This document shows positions 1 through 64,000 of a DNA stretch of 64,000 bases, in pieces. The notes under the pieces were generated by a model. The model was not told where the DNA came from, did not search any database, and was given only the letters and a program-made list of their open reading frames with translations. The stretch is from assembly GCF_002443295.1 (NCBI RefSeq), contig NZ_BAOS01000047.1, positions 1 through 64,000 on the forward strand. The letters are read 5' to 3'. The stretch comes from Candidatus Scalindua japonica. Lineage in GTDB: Bacteria > Planctomycetota > Brocadiia > Brocadiales > Scalinduaceae. How positions within the stretch are numbered: position 1 is the first letter of the stretch; the number at the start of each line of letters is the position of its first letter. Both the position numbers and the translations under genes were made by a program.

Positions 1-395
1 CACCTTTTCAGTCTTTGAGGCTTCTTCTTTCTTTTTCTCAAGTTTTTCAGTTTTATGTACCGCTTTGAGAACTTCCTTTTCCGCCTTCTGCTCAAGTTTC
101 TCTACCTTATGAGCAGCCTTGAGACCAGCCTCTTCTTTCTTTTGTTCGATCTTCTGAGTCACCTTTTCAGTCTTTGAGGCTTCTTCTTTCTTTTTCTCAA
201 GTTTTTCAATTTTATGTACCGCTTTGAGAACTTCCTTTTCCGCCTTCTGCTCAAGTTTCTCTACCTTATGAACAGCCTTGAGACCAGCCTCTTCACTCTT
301 TTGTTCGATCTTCTGAGTCACCTTTTCAGTCTTTGAGGCTTCTTCTTTCTTTTTCTCAAGTTTTTCAGTTTTATGTACCGCTTTGAGAACTTCCT
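1..395. repeat. 159-bp tandem repeat inside the coiled-coil gene
   Basis: Copies start at 1, 160 and 319, an exact period of 159 bp (53 codons), and the last visible copy breaks off near 395. Copies differ by only a few substitutions (for example gagcagcc versus gaacagcc). Each unit has an internal half-repeat around the HKxEKLE motif. The near-identity suggests recent expansion and likely length polymorphism. Confidence 0.9.
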
Positions 396-525
396 CTTTC
401 TGTTCCTTATGTTGTTTTTCAGCTACTTCTGGCTTTCCTGGTTGATCTGCGGCTGCAAAATTTGCAATTGGCAAAAAACTAAAAAAACATATCAGTACTA
501 TTATTGACATTTTCTTTATCATCAT
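1..525 (-). CDS. Secreted coiled-coil repeat protein (3' end outside window)
   Basis: Reading leftward from an ATG at 523-525, the frame stays open for 175 codons to the window edge, so the C-terminus is missing. An AAGGAG ribosome site sits about 7 bases upstream, and a second ATG follows at once. The N-terminus is a signal peptide (MMIKK, a hydrophobic run, then NFAAADQ). After a short linker the protein is almost entirely Lys, Glu, Ala, Leu, Gln and His, built from 53-residue repeats with sub-motifs such as LKAVHKVEKLEQK and KKKEEASKTEKV. It should form a long exported coiled coil. I do not recognise a family. Function is unknown; a structural or cell-envelope spacer role is only a guess. 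Confidence 0.75.
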   Translation of the reverse strand, partial: MMIKKMSIIVLICFFSFLPIANFAAADQPGKPEVAEKQHKEQKEEVLKAVHKTEKLEKKKEEASKTEKVTQKIEQKSEEAGLKAVHKVEKLEQKAEKEVLKAVHKIEKLEKKKEEASKTEKVTQKIEQKKEEAGLKAAHKVEKLEQKAEKEVLKAVHKTEKLEKKKEEASKTEKV

Positions 526-807
526 ATTTCTGCTCCTTAAAAGAATATTGTGGTTGGAATCTACTCCAACAAGAATAACTTTGTTAAATTAAAAAATGAT
601 ATAAAGGATTATTACATACCTTTGAATGTTCAATCGATACCAGTCATTTCACAAAAGTACGTTAACTAATCTTTCATTGATTGTCAATAAGTTAAGAAAA
701 TAGTACATTGAAATGAATAGCAGATAGACACATTGGATGGCATTTGTTATTATGAGTATGCGGCAATATCTTTCCTTAATTTTTTAATATTTCAAGAGGA
801 GTGTTAA

Positions 808-2115
808 ATGCCAACCCGTGAAAACCTGCTCATTGTCATGAAAAAATTTGTTGAGAATGACTATCGTACTGCGGCACGAATTTTGGGTGAAGTCGAAGAA
901 TCGCAGGCGGTTGATGTATTAACGACGCTTCCACCTAAACTTTCCATAAAAGTAATCTCTGGTTTGCAGCCGAATTATCTGGCCTCACTGTTAACAAAGC
1001 TTCCTGCTGATCATTTTGATGAAATTATCAGTAATCTTGATCCTCAGAAAATCAGTGATATCATCCTGGGCCTTCCAGAAGAAATTAGAAAAAATTTTCT
1101 AGACAAAACTCCTGAAAAAAGCAAGCGGCACATCCTGGAGCTTTTAACCTTTCCGGAGGATAGTGCCGGGCGTCTCATGTCAAAGGAATATATCGCCTTT
1201 CACTTTCATATGAAGGTTAAAGACGCTATCAACAAGATAAGGGCGATGACAGGAAGGAGTGTTTCTTCTTACACCTATGTAGTGGATGATGAGCATAAAT
1301 TAGTAGGGGTACTGAGCATGTATAGTCTTATCCAGGCTCCCAGAGAGAACAGTTTAGAGTCAATCATGAAAAGGAATATTTATACAGTGGATTGTTTTAC
1401 CGAGCGTGAAAAGATAGTTGACGAGCTGAAACAGCACAGATATTCTAACGCCCCGGTTGTTGACAGCCAGAACCGTATGCTGGGAATTATAAGGGCTGAA
1501 AGGCTGATCGGTCAGGGTCAGGAGAATGTCGCAGGAGATATACAAAAAATGGTTGGTGTAAGCGCTGATGAGCGAACATTTTCATCGATGTGGTTTTCTC
1601 TTCGTAAACGGTTACCATGGCTTCATGTAAATCTGGTTACCGCGTTTGCGGCTGCTGGAGTTGTGGCTTTATTTGAAAATACTATTCACCAGATTACTGC
1701 GCTGGCGATCTTTCTCCCCGTTGTGGCTGGCCAGGGTGGCAACGCGGGGGCGCAGACCCTCGCGGTGGTAATGAGAGGTCTGGTAATGCGGGAAATTCCT
1801 AAAGGAAGATTTAAAAAACTGATCATCAAGGAAGGTGTGGTGGGATCTATTAATGGTATCGTCACAGGAATCGTTACGGGATTGATAGCATGGCTCTGGC
1901 GGGGTAATCCCTATCTTGGCATTGTTATCGGCATGGGAATGATCGTAAATCTGATTGCAGCCGGTTTGTCAGGAGCAGCCATTCCCATTGCCATGAAAAA
2001 GCTTGGCGCTGACCCTGCTCAATCCTCAAGCATTATTTTAACAACAGTTACTGATGTAGTTGGCTTTTTCGCGTTTTTAAGCTTTGCCGTGTTGTTTCAA
2101 AAGTTTTTGATTTAA
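808..2115 (+). CDS. mgtE: MgtE-family Mg2+ transporter
   Basis: The 435-residue protein has the MgtE order: an N-terminal helical MgtE_N domain (about 1-125), a CBS pair (about 130-250, with SAGRLMSKEYI at its start), a linker helix, then a C-terminal membrane domain of about five helices. The membrane domain carries the typical GQGGNAGAQTLAVVMRGL pore segment and the closing TTVTDVVGFF segment. Known members are homodimeric Mg2+ channels in the inner membrane, closed by Mg2+ binding to the cytosolic domains. Length is normal. An AAGAGGAG ribosome site precedes the ATG. It is convergent with mlaC and appears monocistronic. Confidence 0.95.
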   Translation: MPTRENLLIVMKKFVENDYRTAARILGEVEESQAVDVLTTLPPKLSIKVISGLQPNYLASLLTKLPADHFDEIISNLDPQKISDIILGLPEEIRKNFLDKTPEKSKRHILELLTFPEDSAGRLMSKEYIAFHFHMKVKDAINKIRAMTGRSVSSYTYVVDDEHKLVGVLSMYSLIQAPRENSLESIMKRNIYTVDCFTEREKIVDELKQHRYSNAPVVDSQNRMLGIIRAERLIGQGQENVAGDIQKMVGVSADERTFSSMWFSLRKRLPWLHVNLVTAFAAAGVVALFENTIHQITALAIFLPVVAGQGGNAGAQTLAVVMRGLVMREIPKGRFKKLIIKEGVVGSINGIVTGIVTGLIAWLWRGNPYLGIVIGMGMIVNLIAAGLSGAAIPIAMKKLGADPAQSSSIILTTVTDVVGFFAFLSFAVLFQKFLI

Positions 2116-2262
2116 TTTACTTTAAAGAGATGAATCTTATGGAGTCTCCAAAAGGCATTTTACCATGGTTATCTCCAATACCGTTAATTCAATGCTAGGC
2201 ATTAGAGGACTTTTTCAATCTGTGAATAATGTAATATATTGCCGTATGAAGAATTTCAATCT

Positions 2263-2292
2263 TGTAGGGGCAATTCATGAATTGCCCCTACA
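2263..2292. repeat. Perfect 30-bp palindrome (REP/terminator-like)
   Basis: A perfect inverted repeat with 15-bp arms and no loop, core TAGGGGCAATTCATGAATTG, lies between the convergent mgtE and mlaC. It has no flanking T-run. It resembles dispersed GGGGCAATTCATGAATTGCCCC elements of several bacterial genomes. It may act as a bidirectional terminator or be a small mobile palindrome. Confidence 0.7.
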
Positions 2293-2332
2293 GAATAATC
2301 GAAAGTTTTGCCGAAGGTCTGACTTCAAGCAT

Positions 2333-2941
2333 TTAACTCTTGAGGGTTTTCTCCCTCATCGTTTGAATCAGCGCCTTGAAAGGTGACTTTAACAGGATAC
2401 TGTTAAATTGACTTCGGTAATTGTTTACGAGACTGACTCCTTCAATATTAACATCATAAATCTGCAATTTTCCGTTGTTGTTTATCAGGCTGAAGTCAAC
2501 GGCGATCTCTTTTGCTGTGCTTGTAATAAATCTGGTCTGAACTTTGTAGTATTCTTCGTCATGGCTCTCTTTTAAAAGTACTACCTTTTCTCCGGAATAC
2601 GTATCTGTATTCTTTAAATACGTGTTTTTAACAAGCACAGTAAATAATTCCACATACTCCTTTCTTTCTTCAGGGGTACGCTCTTTCCAGTACTGGCCGA
2701 GAGCTCTTTTCGCCATCTCTTCCATATAAAAGATAGACCCGATCTCCTCCCATAATCTTTTCCTGCGTTCCAGAGTCTTATCCTTTCCCGTAAGCGCGGG
2801 GTCTTTCAGAGTTCTTAAGCCGTTGTCAATAGTCGTCATAACGAGATCTCCCGCTTCTCCGGCCCATAAGCAGGTTGAAGTGACAGACAGCATGATGAAT
2901 ACTGCGACAGTAATAGTAAATATTTTTTTCTTGTTCTTCAT
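2333..2941 (-). CDS. mlaC: MlaC/Ttg2D-family periplasmic phospholipid-binding protein
   Basis: A 202-residue protein with a signal peptide (MKNKKKIFTITVAVFIMLSV, ending near LWAGEAG). The mature part matches the MlaC/toluene-tolerance Ttg2 family: the ALGQYWKERTPEERKEYVELF helix region, the VQTRFITSTAKEIAVDFSL strand pair, YDVNIEGVSLVNNYRSQFNSI, and a C-terminal LIQTMREK helix. MlaC ferries phospholipid between the outer-membrane MlaA complex and the inner-membrane MlaFEDB ABC transporter. Here no mlaE, mlaF or mlaD lies next to it, so it is an orphan in this window. The downstream neighbour on the same strand is mgtE's convergent partner region only. Family confidence is good; the partner is unknown. 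Confidence 0.85.
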   Translation of the reverse strand: MKNKKKIFTITVAVFIMLSVTSTCLWAGEAGDLVMTTIDNGLRTLKDPALTGKDKTLERRKRLWEEIGSIFYMEEMAKRALGQYWKERTPEERKEYVELFTVLVKNTYLKNTDTYSGEKVVLLKESHDEEYYKVQTRFITSTAKEIAVDFSLINNNGKLQIYDVNIEGVSLVNNYRSQFNSILLKSPFKALIQTMREKTLKS

Positions 2942-2976
2942 GTTTTTAATTCCTTTTTTTTAAATTATTTGAATTT

Positions 2977-5352
2977 TCATGATTCCTCGTTCCACGTCCA
3001 TTTCCAATCTCGGATTTCCGGCATATCTATACCATATTTCGCAATGTATTGTTTATGCTCGATTATTTTATCCCGGATCAGCTGTTTTGTGTATGCTGCG
3101 ATATATCCAAGTTTCGGGACTCGATCGATCACGTCCGCCACAAGGTGGAAACGATCAAGGTCATTGCGAACAACCATGTCAAACGGAGTTGAAGTTGTGC
3201 CTTCCTCCTTATACCCTCTGACATGGAGGTTCTTGTGATTTGTCCGCCGGTAAGTTAATCGGTGAATGAGCCATGGGTATCCGTGATATGCAAAGATAAT
3301 AGGTTTATCCGTGGTAAATAGTACATCAAAATTCTTGTCTGATAGTCCATGGGGATGTTCTTCTTTCGGTTGAAGAGTCATGAGGTCTACAACATTAATT
3401 ACCCGTATTTTCAAGTCAGGCACTTGCTGACGGAGCAGATCAACGGCAGCAAGAGTTTCCAGAGTAGGTATGTCACCGGCACATGCCATTACCACATCCG
3501 GCTCACTTCCCCTGTCATTGCTCGCCCATTCCCAGATACCGATTCCATAAGTACAATGTTTGATCGCGGCATCCATCTCAAGCCACTGCTGCTGCGGTTG
3601 TTTTCCCGCTACAATCACGTTGATAAAATCACGGCTACGCAGGCATTTGTCTGTTATATATAATAAGGTATTTGCATCAGGAGGAAGGTATACGCGAATG
3701 GTATCCGCTTTCTTGTTACAGACATGATCGATAAAGCCAGGGTCTTGATGGCTGAATCCATTATGGTCCTGACGCCAGACATGTGAAGTTAAAAGATAAT
3801 TGAGTGACGCGATCGGGCGCCGCCAGGGGATCTCTTTTGAAGTTACTTTAAGCCACTTGGCATGCTGGTTAAACATGGAGTCTACAATGTGGATAAATGC
3901 TTCGTAGCAGGAGAACAGGCCATGACGTCCGGTAAGCAGATAACCTTCAAGCCAGCCCTGGCAAGTATGTTCACTGAGTATTTCCATAACCCGGCCGTCA
4001 GGAGCAAGGTGGTCATCTTCCGGTATGGTCCTTTCCATCCATGTACGGTCTGTTACATCAAAAACATCTCCAAGCCGGTTAGATGCCGTCTCATCCGGGC
4101 CGAAGATCCTGAAATTCCTGTCCTGCATGTTGCGTTTCATAATGTCCCTTAAAAAGCGGCCCATGATCCGTGTGGCCTCCGCCATAACCTGGCCCGGCTC
4201 AGGCACTTCCACAGCATGGTCCCTGAAGTCAGGCATTTTCAGGCTTTTGAGTAGAAGCCCTCCGTTGGCATGAGGATTAGCGCCCATGCGTCTTTCGCCA
4301 CGGGGAGCCAGCTCTGCAAGTTCTGGTCTGAGTTGTCCGTTTTCGTCAAAGAGTTCTTCAGGTCTATAACTATTCATCCACTCTTCAAGGAGTTTTACAT
4401 GATCCGGCCTGTTGATCATTTCAGAAAAAGGGACCTGATGTGATCTCCAGAAATCCTCTGTCTTTTTTCCGTCCACTTCTTTTGGCCCTGTCCAGCCTTT
4501 GGGTGATCGCAGTATGATCATCGGCCAATGGGGCCTTTTCATGACACCATTTGAACGGGCATGGGCCTGGATCGACTTTATATCATCAATAATATTATCC
4601 ATGGTTGAAGCCATCAACTCATGCATCGCCTCCGGTTCGGAACCTTCGACAAAGTATGGTTTATACCCGTATCCGATAAACAGGTTTTCAAGCTCTTCCT
4701 TTCCGATCCTCGCAAGGATCGTCGGATTCGCTATTTTATAACCGTTCAAGTGCAGAATAGGCAGTACAGCACCGTCCTGAGCGGGGTTGAGGAACTTGTT
4801 TGAATGCCAGGCAGTGGCGAGAGGACCGGTCTCCGCTTCACCGTCACCGACAACACATGCAACGATCAGGCCTGGGTTATCAAAAGCTGCTCCGAATGCA
4901 TGGGAAAGGGCATAACCAAGTTCTCCCCCTTCATGAATAGAACCGGGCGTTTCCGGCGCCACGTGACTGGAAATTCCACCCGGGAAGGAAAACTGTTTAA
5001 AGAGTTTCTTCATACCATCCTCATCCTGTGAAATGTTGGGATAGTTTTCGCTGTACGTGCCTTCAAGATAGGTATTTGCAACCATAGCGGGGCCGCCGTG
5101 ACCTGGCCCCGCAATATAGATCATACTCAAATCCTGTTCCCTGATTATACGGTTCAGATGGACATAGATAAAATTAAGTCCTGGAGTTGTGCCCCAGTGT
5201 CCCAGAAGTCTGGGTTTGACATGTTCCTGTTTAAGAGGTTCTTTTAACAAAGGGTTGTCATAAAGATAGATTTGGCCAACGGAAAGATAATTCGCCGCAC
5301 GCCAGTATGCATGGATAAGATTTAACTGATCATGAGAAAGTGGTTCCTTCAT
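2977..5352 (-). CDS. xfp: Xylulose-5-phosphate/fructose-6-phosphate phosphoketolase
   Basis: The 791-residue protein is full length for phosphoketolase. It shows [17 protein letters not shown] near the N-terminus, the GPGHGGPA loop, and the thiamine-diphosphate motif [20 protein letters not shown], followed by [11 protein letters not shown]. The C-terminal part has [11 protein letters not shown] and [11 protein letters not shown]. The enzyme cleaves xylulose-5-P (and often fructose-6-P) with phosphate to give acetyl-phosphate plus a triose- or tetrose-phosphate. It follows the P-type ATPase on the same strand after 94 bp. No acetate kinase or phosphotransacetylase lies beside it, so the fate of acetyl-phosphate is not visible here. 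Confidence 0.96.
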
Positions 5353-5446
5353 GGGACACTCCTTTTTAAAATTTAGATTCTATTCCATTCCAGCCATTAG
5401 TTGGGAGGGAGTAGTGCTTTCTCTCTGGATGACTATGAAGTAACTC

Positions 5447-8173
5447 TCATTTTAACAATTGTTCAGGTATCTTCTTTTTGCGTCGTTCCCTTTTCTGCAA
5501 TATGAGTTTTTCAATCTCTACCAGCACGAATACAGAAAAGGTAATTATTGTTATGTAAATCCACTCAACCGGCTTGAGGCCTTTCACTCCGAAGAGATGT
5601 TGCATAAATGGTGTATAGGTAAAAAAGAGTTGTGCGATAATTACCGCGCCAATAGCGATATAAATATAACGATTTCCTGTGAATCCTTTTCTGGTGAAAA
5701 CACTGGTTCTTAAAAACCGTGTATTCAGCAGATAAAATATTTCAAACATTACCAGGGTATTTACCGATACCGTACGGGCGTATTCTATAGACACGTTATG
5801 AAGCCTGTCCCATAAAAAAAGGCCAAAGGTGCCCATAACCATTATTGCTGATACAAAAAGAATTCTCCAGATTAAAAACGGAGAGAGGATTGGTTCTTTA
5901 GGATTTCGAGGCGATTGCTGCATTATCTTCGCCTCAGGAGGCTCAAATGCAAGTGACAACGCCAGGGTAACTGCAGTAATCATGTTTACCCAGAGTATTT
6001 GAACAGGCGTAATCGGGAGAAGACGGCCTGTCAAAACAGCTGCTATGATAATCCCCGCCTCACCTCCATTGGTCGGAAGGATAAAGGTAATAGACTTCTT
6101 GATATTGCTATACACCGTGCGCCCTTGTTCGACAGCATTAGTAATAGATGCGAAATTGTCGTCAGTCAGTACCATCTCAGCCGACTCCTTCGCAACATCG
6201 GTACCTTTAATACCCATGGCAATCCCTACATCGGCTCGCTTGAGAGCAGGTGCGTCATTTACCCCATCACCAGTCATTGCAACGACTTCTCCATTTGCCT
6301 GTAGTGATTGTACAAGCTTTAATTTGTGTTCAGGACTTACCCGTGCGAATATATCTGCTTTCTGAACAGCGAGACGGAACTGGTTGTCATCCATCACATC
6401 CAGCTCGGTTCCTGATATTGCCGTCTTTCCATCTCCGATTCCAATTTTTGCACCAATAGAGCGTGCTGTAGATATATGGTCTCCCGTAATCATCTTTACC
6501 CTGATTCCCGCTGATTTACAGAGCTGTACAGCTTTGATTGCTTCGGTTCTTGGAGGGTCAATTATACCAATAAAACCAAGAATACTAAGACCTCCATTCA
6601 CATCAGAAAACTGAAGAGTTCGGTGATTAACATCAGTCGGCATGGAAGCTATTGCGAGAACCCGCTGTCCTCTGCCTGCTATTTCTTCGATATGGTTGTT
6701 CCAATATTTGATATTAATCGGCTCATTAACTCCTGAAGAGCGTTGTTTGTCGCACATCATGAGAACTTTTTCCGGCGCTCCCTTAACATAAATAAACCCA
6801 TGTCCGGAATGGTCATGATGCAGAGTCGCCATGAAACGGTGTTCCGATTCAAAAGGAATCACATCTGTTCTCGGATACATTTCTTTCAGGTTTGCATGTT
6901 CCATTCCAGCCTTTATTCCCATAGACACAAGCGCTCCCTCAGTAGGATCACCATGCATCTGCCATTGATTTTCAACGGCATGGAGTTCCGCATCATTGCA
7001 GAGCAACGCGGCCTGTGCCAACTCTCTCAGTGTTGGATGCTCTGTTAATGTAATGTTTTTGCCATCAAGGGAAAATTCACCGTGTGGTTCATAGCCCACT
7101 CCGCTCACGTCGAAAAGATGACTCACAGTGGCTATAGTCTGAACAGTCATCTCGTTGCGCGTAAGAGTGCCTGTTTTATCAGAACATATTACCGTCACAG
7201 ATCCGAGAGTTTCAACTGCAGGAAGACGGCGAATGATGGCATTTCGAGTTGCCATGCCCTTGACCCCGATTGCCAGAGTAATCGTAATTATTGCAGGCAG
7301 ACCTTCAGGTATTGCCGCCACTGCCATACCGACAGCCGCAAGAAACATCTCTCCAAACTTGTATTGCCGTACCATAATACCAAAAACAAAAGTAAATATT
7401 GCCATTGCTCCGATTGCCATGGTCAGCAGATAGCCGAATTCCGCAATCTGCCTGAGCAACCGTGTGGTAAGCGGCTTAACGTTGGACAGCATCATATTGA
7501 TACGTCCAATCTCTGTATCATCACCTGTGGATACCACAACGCCTGTTCCCTGGCCATATGTTACAAACGTTGCGGAAAAAGCCATACATTTCCTGTCTCC
7601 TATTACGGCAGTTTCTATCACCGGTACCACTGTTTTATCTACCGGCATTGATTCTCCTGTAAGCGCTGCTTCATCAATGCGCAACTCTTTGGTCTTAATC
7701 AAACGAATGTCTGCGGGAACCTTATCTCCGGATTGTAAAAAAACGATATCACCAGGAACAACACCGTCTGCAGGAATCATGACTTTTTTACCATCGCGAA
7801 GAACAAATGCCTGCTGGGAAAGTATGGATCGTATCGCATCCAATGCTTTTTCTGCTTTACCTTCCTGTATAAAACCAATAAGCGCATTTACAATTATTAC
7901 GCCGAAAATCACACCCGCATCTACCCAGTGGCTGAGGAGTGCTGTTATTATGCCGGCGGCAAGCAGAACATAAATGAGTACATTATGGAACTGTAATAGA
8001 AATCGAATGACAGGACTCTGTTTTTTGGGCGGACGTAACTTGTTTTTACCATATCGGGACAGCCGCTTTTCTGCCTCTTCAATCGTTAGCCCCTCGGGCT
8101 CACTTTCAATCTGTTCTAAAACATCAGTTATTTCCGATGCATGCCAGGATGTATTAAAAGGTACTTTATTCAT
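5447..8173 (-). CDS. P2-type cation-transporting ATPase
   Basis: A 908-residue P-type ATPase: cation_ATPase_N region (1-65), M1-M2, actuator with LTGESMPVDK (TGES about 172-175), M3-M4 with PEGLP (289-293), phosphorylation motif DKTGTLT (Asp about 332), nucleotide domain with KGAPEKVL, hinge TGDGVNDAPALKRADVGIAMG, and six C-terminal helices. M6 reads NMITAVTLALSLAFEP, so the Thr-Asp pair used for Ca2+ by SERCA-like pumps is absent. That pattern resembles actinobacterial CtpF-like and other P2 pumps of uncertain ion. I therefore call it a P2 cation pump (Ca2+, Na+/K+ or other) and do not assign the ion. Confidence 0.9.
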   Translation of the reverse strand: MNKVPFNTSWHASEITDVLEQIESEPEGLTIEEAEKRLSRYGKNKLRPPKKQSPVIRFLLQFHNVLIYVLLAAGIITALLSHWVDAGVIFGVIIVNALIGFIQEGKAEKALDAIRSILSQQAFVLRDGKKVMIPADGVVPGDIVFLQSGDKVPADIRLIKTKELRIDEAALTGESMPVDKTVVPVIETAVIGDRKCMAFSATFVTYGQGTGVVVSTGDDTEIGRINMMLSNVKPLTTRLLRQIAEFGYLLTMAIGAMAIFTFVFGIMVRQYKFGEMFLAAVGMAVAAIPEGLPAIITITLAIGVKGMATRNAIIRRLPAVETLGSVTVICSDKTGTLTRNEMTVQTIATVSHLFDVSGVGYEPHGEFSLDGKNITLTEHPTLRELAQAALLCNDAELHAVENQWQMHGDPTEGALVSMGIKAGMEHANLKEMYPRTDVIPFESEHRFMATLHHDHSGHGFIYVKGAPEKVLMMCDKQRSSGVNEPINIKYWNNHIEEIAGRGQRVLAIASMPTDVNHRTLQFSDVNGGLSILGFIGIIDPPRTEAIKAVQLCKSAGIRVKMITGDHISTARSIGAKIGIGDGKTAISGTELDVMDDNQFRLAVQKADIFARVSPEHKLKLVQSLQANGEVVAMTGDGVNDAPALKRADVGIAMGIKGTDVAKESAEMVLTDDNFASITNAVEQGRTVYSNIKKSITFILPTNGGEAGIIIAAVLTGRLLPITPVQILWVNMITAVTLALSLAFEPPEAKIMQQSPRNPKEPILSPFLIWRILFVSAIMVMGTFGLFLWDRLHNVSIEYARTVSVNTLVMFEIFYLLNTRFLRTSVFTRKGFTGNRYIYIAIGAVIIAQLFFTYTPFMQHLFGVKGLKPVEWIYITIITFSVFVLVEIEKLILQKRERRKKKIPEQLLK

Positions 8174-8234
8174 AGTATTTAAAATCGTAAGTCAGATAAT
8201 TAAACGTATAGAAATTTCAAAATTAAAATTTACA

Positions 8235-8294
8235 CCAGAGACAAATCTACCTCTGGCAATACACTCAGAATGACATCCAGAACTGTCATTCTGA
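8235..8294. repeat. Two adjacent inverted repeats in an intergenic dispersed-repeat-like segment
   Basis: CCAGAG (8235-8240) pairs with CTCTGG (8251-8256), and TCAGAATGACA (8265-8275) pairs perfectly with TGTCATTCTGA (8284-8294). The sequence that follows (gcggaatgaagaatct) resembles widespread bacterial intergenic repeats of the TCATTCTGAA...GAAGAATCT type. It occupies the 394-bp gap between the ATPase and the beta-CASP gene. I see no credible gene in that gap. Confidence 0.55.
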
Positions 8295-8567
8295 ATGTAG
8301 TGATGCGGAATGAAGAATCTAACACGAATGAGTAATTTATTCTAAGTAAGTCTCTGAAAACACACTCTGATGAAAACTCAAATGTCCAGAATAAAAAATT
8401 TGAAATATGCGTTAAAGTTACCAGAAAAAACATTAAGATAAAAGTAAAAAAGTTTTTTCTTTTGATGGTATTGGACAAATGGTATCATTTCTCAATAAAG
8501 CGTTTTTCGCAATCTATACAACAATCAGTGTTATTATTGATTATCCAGATAAATTGAGGATTAAATT

Positions 8568-9959
8568 ATGAAAATTACCTTTGTTGGTGCAACAAGAATC
8601 GTTACCGGTTCATGTTTCCATATCCAGACAAAAAAAACACATCTCCTTATTGATTGTGGGCTGTTCCAGGGAACCAGGGAGCATGAACAGAAGAATGCGG
8701 AGCCATTCCCGTTCAAACCATCTGAAGTAGACTATCTCTTGTTGACCCATGCCCACCTGGATCATACAGGACTAATTCCAAAGCTGGTAAAGGAAGGTTT
8801 TCAGGGGAAAATACTCACGACAAAAGCAACTGTTGAACTGTGCAATGTCATGCTCCTCGATTCAGCGCACATACATGAGCGTGAGGCGGAATGGGAAAAC
8901 AAAAAACGGATGAGGGCGGGGAAGCATCTCCTGCAACCATTATATACGACGGATGATGCCACTTACAGCCTTCAATTTTTTCAAGGGGTTGATTACAATG
9001 AAATAGTGGATTTAGAGAATAGTGTTAAAGTAAGATTTCAGGATGCCGGTCATATTCTGGGATCTGCGAGTCTTGAATTATGGATAAAGGAAGAGAATGA
9101 AGAAAAAAAACTCGTTTTCTCCGGAGACATCGGACAGAAGGATCTTCCGATTGTCAAAGACCCTACACCCATAGAGGAAGCAGATTATGTATTTACTGAA
9201 TCTACATATGGGAACAGAAAGCACAAAAGTATTGATGAAACAGAAGAAGAGTTCAGAATCGCAGTGTCAGAAGCATTAAAACGAGGGGGGAATGTGATCA
9301 TCCCAGCCTTTGCGGTTGGAAGAACTCAGAATATTCTCTATATACTGAAACAATTAACGAAAGAAGGAAAACTCAACAATCTCAAAGTCTTTGTTGATAG
9401 TCCTATGGCAATTCAGGCGACCAACATAACCTTAAATCATCCGGAATGCTTTGATGAAGAAACCCTGGAACTTGTCAGGGAGGGAAAACTTTCCGGAAGA
9501 GGACTTTTCTTAGTGTTTACTGAGACTGCGGATGAATCAAGGCAAATCAATAAAACAAAGTCAGGGGCAATTATTATTTCTGCGAGTGGTATGTGTAACG
9601 CCGGAAGGATACGTCATCATTTAAAGCATAATTTGTGGCGTCCGGAATGCAGCGTCATATTCGTGGGGTATCAGGCTCAGGGTACTTTAGGAAGAAGGAT
9701 AATAGAGGGGGCAGAAGAAGTGAAAATTTTTGGAGAGGAGATTTCGGTAAAGGCGAAAATTTATACCATTGGTGGTTTTTCTGCCCACGCAGACCAGGAA
9801 GGACTTATCGACTGGCTCAGTAATTTTAAAAAGAAGCCTGAGCGTATCTTTGTAATGCATGGTGAAGAGGAAACAGCAGTTGGTTTTGCCGAAACGATTA
9901 AAAAACAGTTGCATGTTGACGCCTACGCGCCATTTTGTATGGAGGAGATGACGGTATAA
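8568..9959 (+). CDS. Beta-CASP metallo-beta-lactamase hydrolase (RNase-like)
   Basis: A 463-residue protein of the metallo-beta-lactamase/beta-CASP superfamily. It begins MKITFVGATRIVTGSCF and carries the zinc motif HAHLDH (about 60-65), GDIGQKDLP, the beta-CASP motif A region ESTYGNRKH, a central beta-CASP domain with PAFAVGRTQNI and ISASGMCNAGRI, then the RNA-specificity C-terminal part with GGFSAHADQ (motif B) and VMHGEEE (motif C). The order matches Thermus TTHA0252 and CPSF73-like proteins, which are RNA endo/exonucleases. All metal ligands visible in the motifs are present. It stands alone, preceded by a TTGAGGA site, and is followed 69 bp later by SOD. Confidence 0.88.
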   Translation: MKITFVGATRIVTGSCFHIQTKKTHLLIDCGLFQGTREHEQKNAEPFPFKPSEVDYLLLTHAHLDHTGLIPKLVKEGFQGKILTTKATVELCNVMLLDSAHIHEREAEWENKKRMRAGKHLLQPLYTTDDATYSLQFFQGVDYNEIVDLENSVKVRFQDAGHILGSASLELWIKEENEEKKLVFSGDIGQKDLPIVKDPTPIEEADYVFTESTYGNRKHKSIDETEEEFRIAVSEALKRGGNVIIPAFAVGRTQNILYILKQLTKEGKLNNLKVFVDSPMAIQATNITLNHPECFDEETLELVREGKLSGRGLFLVFTETADESRQINKTKSGAIIISASGMCNAGRIRHHLKHNLWRPECSVIFVGYQAQGTLGRRIIEGAEEVKIFGEEISVKAKIYTIGGFSAHADQEGLIDWLSNFKKKPERIFVMHGEEETAVGFAETIKKQLHVDAYAPFCMEEMTV

Positions 9960-10028
9960 CCTTGTTTTAAATTAACATTTGTCACATATAAGTTATAATT
10001 TTATCTAAAGAAACGGAGGAATATTAAC

Positions 10029-10619
10029 ATGATTGCATTACCCGAATTACCATTTGCTAAAGACGCATTAGAACCGCATATCAGTTCAAAGACGCTGGAT
10101 TTCCATTATGGAAAACATCATAACGCATATGTTGTAAATACCAATAAATTGCTGGAGAATCATGCGTTAAAAGACAAGACTCTGGAAGAGATCATAAAGG
10201 GTACTGCAGGTGATCCTGCACAGGTGGGGCTGTTCAACAATGCTGCACAGGTCTGGAACCATACTTTTTACTGGAACAGTATTAAGCCGGAAGCGGGCGG
10301 AAAACCATCAGGTAAAATAGCTGAAAGGATAAATGACGACCTGGGCGGATACGATAAATTTGTTGAAACTCTTCAAACTGCTGCAGTGGGTCAGTTTGGA
10401 AGCGGCTGGGCATGGCTGATTGAGAACAAAAACGGAAAACTTGAAGTAATGAAAACTTTCAATGCCGATACTCCTCTGGCACACGGATTGAAACCTGTGC
10501 TTAACCTGGATGTATGGGAACACGCGTACTATCTGGATTATCAGAACCGGAGGCCTGATTATGTTACAAGTATTATAGAAAATCTCTTAAATTGGGATTT
10601 TGCCAATTCAAATATTTAA
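10029..10619 (+). CDS. sodB: Superoxide dismutase, Fe-type
   Basis: The 196-residue protein is the usual size for a bacterial Fe/Mn-SOD. Metal ligands are in the expected places: His in HYGKHHNAYV, His in NNAAQVWNHTFYW, and Asp and His in LDVWEHAYYLDY. The Gln of NNAAQVWNH is the second-sphere Gln typical of iron enzymes (manganese enzymes place it near the C-terminal half). It lacks a signal peptide, so it is cytoplasmic, converting superoxide to O2 and H2O2. A good ACGGAGGAA site precedes the ATG. Presence of SOD indicates occasional oxygen exposure. Confidence 0.95.
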   Translation: MIALPELPFAKDALEPHISSKTLDFHYGKHHNAYVVNTNKLLENHALKDKTLEEIIKGTAGDPAQVGLFNNAAQVWNHTFYWNSIKPEAGGKPSGKIAERINDDLGGYDKFVETLQTAAVGQFGSGWAWLIENKNGKLEVMKTFNADTPLAHGLKPVLNLDVWEHAYYLDYQNRRPDYVTSIIENLLNWDFANSNI

Positions 10620-10711
10620 TCATTGCTGTTTTATAAGGTCATGAAAGGGAATTATTTTACTACTTCGACGGTATCAGATAAATGTGCATCCTGATATTTG
10701 ATGACGATATA

Positions 10712-10740
10712 CGCACTGTTCTCATAATGAGAATAGTGCG
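10712..10740. promoter_or_regulatory. 29-bp inverted repeat, operator-like or terminator
   Basis: Arms of 14 bp around a single central A, with one G-T mismatch. The inner part is a perfect 7-1-7 dyad, TTCTCAT-A-ATGAGAA, the geometry used by Fur/PerR-type regulators. It lies 93 bp after sodB and 122 bp before the LOG gene. There is no T-run after it. Either role is possible. Confidence 0.4.
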
Positions 10741-10862
10741 AGCAGAGATGGAGAAGCCATCCTGGTCATTATCAGTCAAATATAACGTGGCGTATTGCAT
10801 GATCTGATAAAGCAGTTGTGTATAGATTATTATTTTTGAAACAGAATAACAGAGAAAAAACT

Positions 10863-11585
10863 ATGTCGGTAAAAAAACAGAAGAACATTAAAATGAGCAC
10901 AAATGAAATCTCAATTACTCCTGGACAGAGAATCACGAAGGTGATTGATGACAAAGATGAAAAGATATCATCCTGGCGGGTTTTTAAGATTATGGGTGAA
11001 TTTGTCAGTGGTTATGATTTTTTGAACAATTATGATTTAGCGGTAAGCATTTTTGGCAGTGCCCGCCGTGGATTCAAAGATGAAATTTACAAAGAAGCAC
11101 AAACACTTGGATACAAACTGGCCAAATTGGGTTTCGCAGTTATTACGGGGGGCGGGCCGGGAATTATGGAGGCTGCCAATAGAGGGGCGCACAAAGCCGG
11201 AGGAAAGTCTGTTGGAATCAATATACAATTGCCTGCCGAACAACAGGTAAATCCTTATGTCCGGGAAACCATTGGCTTTAGTTACTTCTTTGTCCGTAAG
11301 CTGATGTTATCGTTTGCTTCCGAAGTATATATTTTTTTCCCTGGCGGCTTTGGAACTCTCGATGAACTTTTTGAATTGTTAACACTGATTCAGACAAAAA
11401 AGAGTAAACGGATCCCAATTATTCTGGTAAACAGGGAGTATTGGACACCACTTTTAAACTGGATAAAGAATCAGGTATTTAAAAAGAATAATGCTATAAA
11501 CAAAGAAGATATGGATATTTATAGTTTGGTGGATACAGCGGATGAGGCGTTTCTTTTGATTAAGAAATTGGCTGATAATAAGTAA
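10863..11585 (+). CDS. LOG-family nucleotide-monophosphate phosphoribohydrolase-like protein
   Basis: Starting at ATG 10863 gives a 240-residue protein; an earlier ATG at 10818 would add 15 unlikely residues. The core shows the LOG/lysine-decarboxylase-like fold: SIFGSARRG, GGGPGIMEAANRGAHKAGG, and the hallmark PGGFGTLDE. Family members such as plant LOG and bacterial YvdD/Cyc1 release nucleobases from (cytokinin) nucleoside monophosphates; many bacterial members have unknown substrates. The catalytic Arg and Glu of the PGGxGTxxE motif region are present. It is monocistronic and faces the convergent gltA across a 14-bp inverted repeat. I would not infer cytokinin synthesis. Confidence 0.85.
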   Translation: MSVKKQKNIKMSTNEISITPGQRITKVIDDKDEKISSWRVFKIMGEFVSGYDFLNNYDLAVSIFGSARRGFKDEIYKEAQTLGYKLAKLGFAVITGGGPGIMEAANRGAHKAGGKSVGINIQLPAEQQVNPYVRETIGFSYFFVRKLMLSFASEVYIFFPGGFGTLDELFELLTLIQTKKSKRIPIILVNREYWTPLLNWIKNQVFKKNNAINKEDMDIYSLVDTADEAFLLIKKLADNK

Positions 11586-11743
11586 AAACATGATCTTTCT
11601 GTGTAATTCGCTGATAATCAAAATTACGAATATTTCTGACCTTCTGGAAGGATGTCATTTCTGCCTGCCCGCCCCGGCAATCCAGACGGAAGGGTACCTG
11701 TTCGGGCAGGCATTCTTTTAGCGGGAATCCAGGATGAACTTAC

Positions 11744-11780
11744 CTTTAGATACCCGATAAAGGCGTTCGGGTATCTAAAG
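11744..11780. terminator. Bidirectional terminator-like hairpin
   Basis: A perfect 14-bp inverted repeat, CTTTAGATACCCGA (11744-11757) and its complement (11767-11780), with a 9-base loop. It lies between the convergent LOG and gltA genes. No strong T-run flanks it. The sequence just before it (about 11640-11740) is richer in GC and looks like a dispersed intergenic repeat. Confidence 0.5.
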
Positions 11781-11852
11781 CAGTATGCGCAAAAACTGAT
11801 TCGTCCTACTGAGCTATTCTGAGAGTTTTGCCACTTCTGTAAAATATATAGT

Positions 11853-13151
11853 CTATTTTCTCTTTCCGACAGGAACATAGTTTCTTGGTTTATGACCTGT
11901 ATACAGTTGACGTGGACGTCCAATTTTTTGTTTTGGATCTTCAATCATTTCTTTCCATTGGGCAACCCACCCGGCTGTTCTTGCAATTGCAAAGAGAACC
12001 GTATACAGATTTGAAGGTATACCCATTGCCTTGTATATTATACCTGAATAAAAGTCCACATTCGGATACAGTTTGCGTTTAATAAAGTATTTATCGGTCA
12101 ATGCGATATCTTCCAATTTCATAGCAATTTTCAGTAATGAATTATTCTGCATGTCAAGCTCGGTGAGAACCTCATGACAGGTATCCTTCAGCACAGAGGC
12201 TCTTGGATCATAATTCTTATATACCCTGTGACCAAACCCCATAAGCCGAAAAGGATCATCCTTGTCCTTAGCCCTTTTAATAAATTTTGGAATATTTTTT
12301 ATATCACCAATTTCCTCCAGCATATGGATTACGGCTTCATTCGCGCCACCATGAGCAGGTCCCCAAAGTGAAGCAATGCCTGCACTGATACAGGCAAACG
12401 GGTTTGCTCCGGAAGAGCCTGCGAGTCTTACCGTAGAGGTAGAAGCATTTTGTTCATGATCAGCGTGTAAAATAAAAATCGTATCCATTGCCTTTGCAAG
12501 AACTTTATTAACCTTATACTCTTCAGATGGTACCGCAAACAACATATGTAAAAAGTTAGCGGTATAATCAAGTTCGTTTTTTGGATATATAAATGGCTTT
12601 CCTCGCGAGTATTTATAGGCCATCGCTGCAAGTGTGGGAGTTTTTGCAATCATCCTTAGTGCCGCTATCCTTCTCTGTTCTTCATCATTAATATTCAAGG
12701 AGTCATGATAAAACGCTGAAAGAGAAGCAAATGCTCCACACATTATTGCCATAGGGTGTGAAAACCGTGGAAAACCTCTGTATAAAAACTGCAGCTGTTC
12801 ATGAACAAGAGAGCGGTTCTTTATTTCTGAAACAAAAAGGTTAAATTCTTTTTTAGCCGGCAATTCCCCATGTAATAATAAGTAGCAAACTTCCATAAAG
12901 TTACTTTTCCTGGCAAGTTGTGCAATATCATAACCTCTATATCTCAGAACACCTTTTTCACCATCAACATATGTTATACTTGATTCACAGGATGCAGTTG
13001 ACATGAAACCGGGATCATAGGTAAAAAAACCGGACTCTTTATACAATGATGTTATGTCGATTACCTCAGGGCCTTCAGAACCTTTATAAACAGGAAACTC
13101 TAAATTTTTCTTACTTTTTCCAACAGTTAGTGACGCATTTTTAGTATTCAT
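11853..13151 (-). CDS. gltA: Citrate synthase (Si-type)
   Basis: A 432-residue hexameric-type citrate synthase. N-terminal part has [13 protein letters not shown]; catalytic elements are [12 protein letters not shown] (His), [11 protein letters not shown] (His) and [14 protein letters not shown], with the catalytic Asp near NVDFYSGI. It condenses oxaloacetate with acetyl-CoA into citrate, the entry to the TCA cycle and 2-oxoglutarate. With the korAB operon at 58-60 kb it can supply a partial cycle to glutamate through gdh at 36.5 kb. It is monocistronic with its own upstream region. A few anaerobes use Re-citrate synthase instead; this gene is clearly the Si-type family. Confidence 0.95.
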
Positions 13152-13244
13152 TCTTATACCTTTTTTTTAATTTTATGAAAGAGACATTTACCAGGTTGTT
13201 TTCTTAAATGGATTACTGTTCATGCTAAAGGTTCCATTACCAGA

Positions 13245-14504
13245 TCATTCCCATGCCTCGTATTTTTTGATCAAGTAAGGCTTGGTGTCTTCAAAAACCT
13301 GTGCCTGCTTTTCTACGACCTGTTCTGCCTGTTCAGAGTCTAATTCTGCAACCTCTTGACAATATGCTGCCGTCCTGCCGAAATATAGGGGAACCATAAT
13401 ACCGATAAGTCTTTTTCTATTGCGGTTCCATGACTGATAAGTAAAGGCAAAATCGTATAATATCTTCGCCCACAAATCGGCTGGAAAGATTAATTTCCCC
13501 GTTTTTTTCAATTTACGAACATTTTTAGCAAGTTGTTCGTAACTTTCCGGTTCGATAATCTGTTTGTAGAGTGGATCAAAGTGAGAGAAACCTTCTAATA
13601 ATTCGATTTCAAGCTTATTAAAATTTACCGAGACGGGTTCTATCTTTGCGATTTTCTCTGGTTCACCCATCGTTTCAACCGGAGTGCTGCCTTTTACGTT
13701 TCTCCAGTTTATTTCGTATTTTCCCATAAGGTACATTAACGTGCTGACAACTTGTCTGAACATCGGACCTAAGTGCTCCGCCGGGTCTTTCGCGTCATGC
13801 ACCTTTGTACCAAGTTGTGCCTGCACTATCTTAAGGCCAGTATTTATTGCTGTAGTACTCATCCATATGTCTATACCGAATCTGGCGACGTCGGTATCCC
13901 AGACATCCTCTTTGGTATAGAGTACTGCTAATTCACCGCTGAAACCAAAGTCGCCGCCTATTGGCTGCCTGATTCTCTGTCCATAGAGAGCCCTGGTAAT
14001 CGGATAAATAATATTGTTGGTAATCGTGCCGTCATTTTTATGCCTGATATAAGACGGCGCCACAAATCCCGCATGTTTATTAAGAACCGGTTCGGCAAGT
14101 AATTTAATCCATTCGGGAGTAATACTTCTTAAATCCGAATCAACCACTACACAACAATCAGCTTTCAGGTGCATAGCCAGTTCGAATACAGCCCTGAATG
14201 AAGTACCCTTTCCCGGTGAGCCACGGTATATAGCAACCCTTCTCTGGAACTCTTCGGGTACCGGAGCCGCATATGCAACTTCTCGTGTGTCATCTGTAGA
14301 ACCGCCATCAGAAACGAAGAGTGCGTACTTCTTATCGGGAAAATATTTTTTTAATCCTTCCGCCGCAGTTGATATTACATGAGATATAGTATCCTCATTG
14401 TTATAACAGGGAATACCAACGAGGATGTTTACATCCTTGACCTTTTTCGTCCATTCATACACATTATCTCGGACGGCGCTTGGATATTTTTTTGTTGTTT
14501 CCAT
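13245..14504 (-). CDS. GT81-like/GT2-fold glycosyltransferase (possible glucosyl-phosphoglycerate synthase)
   Basis: I start at ATG 14504, which has an AGGTG site 6 bases upstream, giving 419 residues. The upstream ATG at 14579 would add a poor 25-residue leader. It has a GT-A nucleotide-sugar fold: VGIPCYNNEDTI, SDGGSTDDTREVA, the DxD-type motif VVDSDLRSI, and the acceptor segment QPIGGDFGFSGELA plus GIDIWMSTTAINTGLKI. This set resembles GT81 glucosyl-3-phosphoglycerate synthases and related mannosylglycerate enzymes of osmolyte synthesis. The divergent neighbour is glycerate kinase, which makes a glycerate link plausible but unproven. No phosphatase partner is visible, so it could also be a different GT2-fold enzyme. 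Confidence 0.65.
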   Translation of the reverse strand: METTKKYPSAVRDNVYEWTKKVKDVNILVGIPCYNNEDTISHVISTAAEGLKKYFPDKKYALFVSDGGSTDDTREVAYAAPVPEEFQRRVAIYRGSPGKGTSFRAVFELAMHLKADCCVVVDSDLRSITPEWIKLLAEPVLNKHAGFVAPSYIRHKNDGTITNNIIYPITRALYGQRIRQPIGGDFGFSGELAVLYTKEDVWDTDVARFGIDIWMSTTAINTGLKIVQAQLGTKVHDAKDPAEHLGPMFRQVVSTLMYLMGKYEINWRNVKGSTPVETMGEPEKIAKIEPVSVNFNKLEIELLEGFSHFDPLYKQIIEPESYEQLAKNVRKLKKTGKLIFPADLWAKILYDFAFTYQSWNRNRKRLIGIMVPLYFGRTAAYCQEVAELDSEQAEQVVEKQAQVFEDTKPYLIKKYEAWE

Positions 14505-15282
14505 TTTTTCACCTATCTCTACAAAATGTCGATAATATAAGTATCGTAAAAAAAAAATAGTATATTGATGTAGCAACACAGAATTCTTTACTAACGAATT
14601 ATTTTAATCTGTGTAAGATGCCTTTATCATTGAATCTCAATATTTTTTGGGAAGTTGAGTAGATGATTAAGAATATTGATACAAATAATTGTACATTGTA
14701 AGATAAAAAATGTACAATTTCAATAACTTTTGCATGACTTTTGTATGATAAAGATCGGAAGAATTATAGTAAGTTTTATACTTCGAGTAATATATATTAA
14801 GTGAAATCGAAAAAAGTTACATCTTAAGGTTTCTTATATTATAATATTCATACGGGAACAAAAGCGGTTTTTATTGCCTAAGATCAGGTTAGGTAGCTAT
14901 CACGACAAAAGACTATCCTTCGACTCCGCTCTCCTCTCCGCCGCGGTGGAGTATGACGTCACCATGAGCGGAATCAAAGGGTTTTCAACATTGAATTTCC
15001 TATACATATCAATAAAATCTAATTTAAAATTACTTTACTGGTATTGCTTTTTTTTCAAGGGGTACTTTTTACTATCGACATACAATAATTTTCTTTCTTG
15101 CATTTATATCATGGATTTTTTTTGCAATTTGAGAGGAACTCTAATTCGATTATCACTTAAAAAAAATTGTTATGGAAAAGATAGCAAAATCACCTCAGCC
15201 TGTTTTGAAAGATTTGCTACTGGTTGAGAAACCGCTCAAGGAATGAAACTATCAGTTACAAATCAAAAAAAAAGGAGTTTAC
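14505..15282. other. 778-bp divergent intergenic region with an inverted repeat
   Basis: Between the divergent glycosyltransferase and glycerate kinase. It holds a perfect 11-bp inverted repeat, AATTGTACATT (14687-14697) and AATGTACAATT (14709-14719), separated by 11 bases, which could be an operator or hairpin. Around 14895-14970 there is a GC-richer stretch (tccttcgactccgct, ccgccgcggtgg) that looks like a dispersed repeat. An open frame at 14874-15227 lacks a ribosome site and protein-like composition. I see no credible gene. Confidence 0.5.
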
Positions 15283-16614
15283 ATGACGATATTAAAACTC
15301 AGGCAGGATGCCAGTACTATTTTCAAAGCAGGTTTGAAAGCTGTGGATCCCAAAGTATCAGTAAAAAGTTATGTTAAGCGGGAGAACAAAACCCTAATTG
15401 TAGATAAGAGAAAATATGATCTTGATCAATTTGACAAAATATATGTTATCGGTGGTGGCAAAGCCGGGGCCTCTATGGCCGCCGCAATAGAAGAACTGAT
15501 TGGTGATCACATCACAGAAGGTTTTGTTAACGTTAAATACGGTTATACGGCAAGATTGGAAAAGATCAAGATACATGAGGCAGACCATCCCGTGCCTGAT
15601 GATGCGGGACGCGAGGGGGCTGAGAAAATCGTCAGGCTTGCAGAGAGTGCAGAAGAAAGAGATTTGATTATCTGTGTCATTTCCGGTGGAGGTTCCGCGC
15701 TTCTTCCTCTACCCGTACAAGGCATCTCTTTAAGTGAAAAGCAGGAGGTTACGAAGGAACTGTTAGCCTGCGGCGCCAGCATAAACGAAATAAACGCAGT
15801 GCGTAAGCACATGTCCCGATTCAAGGGTGGACAACTCGCCCGTTTTACCTATCCCGCAACATTAATTACACTCATTCTTTCAGATGTTATAGGCAGCTAT
15901 CTGGATGTTATTGCCTCAGGACCTACTGTTCCGGACAGCTCAACATTCAGTGATGTACTAGAGATATTGAAGCGATATAAAATTTGGAATAAAATTCCGG
16001 ATACCGTTAGGAATCACTTCGAAAAAGGAATAAAGGGAAACATACCGGAAACTCCAAAAGCGGGAGAAAGTATTTTTTCTAAAACACAAAATGTTATCGT
16101 AGGCAGTAATATACAGGCGGTGATGGCTGGAGCTGAAAAAGCCAGGGAAATTGGTTACCATTCAATGATTCTTTCTTCTTTTGTCGAAGGGGAAACGAAA
16201 GATGTGGCAAGGGTACATGCTGCCGTCGCAAAAGAGATTTTACAATCGGGAAACCCTGTTCCAGCTCCTGCCTGTGTGGTTTCAGGTGGAGAAACTACCG
16301 TAGCGATTCATGGAAAGGGAAAGGGTGGGAGAAATCAGGAATTTTGCCTCGCGTCATCTATAGACATTGCGGGCCTGGAATCGGTAGTGATCTTGAGCGG
16401 AGGCACTGATGGTACCGATGGTCCTACAGATGCGGCAGGTGCGATTTGTGATGGAGAAACGGTGGAACGTGCTGTAGAGAAAGGTATGAATGCGTCAAAT
16501 TATTTATGCAACAATAATTCTTATGTTTTTTTTGAAAATTTAAATGACCTCTTAATAACCGGGCCCACAAATACAAATGTGATGGATTTACGGTTGGTTT
16601 TAGTTGGAACTTAA
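15283..16614 (+). CDS. Glycerate 2-kinase (GckA/TtuD, MOFRL family)
   Basis: A 443-residue protein of the DUF4147 + MOFRL glycerate kinase family. It shows VIGGGKAGASMAAAIE, HPVPDDAGREGAEKI, the nucleotide-binding ISGGGSALLPLP, NAVRKHMSRFKGGQLA and SDVIGSYLDVIASGPT. The C-terminal MOFRL part has SGGETTVAIHGKGKGGRNQE and GGTDGTDGPTDAAGA. Members phosphorylate D-glycerate to 2-phosphoglycerate. An AAAGGAG site precedes the ATG. Pyruvate kinase starts 33 bp downstream, so the two are probably co-transcribed and feed glycerate into lower glycolysis (enolase is not in this window). Confidence 0.9.
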   Translation: MTILKLRQDASTIFKAGLKAVDPKVSVKSYVKRENKTLIVDKRKYDLDQFDKIYVIGGGKAGASMAAAIEELIGDHITEGFVNVKYGYTARLEKIKIHEADHPVPDDAGREGAEKIVRLAESAEERDLIICVISGGGSALLPLPVQGISLSEKQEVTKELLACGASINEINAVRKHMSRFKGGQLARFTYPATLITLILSDVIGSYLDVIASGPTVPDSSTFSDVLEILKRYKIWNKIPDTVRNHFEKGIKGNIPETPKAGESIFSKTQNVIVGSNIQAVMAGAEKAREIGYHSMILSSFVEGETKDVARVHAAVAKEILQSGNPVPAPACVVSGGETTVAIHGKGKGGRNQEFCLASSIDIAGLESVVILSGGTDGTDGPTDAAGAICDGETVERAVEKGMNASNYLCNNNSYVFFENLNDLLITGPTNTNVMDLRLVLVGT

Positions 16615-16647
16615 TTACCTTATTTAAATAATTTACATTGACAAAAA

Positions 16648-18063
16648 ATGCGCAGAACAAAAATTGTCTGTACTATTGGACCGGCAAGTGATTCAGAAGA
16701 TCTGCTCGGAAAATTAATTGACGCGGGTATGAATGTAGCACGTCTCAATTTCTCGCATGGTACTCACGGAGAACACGGAGCGACAATAAGAAAGATTCGT
16801 TCTGTTTCAGAAAAAAAACAGGTTCCAATCGCTATTCTACAGGATCTGGCAGGTCCCAAAATCAGGGTTGGAAAAGTTAAAGATGGTTCAGTCTGTTTAG
16901 AGGCTGGACAGACGTTTATCTTGTCAAATGAAGACGTGCTGGGGGATGAAAACAAGACGTTCGTATCGTATCCAAAATTAACGGCAGAGGTAAAGGCTGG
17001 TAACCGGATACTCCTGGCTGATGGTAGTATTGAACTCTGCGTTGTAAAAACAGATGCCAAAAATGTGACCTGTAAAGTTCAGGTTGGAGGTGAACTTTCT
17101 TCCCATAAAGGCATTAATCTACCGGGAAGTTCTTTATCAGTCCAGGCGTTTACGGAAAAGGATCACAAAGATTTGAAATTTGGATTAGAGCAGGGGGTAG
17201 ACTACGTTGCCATGTCCTTTGTTCGCAGTAAAGAAGATATTGTGCGGATGAAAGAATTTTTAAAAAACATCAACAGGCAAGTCCCGATAATAGCAAAAGT
17301 TGAGAAACATGAGGCTCTTGTAAAAATCGATGAAATCATAGATACGGTTGACGGAATAATGGTCGCACGGGGAGATTTGGCGGTAGAAACTCCTTTAGAG
17401 AAAGTTCCGATGGTACAGAAGATGTTAATCCTGAAAAGCAATCAAAAAGGAAAGCCGGTTATTACGGCTACTCAGATGTTAAAATCTATGGTAGAAAATC
17501 CCAGACCTACTCGTGCCGAGGCCAATGATGTGGCGAATGCCGTTTTAGATGGCACCGACGCTGTAATGCTTTCGGAGGAGACAACGGTTGGCAGATATCC
17601 AGTGGAAACAGTACGTACTATGGCTAAGATCATCGAAGCTACAGAGTCAAGCCGTGTATTAAAACATCAATATTATAGACCAGATGAGGAAAAACCCGAA
17701 TCTATAGTCAGCGCTGTCTGCCATGCTACTTCAGAATTGTCTAACGATTTAAAAGCAATGGCTATTCTTACTCCAACTCAATTCGGTAGCACAGCCAGAA
17801 TGGTTGCATCCAATCGTCCGAACCAGGTAATTATCGCTTTAAGTCCTGACCCTGTGGTAGTTCGCTGTCTCAATTTAGTTTGGGGGGTATATCCCATACT
17901 CTCAGATAGATATAAGAATACAGAAGAAATGATAGAACAGGCAAAAGAGCAGGCATTACAGTCCGGTTTAGTAAAAACCGGTGATGTGGTTGTTATTACC
18001 GCAGGTATTCTAACAGACGTTGCAGGTTCTACCAACTTGATCAAAGTTGAGATATTGAAATAA
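16648..18063 (+). CDS. pyk: Pyruvate kinase
   Basis: A 471-residue pyruvate kinase. Characteristic parts are the N-terminal RRTKIVCTIGPAS, MNVARLNFSHG, DLAGPKIRVG, the B domain (about 70-170), the active-site segment IIAKVEKHEAL, MVARGDLAVE, and TATQMLKSMVENPRPTRAEANDVANAV. The C-terminal domain of about 120 residues is the allosteric domain. It converts PEP and ADP to pyruvate and ATP. It lies 33 bp after glycerate kinase in the same direction; no clear Shine-Dalgarno precedes the ATG, so translation may be coupled or leaderless-like. Confidence 0.96.
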   Translation: MRRTKIVCTIGPASDSEDLLGKLIDAGMNVARLNFSHGTHGEHGATIRKIRSVSEKKQVPIAILQDLAGPKIRVGKVKDGSVCLEAGQTFILSNEDVLGDENKTFVSYPKLTAEVKAGNRILLADGSIELCVVKTDAKNVTCKVQVGGELSSHKGINLPGSSLSVQAFTEKDHKDLKFGLEQGVDYVAMSFVRSKEDIVRMKEFLKNINRQVPIIAKVEKHEALVKIDEIIDTVDGIMVARGDLAVETPLEKVPMVQKMLILKSNQKGKPVITATQMLKSMVENPRPTRAEANDVANAVLDGTDAVMLSEETTVGRYPVETVRTMAKIIEATESSRVLKHQYYRPDEEKPESIVSAVCHATSELSNDLKAMAILTPTQFGSTARMVASNRPNQVIIALSPDPVVVRCLNLVWGVYPILSDRYKNTEEMIEQAKEQALQSGLVKTGDVVVITAGILTDVAGSTNLIKVEILK

Positions 18064-18148
18064 AAAGAAATATTTCCTTTTGCCATTCCTTTTATACTAT
18101 TCTATTTGACTGGAGGTTATCCACAAGACCCCATTATTTTAACTACAG

Positions 18149-18727
18149 TTACAGATGTTTTTTTCTCTTTTTTTTCGGTTTGACATCTACTTTGTAAATA
18201 GCTAAAGAATCCTTTTTTGTAAGCCGTCCCTGACAGAATGACATAGAGGGATCCACTATGAGTAAACGCATTGCTTCACGCCCCAGTAACATACGGTAAC
18301 TCATAAAATCCCGATTAGTAAGAGTAATAAAAATGTTTTGACGTAAACTTCCCATTTGAATATCACTACGGACAACATAACGACTCTCTTCCTGGCCATT
18401 TGAACTTTTTATCACCCGTTCGTCAGCCAGTTCTGCTGTACATTTTCTGATAATTTTATTGTTGTTTTGCAATGGATGGATATTGAATTGAACGTAATGT
18501 TTTCCGTGTTTATGAAATGCTTTTACATCAAACGCGTGCAGTGCGGAAGTCTTTGCACCAGTATCAATCTTTACTTTTATGGCAGGTATGCAAAGTTCTG
18601 GAAGATTTGCCCACTCTCTCCAGCCAACAACTATCTTGTTTATATTTTGTTTATACTTACTCTTTTTTTCTACCATCTGATTGATTCCACTCAACTCTAT
18701 TTTTTCACATTTGGTATTACAATCCAT
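18149..18727 (-). CDS. Retropepsin-like ATP-dependent zinc protease family (RimB-like)
   Basis: A 192-residue protein of the PF05618 family (called putative ATP-dependent zinc protease, though the fold is retropepsin-like). The key motif is VKIDTGAKTSALHA, with the aspartyl-protease-type DTG, followed by VRSDIQMGSLRQNIFITLTNR and YRMLLGREAMRLLIVDPSMSF. It is the last gene of a three-gene operon with rimK and an M14-type deacylase. In pseudomonads a homologue (RimB) accompanies RimK. An alternative start at Met18 (18676) would remove a poorly conserved leader. The C-terminus is Lys-rich. Confidence 0.82.
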   Translation of the reverse strand: MDCNTKCEKIELSGINQMVEKKSKYKQNINKIVVGWREWANLPELCIPAIKVKIDTGAKTSALHAFDVKAFHKHGKHYVQFNIHPLQNNNKIIRKCTAELADERVIKSSNGQEESRYVVRSDIQMGSLRQNIFITLTNRDFMSYRMLLGREAMRLLIVDPSMSFCQGRLTKKDSLAIYKVDVKPKKKRKKHL

Positions 18728-18765
18728 AAAACTGGTTTATTTCTTTTCAAATCTATCAGATATTT

Positions 18766-19800
18766 TTAATCGTCTATTTCTAACGTTTCATCAAAAAATT
18801 CTACTTGTTCTTCAACAACTTTGGAATTTTCAAAGGTGGCAATATGGAATAGAGCGTCCCCGTTATTAACGAGTGGTAACATATTCATACCTATAACAAT
18901 TCCGGTTTCTCTTGCTCTTACATTTATCCTGCCCTGCCCGAATGCATCAGAGATGACGCCAAGTATTTCATCTTTTTTTACCATGGTTCCTAACCTTTTC
19001 CTGATTCGTAGGCTCCCGCTGTGCGGTGCGCGTATCCAATGACTGGATCTGGCTACAAACACTTCTTTTTTACGTGGTCTGAGGTTGATTTTTTTCTGGT
19101 CAATCATACCAATGGTATTCATAATCGAAATGATCCCTCGCAGTGCAGAACGAATGACCTTTTCTTCATAGCGCAACGCTTCACCTCCTTCAAAGAGCAA
19201 CATTGGTATATTTTTATCTGCGGCAGCCTGTCTTAACGATCCGTCACGCAAATTGGAATTCAGAACGACCGGAACACCAAAAGCAAGAGCGAGACGTTTC
19301 GTTTCAAAGTCATCAGTAGAAGCACGGATTTGTGGTAAGTTAGTACGATGCATGGAACCTGTATGCAAATCTATGCCGTGAGTGCATTTTTCTACAATTT
19401 CTTCCATGAAAATGTAAGCAATCTGTCCTCCAAGGGAACCGGACCTGGATCCAGGAAAACATCGGTTTAAATCACGTCTATCGGGCAAGTATCGTATTTT
19501 CTGATGAAAACCGAAAACGTTTATTATTGGAACCGCAATTAATGTTCCTCTAATTCCTGAAAGTATGCTTTTTCGTGCAAGTAAACGTTTAATTGTTTCT
19601 ATACCATTGATTTCATCACCGTGAATGGCTGCTGATACAAACAAAACCGGACCGTCTTTTTTTCCACGCAAGACTTCTACGGGAATAGTCATTTCTGTAT
19701 AATCATAGAGTTTTGCGACTTTAATCCCTACCCGTTTACGTGCACCCGGTGGAATGGAAATACCGCCGATGACTATGTCGTTCGTCATGGAGATTGACAT
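18766..19800 (-). CDS. Succinylglutamate desuccinylase/aspartoacylase-family (M14-like) zinc hydrolase
   Basis: A 344-residue AstE/AspA-type member of the M14 zinc carboxypeptidase clan. Zinc ligands are seen in AAIHGDEINGIETI (His and Glu) and HGIDLHTGSMHR (His); substrate Arg candidates lie in DRRDLNRCFPGS, and the catalytic Glu in LLFEGGEALRY. The C-terminal beta-rich domain (about 245-330) is typical of the family. It starts 4 bp after the rimK stop, so the pair is likely translationally coupled. The context suggests it trims glutamate residues added by the ligase, but the substrate is inferred. Confidence 0.85.
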   Translation of the reverse strand: MSISMTNDIVIGGISIPPGARKRVGIKVAKLYDYTEMTIPVEVLRGKKDGPVLFVSAAIHGDEINGIETIKRLLARKSILSGIRGTLIAVPIINVFGFHQKIRYLPDRRDLNRCFPGSRSGSLGGQIAYIFMEEIVEKCTHGIDLHTGSMHRTNLPQIRASTDDFETKRLALAFGVPVVLNSNLRDGSLRQAAADKNIPMLLFEGGEALRYEEKVIRSALRGIISIMNTIGMIDQKKINLRPRKKEVFVARSSHWIRAPHSGSLRIRKRLGTMVKKDEILGVISDAFGQGRINVRARETGIVIGMNMLPLVNNGDALFHIATFENSKVVEEQVEFFDETLEIDD

Positions 19801-19804
19801 ATTA

Positions 19805-20719
19805 TCATCCCTGTCCTTTCATTTTGTTCGGACCCTTTAACACATCTTTCTCGATATATTCTATTATGGCTCCCGCAACATCTTTTCCTGTTGCGGTTTC
19901 AATACCTTGTAGTCCCGGAGATGAATTGACTTCCAGTACCAGAGGTCCATGCGCTGAGCGAATAATATCCACACCAGCGACATCAAGGCCCATGACTTTA
20001 GCGGTGCGAACGGCCAATGCTCTTTCATCAGGTCTTAATTTCACAATGGTGGCAGTCCCTCCCAGATGCAGGTTTGAACGGTACTCTCCCTCTTTTGCCT
20101 GTCGCAGCATGGCGGCAATGACTTTATCACCGATAACGAAACAACGGATATCAGAACCGCTTGATTCTTTGATAAATTCCTGTACAAGAAAATCCGCATC
20201 CAGACCACGAAAAGCATTGATCACACTTTCTGCGGCTTTATTAGTTTCAGCCAGTACAACACCACCACCATGTGTACTTTGCAACACTTTAACAATCAAT
20301 GGCGCTCCTCCCACAAATTCGATTAAATCTTCGGTAGCATTTGCGGAATGCGCGTAACTCGTCATCGGCATGCCAACTCCTTTGCGGGCAAGAAGCTGGT
20401 GAGCCCTTAATTTGTCGCGTGAACGGGAAATAGCCACTGACTCATTGACCGAATAAACACCACCAACCTCAAATTGACGTAACACAGCGGTACCATACGT
20501 AGTGACCGATGCTCCAATGCGAGGAATGACTGCATCAAATTTTAATCTTTCCTTCTTATCCTTTGACTTATAAAAGACAGTAGGTAGATTGGCCGTAATA
20601 TTCATATAGCAGTTTAGCACGTCAACCACTTTTACATTATGTCCTCGTTTCTGCGCCGCTTCTACCAGGCGATTCGTGGAATAAAGTCGAGCATTACGGG
20701 ATAAAATACCAATTTTCAT
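19805..20719 (-). CDS. rimK: RimK-type ATP-grasp glutamate ligase
   Basis: A 304-residue protein, collinear with E. coli RimK. It begins [18 protein letters not shown] and has [20 protein letters not shown], the ATP-grasp lysine segment [41 protein letters not shown], and the Mg-binding end [14 protein letters not shown]. RimK adds glutamate residues to the C-terminus of ribosomal protein S6 and can make poly-glutamate. A TTTTTAAAAAGGAG-type site precedes the ATG. It is the first gene of the operon with the deacylase and the protease, which suggests a write-and-erase glutamylation unit. Confidence 0.92.
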
Positions 20720-20792
20720 TTTTTCTCCTTTTTAAAAATTATATTCGTGTATCATAGCCACCTCGCAGATAGTTGCAAGAAATATAATTCGT

Positions 20793-20905
20793 AACGTTGA
20801 GGATTTTATCGGTAGTTGAGTTGGAACAATTCTATGATACGGTATCACCGTCTCAATACGTTTTTCTGTAACCAGGTACAACTACGGGATAAAATCCTCA
20901 ACGTT
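20793..20905. repeat. Long imperfect inverted repeat, 26-27-bp arms
   Basis: The left arm (20793-20818) begins AACGTTGAGGATTTTATC; the right arm (20879-20905) is its complement with a one-base difference in length near the inner end. The spacer is 60 bp and contains the small dyad GATACGGTATC. It lies between the start of rimK and the end of the GlpX-like gene, both leftward. It could be a terminator/attenuator for the upstream gene or the remnant of a small mobile element. Confidence 0.65.
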
Positions 20906-20943
20906 ATCCCGTTTACCTTGTAAAATGTGATTTCCATACATCG

Positions 20944-23910
20944 CTATTTATTCTCTAATTTCTTAATCATCTGGCCCAATTCACCCATTCTCCTTAACGC
21001 GATGATGTCCTGACCTCCCACAGCCCCGGCATTTTTTCCAAAACGTTTTCTTCTTTTATCCGGATCCAGTACTTCATCGAGAGCCTTGATTCCTTTCTTC
21101 AATAATTCTATACTTTTTAGTCGCATTCCAAACTCTTTATAAAGATCGACCTTGTTTTTCTGTTGATAGACGTAAGGCAGGTATCCAATAGATTTATCAA
21201 TCATTCGATCTAAAGCTTCAATAGCCTTTGACAGATACTCTTCCGCTCCTCCGGGATGTCCTAATACAATCAGTTCTCGGGCATGATAAGCATTTATTTC
21301 TGCCTCAAAAAGGAAGATACCCTGTTCCAGGTTATAGTCCAGTACGTTATGTTGTTCCTGTTGTATTTTCTCTCTCTGTTTCTCCTGGTGAATTATCTGT
21401 TCTTCAATGGTTAAACTGGTTGGGCGGACAAATTTTGTCTCTACCTCCACTAAAACATCATCTGCTTTCTGAAGTTGTTTCTTTGTTGGAATAAGAGCAG
21501 ACAAAAACCGCATAATGAAATCATTTTCCAGGAGAATCGGAATTTCGAAAAGTTGTGAAATATTTGTGATCGTTCCAGTATCCTGCTTGTTCCGATACTC
21601 GATAAGCGTCTGAACCCTTTCTCCAGATAGCCCGTACCTGGCTTCATATTGGGAAGCAAGTGTTGGGATGTTAATCTGTCCTTCTCTTATCTGGTTATTT
21701 TTCTCCTCATTAATACTGGTAAGAAGATCAAGAAAGGCTTTAATCATTCCATTCCGTATTGATGGAGGTGATTCTCTAAAGACCGTAACCAGGAGATAAC
21801 TCATCCAGATATCACCCTGGTTTTTATGTAGCTCCTTTTCGTATTCACTGATTATTCTTGTTTTCCGAAGTTTTACAAATACCTCATAGGCTTTTTTTAA
21901 TCTGAACTGTAGTCTTAATTTTTCCTTCTTCGGGAACTTTTTTCTCTGCCACGTGCTGACAATCTCATCATGATAATTATGGATTATTTCCCAGAGATTA
22001 AGCTCGTTGTATCTTTCCATCAAACCAACCTCATTGCCGGTATATTTATACGCTTCCTTCCAGAATGTAAAGGATTCAGGGATATAATTGAGGGCCTTAT
22101 TTTTTCCTTCGACTCCCTTTATCCAGAGATCCTCCGCTTTTTGAATGACCATATCCATTTTATCAAGAGCTATTCTTCTGAGGAAACGACGTATATGAAG
22201 AGAATCTTCATGGTCAATACCGTCCAATGCTTTTTGAAAAAACTCTGCAGCTTTTTTATTAGCGACTTTGGGGTTTCCCAGACCAAATGCTTCTAATCCT
22301 TTAATATATAACTGCGCGGCAGTTATTTTTTTCTTGAATTTTTTTAAATTGTTTTCTTCTGAATACTTTAACGCTTTTTGAATGGTTTGTGCGGCCTTCT
22401 TCCATTTTCCAAATTCCGCATAGGCAAGACTCAAGTGATAGAGGTCATCTGCATTTCTGTCATCTTGTCCGGATTCCCGAATCTTTGTCAGGTAATAAGA
22501 GATACTTGTCTCAAACTCTAACTCCAGATTAATGATCTTTTTCTCTTTGGAACCGAGCCATAACACATTCACCATCGTCTTCCCTGTCTCATCATCAGTC
22601 CGTACTCCTTGAATTTCTCCACCCAGGCAGGGATTATCTTTGATTATCCCTATAGCCATAACGCTTTCACGGAGATCACCTTTGAACAAGTCCTGGTGAG
22701 TACAGATTTTGTTTTGACCGGTAACAGCATCGATCAGATCAAGGTTGAATCGTTTCGCATTTGTTTGCTCGCGTGGTGAAAAATTATTAATAGTATCAAA
22801 ATGAGTTCTCGCCTCACCCTGATAAAGATACTCTGTCGCGATAGGTATGCCGGAAAAATTACCTCCATATTTTGTGACAAGCCAGGCGCTGTTAAGGGCA
22901 CCCGGCATCCTTCCGGAACCAATCAGCAGATCAATATCCCCGAGAGCTATCTCAATGCCCTGCGACCAGTCATCATGTAATACCCATTCAATATTTCCTT
23001 CAGTAAGTCTGCCTGAACCTTCTTTCAGTTCTCTGCCTATTTTAAAAAAATCTTTTTTACCCACATCAAAACCATTCATCTTGAATGCATTATAAAGATC
23101 CTCATGACGCTCTCTCCAGAGAATAGCAATCTTCACATCCCTACGGGTTTCCCCCTTTTCTCCTGCTATAGCATCGATTCCTTCACCAAGTAATGTTACC
23201 ATGAGGTTAATATCCAGAGCATTACTCATTGATTGAAGGGCACATTCAAATATTTTCTTTAAATCAATATCCTTATATTCTTCACTGACAACAATCTTAA
23301 ACATATAATCATCAGGAAGGTCCGGAAAGGCATATGGATGTCCTTCCCTGACAGCACCAAACAGCAGAGATATGAGTGTTCCTGATTTCTCAGGGAGAAC
23401 AATACCCTGTTCAGATTCTAATATAGTCAAGACCAGATCAACTTCCCTCCCTTCAAAACAATATCCCAGTGTTTCTCCATGAATCAGGGAGGGTTTTTCA
23501 ACCGAATTAATACCCTTTCGTGCGCACTCCGTACATTTGACAACGACAAATACATCCCGGGTATTTATCAATTCACGTAACCACCAGACCTGCATACCAC
23601 GATATCGTAATATATTTATAGGATTCCCATTCGTAATTACATATTTGCCTGTATGGGCTGTTATCCTGCCTGCCATTATGGCTGCTCCCACTACGAGCTC
23701 TCCCAATGTACCGTTTAAATCCACCAATATTTCATCAGAATCAATTTTTCCCTGTCGATTTCCACTCATAAGACGATTGATATCTTTAACGTTAAGCCCA
23801 TGAACATGAGGATCTCGTTTTGGTTCAAACGAAACCTCTATTGCCTCTTTTAAATTGAGTATATTTGGGTTATAGATTTTGCTAATGGTTTTTTTCTTAC
23901 TATTTGTCAT
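20944..23910 (-). CDS. GlpX-like domain fused to a helical-repeat domain
   Basis: A 988-residue protein with no obvious full-length family. Residues about 210-460 read like class II fructose-1,6-bisphosphatase (GlpX): KIAILWRERHEDLYNAF resembles the ILDRPRHEEL segment, DIDLLIGSGRMPGALNSAW the GIGGAPEGV segment, TKYGGNFSG the LGGxxQG segment, and CTHQDLFKGD...IQGVRTDDETGKT the closing strands. The catalytic DPIDGT and GEGERDE motifs are not visible and the Glu of GGAPEG is lost, so phosphatase activity is doubtful. Residues about 480-988 are charged helices with TPR-like pairs (LAYAEFGKWKKAAQTIQKAL; LIVLGHPGGAEEYLSKAIEAL). No membrane segment or signal peptide. It precedes the rimK operon in the same direction, 224 bp away. 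Confidence 0.6.
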   Translation of the reverse strand: MTNSKKKTISKIYNPNILNLKEAIEVSFEPKRDPHVHGLNVKDINRLMSGNRQGKIDSDEILVDLNGTLGELVVGAAIMAGRITAHTGKYVITNGNPINILRYRGMQVWWLRELINTRDVFVVVKCTECARKGINSVEKPSLIHGETLGYCFEGREVDLVLTILESEQGIVLPEKSGTLISLLFGAVREGHPYAFPDLPDDYMFKIVVSEEYKDIDLKKIFECALQSMSNALDINLMVTLLGEGIDAIAGEKGETRRDVKIAILWRERHEDLYNAFKMNGFDVGKKDFFKIGRELKEGSGRLTEGNIEWVLHDDWSQGIEIALGDIDLLIGSGRMPGALNSAWLVTKYGGNFSGIPIATEYLYQGEARTHFDTINNFSPREQTNAKRFNLDLIDAVTGQNKICTHQDLFKGDLRESVMAIGIIKDNPCLGGEIQGVRTDDETGKTMVNVLWLGSKEKKIINLELEFETSISYYLTKIRESGQDDRNADDLYHLSLAYAEFGKWKKAAQTIQKALKYSEENNLKKFKKKITAAQLYIKGLEAFGLGNPKVANKKAAEFFQKALDGIDHEDSLHIRRFLRRIALDKMDMVIQKAEDLWIKGVEGKNKALNYIPESFTFWKEAYKYTGNEVGLMERYNELNLWEIIHNYHDEIVSTWQRKKFPKKEKLRLQFRLKKAYEVFVKLRKTRIISEYEKELHKNQGDIWMSYLLVTVFRESPPSIRNGMIKAFLDLLTSINEEKNNQIREGQINIPTLASQYEARYGLSGERVQTLIEYRNKQDTGTITNISQLFEIPILLENDFIMRFLSALIPTKKQLQKADDVLVEVETKFVRPTSLTIEEQIIHQEKQREKIQQEQHNVLDYNLEQGIFLFEAEINAYHARELIVLGHPGGAEEYLSKAIEALDRMIDKSIGYLPYVYQQKNKVDLYKEFGMRLKSIELLKKGIKALDEVLDPDKRRKRFGKNAGAVGGQDIIALRRMGELGQMIKKLENK

Positions 23911-23990
23911 CTCTTTATATTCCAGTGTTACTTTTTTTCTACACCAACGCTTTCCATGAAAAATTTATTTTCCGGGAAAATAATAAAAAT

Positions 23991-25304
23991 TTAAGCATTT
24001 TTAACATCACTTGTTTTAAACTCTCTCAAGAGCCGCAGAAATAATAAAGGACTGAGGCTCATGGCAGAAGAGATAATTACCATCCAGGCAAAACCGTGTC
24101 CCGGTTCCTGATACACTACTTCGCCATCAACATACTTTACAACCGCAAAAAAGTCAAAAATTCTCCCTCCTACCCACGCACCAGCCATTGAACCAATATT
24201 GCATAAACTCATCATAACCGCAAACACCGTCCCTTCAATCCCTTTCGGGCATGCCCGCACGGCAACTCTCATTGAACAGACAAACCCGATCATAGAAACG
24301 AAAGCACCAATTATAAAAATGAAAAGCAGTAAAGGATAGAAATAAACGGTCCAGACATATGTCAAGTTGATTCCCGCTCCAAGGAGAAGTGATAATTTCA
24401 GTATTCTTCTTATGTCCCCTTCTCGCATATATTCCCGGTAATAGCGTAATCCCAGAAATCCGCCAAAAGCGCCAATCGCACTTATTATCCCTCGCATAAA
24501 AGGGGAATAACCAAGTATCTTTCCCATAAAATACTGCAATGCGCTGGGGCTGAAAACGGGAGCCATATTCAAGATGAACAAAAAAATAGCCGCGGCAATC
24601 AAAAACTTTACTGAACCTTCATAAGATGATCTCTTGAATAGGTGGCCCCAGTCTTTTGTGGAATGAACATTTTTATCCTCTTCTTTCAAAGAACTGAAAG
24701 CGACAATACAGAGAGTCAGAGGGGCAAGTGACATCACCACAAAAGTGATTTTTTCTCCAAAGAAATTTATCAGAATTCCTCCTCCTATACCGCTTAGAAA
24801 TGCTCCAAAACTCCTTGTCTCCCACATTATTGCCTGTATCATCCCCTCTTCACGGTTATCTTTTTTACACATATCAACACCATGCGCATCACATGCAACA
24901 TCGGTAAAACCAAATCCAAAATTCAGGAAAAATGCGGCAAATACAAACATCCAATAGGATTGTACGATACTGCCTATGGCAATTGAGCTTAAAAATACGA
25001 TAAAGCTGCAGATAATAACATACGGTATTCTGCGCCTACCGGATATTGGAATATGATCAGAAATAAAACCCCAGAATGGCTTTATAAACCATGGGAATTG
25101 CATCAATATTGTCATTGACACAAGCTCGCCCATTGTTAAATTAAATTGCCTTTGCAGATAGATCGGGAATGCAATGCCTGTTATTCCAAACACAAGTCCC
25201 TGGGCAAAGTAAGAAGCGGAAAAAATCCTGTACCGTGCTTCAAATAATTTCTTTGTTGAATGCCAACCCAGAAAATCTTTCGCCACAACAAATAACTTTT
25301 TCAT
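23991..25304 (-). CDS. MFS transporter, BT1/folate-biopterin-transporter-like
   Basis: A 437-residue membrane protein with about 12 hydrophobic segments. The loop after helix 2 reads IKPFWGFISDHIPISGRRR, close to the KPLyGxxSDxxPixGxRRR signature of the BT1/FBT branch of the major facilitator superfamily, and helix 4 has GFGFTDVACDAHGVD, matching the conserved Asp-rich helix of that branch. The substrate is unknown: characterised FBT members carry folates or biopterins, and many bacterial relatives are uncharacterised. It lies 80 bp upstream of the GlpX-like gene on the same strand, so co-transcription is possible. Confidence 0.75.
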   Translation of the reverse strand: MKKLFVVAKDFLGWHSTKKLFEARYRIFSASYFAQGLVFGITGIAFPIYLQRQFNLTMGELVSMTILMQFPWFIKPFWGFISDHIPISGRRRIPYVIICSFIVFLSSIAIGSIVQSYWMFVFAAFFLNFGFGFTDVACDAHGVDMCKKDNREEGMIQAIMWETRSFGAFLSGIGGGILINFFGEKITFVVMSLAPLTLCIVAFSSLKEEDKNVHSTKDWGHLFKRSSYEGSVKFLIAAAIFLFILNMAPVFSPSALQYFMGKILGYSPFMRGIISAIGAFGGFLGLRYYREYMREGDIRRILKLSLLLGAGINLTYVWTVYFYPLLLFIFIIGAFVSMIGFVCSMRVAVRACPKGIEGTVFAVMMSLCNIGSMAGAWVGGRIFDFFAVVKYVDGEVVYQEPGHGFAWMVIISSAMSLSPLLFLRLLREFKTSDVKNA

Positions 25305-25644
25305 ACGCGTATTCCAGTCTGTTTAATCATGAATATTGTAATAAATATGGTGTTACACTATGTAGTTAGGCAAAGAGACGAAACACAACGCTATCTTTAT
25401 GGAAAAGCTTAGTCAAGAAAAATCACAGGAAAAACCTTTTTGCTGATTTTGAATTGTCAGTTTGGGGTATTCTGTTATAATATTTGTTCAAAAATTACAT
25501 AGATGTTTTTAGATACTCCCTTACCATCTCCCCTTCCGAAAGAGGTGGTGGGGATCCTGCTGAATCCCTACTCAACATCTTCAGGAGGGAATTGAAGGGT
25601 AACGCATTGAAATTCGTTTACATTTAATCAGGAGGTTACTTTAA
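25305..25644. other. Divergent promoter region between MFS and SLC13 genes
   Basis: 340 bp with no gene. Around 25525-25600 a GC-richer stretch contains an imperfect stem, CTCCCCTTCC with GGTGGTGGGGA, resembling dispersed intergenic repeats. The SLC13 ribosome site AGGAGG lies at 25630-25635. No clear promoter boxes are assigned. Confidence 0.4.
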
Positions 25645-27420
25645 TTGCCCGATTTGCAATCCATCATGGTCCTTGTAGTGGTTGTTGCTGCAATGATCCT
25701 CTTTATAACAGAAAAATTACGGGTAGACTTGATAGCCCTCTGTGTATTGCTTGCTTTAATTATACTGGGATTAGTAGGCCACAATCAGGCACTCTATGGT
25801 TTTGCTAATCAGGCAACCGCGACTATCGTTGCCATGTTTGTTTTAAGTGCAGGGTTAGATCGTGCTGGCCTGGTCGAGTGGCTTGCGCGCCGGTTGGACC
25901 GCCTGGCAGGGAAAACCGAACCCCGGCTCATCATTGTTATCTGTATAGCTATAGCCTTCCTGTCGGCATTCATGATAAATACTGCCGCAGTAGCGGTATT
26001 TATTCCTATTACAATCGTACTCGCAAAATCGCGGAAGATTTCTGCGTCCAGGGTATTGATGCCGCTATCATTTGCAAGCCAGTTTGGTGGAGTATGTACA
26101 TTGATTGGCACTTCTACCAATATCCTCGTTAACTCGATCGCCGTTGACAAAGGCATGGATGCTTTCACGTTTTTTGAGTTTGCACCATTGGGGCTGGCTA
26201 TGACTGTTGTTGGCATAATCTATCTGATATCAGCTCGCGGGCTTCTCCCGAAGCGTAAGGCTGGAGAGCAGCAGGTGGACAGGTATCATCTTGCCGATTA
26301 TCTTGCTGAACTGCAGGTAACAAAGAAATCATCGCTCATTGGTACAACCTGGATAAAGAGCAAGCTGAAACAGAATGAAAAAGTAAACCTTATTAAGTTC
26401 ATACGAAATGATAAGGCAACAACAAAGCCCCCAAAGACCAAGATGAGAGAGGGTGACATTCTCCTGCTTCATGGGAATATGGATACACTGATTGCCATGC
26501 AGGATAAATATAAATTACGCTTACATGCGAAGGCAAAGATGGATGATAAAAAGATCAGTTCTGATGAAATTAAGCTGATTGAAGTCCTTATACCACCGCA
26601 ATCAAAATTAGTAGATCATACATTACAAACATTTGAATTTTTTCGTCGTTTCGGCTGTATTGTCTTTGCAGTACAACGTCGTGGAAAGATTATACGAGAT
26701 CGTGTGGCAGAGATAAATCTCAAAGATGGAGACACACTGCTCCTTGAGGCAGGTAAGGACGTTGTGTCCAGGCTCCTGAAATCCCGTGATCTTATCGTAA
26801 CGAACGAATTAACGGAGTTGTATGTACGAAAAGATAAGGCGATCGTCGCATTGTTTGTGTTTCTTACCGTAATAACCTTAACCGTATTACATATTATTCC
26901 CATTCTGGTTGCTGCTTTGATAGGCGCTATTGGCATGGTCTTAGGCCGTTGTCTTACTCTTGAGGAGGCCTACGAAGCTATCGATTGGAAAATTATCTTT
27001 CTTCTTGGGGGTATTTTACCATTGGGGCTTGCTATGGAGCAGAGTGGAGCTGCTCTCTGGATGACAAATACAATCTTGAGTCCCTTTCTGAACCTGGGTC
27101 CTGTTGTGGTTCTGGCAGTTCTGTACATAATAACAGCTATACTTACTGAATCGATGTCAAACAGCGCAGCCGCAATAATACTTGCTCCTATAGGTCTGTC
27201 TGTTGCAACAACTATGAATGTAGATCCGAGACCGTTTCTGGTGGCGATAACCTTTGCTGCTTCTACCAGTTTTGCAACTCCGATTGGATATCAGACAAAT
27301 ACGATGGTTTATTCCCCCGGAGGTTATCGATTTACGGACTATACCCGTGTTGGCGCGCCGCTTAACCTGATATTCTGGGGATTGGCAGTACTACTCATAC
27401 CATTGCTATGGCCATTTTAG
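25645..27420 (+). CDS. SLC13-family permease with two RCK_C-like domains
   Basis: The reading frame starts with TTG at 25645, 9 bases after a perfect AGGAGG, giving 591 residues. The halves of the membrane domain show NTAAVAVFIPI and QFGGVCTLIGTSTNILVNS (first half) and ESMSNSAAAIILAPIG with TSFATPIGYQTNTMVYSPGGYRF (second half), the SLC13/DASS signatures. Between them (about 205-400) lie two RCK_C/TrkA-C-like domains, with REGDILLLHGN and LKDGDTLLLEAG. Such proteins carry dicarboxylates, sulfate or other anions with Na+ or H+; the cargo cannot be read from the sequence. It is transcribed alone. Confidence 0.88.
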   Translation: MPDLQSIMVLVVVVAAMILFITEKLRVDLIALCVLLALIILGLVGHNQALYGFANQATATIVAMFVLSAGLDRAGLVEWLARRLDRLAGKTEPRLIIVICIAIAFLSAFMINTAAVAVFIPITIVLAKSRKISASRVLMPLSFASQFGGVCTLIGTSTNILVNSIAVDKGMDAFTFFEFAPLGLAMTVVGIIYLISARGLLPKRKAGEQQVDRYHLADYLAELQVTKKSSLIGTTWIKSKLKQNEKVNLIKFIRNDKATTKPPKTKMREGDILLLHGNMDTLIAMQDKYKLRLHAKAKMDDKKISSDEIKLIEVLIPPQSKLVDHTLQTFEFFRRFGCIVFAVQRRGKIIRDRVAEINLKDGDTLLLEAGKDVVSRLLKSRDLIVTNELTELYVRKDKAIVALFVFLTVITLTVLHIIPILVAALIGAIGMVLGRCLTLEEAYEAIDWKIIFLLGGILPLGLAMEQSGAALWMTNTILSPFLNLGPVVVLAVLYIITAILTESMSNSAAAIILAPIGLSVATTMNVDPRPFLVAITFAASTSFATPIGYQTNTMVYSPGGYRFTDYTRVGAPLNLIFWGLAVLLIPLLWPF

Positions 27421-27435
27421 GTACCAATATTTAAC

Positions 27436-27517
27436 TCATCACTCCAGGCAAGGATAATATCATGGTCAATAACATCGTCTTCCGCGGATTTCGGCCTGAC
27501 TCGCAATTGCAATATTA
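27436..27517 (+). repeat. 82-bp duplicate of part of the DUF21 gene
   Basis: This segment matches 30012-30093, inside the 3' part of the DUF21 gene, over 82 bp with about four substitutions and no gap, in the same orientation. Here it lies outside any gene, 15 bp after the SLC13 stop. It is a relic of a local duplication or rearrangement involving the 27.4-30 kb region. Confidence 0.9.
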
Positions 27518-27843
27518 ATCTCAAATCATCGTACATCTTTCCATATTATCATAAAATATCAAATCACTGACTTCTCTGAAATAACATTAATTAATACATT
27601 CTTTTTTATAAATGCACAAAAAATCATCATTTTGACGTATTTAAGTGAATAATATCTATTATCATGGCCATAATGACATAGCACTTTTACTCCAAATTAT
27701 TGGTTTCAGAATAACAAATTACTATCACAAATACATAAGCCATTGGTATGCAATACTATAAAAAAATACTAAAATCTGGCATGCTGTTTGTTATATACAA
27801 ATTTGAATGTAATAATTTTATCTTTTTAAGAAAGGTGGGAAAA

Positions 27844-28119
27844 ATGAGAATATCATTCGTGAACTTAGTATTATCTATACTTTTTGTTTTTACAATTAGC
27901 ATTTTTACTATAAGACCTTTATTCTCTTCGCCAGAAACAGAATATCAAGAAGAACTATCACGATTTGAACAACAGTTATCGTCTCTAGAAACATCAGTCT
28001 TCTTAGGTGATTATCAGGGCTATGATGGCGATGAGAATGAGGAAGAAGGCGAAGGTGAAGATGAAGATGATGAAAGTGAAGACGATAACGAAGGGAATGA
28101 TGAAGAAAAAGAAAAGTAG
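27844..28119 (+). CDS. Small secreted acidic protein
   Basis: Starting at ATG 27844, which follows an AAAGGTGGG site, gives a 91-residue protein. An earlier in-frame ATG at 27748 has no ribosome site. Residues 1-30 form a signal peptide (MRISFVNLVLSILFVFTIS, then RPLFSSPE). A short helix with EELSRFEQQLSSLETS follows, and the last 35 residues are almost all Asp and Glu. This low-complexity acidic tail could bind Ca2+ or other cations outside the cytoplasm. I recognise no family. A strong hairpin follows 13 bp after the stop. Confidence 0.7.
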   Translation: MRISFVNLVLSILFVFTISIFTIRPLFSSPETEYQEELSRFEQQLSSLETSVFLGDYQGYDGDENEEEGEGEDEDDESEDDNEGNDEEKEK

Positions 28120-28132
28120 AGATCTACAAAAG

Positions 28133-28157
28133 GCGCCCTGCTTATAGAGCAGGGCGC
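28133..28157 (+). terminator. GC-rich hairpin after the acidic-protein gene
   Basis: Stem GCGCCCTGC (28133-28141) with GCAGGGCGC (28149-28157) and a 7-base loop, 13 bp after the stop codon at 28119. No T-run follows, so it may end transcription inefficiently or protect the mRNA 3' end. Confidence 0.65.
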
Positions 28158-28191
28158 ATGCGAAACGAATATTCAAAATCGGAGGATTAAT

Positions 28192-28544
28192 ATGAGAAGA
28201 ACATTTAAAAAAAAGATTATCTGGAAAGAGAGAGAAACGAGAAAAAACTTAAAAAAAACAAAAAGCTTTCAGCCTATCGAGAGTACAGAGACGAATTTGA
28301 TGGTCTACGGGTATACAAAAATATCTCTTAAAGGGTATTTATATAATTAGACCTGAAAAGAAAATATAAAAAATTTACTAAACGGCATGACGGGGTATAC
28401 ACGGGATTATATCCGTCTGGCTTTATTAATAAATCCCATAAGATGAAGGAGGTGTGTTATGTCATTAGTAAAATGAATCTTCCTCCAGGTTTATCTGATT
28501 ATGATTGGCCAAAGGCACTGCTACTTCACAGTAGATCTTATTAA
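28192..28544 (+). pseudogene. Frameshifted remnant of an unidentified gene
   Basis: A good GGAGG site precedes ATG 28192, from which a basic 52-residue frame (MRRTFKKKIIWKERETRKN...) runs to a stop at 28350. In a neighbouring frame the same DNA reads AYREYRDEFDGLRVYKNIS, and a third open stretch from 28362 to 28544 reads KYKKFTKRHDGVYTGLYPSG and ends WPKALLLHSRSY. Joined, these look like one protein broken by several frameshifts. I do not recognise it. It is the first member of a run of pseudogenes that includes methyltransferase and ATP-grasp fragments. Confidence 0.55.
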
Positions 28545-28635
28545 CACGAACAGTTTATACGGACCAATCTAAAATACAGGAGATTAACTGATAAATGATG
28601 ATTAAAAAACCCAAATCTAAAATCGGAAAACTACG

Positions 28636-28938
28636 AAACAATGGACTATAAAATCAATAGGCCCTGTTGAAAATCTTGAAAGCTATGTCAAGGCTGATTG
28701 GTGGAGAGAAATTTTCAATGCCAATTATTAAAGAACAGATGGTGATGTTGTAGAAGATAAAGCCGTGACAAAAACTGAAATAGATCTGTTCCTGGAAATA
28801 TTGTCTCCCTCAACAGAGAGTGTGATTCTGGATTTATGCTGTGGACAGGGACGTCACACCCTGGAATTGGCAAGATGCGGATTCAAAAATGTCTTTGGGC
28901 TGGACCGTTCCCATTATCTGATTAATAGAGCAAGATAG
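28636..28938 (+). pseudogene. SAM-dependent methyltransferase fragment
   Basis: The frame reads ENLESYVKADWWREIFNANY, a TAA stop at 28729-28731, then RTDGDVVEDKAVTKTEIDLF and the class I methyltransferase motif I VILDLCCGQGRHTLELA with GLDRSHYLI after it. It stops at 28936-28938, about half-way through a normal domain. The N-terminus has no start in frame. The sequence is fused directly to an ATP-grasp fragment, so an internal deletion removed the end of this gene and the beginning of the next. Confidence 0.8.
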
Positions 28939-29222
28939 ATTCTGTTCCCGCAAATTTACCTGAAGAGACAGAGAGATTTCTGGTTGCAAGCTGTATTAAA
29001 CTTTTCGAGAGACTTGAATGCCGTGATTATGCGAGATTTGACTGGCGTTTGGACGCAAATAGAACACCAAGGCTGCTTGAAGCAAATCCGAATCCGGGCT
29101 GGTGTTGGGATGGGCACCTGGCAAAAATGGCTAAATTTGCCGGGATTTCATACGGCGAAATGTAAGACCGTATTTTAAAGGCAAGTGAGGAGCGTTTTAA
29201 CAAAGTGGACAAAAATATATAA
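28935..29222 (+). pseudogene. C-terminal fragment of an ATP-grasp (D-Ala-D-Ala ligase-like) enzyme
   Basis: From the junction at 28935 the frame reads DSVPANLPEETERFLVASC, then CRDYARFDWRLDANRTPRLL and EANPNPGWCWDGHLAKMAKF, ending with a premature TAA at 29163-29165; recognisable sequence (ILKASEERFNK) continues to 29222. The RLDxNxTPRLLExNPNPG segment is the Mg-ATP-binding end of D-alanine-D-alanine ligase-like ATP-grasp proteins. The first three-quarters of the gene are missing. It cannot make an active ligase. Confidence 0.82.
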
Positions 29223-29228
29223 CCCATT

Positions 29229-29887
29229 TCAGATTATACCGAATGCCATTATAGGCATACCGGGGAAAACAACAGATGAATCAGAATGACCCAGGACAAT
29301 GGCATCATTAATCGCCACAATCGTTTCCTGATGTTTTCCAAATGCATTTACAATCTTGGCAAATGGTTGACCTCTCCTCCTGGTTTGGCAATAAATCTGA
29401 TAATACCGCTCTTGGAACTGTATGGCTTATCAAAATATCTGAGCAACCTTCCCGCTTTGTAAGCAGTTGGAGCGGGATAACTGAAACGCTCTTTCTCTGG
29501 AACCATCATACCCAGATGAGACAGGATGCTCGTTATTGAGTCCAATCCATATTTAACGTTTCTTTCGTTAATAAGATAGGGTTCGCACAGTTCAAACGTC
29601 AACGCAGGGATGTCGTTCAAGAGAAGGTTATAAGAAAGGGTATTGGTCAGTTTATCAGTATCCACGATAGAGACAAATCCTGATTGCCTGGCAAATATTT
29701 TTGTTTTGTCATATGCTGTTTTATGAGGATGCCCCGGATTATGGTCTATAAGCGCGTACGGAATAGATTTTGTCCAGTCATTATGGAGATCTATTACAAG
29801 GCTGGATAAAGTCATTATTTTCATGAAGGAATAGCTTACTTTCACAGGTACAATATTCTGTGATAGGTTATTTTGCATCATATTCAT
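29229..29887 (-). pseudogene. Truncated, frameshifted AstE/AspA-type (M14) deacylase
   Basis: Reading leftward from 29887 an open frame shows MTLSSLVIDLHNDW, with the DLH zinc-ligand motif of M14 deacylases, then ALTFELCEPYLINER (catalytic Glu region) and SKSGIIRFIAKPGGEV. It stops near 29348, but the next frame continues FAKIVNAFGKHQETIVAIND and VFPGMPIMAFGII to a TGA at 29229-29231, so a frameshift near 29350 broke it. The N-terminal third, with the HGxE zinc motif, is absent. It belongs with the decayed ATP-grasp and methyltransferase genes beside it. Confidence 0.8.
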
Positions 29888-29938
29888 GCCATTTCTTCTG
29901 GTGTCTCCAGAAAACTTTTTATACCGTAAAACATATTA

Positions 29939-30955
29939 CTATTTTCTCGATTGGATTACTATCCCTCTTAATAAGCGTCCAAGTATGTCTGCTCCGGTAA
30001 TTACACGTTTTTCATCACTCCAGACAAGGATAACATCATGGTCAATAACATCGTCTTCCGCGGTTTTCGGCTTGACTCGCAATTGCAATATTACATTACC
30101 CAATTCAATATGAGGATCTTTTACAATAATAGGGCGATGGCAATAGGCATAGGGCTGAAAAGGTTTTATACTGAACAAGGCAGACCTGAGAAATCCGTCT
30201 GAATCAAGGATAAGATGAGGCTCATCTGACTCATCAGTTATTATGACCCATTTTTTACCGGAAGACTGAATCTGATGAAGAAAAGGGTCTGATGGATTTC
30301 TTTCAAACTCAGGGAAAACAGGGAAACCATTTGAAAGAGATAATTTAATGATACTTTTAGGATCAACAGGTTCACCCTCATGACTGACAAGAAGATCATC
30401 GATATCAAGAAAGTTCAGTGCTCCCAATCCTTCTAGCCTGTCGATATCAACATCACTGGCTTTCACATGTTTTTTTATTACTTCACGCAAGCCTCTTTCA
30501 TGAAAATACTCTATGCCCTCCTGCCCAAGCCAGAGATCAAGAAGCTTTGCGAAAGGTTTTACAATTGGATAAAGAATTATTTGATATATTCGGAATATGG
30601 GCATGAGCAAAGAGGCCATCTTAAGGGCGTTTCGCGAAAAATAGGCCTGTGGTATGATTTCACCGCAAATCGTTATGATAAAAGTAGAAAAAAAGAATGC
30701 GCTTATACCGGATAGAACGGAACCGGAAAGAAGCGTCAACAGTACATTAACTCCTACATTACCCCATAACACAGTGGTTAATAAATAATTCGCATTTTTT
30801 CTAAGCGCGAGGAGTTTTTTAGCGCTTTTGTTGCCTGTTGAAGCCTCTACTTCCAGATTAAGTCTTGTAATACTGAAGAAAGCCAGGTTAAGCCCTGAAA
30901 ACATCGCGGATTGAGAAATGCAGAAAGCGATGGCTGTCCATGTTAATATTTGCAT
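29939..30955 (-). CDS. DUF21/CNNM-family membrane protein
   Basis: A 338-residue protein whose first 150 residues form the DUF21 membrane domain of CorB/CNNM-type proteins: FSGLNLAFFSITRLNLEVEA (the small-residue helix), KNANYLLTTVLWGNVGVNVL, and FIITICGEIIPQAYFSRNAL. The cytosolic part (about 160-338) lies where CBS and CorC/HlyC domains normally sit but is divergent and short (NFLDIDDLLVSHEG, ILVWSDEKRVITGADILGRL). CNNM/CorB proteins are linked to Mg2+ efflux. An 82-bp piece of this gene (30012-30093) is copied at 27436. Function as a Mg2+ transporter is inferred from family only. Confidence 0.8.
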   Translation of the reverse strand: MQILTWTAIAFCISQSAMFSGLNLAFFSITRLNLEVEASTGNKSAKKLLALRKNANYLLTTVLWGNVGVNVLLTLLSGSVLSGISAFFFSTFIITICGEIIPQAYFSRNALKMASLLMPIFRIYQIILYPIVKPFAKLLDLWLGQEGIEYFHERGLREVIKKHVKASDVDIDRLEGLGALNFLDIDDLLVSHEGEPVDPKSIIKLSLSNGFPVFPEFERNPSDPFLHQIQSSGKKWVIITDESDEPHLILDSDGFLRSALFSIKPFQPYAYCHRPIIVKDPHIELGNVILQLRVKPKTAEDDVIDHDVILVWSDEKRVITGADILGRLLRGIVIQSRK

Positions 30956-31124
30956 TAGCAGAAGCCCCTCTTATTGGATTATTGTAAAATACTTTTAAAT
31001 GAATGCCTGTTAATAAATCGCTACGTCAATCGCCAACCTGGACAAGAGAAAAATTTTTTTCACTTGTAGTCTTTTTACGCTATTTTGAACTGTTACTGAC
31101 CACAAAAAATTTATATTTCAAACA

Positions 31125-34100
31125 TTAACCGGCGGTTGAATCACTATCCTTACAGGTTTTACTATCTGTATCTCCGTCTTTAACTACTCTGACCTCGATA
31201 GGTTTATGACTATCAAGATGAACATCTCGCTGCGGAAATGCGATTACGATACCTACTTCACGAAAGAGATCGTCTATTTGATAGCGAAGTTCGCTTTCTA
31301 TTCTCCGTCTATCAAACATGCGTTTCACGACTATCCAGAAGTGCACCTCAAATTGAAGAGAGTTGTCTCCAAAATCAGTAAAAAGCAGAACGGGTTCAGG
31401 TATTTTTAATACCATTTCATGCTCGTCTACGGCTTTATTGATGAGACGCTTGACCTCTCGCGTTGGCGATCCATAAACAACACCAACCTTAATGCTTGTT
31501 CTTATCAGATTATCAGAGAGAGTCCAGTTCAAAACATTATTTTGAAGGAAAGAGCTGTTAGGTACAATTATGTGTGTATTCTGGGAAGAACGTACTCGTG
31601 TACTTCTGGCTCCGATGTATTCTATTGTGCCATACAGCGTGTCAACTTCGACGATGTCTCCGATCTTTATCGGGCGTTCAGCCATCAGGATTAAACCGCT
31701 GACAAAATTGTTAATGATATTCTGCATCCCAAAACCAATTCCAATACCAAATGCACCAGCAAAAATAGAAAGGCTTCTCAGGGGTATTCCTGCCACGTTT
31801 AGCCCTATTAATGCGGCAATGCCGATTATAAGATACCTTATGCCGAATGAAATTGCATGCCGTGCTCCAGCGCCCAAAGCTTCCTTGTTTTCAAACCGTG
31901 TTTGCAGGACATTCTTTAAATACCTGGCGGATATAAAGGCCGCCACAAGGATTAATATACCAAAAAGTATTTTAAAAGGTGTTGTATATCTGCCTTCGGC
32001 AAGTACAAATTTATAAGCCAGACTGTTCTTTATAGAAATAAACACGTACAGTACGTTTTCATATATCTCTCGAAATAACCCCGGCGCGGCTGCTGAATTC
32101 ACAACATCTTTAAAGGTATCATTCCATGTCACAAAAATGATAATTACAGCGATTATTACCGTTCCATAATCTAATATATGCTTATAAGCACTGAATCTGG
32201 ACTTGATTATTTTTTCTTCAACTTCAGATTCTTTTGTTTCAAGCATCTTTAATTGTTGCAGCTTCTTTGTCTGTGAGAGAGATTGCCGCCTTAATATATA
32301 TCGATATATAAGGTAAGCAATGATGGCGACAAACATGCTCTTTATCAGCGTTGCTATAAGGGTATATGTTAAAAGCACATAACCAAGACTGCGTATGGAA
32401 AAAAGCAGGATTATGAATGCAATAAATAATGGGTAAAGAAGATTAATTGTCTTATTAACGAGCTTACCTAGAGCGCTTTCAGGATACGGTAGTATTTTCA
32501 GTAGATACGACTTCTGACCAACAGCCAGCCATATGAGCAGGCATAGCATAACTATCCGGTAAACAAACCACAATAATTCTATAACGCTCTCTCTATAACT
32601 ATGTACCTCTAAAACAAAAATTAATGTAATTACTATTGCGGAAAAGAGCAGCATTGCATTCAGGCCTTTGAAGCTATGCTTCGCAGAAGAGTAAGTAATC
32701 ATTACCCATCGTTTCTTCCCCAGGTTTGGGCTTAATGACTGGACAATGAACCTCTTTAATAATTTGTAAACAGTGACTACCGCCAAACCATAAATGAGTG
32801 ATCGGACGATGGGTGCATGAGAAGGGATAACAAGGGATATGGTGAGAGTTATAATAAATAGAAAGAAAACAGTCAATACGCCCTTCATGATACGCAACAA
32901 ACCTGGTATGAGCTTATATGTGGAAAATGTCTGGGGTGTTATTGCGGTATATCTTGTTATCTCTTGTCTCGCCCATCTCTTAAGATAACGCCTGATAAAA
33001 TAAACCAGAAACAAAACAATTATGATGATTAACAGTTTTACAACGAACACCGGTATATTCTTTTTATCTGATAAATAAACCCGCAGTTGCTTATAATTCT
33101 GCACAGACGCCTTATATAAATCAAAAGGTTTGTGCCAAATAACTCTTATGTCAGACAAACCCACTATCACGGTTTTTGTTGATATTCCGCTTTCCCTCCT
33201 TGCCCAGACATTTGCAGCCCGTATCTGCGAAATGGTTTTTTGGGATTCCGTTAGCCTCTCTAATAAAACTTTGTTTAATTCGAATCTCTCGTTCAGCCTT
33301 TCAATCTTTGTCTCTACCAGACTGTGTTGTTCTTCGATATGTTTAACACGTAGCCTTGCAAGTCTAATTAACTGCTCTCCCAGTGCCTTGTCTGAAAAAC
33401 CTTCTGCCTCCTTCTCTATGCTTGATTTTTCTCCGGGTATCGTAGATATTAACTCAGTACTTGCACTCCTTAAACTTTCACTTATGATAGATTTCTGTTT
33501 TTCTACAGCAACCAACAGGCTTTTAACTGATTGTATCTTATCCTGTAGATTTTTTAATATAGTATTAACAACATTCAATTCTTCAGCAATTTCATGGGGG
33601 GTGTTTTCACCTCCAAGTATTTCTTCAATATCTCTTTGTATTCTTTTGAATTCTGAACGATCTTTGTGACTTTCATTGCTTGTAGTAATTAATTCATCCT
33701 TCATTGTCGCAATAAGTCCCTTTTGCTTATGGAGATCCGCCTCTACCGCCAGAACCCTTTTCTTTTCAGGGGACGTTTCTTCTAATTGTTTCTGTACCGC
33801 GACCTCTTCTTTCCTTAACGCTATATTCTTCTCTAGTTCTGCCCTTGCCTTTTCTTCTTCCGCTATCCTCCTTCTCTCTCCTTCAAGCTTCTTTGCCTCT
33901 TCTACTTCTTTTTCCCTCCTCTGAGTTTCCGATTCTTTAAATTTCTGTGATAAGAGGGAAACAATCTCGCTTTTCACATCAATTTCCAGTTGTGTATTTA
34001 GTTTCTGGATTTCGGCTGATTGCAGATTAAGCCTTGCCAGCCCGGTTTGTGCCAGTAACAAAGTAATTTTTTCGTCCTGTAATTTAATTTCATGTTCCAG

Positions 34101-34784
34101 ACGACGTTTCCTGTTTTCACTTTGGTAAGAATCCTCTTGTGTTGATGGTTTTTGATTTGTGAGCGCTTTTAGTTTGTCAATGAGTCTCTTTTTTTCTTCT
34201 TCCGATTTCAATTTTAAGGCATCAATGGATGTTTTTGATGTTAACAGATATGCTTCCTTTTCTTTCACGGTTGCCTGGATTGCTTCCAAACGAATCTTAA
34301 GCAGCTCTGTTTCTTTTTGAATGCTTTCAAATTGAGATGCGGGTAATAAAGCGGCCTCTTCACTTGCCTTGTTTTTCTTATCAGTCAGAACTGGAAAAAT
34401 TTTGAGTTCCTTTTCTAAAATACCGGCAACTCCTTTCATTTCCATCTTGATTCTTATCGTTTCATCTAATGTATCAATCCTGTTTTCAATAATGCTCTTT
34501 TGTTTTGTAACTAAATCTAAAACTTCTCCTTCTACCTTGTTTTCAATTAATTTGTCTTTTGTCTTTTTTAATGTCTTTATTTCTTCTTTAAGAATGTTTA
34601 CGTTTGATTCAAGATTAGTTATATCTTGCCCGTTACGTCCAAGAATATCCTTTATATTTTCCTGGAACTCTGTTTGTTTTAACTTTATATCATTAAAATC
34701 AGCAGGTTGACTACAAAGTCCAGCTTTGGAAGTGTTAAATGACAGGTAAACGAAAATGATAATTATAGATGCAAATTTCCTCAT
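31125..34784 (-). CDS. Large MscS-family mechanosensitive channel (MscK/MscM-like)
   Basis: A 1219-residue protein: signal peptide (1-25, ending SKAGLCS), a long periplasmic coiled-coil region (about 25-500, rich in Lys, Glu and Leu), about ten or eleven membrane helices (570-1000), then a canonical MscS core. The pore helix region reads AGAFGIGIGFGMQNIINNFVSG, followed by LMAERPIKIGDIVEVD and the beta domain with IVPNSSFLQNNVLNWT, and the C-terminal alpha-beta domain with VHFWIVVKRMFDRRRIESEL. Such channels release solutes on hypo-osmotic shock. It is transcribed alone. Domain order matches E. coli MscK/YjeP, the coiled coil being unusually Lys/Glu-rich. Confidence 0.92.
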   Translation of the reverse strand: MRKFASIIIIFVYLSFNTSKAGLCSQPADFNDIKLKQTEFQENIKDILGRNGQDITNLESNVNILKEEIKTLKKTKDKLIENKVEGEVLDLVTKQKSIIENRIDTLDETIRIKMEMKGVAGILEKELKIFPVLTDKKNKASEEAALLPASQFESIQKETELLKIRLEAIQATVKEKEAYLLTSKTSIDALKLKSEEEKKRLIDKLKALTNQKPSTQEDSYQSENRKRRLEHEIKLQDEKITLLLAQTGLARLNLQSAEIQKLNTQLEIDVKSEIVSLLSQKFKESETQRREKEVEEAKKLEGERRRIAEEEKARAELEKNIALRKEEVAVQKQLEETSPEKKRVLAVEADLHKQKGLIATMKDELITTSNESHKDRSEFKRIQRDIEEILGGENTPHEIAEELNVVNTILKNLQDKIQSVKSLLVAVEKQKSIISESLRSASTELISTIPGEKSSIEKEAEGFSDKALGEQLIRLARLRVKHIEEQHSLVETKIERLNERFELNKVLLERLTESQKTISQIRAANVWARRESGISTKTVIVGLSDIRVIWHKPFDLYKASVQNYKQLRVYLSDKKNIPVFVVKLLIIIIVLFLVYFIRRYLKRWARQEITRYTAITPQTFSTYKLIPGLLRIMKGVLTVFFLFIITLTISLVIPSHAPIVRSLIYGLAVVTVYKLLKRFIVQSLSPNLGKKRWVMITYSSAKHSFKGLNAMLLFSAIVITLIFVLEVHSYRESVIELLWFVYRIVMLCLLIWLAVGQKSYLLKILPYPESALGKLVNKTINLLYPLFIAFIILLFSIRSLGYVLLTYTLIATLIKSMFVAIIAYLIYRYILRRQSLSQTKKLQQLKMLETKESEVEEKIIKSRFSAYKHILDYGTVIIAVIIIFVTWNDTFKDVVNSAAAPGLFREIYENVLYVFISIKNSLAYKFVLAEGRYTTPFKILFGILILVAAFISARYLKNVLQTRFENKEALGAGARHAISFGIRYLIIGIAALIGLNVAGIPLRSLSIFAGAFGIGIGFGMQNIINNFVSGLILMAERPIKIGDIVEVDTLYGTIEYIGARSTRVRSSQNTHIIVPNSSFLQNNVLNWTLSDNLIRTSIKVGVVYGSPTREVKRLINKAVDEHEMVLKIPEPVLLFTDFGDNSLQFEVHFWIVVKRMFDRRRIESELRYQIDDLFREVGIVIAFPQRDVHLDSHKPIEVRVVKDGDTDSKTCKDSDSTAG

Positions 34785-35365
34785 GTTTCTTGACTCAATT
34801 ATGGATGGTGAAAGGTATGTTATTTTGCAAATAAGGGAAATCGATTTTGTTGGATAACGTTAAATGCTTGGTAAACTTGATAATGTATTCCTCATGCCCA
34901 TATGTTTTTTATTATTTATTTACGTACAAATTCCCCGGATTCTCCTTTACTGTTTTTATAAATATAGGTAAAATGTTTAAACCTTAAAAAGGCAGGCCGG
35001 TATTGAAAATATTAACCCGACAATTAAATACGCGAACCATACGAAAACGTAAAACTTTACATAAATGCTAGTTAAGAATAGATAAGCAGCAAGATAGTAT
35101 ACATATTTAATTGCCGGGTTAATATAATCCTGAAAAAATATCTCTATTCATATACATATCACATTAAACATTACCATAGCCTACAAAGAGCAAGCACCTC
35201 TTTTATAGGTATATTCTCATATATTTATAATTCATTATAAATTATACCAACTTTATTATATATTCCTAAAGTAAATATTAATCAAAAACTTTTAATAAAC
35301 GAATATGATACAGTTTGATTATCTACTCTTTATAATAACGCAACAAACGATTAACAGGAGATGTC
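34785..35365. other. 581-bp AT-rich divergent intergenic region
   Basis: It lies between the channel gene and phosphofructokinase, which point away from each other. It is very AT-rich, with many TATA-like runs (for example 35215-35290). I find no gene, RNA or strong repeat. It should contain both promoters. Confidence 0.4.
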
Positions 35366-36460
35366 ATGAGAAAAAAACGCATTGCTATCCTTACCGGTGG
35401 TGGTGATTGCCCCGGGATAAACGCGGTTATTAGAGCAGTCGTAAAGAAAGCTATAGTTGAACATGGCATGACAGTCATTGGCATTGAGGATGGATTTGAA
35501 GGGCTTATTCTTAACAAATATAAAACGCTCAGTTATGACGATGTTTCCGGAATTCTTACATTGGGAGGGACAATACTGGGGACATCAAACAGGGCTAACC
35601 CTTATAACTATCCGGTAATAAAAAGAGGTAAAACAGAATATAAAGATTTATCAAAATCGGTTAAACAAAACATTAAAAAACTCAACATTAACTGTTTGAT
35701 TTGTGTGGGGGGAGATGGTACCTTGGGTATCGCCAACAATTTTTTTAAAGATGGCATACCGGTAATTGGTGTTCCCAAAACGATTGATAACGATATTAAA
35801 GGTACGGATATAACCTTTGGTTTTGACTCTGCAGTGCAAATCGTAACGGAAGGGATTGACAGGGTCCATACTACCGCTCAATCCCATCATAGAGTGATGA
35901 TTGTTGAAGTTATGGGCCGGAGGGCTGGATGGATAGCACTCTATTCCGGAGTTGCCAGCGGGGGGGATATTATCCTGATTCCCGAAATACCTTATGATAT
36001 AAATATTGTTGCAGAGAAAGTAAGGCAAAGAAATAAGAAGGGCAAGAGGTTCAGTATTGTCGTTATAGCTGAGGGAGCGAGGCCGCAGGGAGGAGATGTA
36101 ATTGTACAGAGGATAGTAAAAGATAGTTCAGAGCCTGTTCGTCTTGGTGGAATAGGTTTTGTTCTTGGCGAAGAGCTGGAAAAAATTACTGATCTTGAAA
36201 CACGTACTGTTGTGATGGGACATCTTCAGCGGGGTGGTGCTCCAACACCTTTTGACAGAATATTGGGATCGCAACTGGGCACAAAGACTATTGATTTAAT
36301 AAATAATGAAGAATTTGGTAATATGGTAGGGGTAAAAGGGAGTAATTTTACTAAAGTATCTCTGGAACTCGTAGCAAAAGGAGTCAGACTGGTTCCTTCA
36401 AATCATATATTGGTCAGGTCCGCTCGATCAATGGGAACGTGCTTTGGAGATACTCTGTAG
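35366..36460 (+). CDS. pfk: 6-phosphofructokinase
   Basis: A 364-residue phosphofructokinase. It shows AILTGGGDCPGINAVIRAVV, the phosphoryl-donor loop CVGGDGTLGIANNF, the catalytic PKTIDNDIKGTDITFGFDSA, MIVEVMGRRAGWIALYSG and LGHLQRGG-like MGHLQRGGAPTPFDRILGS. The donor loop has GGDG, with Gly where pyrophosphate-dependent enzymes have Asp, favouring ATP. However, the catalytic loop has PKTIDND (Lys) where E. coli PfkA has PGTIDND, a feature shared with PPi-dependent and mixed-type enzymes. I call it ATP-type with mixed signature. An ACAGGAG site precedes the ATG. Glutamate dehydrogenase follows 52 bp downstream. Confidence 0.93.
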   Translation: MRKKRIAILTGGGDCPGINAVIRAVVKKAIVEHGMTVIGIEDGFEGLILNKYKTLSYDDVSGILTLGGTILGTSNRANPYNYPVIKRGKTEYKDLSKSVKQNIKKLNINCLICVGGDGTLGIANNFFKDGIPVIGVPKTIDNDIKGTDITFGFDSAVQIVTEGIDRVHTTAQSHHRVMIVEVMGRRAGWIALYSGVASGGDIILIPEIPYDINIVAEKVRQRNKKGKRFSIVVIAEGARPQGGDVIVQRIVKDSSEPVRLGGIGFVLGEELEKITDLETRTVVMGHLQRGGAPTPFDRILGSQLGTKTIDLINNEEFGNMVGVKGSNFTKVSLELVAKGVRLVPSNHILVRSARSMGTCFGDTL

Positions 36461-36512
36461 TCTTCACTTTCACTAACTAAAATTATCAACAAGAATTCAA
36501 TAGACAAATATA

Positions 36513-37928
36513 ATGGAAACCGTATTACCTTTTTTTGAACAGGTAAATCTCAATTTTGACAAGGCTGGAGGATATACAAACTATCCACCCGGCCTTCTGG
36601 AACAGATTAAGATTTGCAACAGTGTTTATCATATGACATTTCCCCTCAAAAGAGATGACGGCAAGATAGAGACTATACATGCGTGGAGGGCAGAACACAG
36701 CCATCATAAGTTACCAACAAAGGGTGGAATTCGTTACAGTACCCTGGTGAATGAAGATGAGATAATGGCGCTTGCCGCATTGATGACCTATAAGTGCGCT
36801 GTTATGGATGTGCCGTTTGGCGGAGCAAAAGGTGGTATTCAAATCAACCGCGAGATGTATTCGGTGAGTGAACTTGAGCGTATCACGCGACGTTATACAT
36901 ATGAACTTATTCGTAAGAACTTTATTGGTCCCGGGATAGACGTCCCTGCACCGGACTATGGTACGGGTGCACGTGAAATGGCGTTGATCCTCGATACATA
37001 CAACGCGTTAACTCCTGATAAGCTTGACGCTCTTGCGTGTGTAACCGGTAAGCCGGTCGAACAGGGCGGAATGTACGGAAGGAAAGAAGCAACTGGCCTG
37101 GGTGTTTATTATGGTCTGCGTGAAGCGTGCAATTTTGGGGAAGACATGAAACTGCTTGGGATTTCACCCGGTTTGGAAGGAAAAACCGTTGTGGTTCAGG
37201 GATTTGGAAATGTCGGTTATCATGCTGCAAAATTCCTGCAGGAAGGCGGGGCCATCATCACAGGTATCGCAGAATATGCGGGCGCCATACATAATTCCAG
37301 AGGATTGGATGTAGAAAAAGTTGAATCATACCGTAACGAGAACGGTTCGATTCTTAATTTTGCTGGTGCTGCGACGATAAAGAACCCTGCAGACGCGCTT
37401 GAATTGGAATGCGATATTCTGGTTCCTGCCGCGCTTGAAAATCAGATTACGAGTGAGAATGTTCATCATATTAAAGCCAGAATAATCGCGGAAGCTGCAA
37501 ATGGCCCAGTTACTCCGGCGGCGCATGATATTCTCAAGAAAAGAGGAGCTTTGATTATCCCGGATACATATTTGAATGCCGGCGGGGTCACTGTCTCATA
37601 TTTTGAATGGCTTAATAACCTGTCTCATGTCCGTTTTGGTCGCGTGGGGAGGCGATTTGAGGAGAATAGCCGCAAGGATTTAATGATAGCCATCGAGAAG
37701 ATTACCGGAAAAAGGTTTTCTGAAGAGGAAGTAACACAGCTGGTTCACGGCCCGGAAGAAAAGACATTAGTAAACTCCAGCCTTGAAGACACGATGAGTG
37801 TTGCATACAATGAAATCCGCGAGATCAGAAATCAACACATTGAAGGCGTTGACTTGAGAACAGCGTCCTTCATCAAAGCAATTCACAAGATTGCGATTTC
37901 TTATATGGAACTGGGCATTTTTCCATAA
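36513..37928 (+). CDS. gdhA: Glutamate dehydrogenase (Glu/Leu/Phe/Val family)
   Basis: A 471-residue enzyme of the ELFV dehydrogenase family. Substrate-binding and catalytic parts are [40 protein letters not shown] (catalytic Lys region) and [19 protein letters not shown]; the Rossmann domain has [16 protein letters not shown]. It interconverts 2-oxoglutarate plus ammonium and glutamate with NAD(P)H. The length is slightly above the common 410-450 because of a C-terminal helical extension. It follows pfk by 52 bp in the same direction. Cofactor preference cannot be decided by eye. Confidence 0.94.
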
Positions 37929-38130
37929 GATTCGTGATATGAACTCCCCGTGTGTCTTATAGAAGAATGGCGCTGTTCTCAGATAATGTGATGTGGATAT
38001 CTTGAAACGACTGCAATGTAGACGGCGAAGTGCTCAATGTAACTAAAAAAATATATACTCTGATATTTATAAGGTTAACATTGTAAAAGGTCATGAGGTG
38101 TTGAAAGTGGTTGTCATATGCTTATTTAGA

Positions 38131-38538
38131 TTAGTCTGTAGTATGAGCTTTTTTTATCAGAAAGTATCCTACTGCCAGGGCTATGATGATGGCCGCAATT
38201 CCAATAAGCGTAATGGGAGGGAGCTTTGTTATCTCTAGTGTTATGACCTTCCGTGCAACAGCGATTAAGGCGATTGTGAAAACCACTTCAACGTGTATCT
38301 TATCTTCGTTAATATATACCTTCAGTGATTCCAGAAGCTCAATTCCAATGAGGATCATCAGAAAGAAGCCGAAGATTACAAACAGCTGTTCTATGTTAAA
38401 CATCAGAAATGGCGGTGCAATCATTTCTGTTATAAGCCACCAACCAAGCCTCACGGTTGAAACAAAAACAACTAACATCATCATGCCAATAAGAGCTATG
38501 ATTATAACTCTTTCAAATTTTTTAAGCTTTTTCATCAT
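38131..38538 (-). CDS. PsiE-family membrane protein
   Basis: Starting at ATG 38538 (an AAGGTAAG site lies upstream) gives 135 residues; the longer frame from 38637 adds 33 doubtful residues. Four hydrophobic helices are visible: VIIIALIGMMMLVVFVSTV, FVIFGFFLMILIGIELLESL, VFTIALIAVARKVI and IGIAAIIIALAVGYFLI. IELLESLKVYINE and VEVVFTIALIAVARKVI match the phosphate-starvation-inducible PsiE family. The role in E. coli is unclear beyond Pho control. No Pho-box is apparent to me upstream. Confidence 0.8.
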   Translation of the reverse strand: MMKKLKKFERVIIIALIGMMMLVVFVSTVRLGWWLITEMIAPPFLMFNIEQLFVIFGFFLMILIGIELLESLKVYINEDKIHVEVVFTIALIAVARKVITLEITKLPPITLIGIAAIIIALAVGYFLIKKAHTTD

Positions 38539-38785
38539 ATTGGTACTTACCTTTTTTATCAATGTTTTGTATACTCTAATTATTTTGCTGGCATAGATAG
38601 GAAAATGATATAAACAACTCCATAAAATTAACCACACAGTCTTCTCTAGTCAAGCTAATTTTTTACTTTTTATCGTTATTGGAAAATAGTATATTTTTTG
38701 TTACAAACTCTCTGGAATTATAGAAAATGATGTTGTTTTCAAAAAAAATATTTATGTAGAAGCCGGTGAATAGGAGATGAATTGA

Positions 38786-39850
38786 ATGCCACGATTTAAT
38801 AAAAAACGGTCAAAAAAAGCGGGTCTTCCACCAGGTACTCTTGTCCATGTAGGTAAAAAGAGGACAGAAAAGACAAGGATTACCATTCTTGATTATGATC
38901 AGACAGATTTCAGGGAAAGGGAGGTAAAATCAGTTGAAAAGTGCTTTCCTTTTAAAGATACATCTACTGTAACCTGGATAAATATCGATGGTATTCATCA
39001 GATTGAAATAATTGAGAAAATAGGAAAGCATTTTAATCTTCATCCCCTTGTGCTGGAAGACATCGTGAATACAGAGCAGCGTCCTAAACTGGACGATTTT
39101 GAAGGTTATATTTTTCTTGTCATGAAAATGCCATATTTTGACAAAGAAAACAATACAATAAAGTTAGAGCAGATTAGCCTGGTACTTGGTCCAAACTTTG
39201 TTATATCGTTTCAGGAATTGGAAGGAGATGCTTTGAACCCCGTCAGAGAAAGGATTAAAAACGGAAGGGTCCGCATTAGAAGATCCGGGACTGATTATCT
39301 TATCTATGCCTTAATAGATGCTATAGTTGATAACTATTTCACCATTCTGGAAAAAACAGGAGAACAGATTGCAAATATTGAAGAAAAGCTTTTGAATGAA
39401 CCGGAAAAAGAGACCTTGCACGATATTCATGACCTGAAAAGGGAAATGTTATTGTTTCGTAAGGCCGTATGGCCTTTAAGAGAGTTAGTAAGTAGCCTGG
39501 AAAGAGGAGAATTGGAGTTAATTAATGAACCAACCAGGGTATTCCTGAGGGATGTATATGATCATACAATCCAGGTGATTGATACGATTGAGACGTTTCG
39601 GGACATGCTTACCGGTATGCTCGATCTTTACCTGTCAAGTATCAGTAACAAGACTAACGAAGTCATGAGGGTACTGACGATTATTGCCACAATATTCATA
39701 CCCCTGACCTTTGTCGCCGGTCTCTATGGGATGAATTTTGAATATATGCCTGAACTTAAATGGAAATGGAGTTATCCATTAGTTTTGCTTGTAATATCAG
39801 TTACCGGCATATTCATGTTGTTTTATTTTAGAAGAAAGAAGTGGTTGTAA
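38786..39850 (+). CDS. corA: CorA-type Mg2+/Co2+ channel
   Basis: A 354-residue CorA. The N-terminal cytosolic alpha/beta domain includes TWINIDGIHQIEIIEKIGKH and FNLHPLVLEDIVNTEQRPKL, followed by long stalk helices (about 150-285) with LYLSSISNKTNEVMRVLTII. Two C-terminal membrane helices carry the signature YGMNF in the loop, preceded by TFVAGL. CorA forms pentameric Mg2+ channels in the inner membrane. An AATAGGAG site precedes the ATG. DUF502 follows 62 bp downstream and a lipoprotein gene 64 bp after that, so the three may form an operon. Confidence 0.95.
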   Translation: MPRFNKKRSKKAGLPPGTLVHVGKKRTEKTRITILDYDQTDFREREVKSVEKCFPFKDTSTVTWINIDGIHQIEIIEKIGKHFNLHPLVLEDIVNTEQRPKLDDFEGYIFLVMKMPYFDKENNTIKLEQISLVLGPNFVISFQELEGDALNPVRERIKNGRVRIRRSGTDYLIYALIDAIVDNYFTILEKTGEQIANIEEKLLNEPEKETLHDIHDLKREMLLFRKAVWPLRELVSSLERGELELINEPTRVFLRDVYDHTIQVIDTIETFRDMLTGMLDLYLSSISNKTNEVMRVLTIIATIFIPLTFVAGLYGMNFEYMPELKWKWSYPLVLLVISVTGIFMLFYFRRKKWL

Positions 39851-39912
39851 TTGCTATTTCCCGATAATGAAAAAATTTTAAATTCCTTTCTTGCTTTAGT
39901 TAATATGTTATT

Positions 39913-40524
39913 ATGAAACTACAAATGAAACATCATCTGCGGAAATATCTCATTGCCGGAATTCTATTTATTCTACCAATAGGAATTACTCTGTTTTTTC
40001 TGCGATTTTTAATGAAAATATCCGCAGGTAACATGGTAAAAATTACCTCACAGTATTGGGACCATGTTCATCCGATTCTGGCATGGGGAATATCGCTTGT
40101 ATTATTTATCCTGTTAATATACGGATTAGGACTCTTTGCCACTCATATAATAGGACGTCGTTTAATAGCATTCGGGGAAAAAATAATAATGTGGGTCCCC
40201 TTCTTAAAAACAGTCTACGGCGTATCAAAACAGGTCGTAAATGCGTTTATCGACCCTAATCGAGTGGCATTCAAATCCGTAGTGCTGGTAGAATTCCCTC
40301 AACCAGGGATTAGAGTCATCGGTTTCATTACCGGTAAAATAGAGGATGCAAAGGGTAAAAACTGTTATAAGGTGTTTGTGCCGACCAGCCCGAACCCTAC
40401 ATCAGGGTTTTTTCTTATTGTCCGATTTGATGAAATACAGCATACGAACCTTTCTGTAGAAGATGGCATGAAAATGATTGTTTCGGGAGGACTTGTAGCT
40501 CCTTCTAAAATTCAAGAGGGATAA
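39913..40524 (+). CDS. DUF502-family membrane protein
   Basis: A 203-residue protein with two N-terminal membrane helices (LIAGILFILPIGITLFFLRF and ILAWGISLVLFILLIYGLGL), then WVPFLKTVYGVSKQVVNAFI, the signature stretch of the DUF502 family, and a soluble C-terminal part with VFVPTSPNPTSGF. Members are widespread in bacteria and related to the plant LIKE-COV proteins; their function is unknown. No strong Shine-Dalgarno precedes the ATG. It lies between corA and a lipoprotein gene on the same strand. Confidence 0.88.
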   Translation: MKLQMKHHLRKYLIAGILFILPIGITLFFLRFLMKISAGNMVKITSQYWDHVHPILAWGISLVLFILLIYGLGLFATHIIGRRLIAFGEKIIMWVPFLKTVYGVSKQVVNAFIDPNRVAFKSVVLVEFPQPGIRVIGFITGKIEDAKGKNCYKVFVPTSPNPTSGFFLIVRFDEIQHTNLSVEDGMKMIVSGGLVAPSKIQEG

Positions 40525-40588
40525 TAAAACCAGATCATGAAAAACTCACGTATTTTTACAACAACTTAAGTGGAAATCGAGGAGCACT

Positions 40589-41671
40589 GTGTACAGGAAC
40601 ATCTTATTATTATTGCTATGTTTTCTTTTTAGTGGCTGTCTGTCTGCTTTTGGGCCGCGCTCCATAGAGAATGCACATCCTGCTTACAACCAGGCGATTG
40701 TTAACACGGTAGATGAGCAGATGTTACTGAATCTGGTTAGATTGAAATATCGTGACTCTCCATATTTCCTTGAAGTTGCAAGTGTAACGACGTCTTTGTC
40801 TGTTGAGACAAACGTGGGAATTGACGCAATAATTCCATTTAGTAAAGCCCATAACACATTAGAGCCCGGTTTAGGTTTTAAAGAATCCACAAAACCGACA
40901 ATCACTTATACACCACTTCGTGGAGAAGATTTTCTGAAAAGTGTTCTCTCTCCGATATCGCTTGATGCTATCCTGCTCATGACACAGTCAGGTTGGAGTA
41001 TTGAACGGGTTTTTGGTGTCTGCATTGAGCGAATCAACGATCTCAACAACGCGTCCAGAGCCTCAGGGCCAACACCTGAGAAAGCTCCGAAATATAAAGA
41101 ATTCAGGGTTTTGCTGAAATTATTACGCCAGTTGCAACTTGAAGGATTAGTCGAAATGGGCCCTGGCTTAGACGTAAATACGAAGAATCTGATACTGCTT
41201 TTTAAGCAAGGCCACAATTGTGAAAATGAAATCATTGAGATCAAATCATTACTTAATGTTACACAGCAATCCAATCAGTTCTCTATCAGTACCAATTTTC
41301 TGTATACCAAAGAAAATCAGCTAAATATGCGGGCTCGTTCAATTATAAGCGTTCTCTTTTATCTTTCCCAGAATATAGATATTCCGGAAGAACACAAAAA
41401 AGCCGGATTGATTACCGTTACTAAAACACAAGGTGGGGAAGAATTCAATTGGGGTGAAACTCCCGGTGGTATGTTATTCAAGGTAAGGTTCAGTAAGCAG
41501 AAGCCACGTAATGCCTTTATTTCTGTGCCTTATCGTGGTGCCTGGTTTTACATCGCGGACAATGATCTCTGTTCAAAATCAACATTTTTACTTCTCAAGC
41601 AACTATTCAGCCTGCAGTCCGGCCAGAGAAAATACATAGGTCCATCTCTTACCTTGCCGGTAGGTGATTAG
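40589..41671 (+). CDS. Uncharacterised lipoprotein
   Basis: Translation starts at GTG 40589, 5 bases after GAGGAG, giving 360 residues. The N-terminus, MYRNILLLLLCFLFSGC, is a lipoprotein signal with the lipid-accepting Cys at 17. The mature part begins with YNQAIVNTVDEQMLLNLVRL and KYRDSPYFLEVASVTTS, followed by predicted helices and a C-terminal beta-rich part ending YIGPSLTLPVGD. The YNxAI...LLNLVRLRYxDxPxFLxV pattern occurs in many uncharacterised proteobacterial and planctomycete lipoproteins. I do not know its function. It is the last gene of the possible corA-DUF502 group. Confidence 0.75.
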   Translation: MYRNILLLLLCFLFSGCLSAFGPRSIENAHPAYNQAIVNTVDEQMLLNLVRLKYRDSPYFLEVASVTTSLSVETNVGIDAIIPFSKAHNTLEPGLGFKESTKPTITYTPLRGEDFLKSVLSPISLDAILLMTQSGWSIERVFGVCIERINDLNNASRASGPTPEKAPKYKEFRVLLKLLRQLQLEGLVEMGPGLDVNTKNLILLFKQGHNCENEIIEIKSLLNVTQQSNQFSISTNFLYTKENQLNMRARSIISVLFYLSQNIDIPEEHKKAGLITVTKTQGGEEFNWGETPGGMLFKVRFSKQKPRNAFISVPYRGAWFYIADNDLCSKSTFLLLKQLFSLQSGQRKYIGPSLTLPVGD

Positions 41672-41845
41672 TTGATTTTATTAAATATTTCTGAATTTTC
41701 AGGTTGCCCGGTTCTTTGTCAGAGACATCCTGCAATTAACGCCATGGTGGTTACAATCCGGTCAGTATCAATTGAAAATTCGTAGACGGTAGGCAGTTTG
41801 AATAATAGTTCTATCTCAGAAAAAAGAACAACTTACGTCCATTTC

Positions 41846-43651
41846 TCAATCGGTAATTAAAAGTTGGGATTCTTCCAGCTTCTCTTCAGATGATATCTCC
41901 TTCAGAAAGTGTGTCGCAACTTCAGCAGGTAATGGGCGACAAAAATAAAAACCCTGCAAACTATCACACTGGTTTTCATGCAGAAAATTGACCTGCTCAT
42001 TTGTCTCTACACCCTCTGCAACAGACTTTAACCCCAGACTTCTGGCCAGAGTGATTATTACCTTAATAATTTCTTCATCATTATTATCTTTACCAATGCC
42101 TTGCACAAAAGACATATCGATTTTTATGGCATCAATGGGTAATCGCCTAAGGTAGTACAGGGAAGAGTAGCCTGTTCCAAAATCATCTATTGTAATAAAA
42201 GGACCCATCTGGTGTATTTTATTAAGTAATGTAATCGTTGCTTGTGGATTATCCATGATAGAGTTCTCAGATAATTCTAACTCTAAACAATGAGGTTCCA
42301 GTTGCGTTAAAGATAGAGTTTCTTGTAATGTGTCCCAGAAAGAATCCTGTTTTAACTGTCTAAGAGAGACATTTACTGCAAGTTTCGCATTATTTGATAA
42401 GTAGTGGTTTTTCTGCCACTCACTTATTTGCGTACACGCAGTATGTAACACCCATTCACTGATTGGAGTGATTAAACCTGTTTTTTCTGCCATAGGTATA
42501 AACTTACTTGGACTTATCATGCCTAATGTATTGTGTTGCCAACGAATCAAGGCTTCCATTCCAACAACATTGCCACCCTTATCTACCTTGGGCTGGTAAA
42601 AGAGAACAAACTCCTTCTGGTCAAGAGCACGCCTGAGATCATTTTCTAGATGTATACGTTTCATTGTCTGTTCGTGCAATTTCTGTGAAAAGAACTGGAA
42701 GTTGTTTCTTCCCATTTTCTTTGCGAGGTACATTGCGGTATCTGCAGACTTACAGATAGTTTCAGGGTCTTCACCGGCATCAGGACACATTGCAATCCCA
42801 ATACTGGAACTTACAAAGACTTCATTGTTATCTAACTTATGAAATGGAGCAAGAGCATCAAGAATACTCTGTGAAATATGTGCCGCATTGTCAGGGGTAC
42901 AGTCGTCAATAAGTATGGCAAATTCATCTCCCCCCATGCGGGCAACTAGATCGTTTTCACGCACACGACGCTTTAATCTGTCGGCAACACTTTTCAGTAA
43001 TAAATCTCCTACATCGTGACCCATAGTATCATTGATATCCTTAAAATGATCCAGATCCAGAAACATCAAAGCAAATGTTTTGTGATTACGACGTGTCTTA
43101 GCAAGTGCTCTTAACAGGCCTTCTCGTAATAGAGAACGATTAGCCAGGCCTGTTACATTATCATAACGCGCAAGCTTTACCAATTGTCCTTCTGCCTGTT
43201 TACGGACCTCTATTTCCTTTTTCAGCTGACGCAAGGCTCTATTATTACTTTCAAGGGCTGCCATAACATTTGTTTCATCCTGTATAGAAAAAAAAGCATA
43301 ATATTCTCCATTTTCCTGTGCGGGAATGGAAGTAACAAATGTGCTTTGAATACGATATTTTCCTCCAGGCAGAGGTGATGGTATAAAATATTTATCAACT
43401 TGTGATGGGAATGTAATTGGTGCACTGCATTGAAATATACCTTTTATACGGCTAATGTACTTACCATCCTCAAGGTGTGAAAAGTGAGTTGCAAGGTCTG
43501 TTCCAACAATTTTATCCCTGAAAATACCGGACCAATCCTCCATACATTTATTCCAGAAAATAACTACTAAATCCTTCCTGAGAATAAAATGACCAATTGG
43601 GGAGTGGTCAAGAATGACAAATTGCTCGGATGCCTTTTTTATATCATCCAT
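41846..43651 (-). CDS. PAS-GGDEF-EAL cyclic-di-GMP protein
   Basis: A 601-residue cytosolic protein. A PAS-like domain covers about 10-135 (FVILDHSPIGHFILRKDLV). The GGDEF domain (about 160-325) has the active-site ARMGGDEFAILIDD and an LFLDLDHFKDINDTMGHDVG metal site. The EAL domain (about 340-590) has GMEALIRWQH, ELSENSIM, TIDDFGTGYSSLYYLRRLPI and DAIKIDMSFVQGI, with the metal and catalytic residues present. Both cyclase and phosphodiesterase sites look intact, so it may be bifunctional or one activity may be regulatory. It is transcribed alone. No membrane segments are visible. Confidence 0.95.
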   Translation of the reverse strand: MDDIKKASEQFVILDHSPIGHFILRKDLVVIFWNKCMEDWSGIFRDKIVGTDLATHFSHLEDGKYISRIKGIFQCSAPITFPSQVDKYFIPSPLPGGKYRIQSTFVTSIPAQENGEYYAFFSIQDETNVMAALESNNRALRQLKKEIEVRKQAEGQLVKLARYDNVTGLANRSLLREGLLRALAKTRRNHKTFALMFLDLDHFKDINDTMGHDVGDLLLKSVADRLKRRVRENDLVARMGGDEFAILIDDCTPDNAAHISQSILDALAPFHKLDNNEVFVSSSIGIAMCPDAGEDPETICKSADTAMYLAKKMGRNNFQFFSQKLHEQTMKRIHLENDLRRALDQKEFVLFYQPKVDKGGNVVGMEALIRWQHNTLGMISPSKFIPMAEKTGLITPISEWVLHTACTQISEWQKNHYLSNNAKLAVNVSLRQLKQDSFWDTLQETLSLTQLEPHCLELELSENSIMDNPQATITLLNKIHQMGPFITIDDFGTGYSSLYYLRRLPIDAIKIDMSFVQGIGKDNNDEEIIKVIITLARSLGLKSVAEGVETNEQVNFLHENQCDSLQGFYFCRPLPAEVATHFLKEISSEEKLEESQLLITD

Positions 43652-43984
43652 ATTTATAGTGAGAATAAAGTATTGATTACAGACATTTCATAGATCATTA
43701 AAACTCAGATAATTCAAATTCAATAAATCAATTTAATAATGTAATATCTTAGACACCGCTATTTCGATGCCAAAGACTGGCTAAACAGAGGTAAATTAAC
43801 TTTTTTTTCAAACATCTTAACTGCTGGAATTTCATATACTTATACAGTTGTTGTTGTTATAATTACTGCAAAGCTGCTATCGTTTTTTGTATGAAACAGA
43901 CTTATTGTCTATTTTTGAAACTTATGTCTGTTTTTTTGTTTTGGAACGAACAAAAGGCATTTAATATGATTGCTCTCACTAAAG
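43652..43984. other. Intergenic region without recognisable features
   Basis: 333 bp, AT-rich, between the cyclic-di-GMP gene and the upstream end of the glycosyltransferase gene, both leftward. I find no gene, hairpin of note or repeat. It should hold the promoter of the cyclic-di-GMP gene. Confidence 0.4.
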
Positions 43985-45112
43985 TTACGTTTGTTTTCCA
44001 AACAGCGCCTGAGACTTTATGTCTGGCAAGTTGCAAATGAACCTGGCTATTTCTGCCGCACCATTTGGCCCCTTTCGTTTTACTCTTGAAATCTCCATAA
44101 TTTCCGGAAGAGAAGAGAGCCAGCTCCCTTCTTGAAATTGTGACTCAGAAATGGCAAAGCCATGCATTTGGCCCTTTACAAACTCCTCAAGTACATCCGA
44201 TTCCTTAAAATTAGGTCGTGGAATATATCCATAAGGAACTTCGGAATGATAGATCTCTGCAAGAGTACTATAACCGAGCTTACCAACCACGGCATCGCAT
44301 GCATTGACAATATCCGGATGAAAGAAATCAGAGTGATGGGGTAGCAGTGCTAAATTATCAACAAGCTGAACTGTTTGGTTACCGCCGGGGATAATGAAAT
44401 AGTTATCGGTGTGGTATTTCAGTTTGTCTAAGAACATATATTTTTCAGGTATACCTCCCATTGTAATCAACACTACCTTTGCTCTATCGGGTATTCTCAG
44501 TCTTTGTCTGATTAGTCGTGAAGTAACTCTTACCTTACGACTGACAGGCATTGTACAGAGATCTGCATTCCGATAGGAGCATACAGGTTCTGTTTGAATG
44601 TGGTAATCTACAAAACTGTATATCCCCCTTAGATAATCAACAAATTTACCTGCGGGAAATTCTGTGCTCAAATAATTGTCATATACCCAGTCCCAGGTAA
44701 AGTTTTCAATCAATATAGAAGGTACATGAGACTCCCGTGCTACCTCAATCCCCATCGGAGAGATATCACAGATAATAAATCTGCAATTTGCCTTTTTTAT
44801 TTCATCTGTTAAGCTGATAATCCGAGATGGGTCAAAAGGCAGGAAGTTATTAAGCCTGCGAAGAGTCTCAGGTAAATCTTCACGCAAAGGTGTTTTCTGA
44901 ACAATGCCTATATCCGTCAACAAACTGTGATATCTGAAAATCCCTGAAATTGATTGTTCAAAGAACCACTGTGGAATTGTTGTATATATTTCAAATTTTA
45001 TAGATGGATTAAGTTCATGCATGGCCGCCATTACGGCACAAGCCCGTGAGGCATGACCGTACCCATGAGGAGAGATAAAATATGCAATTGAAAGCGGACT
45101 CGAATTTATCAT
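43985..45112 (-). CDS. GT-B fold glycosyltransferase-like protein
   Basis: A 375-residue protein with a GT-B (MurG/GT28-like) pattern: an N-terminal AYFISPHGYGHASRACAV loop, typical of the nucleotide-sugar glycosyltransferases that keep a GxGHxxR motif, then CDISPMGIEVARESHVPSIL, and a C-terminal domain with VLITMGGIPEK and the donor-site VVGKLGYSTLAEIYHSEVPY. The same N-terminal pattern occurs in the glycosyltransferase-like domain of L-arabinokinase-type proteins. Donor and acceptor are unknown. It lies 29 bp downstream of the DUF3786 gene, so co-transcription is likely. Confidence 0.75.
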   Translation of the reverse strand: MINSSPLSIAYFISPHGYGHASRACAVMAAMHELNPSIKFEIYTTIPQWFFEQSISGIFRYHSLLTDIGIVQKTPLREDLPETLRRLNNFLPFDPSRIISLTDEIKKANCRFIICDISPMGIEVARESHVPSILIENFTWDWVYDNYLSTEFPAGKFVDYLRGIYSFVDYHIQTEPVCSYRNADLCTMPVSRKVRVTSRLIRQRLRIPDRAKVVLITMGGIPEKYMFLDKLKYHTDNYFIIPGGNQTVQLVDNLALLPHHSDFFHPDIVNACDAVVGKLGYSTLAEIYHSEVPYGYIPRPNFKESDVLEEFVKGQMHGFAISESQFQEGSWLSSLPEIMEISRVKRKGPNGAAEIARFICNLPDIKSQALFGKQT

Positions 45113-45141
45113 CTGTGAATCATAGAAAAAAATCAGCTCTT

Positions 45142-45762
45142 TTACGAAAGCATTACCAAAACACTCATCATGGCAGTTGACCAGAGAATATCTACTGGTA
45201 GATGATGTTCACAAGTAGAATCAAATAAAAAGTCCGCTCTGGGAGAAAACTCTTCATCGCCCTTCCATAATATTATTGTAACCGGGACCCTTGGTAAAGG
45301 AAATAGCCTCAGAGACACATCTCCGTAATTCAATATTTCACTTCCGATTTCCACACCTCTGTGTAAAAACCCTTCAATATCACTGCCGTATTTGTCAACA
45401 ATTCTGCCAAGAGGAAGTACATGTGTTCCTTTTGAATATATATTTCCTCCTTTCAGGTTTTCCGGCCTTACCAGTTTTTTTGAAAAGGCAATATCCTTTG
45501 CATTTATAAGATACCAGAGAATTGATAACCTGGAATAGTCTCCAAGTTTATTAAGTAACAAATCACTTTCTTTTGAATCACTATCAATTGTTTTGCCTGC
45601 CATGGAAACAATTATAGCCTGACCAAATGAATTCAAAGTATATATATTGAAGGAGCTATCATAAGTCACTTTTGCCTTGCTGCATACATTTTGAGGGTCA
45701 AGGCCCCCAAGAATCTCCCAGGCTTTCGACTCACCTGTCTGTGTTTTTAAAGGAATAGCCAT
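45142..45762 (-). CDS. DUF3786 family protein
   Basis: A 206-residue soluble protein. The sequence (AWEILGGLDPQNVCSKAKV, LSILWYLINAKD, KGTHVLPLGRIVDKYGSDIE, LRLFPLPRVPVTIILWKGDE, ADFLFDSTCEHHLPVDILWS) matches the DUF3786 family, found in anaerobes including acetogens, sulfate reducers and methane/one-carbon metabolisers. Function is unknown; in some genomes members sit near corrinoid or one-carbon genes, but none is visible here. It is the upstream partner of the GT-B gene. The ATG has only a weak ribosome site. Confidence 0.75.
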   Translation of the reverse strand: MAIPLKTQTGESKAWEILGGLDPQNVCSKAKVTYDSSFNIYTLNSFGQAIIVSMAGKTIDSDSKESDLLLNKLGDYSRLSILWYLINAKDIAFSKKLVRPENLKGGNIYSKGTHVLPLGRIVDKYGSDIEGFLHRGVEIGSEILNYGDVSLRLFPLPRVPVTIILWKGDEEFSPRADFLFDSTCEHHLPVDILWSTAMMSVLVMLS

Positions 45763-45906
45763 TTTTACAACGATTTAATTTCTTATCGAACCCTAAGCTA
45801 AAATCACAAATCAATAAACTTCATTCTTAATATCATGCAGACTGTTCTGGCAGACAACCTATAAACATCCCGTACTCCCAATCAAGTTGGAATTTTATAG
45901 AATTCG

Positions 45907-46152
45907 CTACAAAATGTAAAATAACACAAATGCAATAATTGTAAGAATCGCCACGATATAATACATTAATTTACTTTGCAATACAGATGTCTTTGTCCGC
46001 ATATCTGGTTCATCAAATGTGGGAAGGTCCAGCCCGTCATACATAGTATCCTCAGACCATCCGGTTTTCTCATCTGAACCACAATCAGGACATGATTTTG
46101 CTTTTATCGGCACCTCTGCCCCGCAATTTGGACAATCAAAATAGTCTGGCAT
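45907..46152 (-). CDS. Small zinc-ribbon membrane protein
   Basis: An 81-residue protein. The N-terminal zinc ribbon has CPNCGAEVPIKAKSCPDCGS (two CxxC knuckles). A linker of acidic residues (about 35-55) leads to one C-terminal membrane helix, YYIVAILTIIAFVLFYIL. AGGAGA precedes the ATG closely. It sits 30 bp after the response-regulator gene on the same strand, which hints at a shared transcript. No function is known for such small zinc-ribbon tail-anchored proteins. Confidence 0.72.
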   Translation of the reverse strand: MPDYFDCPNCGAEVPIKAKSCPDCGSDEKTGWSEDTMYDGLDLPTFDEPDMRTKTSVLQSKLMYYIVAILTIIAFVLFYIL

Positions 46153-46182
46153 AATATTATCTCCTAACAGGTTAAAAGGATG

Positions 46183-47541
46183 TCATTTTAAATCATAAGG
46201 AATATTGTAAGATTTTAACTTATTATACAGGGTCTTTATAGATATGCCCAGGGTGTCGGCTACTCGCGTCTTGTTTCCATTCATTTTCGCCATGGTATTA
46301 ATAATATGCTGCTTCTCAAGGTCAGAGAGGGATACGTCAGCATTACGAACATAATCTTCAGTCTCTATAAATCCTCTGATCTCTTCAGGCAGATCACAAA
46401 CACCTATTTTATCATCATCAACAATAATATTCATCTTTTCTACAAAATTCTCTAGCTCTCTAATATTACCGGGCCAGGCATATCTCTTCATACATTCAAG
46501 CGCGTCAGGAGAAAACTTTTTTTCCGTATCACACGTTTTATGTGTTGAAAGAAAATGCTGTGCAAGTAACGGTATATCATCATCCCTTTCTCGCAATGGT
46601 GGCAGGGATACGCGAACTATATTAATCCTGAAAAACAGGTCTTCCCGAAAAGAGCCTCTTTTTACCAAAGATGCAAGGTCCTTATTTGTAGCGGTTATAA
46701 TCCTGGTGTCTATAAAAATCACCTTGCTGTCTCCCAATCTGCGAATTTCACCGGACTCCAACACTCTCAGTAATTTCGCCTGAATATTTATTGGCAACTC
46801 ACCAACCTCATCAAGAAACAGTGTCCCTTTGTCCGCAACCTCAAAAAGCCCCAGGCGTGTTTCATGGGCACCCGTAAACGCACCCTTTACATGGCCGAAT
46901 AGCTCACTCTCAAGAAGTGTGTCCTGAAGGGTCGCGCAATTAACAGCAACAAATGGATATCTGTTTCGTTCACTTTTGTGATGAATATCCCTGGCAACAA
47001 GCTCCTTTCCCGTACCACTCTCGCCCTGAATAAGCACTGTAGATCCTGTAACCGCAACCTTGTTTATAAGATTGAAAAGCTGCTTCATTTTGTCACTCTG
47101 GCTTATCATGACTTTATCCCGTTCCCTGCTGCTTGCCAGTCTCTTCAAAGAAGCGTTTTCTTTAAAAATCTGTCTCTTTTCATAAGCTTTCTTCAAGAGC
47201 AAGTCTAATTCGTTAAGCCTGCAGGGTTTTGTAATATAATCATATGCGCCCATCTTCATCGACTCAACAGCGCTTTCAATAGTAGCTCTTCCGGTAAGCA
47301 TTATTACCTCTACTTCAGGATCAATCTCTTTTACACGCCTGAGTGTCTGAAGACCACCAATACCCGGCATCTTAATATCGAGTATTATTACCTCAAAGTT
47401 TCGTGTTCTTAATGTGTCAATAGCAGCCTCACCACAATCGGAACAAACGACTGAGTGACCCAGGCGGGTTAATTCCTTCCTCATAACCTTACTGAATGTC
47501 TTATCATCATCCACAAAAAGAAGTTTAATTTTTTTCTTCAT
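46183..47541 (-). CDS. NtrC-type sigma-54-dependent response regulator
   Basis: A 452-residue protein with three domains. Receiver (1-120): [10 protein letters not shown] acidic pocket and [14 protein letters not shown] with the phosphoacceptor Asp. AAA+ (about 140-375): Walker [15 protein letters not shown], sigma-54 contact loop GAFTGA, Walker [13 protein letters not shown]. Fis-type HTH (about 415-450): [20 protein letters not shown]. It activates sigma-54 promoters when phosphorylated. The likely kinase is the histidine kinase at 48.1-49.6 kb on the same strand, separated by a small rightward gene. Target genes cannot be named from the sequence. Confidence 0.95.
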
Positions 47542-47768
47542 AATAGGTCTTTCAGCTATCTTTAATTATTACAATCCGGGCATTATATATTACATCCTTC
47601 TGTCCCTTCAATGATTATATTAATGAGGTCACTGTGATAAATATTTTTTTCTAAAGAATGTATCAGAGTCACCGATAATAAATAAAAAACAAAATAGGAC
47701 ATGTTAAGAGTCAAAAGATTATAAATATTGAAATTTACATATATATAAATGCATATACGAGGAAACAT

Positions 47769-48014
47769 ATGATCGACGAAGAAGATGTGCTTCACCTGTT
47801 TATCCAGTCTATTTTAGAGCAGATAGAATCTTTAGAGAATGCGGACGTGGACACCGCAACTATCGAAGAACTCAAACTACTCCTATCTGATAATCTTGAT
47901 GAAGACGGAGTGATCCATGTCAGAAAATCTTTAATGAATAAGAGCTTTCATCTATCTTTCTCAAACTATAAAGATTTTATGAATAAATATGATAAAGAAC
48001 ATCTGCGGAATTAA
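47769..48014 (+). CDS. Small acidic hypothetical protein
   Basis: An 81-residue rightward gene lying between two leftward regulatory genes. A GAGGAAAC site 6 bases before ATG 47769 supports it. The protein is soluble, acidic and probably helical: EEDVLHLFIQSILEQIESLE, then TATIEELKLLLSDNLDEDGV and FSNYKDFMNKYDKEHLRN. I do not recognise it. Placement between the response regulator and kinase suggests a role in, or control by, that two-component system, but this is inference. A branched hairpin follows its stop codon. Confidence 0.65.
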   Translation: MIDEEDVLHLFIQSILEQIESLENADVDTATIEELKLLLSDNLDEDGVIHVRKSLMNKSFHLSFSNYKDFMNKYDKEHLRN

Positions 48015-48016
48015 TT

Positions 48017-48074
48017 TGGAGTGCAGTAACCGTGTTACTGCTTTAATACGTATCATCACGGATGATACACTCCA
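48017..48074. terminator. Three-stem branched hairpin between convergent genes
   Basis: An outer 7-bp stem TGGAGTG/CACTCCA (48017-48023 with 48068-48074) encloses two hairpins: GCAGTAAC/GTTACTGC (48023-48041, 3-base loop) and GTATCATC/GATGATAC (48050-48068, 3-base loop). It begins three bases after the stop of the 81-residue gene and ends 11 bp before the kinase stop. It likely ends transcription from both sides, or forms a cruciform. Confidence 0.7.
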
Positions 48075-48084
48075 CATTTCTACA

Positions 48085-49626
48085 TTATACCGGCAGAGAT
48101 ATCGTAAACACCGTACCTTTCCCTACTCCATTACTACTCACTGAAATCTTTCCTTTATGCTCTTCTATAATACCGTAACAAATGGATAATCCAAGTCCGG
48201 TACCTTTCCCTGTTGATTTAGTTGAAAAAAACGGTTCGAAAATCTTATCTAAATTCTCAGGAGCAATACCGCAACCTGCATCCTCAAAGATTATTTTGGC
48301 ATAGTTATCAATCCTTGTTGTTGTTATCTTAATTTTTCCTCCGTCTGCTGTCGCATCAAACGCATTCAAGATCATATTCAGAAAAACCTGCTGGAGTTGA
48401 TTTATATCTCCATAGATAATAGTAGGTTCGGGACTATAATTCAGTTCAACACTAATCTTTTCCCGCTCTTTTTGCCTTCCTATCAACTTAACGACATTGG
48501 CCACCAGTACATTCACATTTACCTTATCGAATACCGGCACCTGTCTTCTGGAAAAGTCCAGTAATTTGGAAATTATAGCCTTACACCTGTAAGTCTCATC
48601 ATAAATTGTCTTCAAATAGTCAGGAAAAACCTCTTCATCATCCTTCGTCTTGAAATCTACATTATCTATACGGTCCATAAGACCCTCAGCACAACTTGCG
48701 ACAGATGCCAGTGGGTTATTAATTTCATGCGCGACCCCTGCTGCCAGAGTCCCTATCCCGGCCAGTTTTTCAGACCTGCCCAGGCGTTTTTGTGTCTCCT
48801 GCAGTTTTTCGAACGTCTGCTTAATCTCATGTGTTCTCGCATCTACCTTCTCCTCCAGGTTGTCCCTCGCCTCTACAAGCTGGTCCGTCTTCAATTGAAT
48901 CACATTAGACGCCTTCTTAATAATCAGAAGCAGTATAAGGAATAGTAACCCCATGCTCGCACCAGTTATTAGAACGGCCTTTTGGTGCGCACTTGATATC
49001 TGGATATCCAGTTCCTCCATATTCTGGTATATTTCCATGACTCCTGTCTGCTTCTCTCTATTAACTATCCCTTTGTTATATTCATAAACAGGATAATAAC
49101 TCTCAAGCAGCAATTTATCCACAATTACACCTTTTGAATCTTTCATTCCCGGTTCCTGAAGCGCGGAAGCAGAAATACCCCTTATAGCTGAGTCCAGCTG
49201 TAAATTGTCGCCCATTTCCAGGACATAACCTATGTGTTCCGGAATATTACTGTAAACAATCTGCCCGTTTCTATCAAAGAGATATAACTTCTTCAGATTG
49301 AAACCGTAGATATTGCTCTTTATTACTTTGTCAAGGCTGTTAAACTGGTCCCGATTATTCTCAAGGTCTACATAACCATACTTACTCATTGTCGGAGCAA
49401 AGAATTCTTCATACATCTCAAGGTTAATATGATCAACGATATATCCCGCGTATTTCTCGCTCCTCTCTATCAAATCATTTTTCTCAATCCTTGAAAAAAA
49501 CTCACCAACTACAAAACATACAATACCTATTACAATAAAACTCGTAGTGGAGTAATAAAGCATCAGGTGAAATTTTTCCGGGTGAAAGATAGAAAACCAG
49601 CGTTTGTTCTGATGGTTATTATTCAT
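48085..49626 (-). CDS. NtrB-type membrane sensor histidine kinase
   Basis: A 513-residue kinase. Two membrane helices (about 24-45 and 215-240) bracket a roughly 170-residue extracytoplasmic sensor domain. A coiled segment leads to HisKA with LAAGVAHEINNPLASVASC (phosphoacceptor His), and HATPase_c with NMILNAFDATADGGKI (N box), FEDAGCGIA (G1), FEPFFSTKSTGKGTGLGLSI (F and G2). The type usually pairs with NtrC-like regulators, such as the one at 46.2 kb. Its start overlaps the stop of the GT-C gene (ATGA, 49623-49626), implying translational coupling to a sugar-transfer enzyme. Confidence 0.93.
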   Translation of the reverse strand: MNNNHQNKRWFSIFHPEKFHLMLYYSTTSFIVIGIVCFVVGEFFSRIEKNDLIERSEKYAGYIVDHINLEMYEEFFAPTMSKYGYVDLENNRDQFNSLDKVIKSNIYGFNLKKLYLFDRNGQIVYSNIPEHIGYVLEMGDNLQLDSAIRGISASALQEPGMKDSKGVIVDKLLLESYYPVYEYNKGIVNREKQTGVMEIYQNMEELDIQISSAHQKAVLITGASMGLLFLILLLIIKKASNVIQLKTDQLVEARDNLEEKVDARTHEIKQTFEKLQETQKRLGRSEKLAGIGTLAAGVAHEINNPLASVASCAEGLMDRIDNVDFKTKDDEEVFPDYLKTIYDETYRCKAIISKLLDFSRRQVPVFDKVNVNVLVANVVKLIGRQKEREKISVELNYSPEPTIIYGDINQLQQVFLNMILNAFDATADGGKIKITTTRIDNYAKIIFEDAGCGIAPENLDKIFEPFFSTKSTGKGTGLGLSICYGIIEEHKGKISVSSNGVGKGTVFTISLPV

Positions 49627-51143
49627 TTGAGTAAACTTAAATCATAAAGTGTAATCTCATGATATGAATTACTAATATAACGATTGTTCTTAAATTCAGC
49701 GACTACATTTGAACAGTTCGTTATAGAATTGATCCCATTAACCCTGGATGTCGATAATAATACTTCCGGCACAACCAGCGAGGCGCCCACATCGTACCGC
49801 AGATCATCAATATTTCTGACCCTCCTTATATCCAGTAAGGGAGCGTAATACTCAAATAACCTCTTCGTCTCCCAGCAATAAACACGTGTGGAGCTGACAT
49901 TGTAATTACGTTGCACATAATTAAGCAGTTGTGTTTGAGCTGCAGGTTCTATCTTATGGGTATATACAAGCCTTGTTGATATGATACTCATGCTTACAAT
50001 CAAAATACCAACAAATAAATTATAAGGAGATAGAAAGCTATACCTGAATTTATTCACATTTGAGTAATTGTGCAGAAAATGTTCAAACCGTTCAAGGCCT
50101 GCGGATATACAGATTATGGCAAGTGGAATTAAAGGTATGGCATGACGCGGTTTTTCCAGATTCTGTCCCAAAAATACCCACAGGAAATATGGCAGTACAC
50201 ATATTATTATAAATCTTGTTTTGAAACCATAGCCTGTGTGAATCAAATAAAAGATTATACCCGTCCCCATTATGATGGATGGTAACATACGAAAAGCAGA
50301 TGTATCATAACACCAGAAACCAAGCCCGTTACAAAAGAGACACCACACAAAATCCTGAAATCTTGAAATAATGTTCTGAGAAGTTGCTATCGAACCTCCC
50401 CAGTCGCTGAAATGTCCGGATGTAAAGCCAAAGCCATTTACTATGAGTGGCTTGACCCCTGTATAACATGCCAGAGGGACCAACCATATACAAATTCCAA
50501 TAATAAAAGCAGATACCCCGTAAACTATCGTCTTTTTCCTGTTACCAGATTTTGATAAAACAGACAATGTATAAAGCCACAGGATAGCAAACGGAAAATA
50601 ACTTAGCCTTACACCGAGACAGGTCCCCAGCATCACACTGCCGAAAATAAGATATCGTAAAGCATTCTCCCCTGAAGTAGATGCATAAAAAAATAATTGG
50701 ACTGACGCCATTGCAAAGAACAAACCGGCCGCATCCGATAGTGCCTTCTCCGATTGCAGCCAGCACAATGGATTGACAATGTATAGAAACACAGCAAGCC
50801 ATGCTGTGTTTTCAGTAAACATCCTCCTTGTCAGAAAAAAAAACGGCACTAATGTAATGCTGCCCAATACAGCCCCCGGTACAGTTAAGGCAATCACATC
50901 ATTGTCTACAAAAATATGGACCAGCCGGCAGAAAAACATATACACAGGATAGCCTGGAAAATGTGGCTGATAGTAAGCAATATCATAATCATGAAGACCA
51001 AGGGCAAAGTCAATACTGTCCCACCCTTCCAGATATGTTCCCATAAATAATAACCTTGTGACCATACTTATAACAACCAGAACCGCCAGTATTATTACTG
51101 TATTTTGATATGGGCCCTTCATTTTTGAGTGTTTTATTGACAT
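49623..51143 (-). CDS. GT-C (GT39/PMT-like) membrane glycosyltransferase
   Basis: A 506-residue membrane protein with 9 to 11 hydrophobic helices. The first extracytoplasmic loop has YLEGWDSIDFALGLHDYDIA, with the acidic residue pair that marks GT-C enzymes, followed by QPHFPGYPVYMFFCRLVH. A second signature region reads RKKTIVYGVSAF. The large C-terminal soluble part begins after RLVYTHKIEP. Such enzymes transfer sugars from polyprenyl-phosphate donors to lipids or proteins on the outer face. It directly precedes the histidine kinase with a 4-bp overlap. Acceptor unknown. Confidence 0.82.
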   Translation of the reverse strand: MSIKHSKMKGPYQNTVIILAVLVVISMVTRLLFMGTYLEGWDSIDFALGLHDYDIAYYQPHFPGYPVYMFFCRLVHIFVDNDVIALTVPGAVLGSITLVPFFFLTRRMFTENTAWLAVFLYIVNPLCWLQSEKALSDAAGLFFAMASVQLFFYASTSGENALRYLIFGSVMLGTCLGVRLSYFPFAILWLYTLSVLSKSGNRKKTIVYGVSAFIIGICIWLVPLACYTGVKPLIVNGFGFTSGHFSDWGGSIATSQNIISRFQDFVWCLFCNGLGFWCYDTSAFRMLPSIIMGTGIIFYLIHTGYGFKTRFIIICVLPYFLWVFLGQNLEKPRHAIPLIPLAIICISAGLERFEHFLHNYSNVNKFRYSFLSPYNLFVGILIVSMSIISTRLVYTHKIEPAAQTQLLNYVQRNYNVSSTRVYCWETKRLFEYYAPLLDIRRVRNIDDLRYDVGASLVVPEVLLSTSRVNGINSITNCSNVVAEFKNNRYISNSYHEITLYDLSLLK

Positions 51144-51424
51144 CTTCTGTTTTCTGTTGTGCCGGTTTCCCGTGTCCGAACGGATTCATCAGGGTGAGCA
51201 AACGGGTTTGTTATTCTTCATTATGATAACAAGTGGGATCCGGATTCATTTTACACATTTCTGACAACATAAGAATAAAATTATCGTTGTATTGTTGTTT
51301 TTCGTCCGGGCAACTACTGGATTTTCCTCAATTTACTCCATTTAAAAAAAAATGTGTTCGCAAAAGAGTACCTCAATGTATGGACAGTAGCATGCCTGGA
51401 GAACATTGTTTTTTACGGAATTAG

Positions 51425-51655
51425 CTACTGTAGTTTGAATAGCGTTTCCGCTGATATGACGACGCCTGACATGTCCACTTCTTTTACTGTCAAAACAACA
51501 GGAAACTTTAGGCCTCGTTTTGCTCTTACTGTCTTTTCCAAACCTTTAACCTCAATATCAATACTATGTCTGTAGAGAAACAAAATATTAAAAAGGTAAT
51601 ACGAAATATGCAAGTATAAACATCTTTGTAACTGTTTTGCAACTTCTTCCTTCAT
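51425..51655 (-). CDS. Small hypothetical protein
   Basis: A 76-residue frame on the same strand as, and 27 bp after, the 96-residue gene at 51683. The C-terminal half, AKRGLKFPVVLTVKEVDMSG followed by VVISAETLFKLQ, looks like folded protein. No clear Shine-Dalgarno precedes ATG 51655. I do not recognise it. It could be a real coupled gene or chance; the 281 bp between it and the GT-C gene show no gene. Confidence 0.4.
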   Translation of the reverse strand: MKEEVAKQLQRCLYLHISYYLFNILFLYRHSIDIEVKGLEKTVRAKRGLKFPVVLTVKEVDMSGVVISAETLFKLQ

Positions 51656-51682
51656 ATCAATTATGTTAAGTTCTCTGCTTGT

Positions 51683-51973
51683 TCAAGCCAAAACGTTGAG
51701 TGATAATGCTCCTGTAACGGCAGGATCCTTTCCTTGGTCTGTAACAGGATTTTCTTCTCGTCTCTGCTCCGTATCAGCCTCATTTTTGGGGTATGTTTCA
51801 GTATTCAATCCCATGGAAAGTTGTATTGCCCTGTCGCTGAACTCTACTGAGTCCATATAACTATTTTGTATAGTCGAAACCTCCTCGTTAACTTCTGTCT
51901 GATTGTCTATAGTAAGGGCTCCTAATGCTTCTTTAACTGAAATTGCCAATTGGTTCATACTTGCTAAACGCAT
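51683..51973 (-). CDS. Small hypothetical protein
   Basis: A 96-residue frame with a clear AAGGAG site 9 bases before ATG 51973. The N-terminal part is helical (MRLASMNQLAISVKEALGAL), with a hydrophilic rest ending in a charged linker (NEADTEQRREENPVTDQ) and VTGALSLNVLA. The pattern is typical of a small cytoplasmic or motility-accessory-type protein, but I do not recognise a family. It is the first of a possible two-gene unit with the 76-residue frame downstream. Confidence 0.55.
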   Translation of the reverse strand: MRLASMNQLAISVKEALGALTIDNQTEVNEEVSTIQNSYMDSVEFSDRAIQLSMGLNTETYPKNEADTEQRREENPVTDQGKDPAVTGALSLNVLA

Positions 51974-52327
51974 TGTCCAGACTCCTTCTCATATGCTTAA
52001 ATAATTTTATATCTTCACAACTCTATTGCTGTTTCTAACTCTCAGCGATAACAGTCAGACTCTTTCTTTGAGTATAGATAGCAACTATTATACCATTGTA
52101 AGATTAATTGCCTCTTCATCTTCCTGGAAGGCTGTAAATATCTTTGTCAAAATCAGTAATGCCTTCATTAGTTCCCTGTCTGCCAGTGTGTCAGGCAAGA
52201 GTCTCTAGGTCGGGATTGAGAATGTGTTATGCCGGGGTAGCTATAAAAAAAAATTAACTAAATTGGGTGATTTTTAACAAATTGTTCAAAAATATAACAA
52301 AAAGAGAGTGCATTTTATAAGTTGTTT

Positions 52328-52662
52328 ATGTCTACTTGCCGAACAGGTATAGATAGATTCTTGATAAGCAACCGGTACTTAATATCGCGCGGAGTTCGGA
52401 TCCTGGAGAGATTGGTGACCTGTCTCTACTTCTGTACTCCCTTGATAAGCTGGAGGTCCACAATCTGAATAGAAAGCACGGTTACGAGTTGATAACTCAT
52501 TTTATTGAGAGTTACAGCCTTATAATTGATAAAAAGGATGATTTCAGAAAAGAGGTTTTCAGCTTATCAATTGGCAACGCATCGACAATTAAGGAAATCT
52601 GTCGGTATGCTGATAAAGATGAGTATAATGATAGAGATGATATAACCTCTCTTATTTCTTGA
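52328..52662 (+). pseudogene. Frameshifted remnant of an unidentified gene
   Basis: From ATG 52328 the frame reads MSTCRTGID and breaks near 52354; shifting one base restores ILDKQPVLNIARSSDPGEIG, then DLSLLLYSLDKLEVHNLNRK and ITHFIESYSLIIDKKDDFRK, ending at TGA 52660-52662. The downstream frame of about 100 codons has no start of its own. The join is natural in sense, so a single indel seems to have broken a small gene of about 110 residues. I do not recognise the product. It stands just before a decayed MNT-HEPN module. Confidence 0.45.
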
Positions 52663-52821
52663 CTTCAACAATATGTAGGTTTATATTTTACAGTGATATA
52701 AATGGATAAATGCTCAGTTGTGCAGAGCTTTATATAATAATCTGGTGTATATGAATATCATTACTATATTCGTATTATAGAAATCCAAAACATAAAGGCC
52801 GAGATAAAGGAAATTGAAAAG

Positions 52822-53137
52822 ATGTTAGATGGGAATAAAATTGATATAATACAAAAATAAAATTGTTAATACCGTTTCACCGGAAGCAATCATGCTCTTC
52901 GGTTCTTACGCTAGAGGGGAGTATACGGAAGAGAGTGATCTGGATATTGCAGTAATTTGGGATTCTGATTTTAACCCGCACAAGAGAAGGCTTTTCTTGA
53001 GCAGGCTTTTTCCCGGTAGGGATTTTTCTCTGGATATTTTCGCCTTCACAAAAAGTGAAGCAGAAAAGTTAAAGAATGTAAAGAGTGCTATTCTGTATGA
53101 ACCTTTCCATCATGGAAAGGTGATTTATGGAGAATGA
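52822..53137 (+). pseudogene. MNT-type nucleotidyltransferase (antitoxin), 5' end broken
   Basis: The frame from ATG 52892 reads MLFGSYARGEYTEESDLDIA, the GS(Y)xxG...D-x-D nucleotidyltransferase motif of MNT proteins, and ends FHHGKVIYGE at 53137 (81 residues). Normal members begin about 25 residues earlier. Upstream, in another frame, ATG 52822 gives MLDGNKIDIIQK and a TAA at 52858, and the DNA then reads IVNTVSPEAI in frame with the motif. An insertion of about four bases near 52858 therefore seems to have broken the start. It overlaps the HEPN fragment by 11 bp. A shortened product from 52892 is possible. Confidence 0.6.
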
Positions 53138-53291
53138 AAAATTTTCAATAGTAAATTTCTGGTTTACAAAATCAGAAAGTGATTTTAAGACAATAGAGAA
53201 TAATATGAAAAGTAATCACTCTCCCACGGATGCCATATGTTTTCATGCCCGACAGGCAATAGAAAAATATATGAAAGGTGCATTTGTCTAA
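53127..53291 (+). pseudogene. Truncated HEPN-domain protein (toxin partner)
   Basis: A 54-residue frame from ATG 53127, overlapping the MNT gene end by 11 bp as in intact MNT-HEPN modules. It reads WFTKSESDFKTIENNM and DAICFHARQAIEKYMKGAFV, the first half of a HEPN domain (the FHARQAIEKYLK helix is typical), then stops. The C-terminal half with the R-x4-6-H RNase motif is missing, so it cannot be an active toxin. Confidence 0.7.
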
Positions 53292-53329
53292 ATACTAAGA
53301 TAATCAATAATCTAAAAGGAGTGTATTGA

Positions 53330-53815
53330 ATGGATATATATAAATATGCAATGCAAATGGAACTAGACGGTAAACATTTTTACCATGATCTGGCTGAGAA
53401 AACAAATAATACGGGTATTAAGAGTATACTGACTATGATGGCTGAATCTGAGGCCAAACACTATAATGTAATCTTGAGTATGCAAAAAAATGATAAAATA
53501 CAATATTCGGCGGATACTGAAGTATTAACAAATGTAAAAAATATTTTTATAAAAATGAAAGAAGAAAAAGAAATTGATGTTGATGTTTCACAAGTAGAAT
53601 TTTATAAAAAGGCTTTGGCAGTTGAGACAGCTAGCGAAAAATTTTATCAGGAAAGAGCAGATGAGGAAAAAGACCCACATAAAAAGAAAATATTTTTAAC
53701 ATTAGCAAAGGAGGAAAAAAATCATTGTGTTCTACTCGAAAATATAAGCAACTTTGTATCACAACCTGATAATTGGCTTGAAAATTCTGAGTGGTATCAT
53801 TTAGATGAGGATTGA
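53330..53815 (+). CDS. Ferritin-like/rubrerythrin-type di-iron protein
   Basis: A 161-residue four-helix protein. Di-iron ligands are visible as Glu and ExxH sets: MQMELDGKHFYHDLAEK, MAESEAKHYNVIL, AVETASEKFYQERADEE and AKEEKNHCVLLENI. This is the rubrerythrin/ferritin-like family without the C-terminal rubredoxin domain. Such proteins reduce peroxide or store iron. A TAAAAGGAG site precedes the ATG. The last 55 codons are repeated at 56069-56226 beyond an IS element. A hairpin (53862-53888) follows the stop and may end the transcript. Confidence 0.85.
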   Translation: MDIYKYAMQMELDGKHFYHDLAEKTNNTGIKSILTMMAESEAKHYNVILSMQKNDKIQYSADTEVLTNVKNIFIKMKEEKEIDVDVSQVEFYKKALAVETASEKFYQERADEEKDPHKKKIFLTLAKEEKNHCVLLENISNFVSQPDNWLENSEWYHLDED

Positions 53816-54071
53816 TGTATAAGTTGTGCAGACTGTCTGGTAATAAGCAAATGCATCGTTTTGTGTCATTATTTCGGATAATGACACAACCTTTGTAATT
53901 CTCACCAGACAAAACAACAATTTATAGAGACATTTCTTAAAATGCCTTTCTGAAATCTGTTTTAAAACAGTATGATCTTGTGCTAGACAAACACCTGCTA
54001 ATGGGTTACTACATTATGGTGGGGAGAATCAAAACTCCTTGTTTTGATAATTTAGTTCACAATTGTCTAAC
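53647..54071 (+). repeat. 425-bp direct repeat, left copy
   Basis: It covers the last 55 codons of the rubrerythrin-type gene plus 256 bp downstream. It matches 56069-56494 with about four substitutions and one inserted base (the extra G that breaks the reading frame in the right copy), about 99% identity. The two copies flank the IS91-like element in the same orientation. Confidence 0.95.
53862..53888 (+). terminator. Hairpin after the rubrerythrin-type gene
   Basis: Perfect 11-bp stem TGTGTCATTAT / ATAATGACACA with a TTCGG loop, 46 bp after the stop codon. No T-run follows. The right repeat copy has the same hairpin with one mismatch. Confidence 0.55.
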
Positions 54072-56068
54072 GAATAAGGTTATATTGTGTGAGGGACGAA
54101 CCACAATCTGAACCGTTTGTTGGACAAGCCCGTTGTTTGGGTGCTAAACATTGTATAAGAAAATATCTTATGAAGATTGCTTCTCTTTTTTACCGCAGAA
54201 GCTATGAAGCCAAAGAAGTGGATTTTTCAATTGCTGTCGTCATGCTTTAGGAGCTACAGAACATGGTTTTTCGGCCATTTTACCTCAAATTTGGGCAAAC
54301 GGGGGCCATCTCGACCCGATAATGCCGTTTTTGCAAATCTTAGATGCATAGCGGATTCGATTACATAACCAGAACAGCCTCCTCTTTTGTTAACTTGTAG
54401 GGGAAAGACCTGGATTTGTGTGATGGAGGTATCATCGTTTTTATGATCTTCATTATTCCTCCACAGCATTTGCACGTAAGCTTTGGACGCTCTCTGAACC
54501 AGGCTGACGACTTATTCGGGTTGATACCGGTAAGGTACTGAAGCAATGCAATCAAGCGTTTGCTATTAGGGTGGAGGAAACCAAAGTTCCGTGTTCGCCT
54601 GAAACCTTTGGGTAGAACATGCTGGAGAATCAACCTGAGAAACTGCGGGCCGGGAAGTGTTCTTGTGAGCATTTTTTTGCTCTTACTATCCTGGTAACGA
54701 AAGGTCACCTGACCATCTTTGCACGTAATAATATCTTTCTCTTGAATGACCCCTTTGTAGAGATAACGACCAAGATAGACCAGTGCCTTTTCACCGTTGC
54801 CGACAAATTTGCAATCGACGACCCATGTTTTGGGATAATTAACTGGAAGCGTAAGAGCCGCTTTGTTCACGGCATCGAGCATTTTTGCTCGAAACACTTT
54901 AGCCAGCGCTTTGTGATTGAAAAGGTACCGCGTCTTTCCTTCGCTTTTTTTGAAGCTCCAAAGCGTTTTCTTCTGATTGATGGCCCCGGCTGGCATTACC
55001 AGATGGATATGCGGGTGGTAATCGAGAGAGCGAGAGTGGGTGTGCAAAACAGTGATGGCTCCAGCGTTTCCTTGTAATACGCTGTCATTTTGGACAAAGG
55101 TTTTTACGGTTTCCCAACAACACTGTATCATTATCGAGTAAAGCAAGCGTTGATGCTGCCATGCTAATGATCGAAGCTCTTTGGGTATAGTAAAGGTGAG
55201 CATAAAATAGTCAGCAGGCACTTCTTTTTTCAGTTGACGCTCCAACCACTGCTGACACTCATGACTCTGACAATGAGGACAATTGCGGTTACCGCAGGAG
55301 TGCGGTACAAAAACCTGTTTTTCACAGTCATTACATTGGACCAGCATGACGCGGCTTTGCGTAGTGCGACAATCCTTCATGGCTGCCAGGGCTTTGAATT
55401 GACTTGGCAGGATCGAACCATGATAAAGAGTGATAAAGTCAGCAATGAAGGTCTCAATTATAGAGGAGAGAGATATCATATAACATTCCCCCATTCTATG
55501 GAAAAACCATTCATCAAATCATTAATTAATTGCAAGGCATTACGATTTGTATGAGAGGTCAGGTGGGTATATTTGGCAGTGGTTAAAATACTGTGGTGGC
55601 CGAGGATTTTTTGTACTTCAAGCAGATCAACACCCGCCTCAATCAGATGGGTTGCGTAGCTGTGTCGCAGACTGTGTGGTGTAATTTTTTTTTAATTCCA
55701 CACTCCCGGGCTACCTTACGCAGAGTGGCCTGAACGCCATTTCTATTCAGAGGTGTTTTTGCCAGGTGGGCTGATTTCAAGCCACCATGACGGCCTGGAA
55801 ATAGAAAGACAGGATTGCGATGAACAAGCCAAAAACGGCGTAAGAGATTCAGGGTTACCTTTGGCAGGGGTACGAAACGGTCTTTATTGCCTTTGCTATC
55901 GCGGATATGCACCCGCATTCGCTGAGAATCGACATCGCTAACCTCAAGACGTAGTCCTTCACCCAGGCGGAGACCAAGACTGTAAAGAACAAAGTAGAAG
56001 GCCCGGTAACTGAGTTTTCTCGTCACCTGGAAAAGTTGGTGGGCTTCATTAATGGTGACAATATTGGT
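54072..56068. mobile_element. IS91-like element with integrase, flanked by 425-bp direct repeats
   Basis: Two leftward genes, a tyrosine-recombinase integrase and an IS91-family transposase, lie between the two direct repeats. The element is higher in GC than its surroundings. The integrase loses its N-terminus exactly at the right repeat boundary (56068/56069). The left end lies between 54072 and the transposase stop at 54361; a small dyad ATTGTG...CACAAT (about 54083-54106) may belong to the origin or terminus. The exact ends are not defined. Confidence 0.75.
54361..55479 (-). CDS. IS91-family HUH transposase
   Basis: I start at ATG 55479, which overlaps the integrase stop by ATGA and has a GGGGGAA site upstream (372 residues); an ATG at 55494 would add five. 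The N-terminal zinc domain has [20 protein letters not shown]. The HUH metal motif is [11 protein letters not shown] (His-x-His), and the tyrosine motif is [26 protein letters not shown] and HHPLPKGFRR-like [15 protein letters not shown] are also typical of IS91/IS801. Such enzymes move by rolling-circle transposition and can carry flanking DNA. The frame is intact. Confidence 0.92.
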
Positions 56069-56070
56069 TC
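55476..56070 (-). pseudogene. Tyrosine-recombinase integrase, 5' truncated with an A9 frameshift
   Basis: From 56070 leftward the frame reads TINEAHQLFQVTRKLSYRAF, LYSLGLRLGEGLRLEVSDVD (box I Arg) and KDRFVPLPKVTLNLLRRFWL. At a run of nine A (55685-55693) the frame meets a stop soon after (residues LHHTVC). A shift of one base gives [15 protein letters not shown] (box II HxLRH), [15 protein letters not shown] (catalytic Tyr) and [15 protein letters not shown], ending with the TGA at 55476-55478. Loss of one A, or programmed -1 slippage on the A run, would explain this. The N-terminal core-binding domain is missing at the repeat boundary. Confidence 0.8.
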
Positions 56071-56226
56071 AGGAAAGAGCAGATGAGGAAAAAGACCCAC
56101 ATAAAAAGAAAATATTTTTAACATTAGCAAAGGAGGAAAAAAGTCATTGTGTTCTACTCGAAAATATAAGCAACTTTGTATCACAACCTGATAATTGGCT
56201 TGAAAATTCTGAGTGGTAGTCATTTA
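56069..56226 (+). pseudogene. 3' fragment of the rubrerythrin-type gene
   Basis: Part of the right copy of the 425-bp repeat. It holds the last 55 codons of the 53330 gene (QERADEEKDPHKKKIFLTLA...), without a start, and an extra G makes an early stop (SEW followed by TAG). It cannot be expressed as a useful protein. Confidence 0.9.
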
Positions 56227-56494
56227 GATGAAGATTGATGTATAAGTTGTGCAGACTGTCTGGTAATAAGCAAATGCATCGTTTTGTGTCATTACTTCGG
56301 ATAATGACACAACCTTTGTAACTCTCACCAGACAAAACAACAATTTATAGAGACATTTCTTAAAATGCCTTTCTGAAATCTGTTTTAAAACAGTATGATC
56401 TTGTGCTAGACAAACACCTGCTAATGGGTTACTACATTATGGTGGGGAGAATCAAAACTCCTTGTTTTGATAATTTAGTTCACAATTGTCTAAC
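56069..56494 (+). repeat. 425-bp direct repeat, right copy
   Basis: Partner of the left copy at 53647-54071. It begins exactly where the integrase loses homology and ends at TTGTCTAAC, after which the flanks differ. The sequence after 56494 (aaccacatcgctc) is presumably the ancestral flank. Confidence 0.95.
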
Positions 56495-56773
56495 AACCAC
56501 ATCGCTCTCATTTACAAATAAAATGTTCATATAGCAAGAGTAATTTGGTAGTAAATTATGAGGTTTTATTTATTACTTTTTTCTTGATTATAAATGAATC
56601 ATTGACAAAATTTATCAGGAAATTGTTAATTTTTGAAAACAATAGGGGGGGTGATTAGATTATGAGATATTGTTTATCTATTAGAAAATGAGGCAAGGCA
56701 AGATCGCGAATCGCCGGAAGAAACTCTCCCTCTTTTTATCGGTTATAAAGAATGGTATCAGGCTTTTAAGAGT

Positions 56774-57319
56774 GTGAATTGCCATGATCAGGATGTCCCT
56801 GACTATGTAGACAGAGCTTGCAAATTTAAGCGGAATATGGTAATCGACTATAATCGGAGCAAAGTAATTAAGGAAACAGATGATACAGATATCCCATATC
56901 TGGCTGCTAATATTACGCTCTTTTGGGAATCCCAGGAAAAGAGTATCTCTTATAAAGACCTTGATTCAAAGCCACCAATAAAAGTTATATATGAGAGAGT
57001 CATTACTTATCGATTCCTTAAATACAAAGATGACAATATTGTTGTATGTGACCAGATAAAAGGACTGAAAGGAAAAGTTCTTAAAGGGTTTCTCAGAATC
57101 CTTGGGAAAGCTCATGTGATGCAATATCGAACCTTAGCCGTAAAGGATGGACCGCTGTATGTGTTAGCGGGAGTAAGGAAATTTCGCTGGCTTTTCGGTC
57201 CGAAGACAGGTTTAACAATAACACCTGACGGGGTTACTCTGGAAGGTGTACCTGAAAAAGTAAAACAGAGACTTCGCCGCAAAATCAAAATTAAGTATGA
57301 ACCCCTGAAGCCAGGTTAA
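56774..57319 (+). CDS. Hypothetical protein, 5' end uncertain
   Basis: The frame from GTG 56774 gives 181 residues: DIPYLAANITLFWESQEKSI, KPPIKVIYERVITYRFLKYK, VLKGFLRILGKAHVMQYRTL, GPLYVLAGVRKFRWLFGPKT and TITPDGVTLEGVPEKVKQRL. The same frame is open upstream to about 56667 and reads LLENEARQDRESPEETLPLF with IGYKEWYQAFKSV, but lacks a good start. A ribosome-like GGGGGG and ATG at 56662 lie in another frame (MRYCLSIRK then stop), so a frameshift near 56690 may have separated the start. I do not recognise the family. It may be a damaged gene. Confidence 0.5.
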   Translation: MNCHDQDVPDYVDRACKFKRNMVIDYNRSKVIKETDDTDIPYLAANITLFWESQEKSISYKDLDSKPPIKVIYERVITYRFLKYKDDNIVVCDQIKGLKGKVLKGFLRILGKAHVMQYRTLAVKDGPLYVLAGVRKFRWLFGPKTGLTITPDGVTLEGVPEKVKQRLRRKIKIKYEPLKPG

Positions 57320-57879
57320 ACATTTTGATTCTATCAGTAATCGTTTTCTCGCCATACAAGGGATTATGGAGGTTTTATATACTGGAAATGAAAAATGAAA
57401 ATAACTCATCTAAAATCTCTATTTCACACCTATTAATTGAAACTGAGGTATACAAAAAGTATACAGTCTGAACACATATCATTTTAAACACATCAAAACC
57501 GTCGACAACATTGGTGAAATTTAGTTTGTTGTTATTCCTCTTGAACCCCATTCGAAAAAGGGGCATTTTTTACATTATTCATAAGTGTCTAATCTTGTGT
57601 CTGTTATCCCGGCTTTCGCAATTCGAGGCATTTTGTCGGGCTAGTCCTGAAAAATTATTATGAATATAAGACTAAGTGTTATGTTTTTGCGAACGACAGG
57701 CGTCATAGGAAGACTTGCCATTACGACAATCGGTCTACCTAATGCAATAGCATGTATTACGCGGATTCGAGACGTATTAGCAAAATCATGACCAGGGGTG
57801 AAACTAGTCTATTGGTTGCTGTAATTGGAATGTATATAAAACTGTAGGGGTCTGTTTCCTCTGCAGTTGTTTTACTTTT
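57320..57879. other. 560-bp intergenic region without a supported gene
   Basis: It separates the hypothetical gene from the end of the 2-oxoacid oxidoreductase operon (convergent). A 43-codon frame at 57660-57791 has no ribosome site. The stretch 57600-57800 is richer in GC than its surroundings and may be a degenerate gene or mobile-element relic. Nothing firm is seen. Confidence 0.4.
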
Positions 57880-58734
57880 TCAAGCTGGTTGATTTAATCC
57901 GTCTTTAACCTTCTGTACATGATCATCAAACGTTGGAACTTCCTCCCTGAAGAAAAGTCCCTGGTAAATTGGATCAGTGCTTTCTGCCAGCGACATAGCT
58001 CTTGAACGATCCAGAATATCATGCTCTTCAGGAAGCTTTGCCGCCGCAGCATTCCAGCTATCATATGTAACATCTTTATTAAATACGACACAGGGTGACA
58101 GATCGTGAATAAATGAAAATCCTTTATGCTGGATTGCTTTGGTAATTAATTCAGAAACCATATCCCGTTCTCTGGAGAAGGTTCTTGCCACAAAAGTTGC
58201 TCCGTATGCCAGTGAGAGGGTGGTGGGATTTAGTGGGCGTGCAATATTTCCATAGGGAGACGTGCCGCTCTTCATACCCATTGGTGAAGTGGGAGATATC
58301 TGCCCTTTGGTAAGGCCGTAAATGCTGTTATCCAATAATATGTAAGTAAGATTAAAATTGCTCCTCGCGGCATGGGGGAAATGACCTCCTCCTATTCCAA
58401 CACCGTCTCCATCTCCACCAACGACTACAACGGTTAAATCCGGATTGGCGATTTTAATTCCAGTAGCTATTGGAATTGCTCTGCCGTGCAACCCGTGTAA
58501 TCCAAAGCCTTTAATGAAAAAGGGAAATCTGCCGGAGCAACCAATTCCGGAAACTACTACAAAATCTTTAGATGGAATTTTCAATCTTTCAGCTGCTTCG
58601 TAGAGACCGTGAAGCCCGGTAAAGTGTCCACATCCGGGACACCATGTGGGAAGATTGTCTCTCCACTCTTTTATTTTGGACGCCTTTGCTTTTTTTAATT
58701 CATCTAAAACGGTCTGTTTACTGAGAAAGCTCAC
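57880..58734 (-). CDS. korB: 2-oxoacid:ferredoxin oxidoreductase, beta subunit
   Basis: A 284-residue TPP-binding subunit. It shows LPTWCPGCGHFTGLHGLYEA, GIGCSGRFPFFIKGFGLHGL HGRA-type motif, the TPP Mg-binding VVVVGGDGDGVGIGGGHFPHA and LLDNSIYGLTKGQISPT. With the alpha-gamma subunit it interconverts 2-oxoglutarate (or another 2-oxoacid) and CoA with the acyl-CoA, CO2 and reduced ferredoxin. Its start overlaps the end of the alpha gene by 17 bp. It is the last gene of a four-gene operon. Beta-subunit type fits KorB better than PorB because of length and the short C-terminus. Confidence 0.93.
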   Translation of the reverse strand: MSFLSKQTVLDELKKAKASKIKEWRDNLPTWCPGCGHFTGLHGLYEAAERLKIPSKDFVVVSGIGCSGRFPFFIKGFGLHGLHGRAIPIATGIKIANPDLTVVVVGGDGDGVGIGGGHFPHAARSNFNLTYILLDNSIYGLTKGQISPTSPMGMKSGTSPYGNIARPLNPTTLSLAYGATFVARTFSRERDMVSELITKAIQHKGFSFIHDLSPCVVFNKDVTYDSWNAAAAKLPEEHDILDRSRAMSLAESTDPIYQGLFFREEVPTFDDHVQKVKDGLNQPA

Positions 58735-60484
58735 TATTGGTCTCCATAATCTTTTGGGCGATTTTTAAAGGGCTTACCGGGTTGACAGCAGGTATGTGTA
58801 TCTCGATTGGTTTTATACCGTAGCGTGATTTTAACAAAGCTGCATACTGTCCCTGGTAATTCATCTCCGGTATAATAATCTTCTTACAAGAGTCAAAGAA
58901 TTTCCGAAAGGAATCTTCATGCTGTGGATGAATCATAATGGATTTTATCAGTTTTGTCTTAACTCCCTGTTTTTTTACTATTTCCATCCCTTCAAGGATT
59001 GAACCAATCGTTGATCCCCAACCAGCAATTCCAATTTCGGCAGTTTCATCCCCGAGGATGTCTGCCGTAGGAAGGTCTGCTACCATAGAATCAAATTTAC
59101 GAAATCGTTTAGCCGTCATCATGCTGTGAACTTCAGATTCGTAGTTGGGATTTCCTTTTGCTGAATGTTCCAGTCCGGTAGTAGAGTAGACAGCTCCCGG
59201 TTCTCCGGGAACGATAAGAGGAGAAACGCCATCGTCAGTAATTTGATAGCGTAGGAAATTTTTTAATTGTTCTGCTGTCGGTTTCTTTCTGGTACATCTA
59301 TCCCGGTCAATATTGTCATTGATCGTAACGGTTTCTGTACGCTGTCCCAGGAACAGGTCACTGAGAAAAATTACCGGCGTCTGGTATTTTTCGGCAATGT
59401 CAAAAGCCAGTTGAATGCCACTGTAGCACTCTTCAGTATCAGTGGGCGCCATTACCACCCTGGGAGAATCACCGGCGCCGCCATAAAGGGCAATATTAAG
59501 ATCTCCCTGCTCAACTTTAGTGGGCAGCCCTGTAGAAGGGCCGCCACGTTGAACATTAACAATGACTGTCGGGATTTCAGCCATTACCGAAAGATTAATC
59601 ATTTCACTCATCAGTGAAAGGCCGGGACCGGAAGTTGCAGTCATTGCGCGCTTTCCGGCAAACCAGGCTCCCAATACCGCTCCGATAGCCGCAATTTCGT
59701 CCTCCATCTGGAGGGTCCACCCACCCAGCTTCGGCAATTCCTTTGCCGCGATCTCCATGATTTTTGTTGCCGGCGTAATGGGATATCCCGCAAAGAATTT
59801 CAAACCGCAATCTATTGCACCCTTGGCAATCGCATCGTTGCCACTTGTCAGTTTCCTGGGGTTTGATCTTTTGTCAATCTCAAACTGGTTATTGAGAGGA
59901 TAATTTTCTTTGAAATATTCATAACCTAAATGGAAGGCGTTAATATTTATCTTTACTACCCGCTCGCCCTTTCGGGTGAATAAACCTTTTATCTGATCTA
60001 CAAACATCTCAGGAGGCAATGAATAGAAATAACATATTGCTCCAATTGCAACCAGGTTTTTCCCTTGATTTGTACCTGATGCTTTATTTGCCAGTTTCGT
60101 AATGGGCAGACCATGTCCTTGTATTTCCGGTGTGATATGTGACACCAGACTATCTTCTTCCACTATATCCCCGATCGTGCTGGTGTCATAAATTACATTA
60201 CCTCGCGCCTTTACATCACGCAGGTCAATAATAGATTCTTTACTCGCCATTCCTACAAGCAGGTCTAGACCATCACCCATGCTATACAGCTTTGATGTTG
60301 AAAATCTGATTGTTGCGGAAGATTTACCAAGGCCTCTAATTTCAGCACTGTAGATATTATTTACCATTACATGCAAACCTATTTTGGCGCATGCACCCGC
60401 TAAAATCTTTCCTGAAGCTACTATGCCGTCACCCGCTATTCCACAGAAGCGAATTGTGATTTCGGAATATTTCATTTCCACCAC
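58718..60484 (-). CDS. korA: 2-oxoacid:ferredoxin oxidoreductase, fused gamma-alpha subunit
   Basis: A 588-residue fusion. The N-terminal gamma domain (about 1-200) begins YSEITIRFCGIAGDGIVASG. The alpha domain has GLKFFAGYPITPATKIMEIA, EDEIAAIGAVLGAWFAGKRA, TATSGPGLSLMSEMINL, VNVQRGGPSTGLPTKVEQGD and, in the C-terminal domain, the WGSTIGSILEGMEIV segment. The gamma-alpha fusion is the KorA type of 2-oxoglutarate oxidoreductases. No 4Fe-4S domain is visible in this subunit. Electrons would pass to ferredoxin, probably handled by the flavoprotein genes upstream. Its start overlaps the preceding flavoprotein gene by 13 bp. Confidence 0.94.
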   Translation of the reverse strand: MVEMKYSEITIRFCGIAGDGIVASGKILAGACAKIGLHVMVNNIYSAEIRGLGKSSATIRFSTSKLYSMGDGLDLLVGMASKESIIDLRDVKARGNVIYDTSTIGDIVEEDSLVSHITPEIQGHGLPITKLANKASGTNQGKNLVAIGAICYFYSLPPEMFVDQIKGLFTRKGERVVKININAFHLGYEYFKENYPLNNQFEIDKRSNPRKLTSGNDAIAKGAIDCGLKFFAGYPITPATKIMEIAAKELPKLGGWTLQMEDEIAAIGAVLGAWFAGKRAMTATSGPGLSLMSEMINLSVMAEIPTVIVNVQRGGPSTGLPTKVEQGDLNIALYGGAGDSPRVVMAPTDTEECYSGIQLAFDIAEKYQTPVIFLSDLFLGQRTETVTINDNIDRDRCTRKKPTAEQLKNFLRYQITDDGVSPLIVPGEPGAVYSTTGLEHSAKGNPNYESEVHSMMTAKRFRKFDSMVADLPTADILGDETAEIGIAGWGSTIGSILEGMEIVKKQGVKTKLIKSIMIHPQHEDSFRKFFDSCKKIIIPEMNYQGQYAALLKSRYGIKPIEIHIPAVNPVSPLKIAQKIMETNSELSQ

Positions 60485-61473
60485 CTTGCTTTCAGTGATT
60501 GTCCCATAAGATTGAAAACAATTGCTTCCTGAATTTTGTATTCCTCATGTTGTCCCAACATATTCTTACCGGCAATTTTCCCCTGTTCTAATGCGTTAGG
60601 CATTCCAAAATTAATCCAGTAATCTTTGATGCCGGGATGATAAATCTCAACACAATCTCCAGCCGCGTAGATACCTTTTTCAGATGTTTCAAGGTTTACG
60701 TTCACTAAAATACCCAGTTTTTTTTCTATGGCAGAACCTTCTATACATGAGATATTTGGTTTATAATAATCCCAGGCAAAGACAATATCAGTCGTTAACA
60801 TCTTTTGCTGTATTGTTTCGACCTTGTAACCGTGATCTGTCTCTTCTATAGAAACAATCTGGTCCTCTGTTATGATTTCTATCCCCTTCTCTTCCAGAAA
60901 CTCTTGCAATTCTCCCTCAAAATCATATTCATCCAGGGCAAATGTTGCCCGTTCGCCTTTAGTGATATAAGTAACCTGCTTTCCCAGGTTGCGCAACATA
61001 CAGATCAAATCAAGGCAGCTTACGCCATCTCCAAAAACAATGCACTTCTGGATTTCAGGTAACTTTTCTTTTAATACCAGTGTATCGTATAGCGAATAAT
61101 AGAAGTGAATGTGTTTCTTGTGTGGTTGTAACACAAGTCCCAGAGTAGGACTGCCGCCGGTAGCAATGAGGAGTTTATCGTAATGCACAACTTCGTTATG
61201 AAGGAGTTTAATCATTTTTTTCGAAGATTCAATGGCTTTTACCCAGGTACCTTTACGAAGTTTAATTCCCAACTCTTTTAGCATTCTTACAGAGCAGAAG
61301 AGTAGTTCGTCTCTTTTGATAGAATTACTCAGAAATTCTGATAACAAATAGCGCTTGTAGGGTAAAAACAATTCATCACCGATAACCACTACTTCAGCTT
61401 CCCTGTCCAGCTCCTTGATAGTCCTGGCGGCGGTGATCCCAGCTACTCCTGCACCAATAATAACATGTTTCAT
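60472..61473 (-). CDS. FAD/NAD(P)-dependent pyridine nucleotide-disulfide-type oxidoreductase
   Basis: A 333-residue flavoprotein. FAD-binding begins KHVIIGAGVAGITAARTI; the NAD(P)-binding part has KCIVFGDGVSCLDLICMLRN, a divergent GxGxxG; the closing FAD motif reads GIYAAGDCVEIYH. It is short compared with classic family members and lacks the C-terminal dimer domain and the redox CxxxxC. It resembles NirB-N-terminal-like or rubredoxin/ferredoxin reductase-type proteins. In the operon it lies between the GltD-like protein and KorA, so it probably moves electrons between ferredoxin or the FeS partner and NAD(P)H. Confidence 0.8.
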   Translation of the reverse strand: MKHVIIGAGVAGITAARTIKELDREAEVVVIGDELFLPYKRYLLSEFLSNSIKRDELLFCSVRMLKELGIKLRKGTWVKAIESSKKMIKLLHNEVVHYDKLLIATGGSPTLGLVLQPHKKHIHFYYSLYDTLVLKEKLPEIQKCIVFGDGVSCLDLICMLRNLGKQVTYITKGERATFALDEYDFEGELQEFLEEKGIEIITEDQIVSIEETDHGYKVETIQQKMLTTDIVFAWDYYKPNISCIEGSAIEKKLGILVNVNLETSEKGIYAAGDCVEIYHPGIKDYWINFGMPNALEQGKIAGKNMLGQHEEYKIQEAIVFNLMGQSLKARWWK

Positions 61474-61512
61474 TTACTTCAACTCTTTCGTGTTATTTAT
61501 TAAGATATAGTA

Positions 61513-63189
61513 TTATTTCTTTTCTATCGTTTCAAGCTTGTATTTGGAGATGGAAATGCAATCCACCGGGCATGCACGGACACAGTTTCCGCATCGGATG
61601 CATTTATCGTTATCTATAGTTATGGCCTCTACTTCACTCCATTTTTTTGTTTCTACATAATTTAAATTACCGTCTTTGGTAACCTCTATGTCCTTTGCCA
61701 TCTTGATACAATCTACCGGCATCACATCGATGCAGGCCAGACAGTAGATGCAGCGGCTGATGTCTATCTGGTAATTATAATGGCAGAGATAACACCGTTT
61801 AGCTTCAGTAATAGATTTTTCTTTTGAATATCCGGTTTCTACTTCTCTGTTTTTAATTTTTCTGTCACGCATGGGAGTTGTATCCATGGGTTGGACAGGA
61901 ATAAAATCATAATCCCGTTTTCTTCCGGTATCTTTTACCTCACTAATATGGATAGTGTCTTGAAAACCTTTTATGCCCGATAGCTTTATATGAACTTCCC
62001 TGGCGACCTTACGTCCATCTGCCACAGCTTCGATAACCGTAGAAGAACCGTTCCTGAAATCACCGGCTATGGAAAAACCATGCTTCAGTTCAACCGTTTC
62101 AGTTTCCACAATTTTTTCATCGGCTTCCTGTCCAACGGCAAATATAACGGTATCAGCTTCCACGACAAATTCAGACCCTTCTATTGGAGTTATTGAACGG
62201 TCTTCGTTAATAGAATTGTGAATGAATTGTATGCCTGTTACTATTCCTTCATCATTGGAGATCATGCTTACCGGTGAAGCTAAAAATAGTGTGTCAATTC
62301 CTTCTGCCTCCATGACTTCAAGTTCATGTGCGCCGACATACATATCATCTTTCGTACGGCGGTAAGCTAACGTAATATTTTTTGCTTCCAGCCGGTAGGA
62401 CATACGAGTACAATCCACGGCAGTAAATCCACCACCGATTACGACGACCCTTTCTAACGGTATATCTAACTCTTCCCTGTTTGCGGCTATCAGGAAATCA
62501 AGACCCCAATATACACCCTTGCTGTCAATACCGGGAATCCTGGTCTGTTTTGGATTTGCGCATCCACCTGCCAGTATAACCGCGTCATAATCTTTTCTCA
62601 GTTTTTCAATATCCCTGACATCTTCAACCCGGACATTGGTAATGATCGTTACACCCAGATCGGTAATCGATTTTACATCTTCGGCTACCACATCATACGG
62701 CAGCCGGAATTGAGGAATGCCGTAACGCAACATTCCACCGGGCTGGTCGAATTGTTCCAGTATAGTTACCTGGTATCCCTTTAAGGCCAGATCATTGGCC
62801 GCGGTTAATCCGGCCGGGCCGGCTCCGATTACGCAAACCTTTTTGCCGTTAGATTTAATTTCCGGATTTACCGGTCCCATTCCATAATCAGCCGCCGCGC
62901 GCTTAAGAAAGCATATTGACACGGAATCGCCAAGTCCATCCCAACCGTGTCGACAGGCAGGCTCACAAGGGCGGTCACAAACACGTCCCAATACGCCTGG
63001 TAATATATTTTCCTTTCGATTGATATGATATGCGGCTTTGTAATCACCATCCTTGATAGCCTGGATGTAACCCGGAATATCTGTCATGGCGGGGCAGGCA
63101 GCGCTACAGGGTATATTTACGTCTATCCACTTTCTGTCTAATTTCTCGGTTGAGACATACGTGTCATTTTCTCTGTTTTGCGTTTCCAT
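61513..63189 (-). CDS. GltD-like NAD(P)H oxidoreductase with C-terminal 4Fe-4S ferredoxin domain
   Basis: A 558-residue protein. The N-terminal cysteine-rich helical domain, PCSAACPAMTDIPGYIQAIK and LGRVCDRPCEPACRHGWDGL, binds FeS clusters as in glutamate synthase small subunits. The FAD domain begins KVCVIGAGPAGLTAANDLAL and the NAD(P) domain has VVVIGGGFTAVDCTRMSYRL. The C-terminal part (about 455-550) has two 4Fe-4S motifs, CIYCLACIDVMPVDCI and CIRCGNCVRACPVDCI, plus CYLCHYN. First gene of the korAB operon; it is a likely electron carrier coupling ferredoxin and pyridine nucleotides. This GltD-plus-ferredoxin form differs from glutamate synthase proper. Confidence 0.88.
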   Translation of the reverse strand: METQNRENDTYVSTEKLDRKWIDVNIPCSAACPAMTDIPGYIQAIKDGDYKAAYHINRKENILPGVLGRVCDRPCEPACRHGWDGLGDSVSICFLKRAAADYGMGPVNPEIKSNGKKVCVIGAGPAGLTAANDLALKGYQVTILEQFDQPGGMLRYGIPQFRLPYDVVAEDVKSITDLGVTIITNVRVEDVRDIEKLRKDYDAVILAGGCANPKQTRIPGIDSKGVYWGLDFLIAANREELDIPLERVVVIGGGFTAVDCTRMSYRLEAKNITLAYRRTKDDMYVGAHELEVMEAEGIDTLFLASPVSMISNDEGIVTGIQFIHNSINEDRSITPIEGSEFVVEADTVIFAVGQEADEKIVETETVELKHGFSIAGDFRNGSSTVIEAVADGRKVAREVHIKLSGIKGFQDTIHISEVKDTGRKRDYDFIPVQPMDTTPMRDRKIKNREVETGYSKEKSITEAKRCYLCHYNYQIDISRCIYCLACIDVMPVDCIKMAKDIEVTKDGNLNYVETKKWSEVEAITIDNDKCIRCGNCVRACPVDCISISKYKLETIEKK

Positions 63190-63487
63190 TTCACTGTTCC
63201 ATAGAGTGGAAGATTTTCATGCAAATGTAAGAGCTCAATAGTTACAAGGTAAATTAGCTTAACAATCTTTTTCTTAAGTATTACGCTCTTACAAACGAAT
63301 AACAAAACCAATATACACCTTTTACACATATAATACAAAATTTTTTCATATGTTTTAAGGATATATATGTAAAAAAAAGAAGAACATATAAAGATGTTTT
63401 CTCAATAAAAAAACTTGAATTTCTCTGATTGCTGTAATACCATCAAGTAGTCTACAAAAGTAATTAACCTGATTTGGAGGATAGGAC

Positions 63488-64000
63488 ATGGGAGTCGCTG
63501 AAGAACAGAACCCTTTGCTGAAAGACATAAAATCTGCAATTATTTCAGAATTGGTTACATACGAATTTTATTCAAGATCATCAGTTTCTGTTAATATTAT
63601 AAGCGGTATGCACGCCTTCCAGGAAATGATGCTGGAAGAAGAAACACATTTAATAATGTTAAAAGAGGAATATAAGCTGCTGGGAGGAAATGAAGAGTTT
63701 AAATATGATCCTCATGAATACGGAGGTATAGCATTACCAAGTCTCGATGCAGACGCTACAGTAGCACTTGATTTAGCCATAACAGATGAGTTGGCAAGTA
63801 TTAAGATGTACAGTGACTATCTGCAAAAGTACAAAGGGACTGAAGCAGAATATACTTTAGAAAAGCTACTCAATGATGAAATGAAACACCTTGGGTATTG
63901 GGATGAAATTTATAAAAATATTACCGGTAAAAGCTTTGTTCCAAATGTACCAGGTAAACCAATACATACATTTACAAAGGACGATCTTGGTGTGATAGAA
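63488..64000 (+). CDS. Ferritin-like protein (3' end outside window)
   Basis: From ATG 63488, 8 bases after GGAGG, 171 codons are open to the window edge. Residues: IKSAIISELVTYEFYSRSSV, FQEMMLEEETHLIMLKEEYK, DLAITDELASIKMYSDYLQK and LLNDEMKHLGYWDEIYKNIT give the ExxY/ExxH di-iron ligand pattern of ferritin-like (rubrerythrin-type) four-helix bundles. The length is already beyond the core helices, so a C-terminal extension or second domain may follow. It is divergent from the korAB operon, across a 298-bp gap that contains no gene. Confidence 0.8.
   Translation, partial: MGVAEEQNPLLKDIKSAIISELVTYEFYSRSSVSVNIISGMHAFQEMMLEEETHLIMLKEEYKLLGGNEEFKYDPHEYGGIALPSLDADATVALDLAITDELASIKMYSDYLQKYKGTEAEYTLEKLLNDEMKHLGYWDEIYKNITGKSFVPNVPGKPIHTFTKDDLGVIE

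Follow-up and report, generated by a model that had tools for sequence, protein, structure and literature searches.

Domain architecture of the fusion protein

The locus at positions 20944-23910 (minus strand) of the window, by which we mean the whole 64,000-nucleotide stretch of Candidatus Scalindua japonica DNA analysed here, raises the question of what is done by a 988-residue protein that resembles a fructose-1,6-bisphosphatase (FBPase) with degraded catalytic motifs and ends in a long helical tail. The frame is intact, its strand and coordinates are as first given, and it encodes a divergent class II FBPase (GlpX) domain followed by TPR-like helices. The kinship with GlpX, proposed for it in a preliminary description, is borne out at the sequence level by a match to PF03320 (FBPase_glpX) at residues 137-282 (E=3.9e-8; 33 bits, curated cut-off 27) and by a profile-profile comparison (hhalign) of the seven proteins of this type, designated type B, with eight canonical planctomycete GlpX proteins (92% probability, E=6e-7, residues 127-412). 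Together with an alignment to E. coli GlpX, these matches place the degenerate domain at about residues 60-465 (22516-23733, minus strand); it had been set at residues 200-460, of which the end agrees (~465) but the start moves to about 60-100. The remaining ~520 residues (469-988; 20947-22506, minus strand) are nearly all helix in the AlphaFold model, with pLDDT mostly 60-84. The earlier view of this half as TPR-like is therefore upheld for its helices but finds little echo in Pfam, where a single weak TPR_2 match (E=0.003, 18 bits) falls below the cut-off of 27.

A phmmer search of PDB chains with the 988-residue protein found no GlpX and only weak TPR matches, and a search of the same chains with a profile of its shorter relatives, designated type A, found GlpX. 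The AlphaFold model of type A (mean pLDDT 74, pTM 0.75) superposes on E. coli GlpX 2R8T over 284 residues (Z 25.1, 3.2 A), all solved GlpX structures stand at the top of its fold-comparison list and its tail matches TPR proteins; confidence is low at residues 102-160, which hold the loops of E57 and D85. The GlpX half of the type B model is unreliable (pLDDT <50), probably because it was modelled beside type A relatives only, which are ~24% identical. Fold comparison of that model returned TPR-like helical proteins only and is uninformative on the GlpX half.

Distribution and origin of the family

A type A paralogue of 885 residues (L001), built of the same two parts, is encoded in the same genome. 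Type A proteins, about 880 residues long, are present in most Brocadiales genomes sampled, and one or other type was detected in 45 of 62 Brocadiales genomes. Their domains are recognised far more readily by Pfam, with E values for PF03320 down to 1e-45 and TPR matches (43 bits) in 35 of 36 members. Type B was found in seven Scalinduaceae genomes, five from the genus of Scalindua japonica (g1, source genome included) and two from the sister genus g4, with identities to the window protein of 83-84% and 69-70%, respectively. Identity between the two types is about 24-26%, and in the tree the type B proteins group together with full support, set apart by a very long branch. As both types share both domains in the same order and their tails are homologous end to end (hhalign 98.7%, 427 columns), the fusion had a single origin.

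When named genomes were scanned with the C-terminal region of type A, the 41 loci recovered all belonged to anammox bacteria (Scalindua, Brocadia, Jettenia, Loosdrechtia and Anammoxibacter) or planctomycete bins, and a non-exhaustive scan of 294 planctomycete genomes gave above-noise matches in Brocadiales only. We found no published description of the fusion, of either type, in the open-access literature, in line with what had been supposed from the reading frame. Judged by sequence homology, it is an undescribed family of two branches, restricted to Brocadiales so far as these non-exhaustive scans reach.

Catalytic residues are replaced and ligand contacts are kept

The active site was compared in an alignment of nine canonical GlpX, 37 type A and seven type B domains, i.e. 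44 fusion proteins, using E. coli numbering; the E. coli reference sequence agrees with a stretch of PDB chain 1ni9. The residues checked were those of EC 3.1.3.11, namely the metal and catalytic residues D33, E57, D85, T90 and E213 and the substrate contacts Y119, K/R164, R166, D188 and E88. In M. tuberculosis GlpX the interaction of D33 with T90 is needed for catalysis and the metal is bound by D85, E88 and E213 (PMC5892879).

The replacements fall on the catalytic side of this site. In the window protein (all codons on the minus strand) R104 (23599-23601) replaces catalytic Asp33 and K132 (23515-23517) replaces the conserved Asp61 of the GEGExDE motif, with Arg and Lys at these positions in all 44 proteins. 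The metal ligand Asp85 of DPIEGT has given way to T162 (23425-23427), the position being Ser in 37/37 type A and Asn or Thr in 7/7 type B proteins. E167 (23410-23412) stands for catalytic Thr90, a position occupied by Asp or Glu and a few others and never by Thr (0/44). G337 (22900-22902) replaces the metal ligand Glu213, which is Gly in all seven type B proteins and still Glu in 36/37 of type A. The absence of DPIDGT noted earlier is thus confirmed, LTILESE standing in its place, as is the loss of Glu from GGAPEG. The GEGERDE motif had been called absent as well; it is degraded, but its E57 survives as E128 within TECARK. The g4 proteins read TEGERK at this place, which shows that the erosion is graded.

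The substrate side was found to be intact. Y202 (23305-23307; E. coli Tyr119), R266 (23113-23115; E. coli Lys164, M. tuberculosis Arg159) and R268 (23107-23109; E. coli Arg166) are Tyr, Arg and Arg in 44/44 proteins, and their equivalents hold the 6-phosphate in M. tuberculosis GlpX, where those of D188 and E88 hold the sugar hydroxyls (PMC5892879). The segment RERHEDL had been aligned by eye with class II FBPase; the resemblance is real, and the segment is more than a remnant of the fold, as both its arginines align with the 6-phosphate clamp. E57, E88 and D188 are likewise invariant in all 44 proteins. The clamp is not absolute, since an in-paralogue of type A from Anammoxibacter outside this set (L112) has His at R166. 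With the clamp and hydroxyl contacts kept and the catalytic residues replaced, the half of the site that grips the ligand has been retained and the half that cuts it lost.

Type A, and perhaps B, might still be catalytically active, as a phosphatase or some other phosphoryl or sugar enzyme with rebuilt catalytic residues and a different sugar phosphate as substrate. Type A keeps E57, E59, E88 and E213 along with the GGxPE loop, so that some metal binding by it is possible, and the substitutions follow one uniform pattern, not a random one (R33, K61, S85, N89, mostly D90), as would be the case for a new active site. However, the activating pair D33-T90 and the metal ligand D85 are gone throughout, type B lacks E213 too, basic residues replace acidic ones where metal should bind, and M. 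tuberculosis GlpX mutated at the same Thr (T84A) is inactive (PMC5892879), on account of which we consider continued catalysis decidedly unlikely.

A second alternative is that the GlpX domain serves only as a structural or oligomerisation platform for the TPR scaffold and binds no ligand. GlpX enzymes are known as 222 tetramers (PMC5892879), and merely 24 of the 75 positions invariant in canonical GlpX survive in type B. Yet all four canonical-invariant ligand contacts tested (Y119, R166, E88 and D188) are among the survivors (chance 0.009, the positions having been picked post hoc), and a pure platform would have no need of them; we therefore regard this explanation as unlikely.

Selection and a separate fructose-1,6-bisphosphatase

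The type B gene is under purifying selection, the pattern of a functional protein, with whole-gene dN/dS of 0.13-0.21 and similar values for its two halves (0.10-0.25). These values and the intact reading frames of all seven orthologues rule out independent pseudogene decay.

The Scalindua japonica genome (4.8 Mb) has a gene for a class I FBPase (G000:C40) and none for canonical GlpX. PF00316 was present in 46 of the 61 Brocadiales genomes searched, and the family f2, which is without the fusion, carries PF01950 instead. Since its own genome and most Brocadiales genomes already have a class I FBPase, a role of the fusion as the housekeeping FBPase was rejected. Another anammox bacterium, Kuenenia, has been described as making sugars via gluconeogenesis (PMC8027424).

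Proposed function

The replacement of catalytic residues in all relatives, the invariance of the binding residues and the class I FBPase in the same genome support the pseudo-enzyme reading suggested for this frame at the outset, and both types look like sugar-phosphate sensors or adaptors rather than enzymes. In particular, the GlpX domain may be a catalytically dead regulatory module that binds a sugar phosphate and sits on a TPR scaffold for protein interaction, the reading that we favour, although we consider its chances evenly balanced. The kept 6-phosphate clamp and sugar-hydroxyl contacts would accommodate fructose 6-phosphate, fructose 1,6-bisphosphate or a similar sugar phosphate. Two conserved acidic residues of the catalytic site, adjacent to the metal positions, are replaced by Arg and Lys, which could take up a second phosphate with no need of metals, and the ligand would thus be bound and not cut. 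The state of the ligand would then alter binding by the helical tail, whose most plausible partners would be enzymes of central carbon and storage metabolism or their regulators.

Compared with the class II FBPase GlpX (PF03320; E. coli 3D1R/2R8T, M. tuberculosis 6AYU), the fusion shares the fold (type A model), the 6-phosphate clamp and E57, E88 and D188, but has D33, D85 and T90 replaced (in type B also E213), adds about 450-520 residues of TPR helices and coexists with a class I enzyme. Type A (L001 in this genome; L041-L081) has lost D33, D61, D85 and T90 as has type B, but it retains E59, E213 and the GGxPE loop and is far wider in Brocadiales.

The glucokinase regulatory protein of animals is related to a fold of sugar-phosphate enzymes and is itself non-catalytic; it binds fructose 6-phosphate or fructose 1-phosphate and regulates a partner enzyme. 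It has the SIS fold, unrelated to GlpX, and no TPR, and its likeness to the fusion is one of functional analogy only.

Anammox bacteria are responsible for much of the nitrogen lost as N2, and their metabolism beyond core energy generation is little known (PMC8027424). Restricted to its lineage and widely kept there, a pseudo-FBPase whose grip on the sugar phosphate is intact would make a candidate regulator at the branch point of gluconeogenesis and glycogen. It would also be a case of an enzyme turned sensor, in which the series from canonical GlpX through type A and g4 type B to the window protein displays in what order the catalytic residues disappeared. Automatic annotation of type A and B genes as FBPases on the basis of Pfam would mislead.

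Gene neighbourhood and the RimK system

Downstream of the type B gene and on the same strand lie genes for a RimK-type alpha-L-glutamate ligase (19805-20719; NCBIfam NF007764, E=3e-127), an AstE/AspA-family deacylase of the RimK operon (18766-19800; Pfam PF24827) and a RimB-like retropepsin-type protease (18149-18727; Pfam PF05618, NF052261 below its cut-off). On the plus strand they are followed by pyruvate kinase (16648-18063; NCBIfam), which lies within about 6 kb of type B in four of the five genomes of g1, and on the other side an SLC13/CitMHS-type transporter with TrkA_C domains (25645-27420, plus strand; Pfam) is found beside type B in all five. In both g4 genomes type B stands between a class I aldolase and an alpha-glucan (glycogen) phosphorylase, all co-directional, one genome having an extra gene on each side; any argument from this context for a sugar-phosphate role is post hoc. 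The neighbourhoods of type A have no partner conserved beyond genus level.

The tie to the rimK operon suspected earlier is thus only in part a matter of adjacency, the co-directional RimK-AspA-RimB genes adjoining type B in three of the five g1 genomes, which is three of all seven genomes with type B, and not in the other four. Co-occurrence is broader: among 17 genomes of the family, a RimB homologue was present in 6/7 with type B and 0/10 without (Fisher 6e-4, with genome size, the genomes with B being mostly larger, and incomplete assemblies as confounders), and a RimK above the cut-off in 6/7 and 1/10, plus one partial. Type B could on these grounds be an accessory of the RimK/AspA/RimB system, such as an adaptor tying glutamylation of S6 or of another target to the level of a sugar phosphate. 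Against this, the RimK genes of three genomes (G010, G015 and G016) are on other contigs, one genome (G008) has type B with neither RimB nor RimK above the cut-off, RimK occurs without type B in G002 and probably in G005, and the island is prone to exchange. Moreover, genome pairs compared for both types show a type B dS of about half the type A value, which makes exchange between species likely and weakens arguments from linkage. We hold an accessory role to be very improbable.

The more general sensor reading can be sharpened into one in which the charge-swapped, metal-free pocket (D33R, D61K) is a dedicated receptor for fructose bisphosphate serving anammox bacteria as their sugar-phosphate sensor, with type B in Scalindua coupling the sugar-bisphosphate level to transport and to modification that depends on RimK; stated in such detail, it would be a long shot.

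An island of pyruvate kinase, one SLC13 transporter (SLC13a), RimB-AspA-RimK and a second (SLC13b) recurs, in the window at 16648-27420 and in another genome at G016:C96:41187-58622. In the latter it is without type B, which is located elsewhere, between the aldolase and glycogen phosphorylase genes, and in the window itself the island has no SLC13a next to it. A type A gene of Anammoxibacter (L073) is also flanked by the two transporters. Copies of SLC13a from Scalindua-type genomes are 89-91% identical (dS 0.4) to those of Anammoxibacter, which belongs to a different family (L073:3278-7228; L100-L102), and this identity suggests recent horizontal exchange.

Additional observations on the family

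Another divergent GlpX-like protein of 451 residues, without a TPR tail and reading APIDGR where DPIEGT is expected, is encoded at L114:7489-8841 in a different planctomycete family (G130). Within the helical tail of the fusion, a helix-hairpin-helix (HHH_3) signal was seen in 14 of the 36 proteins searched (best E 1e-4), for instance at residues 676-714 of L045. The type A gene of Brocadia carolinensis (L118; L076) is split into three frames of 366, 188 and 310 residues, through either real decay or an assembly error, and Anammoxibacter OFTM134 (G019) carries three type A copies (L081, L112 and L113).
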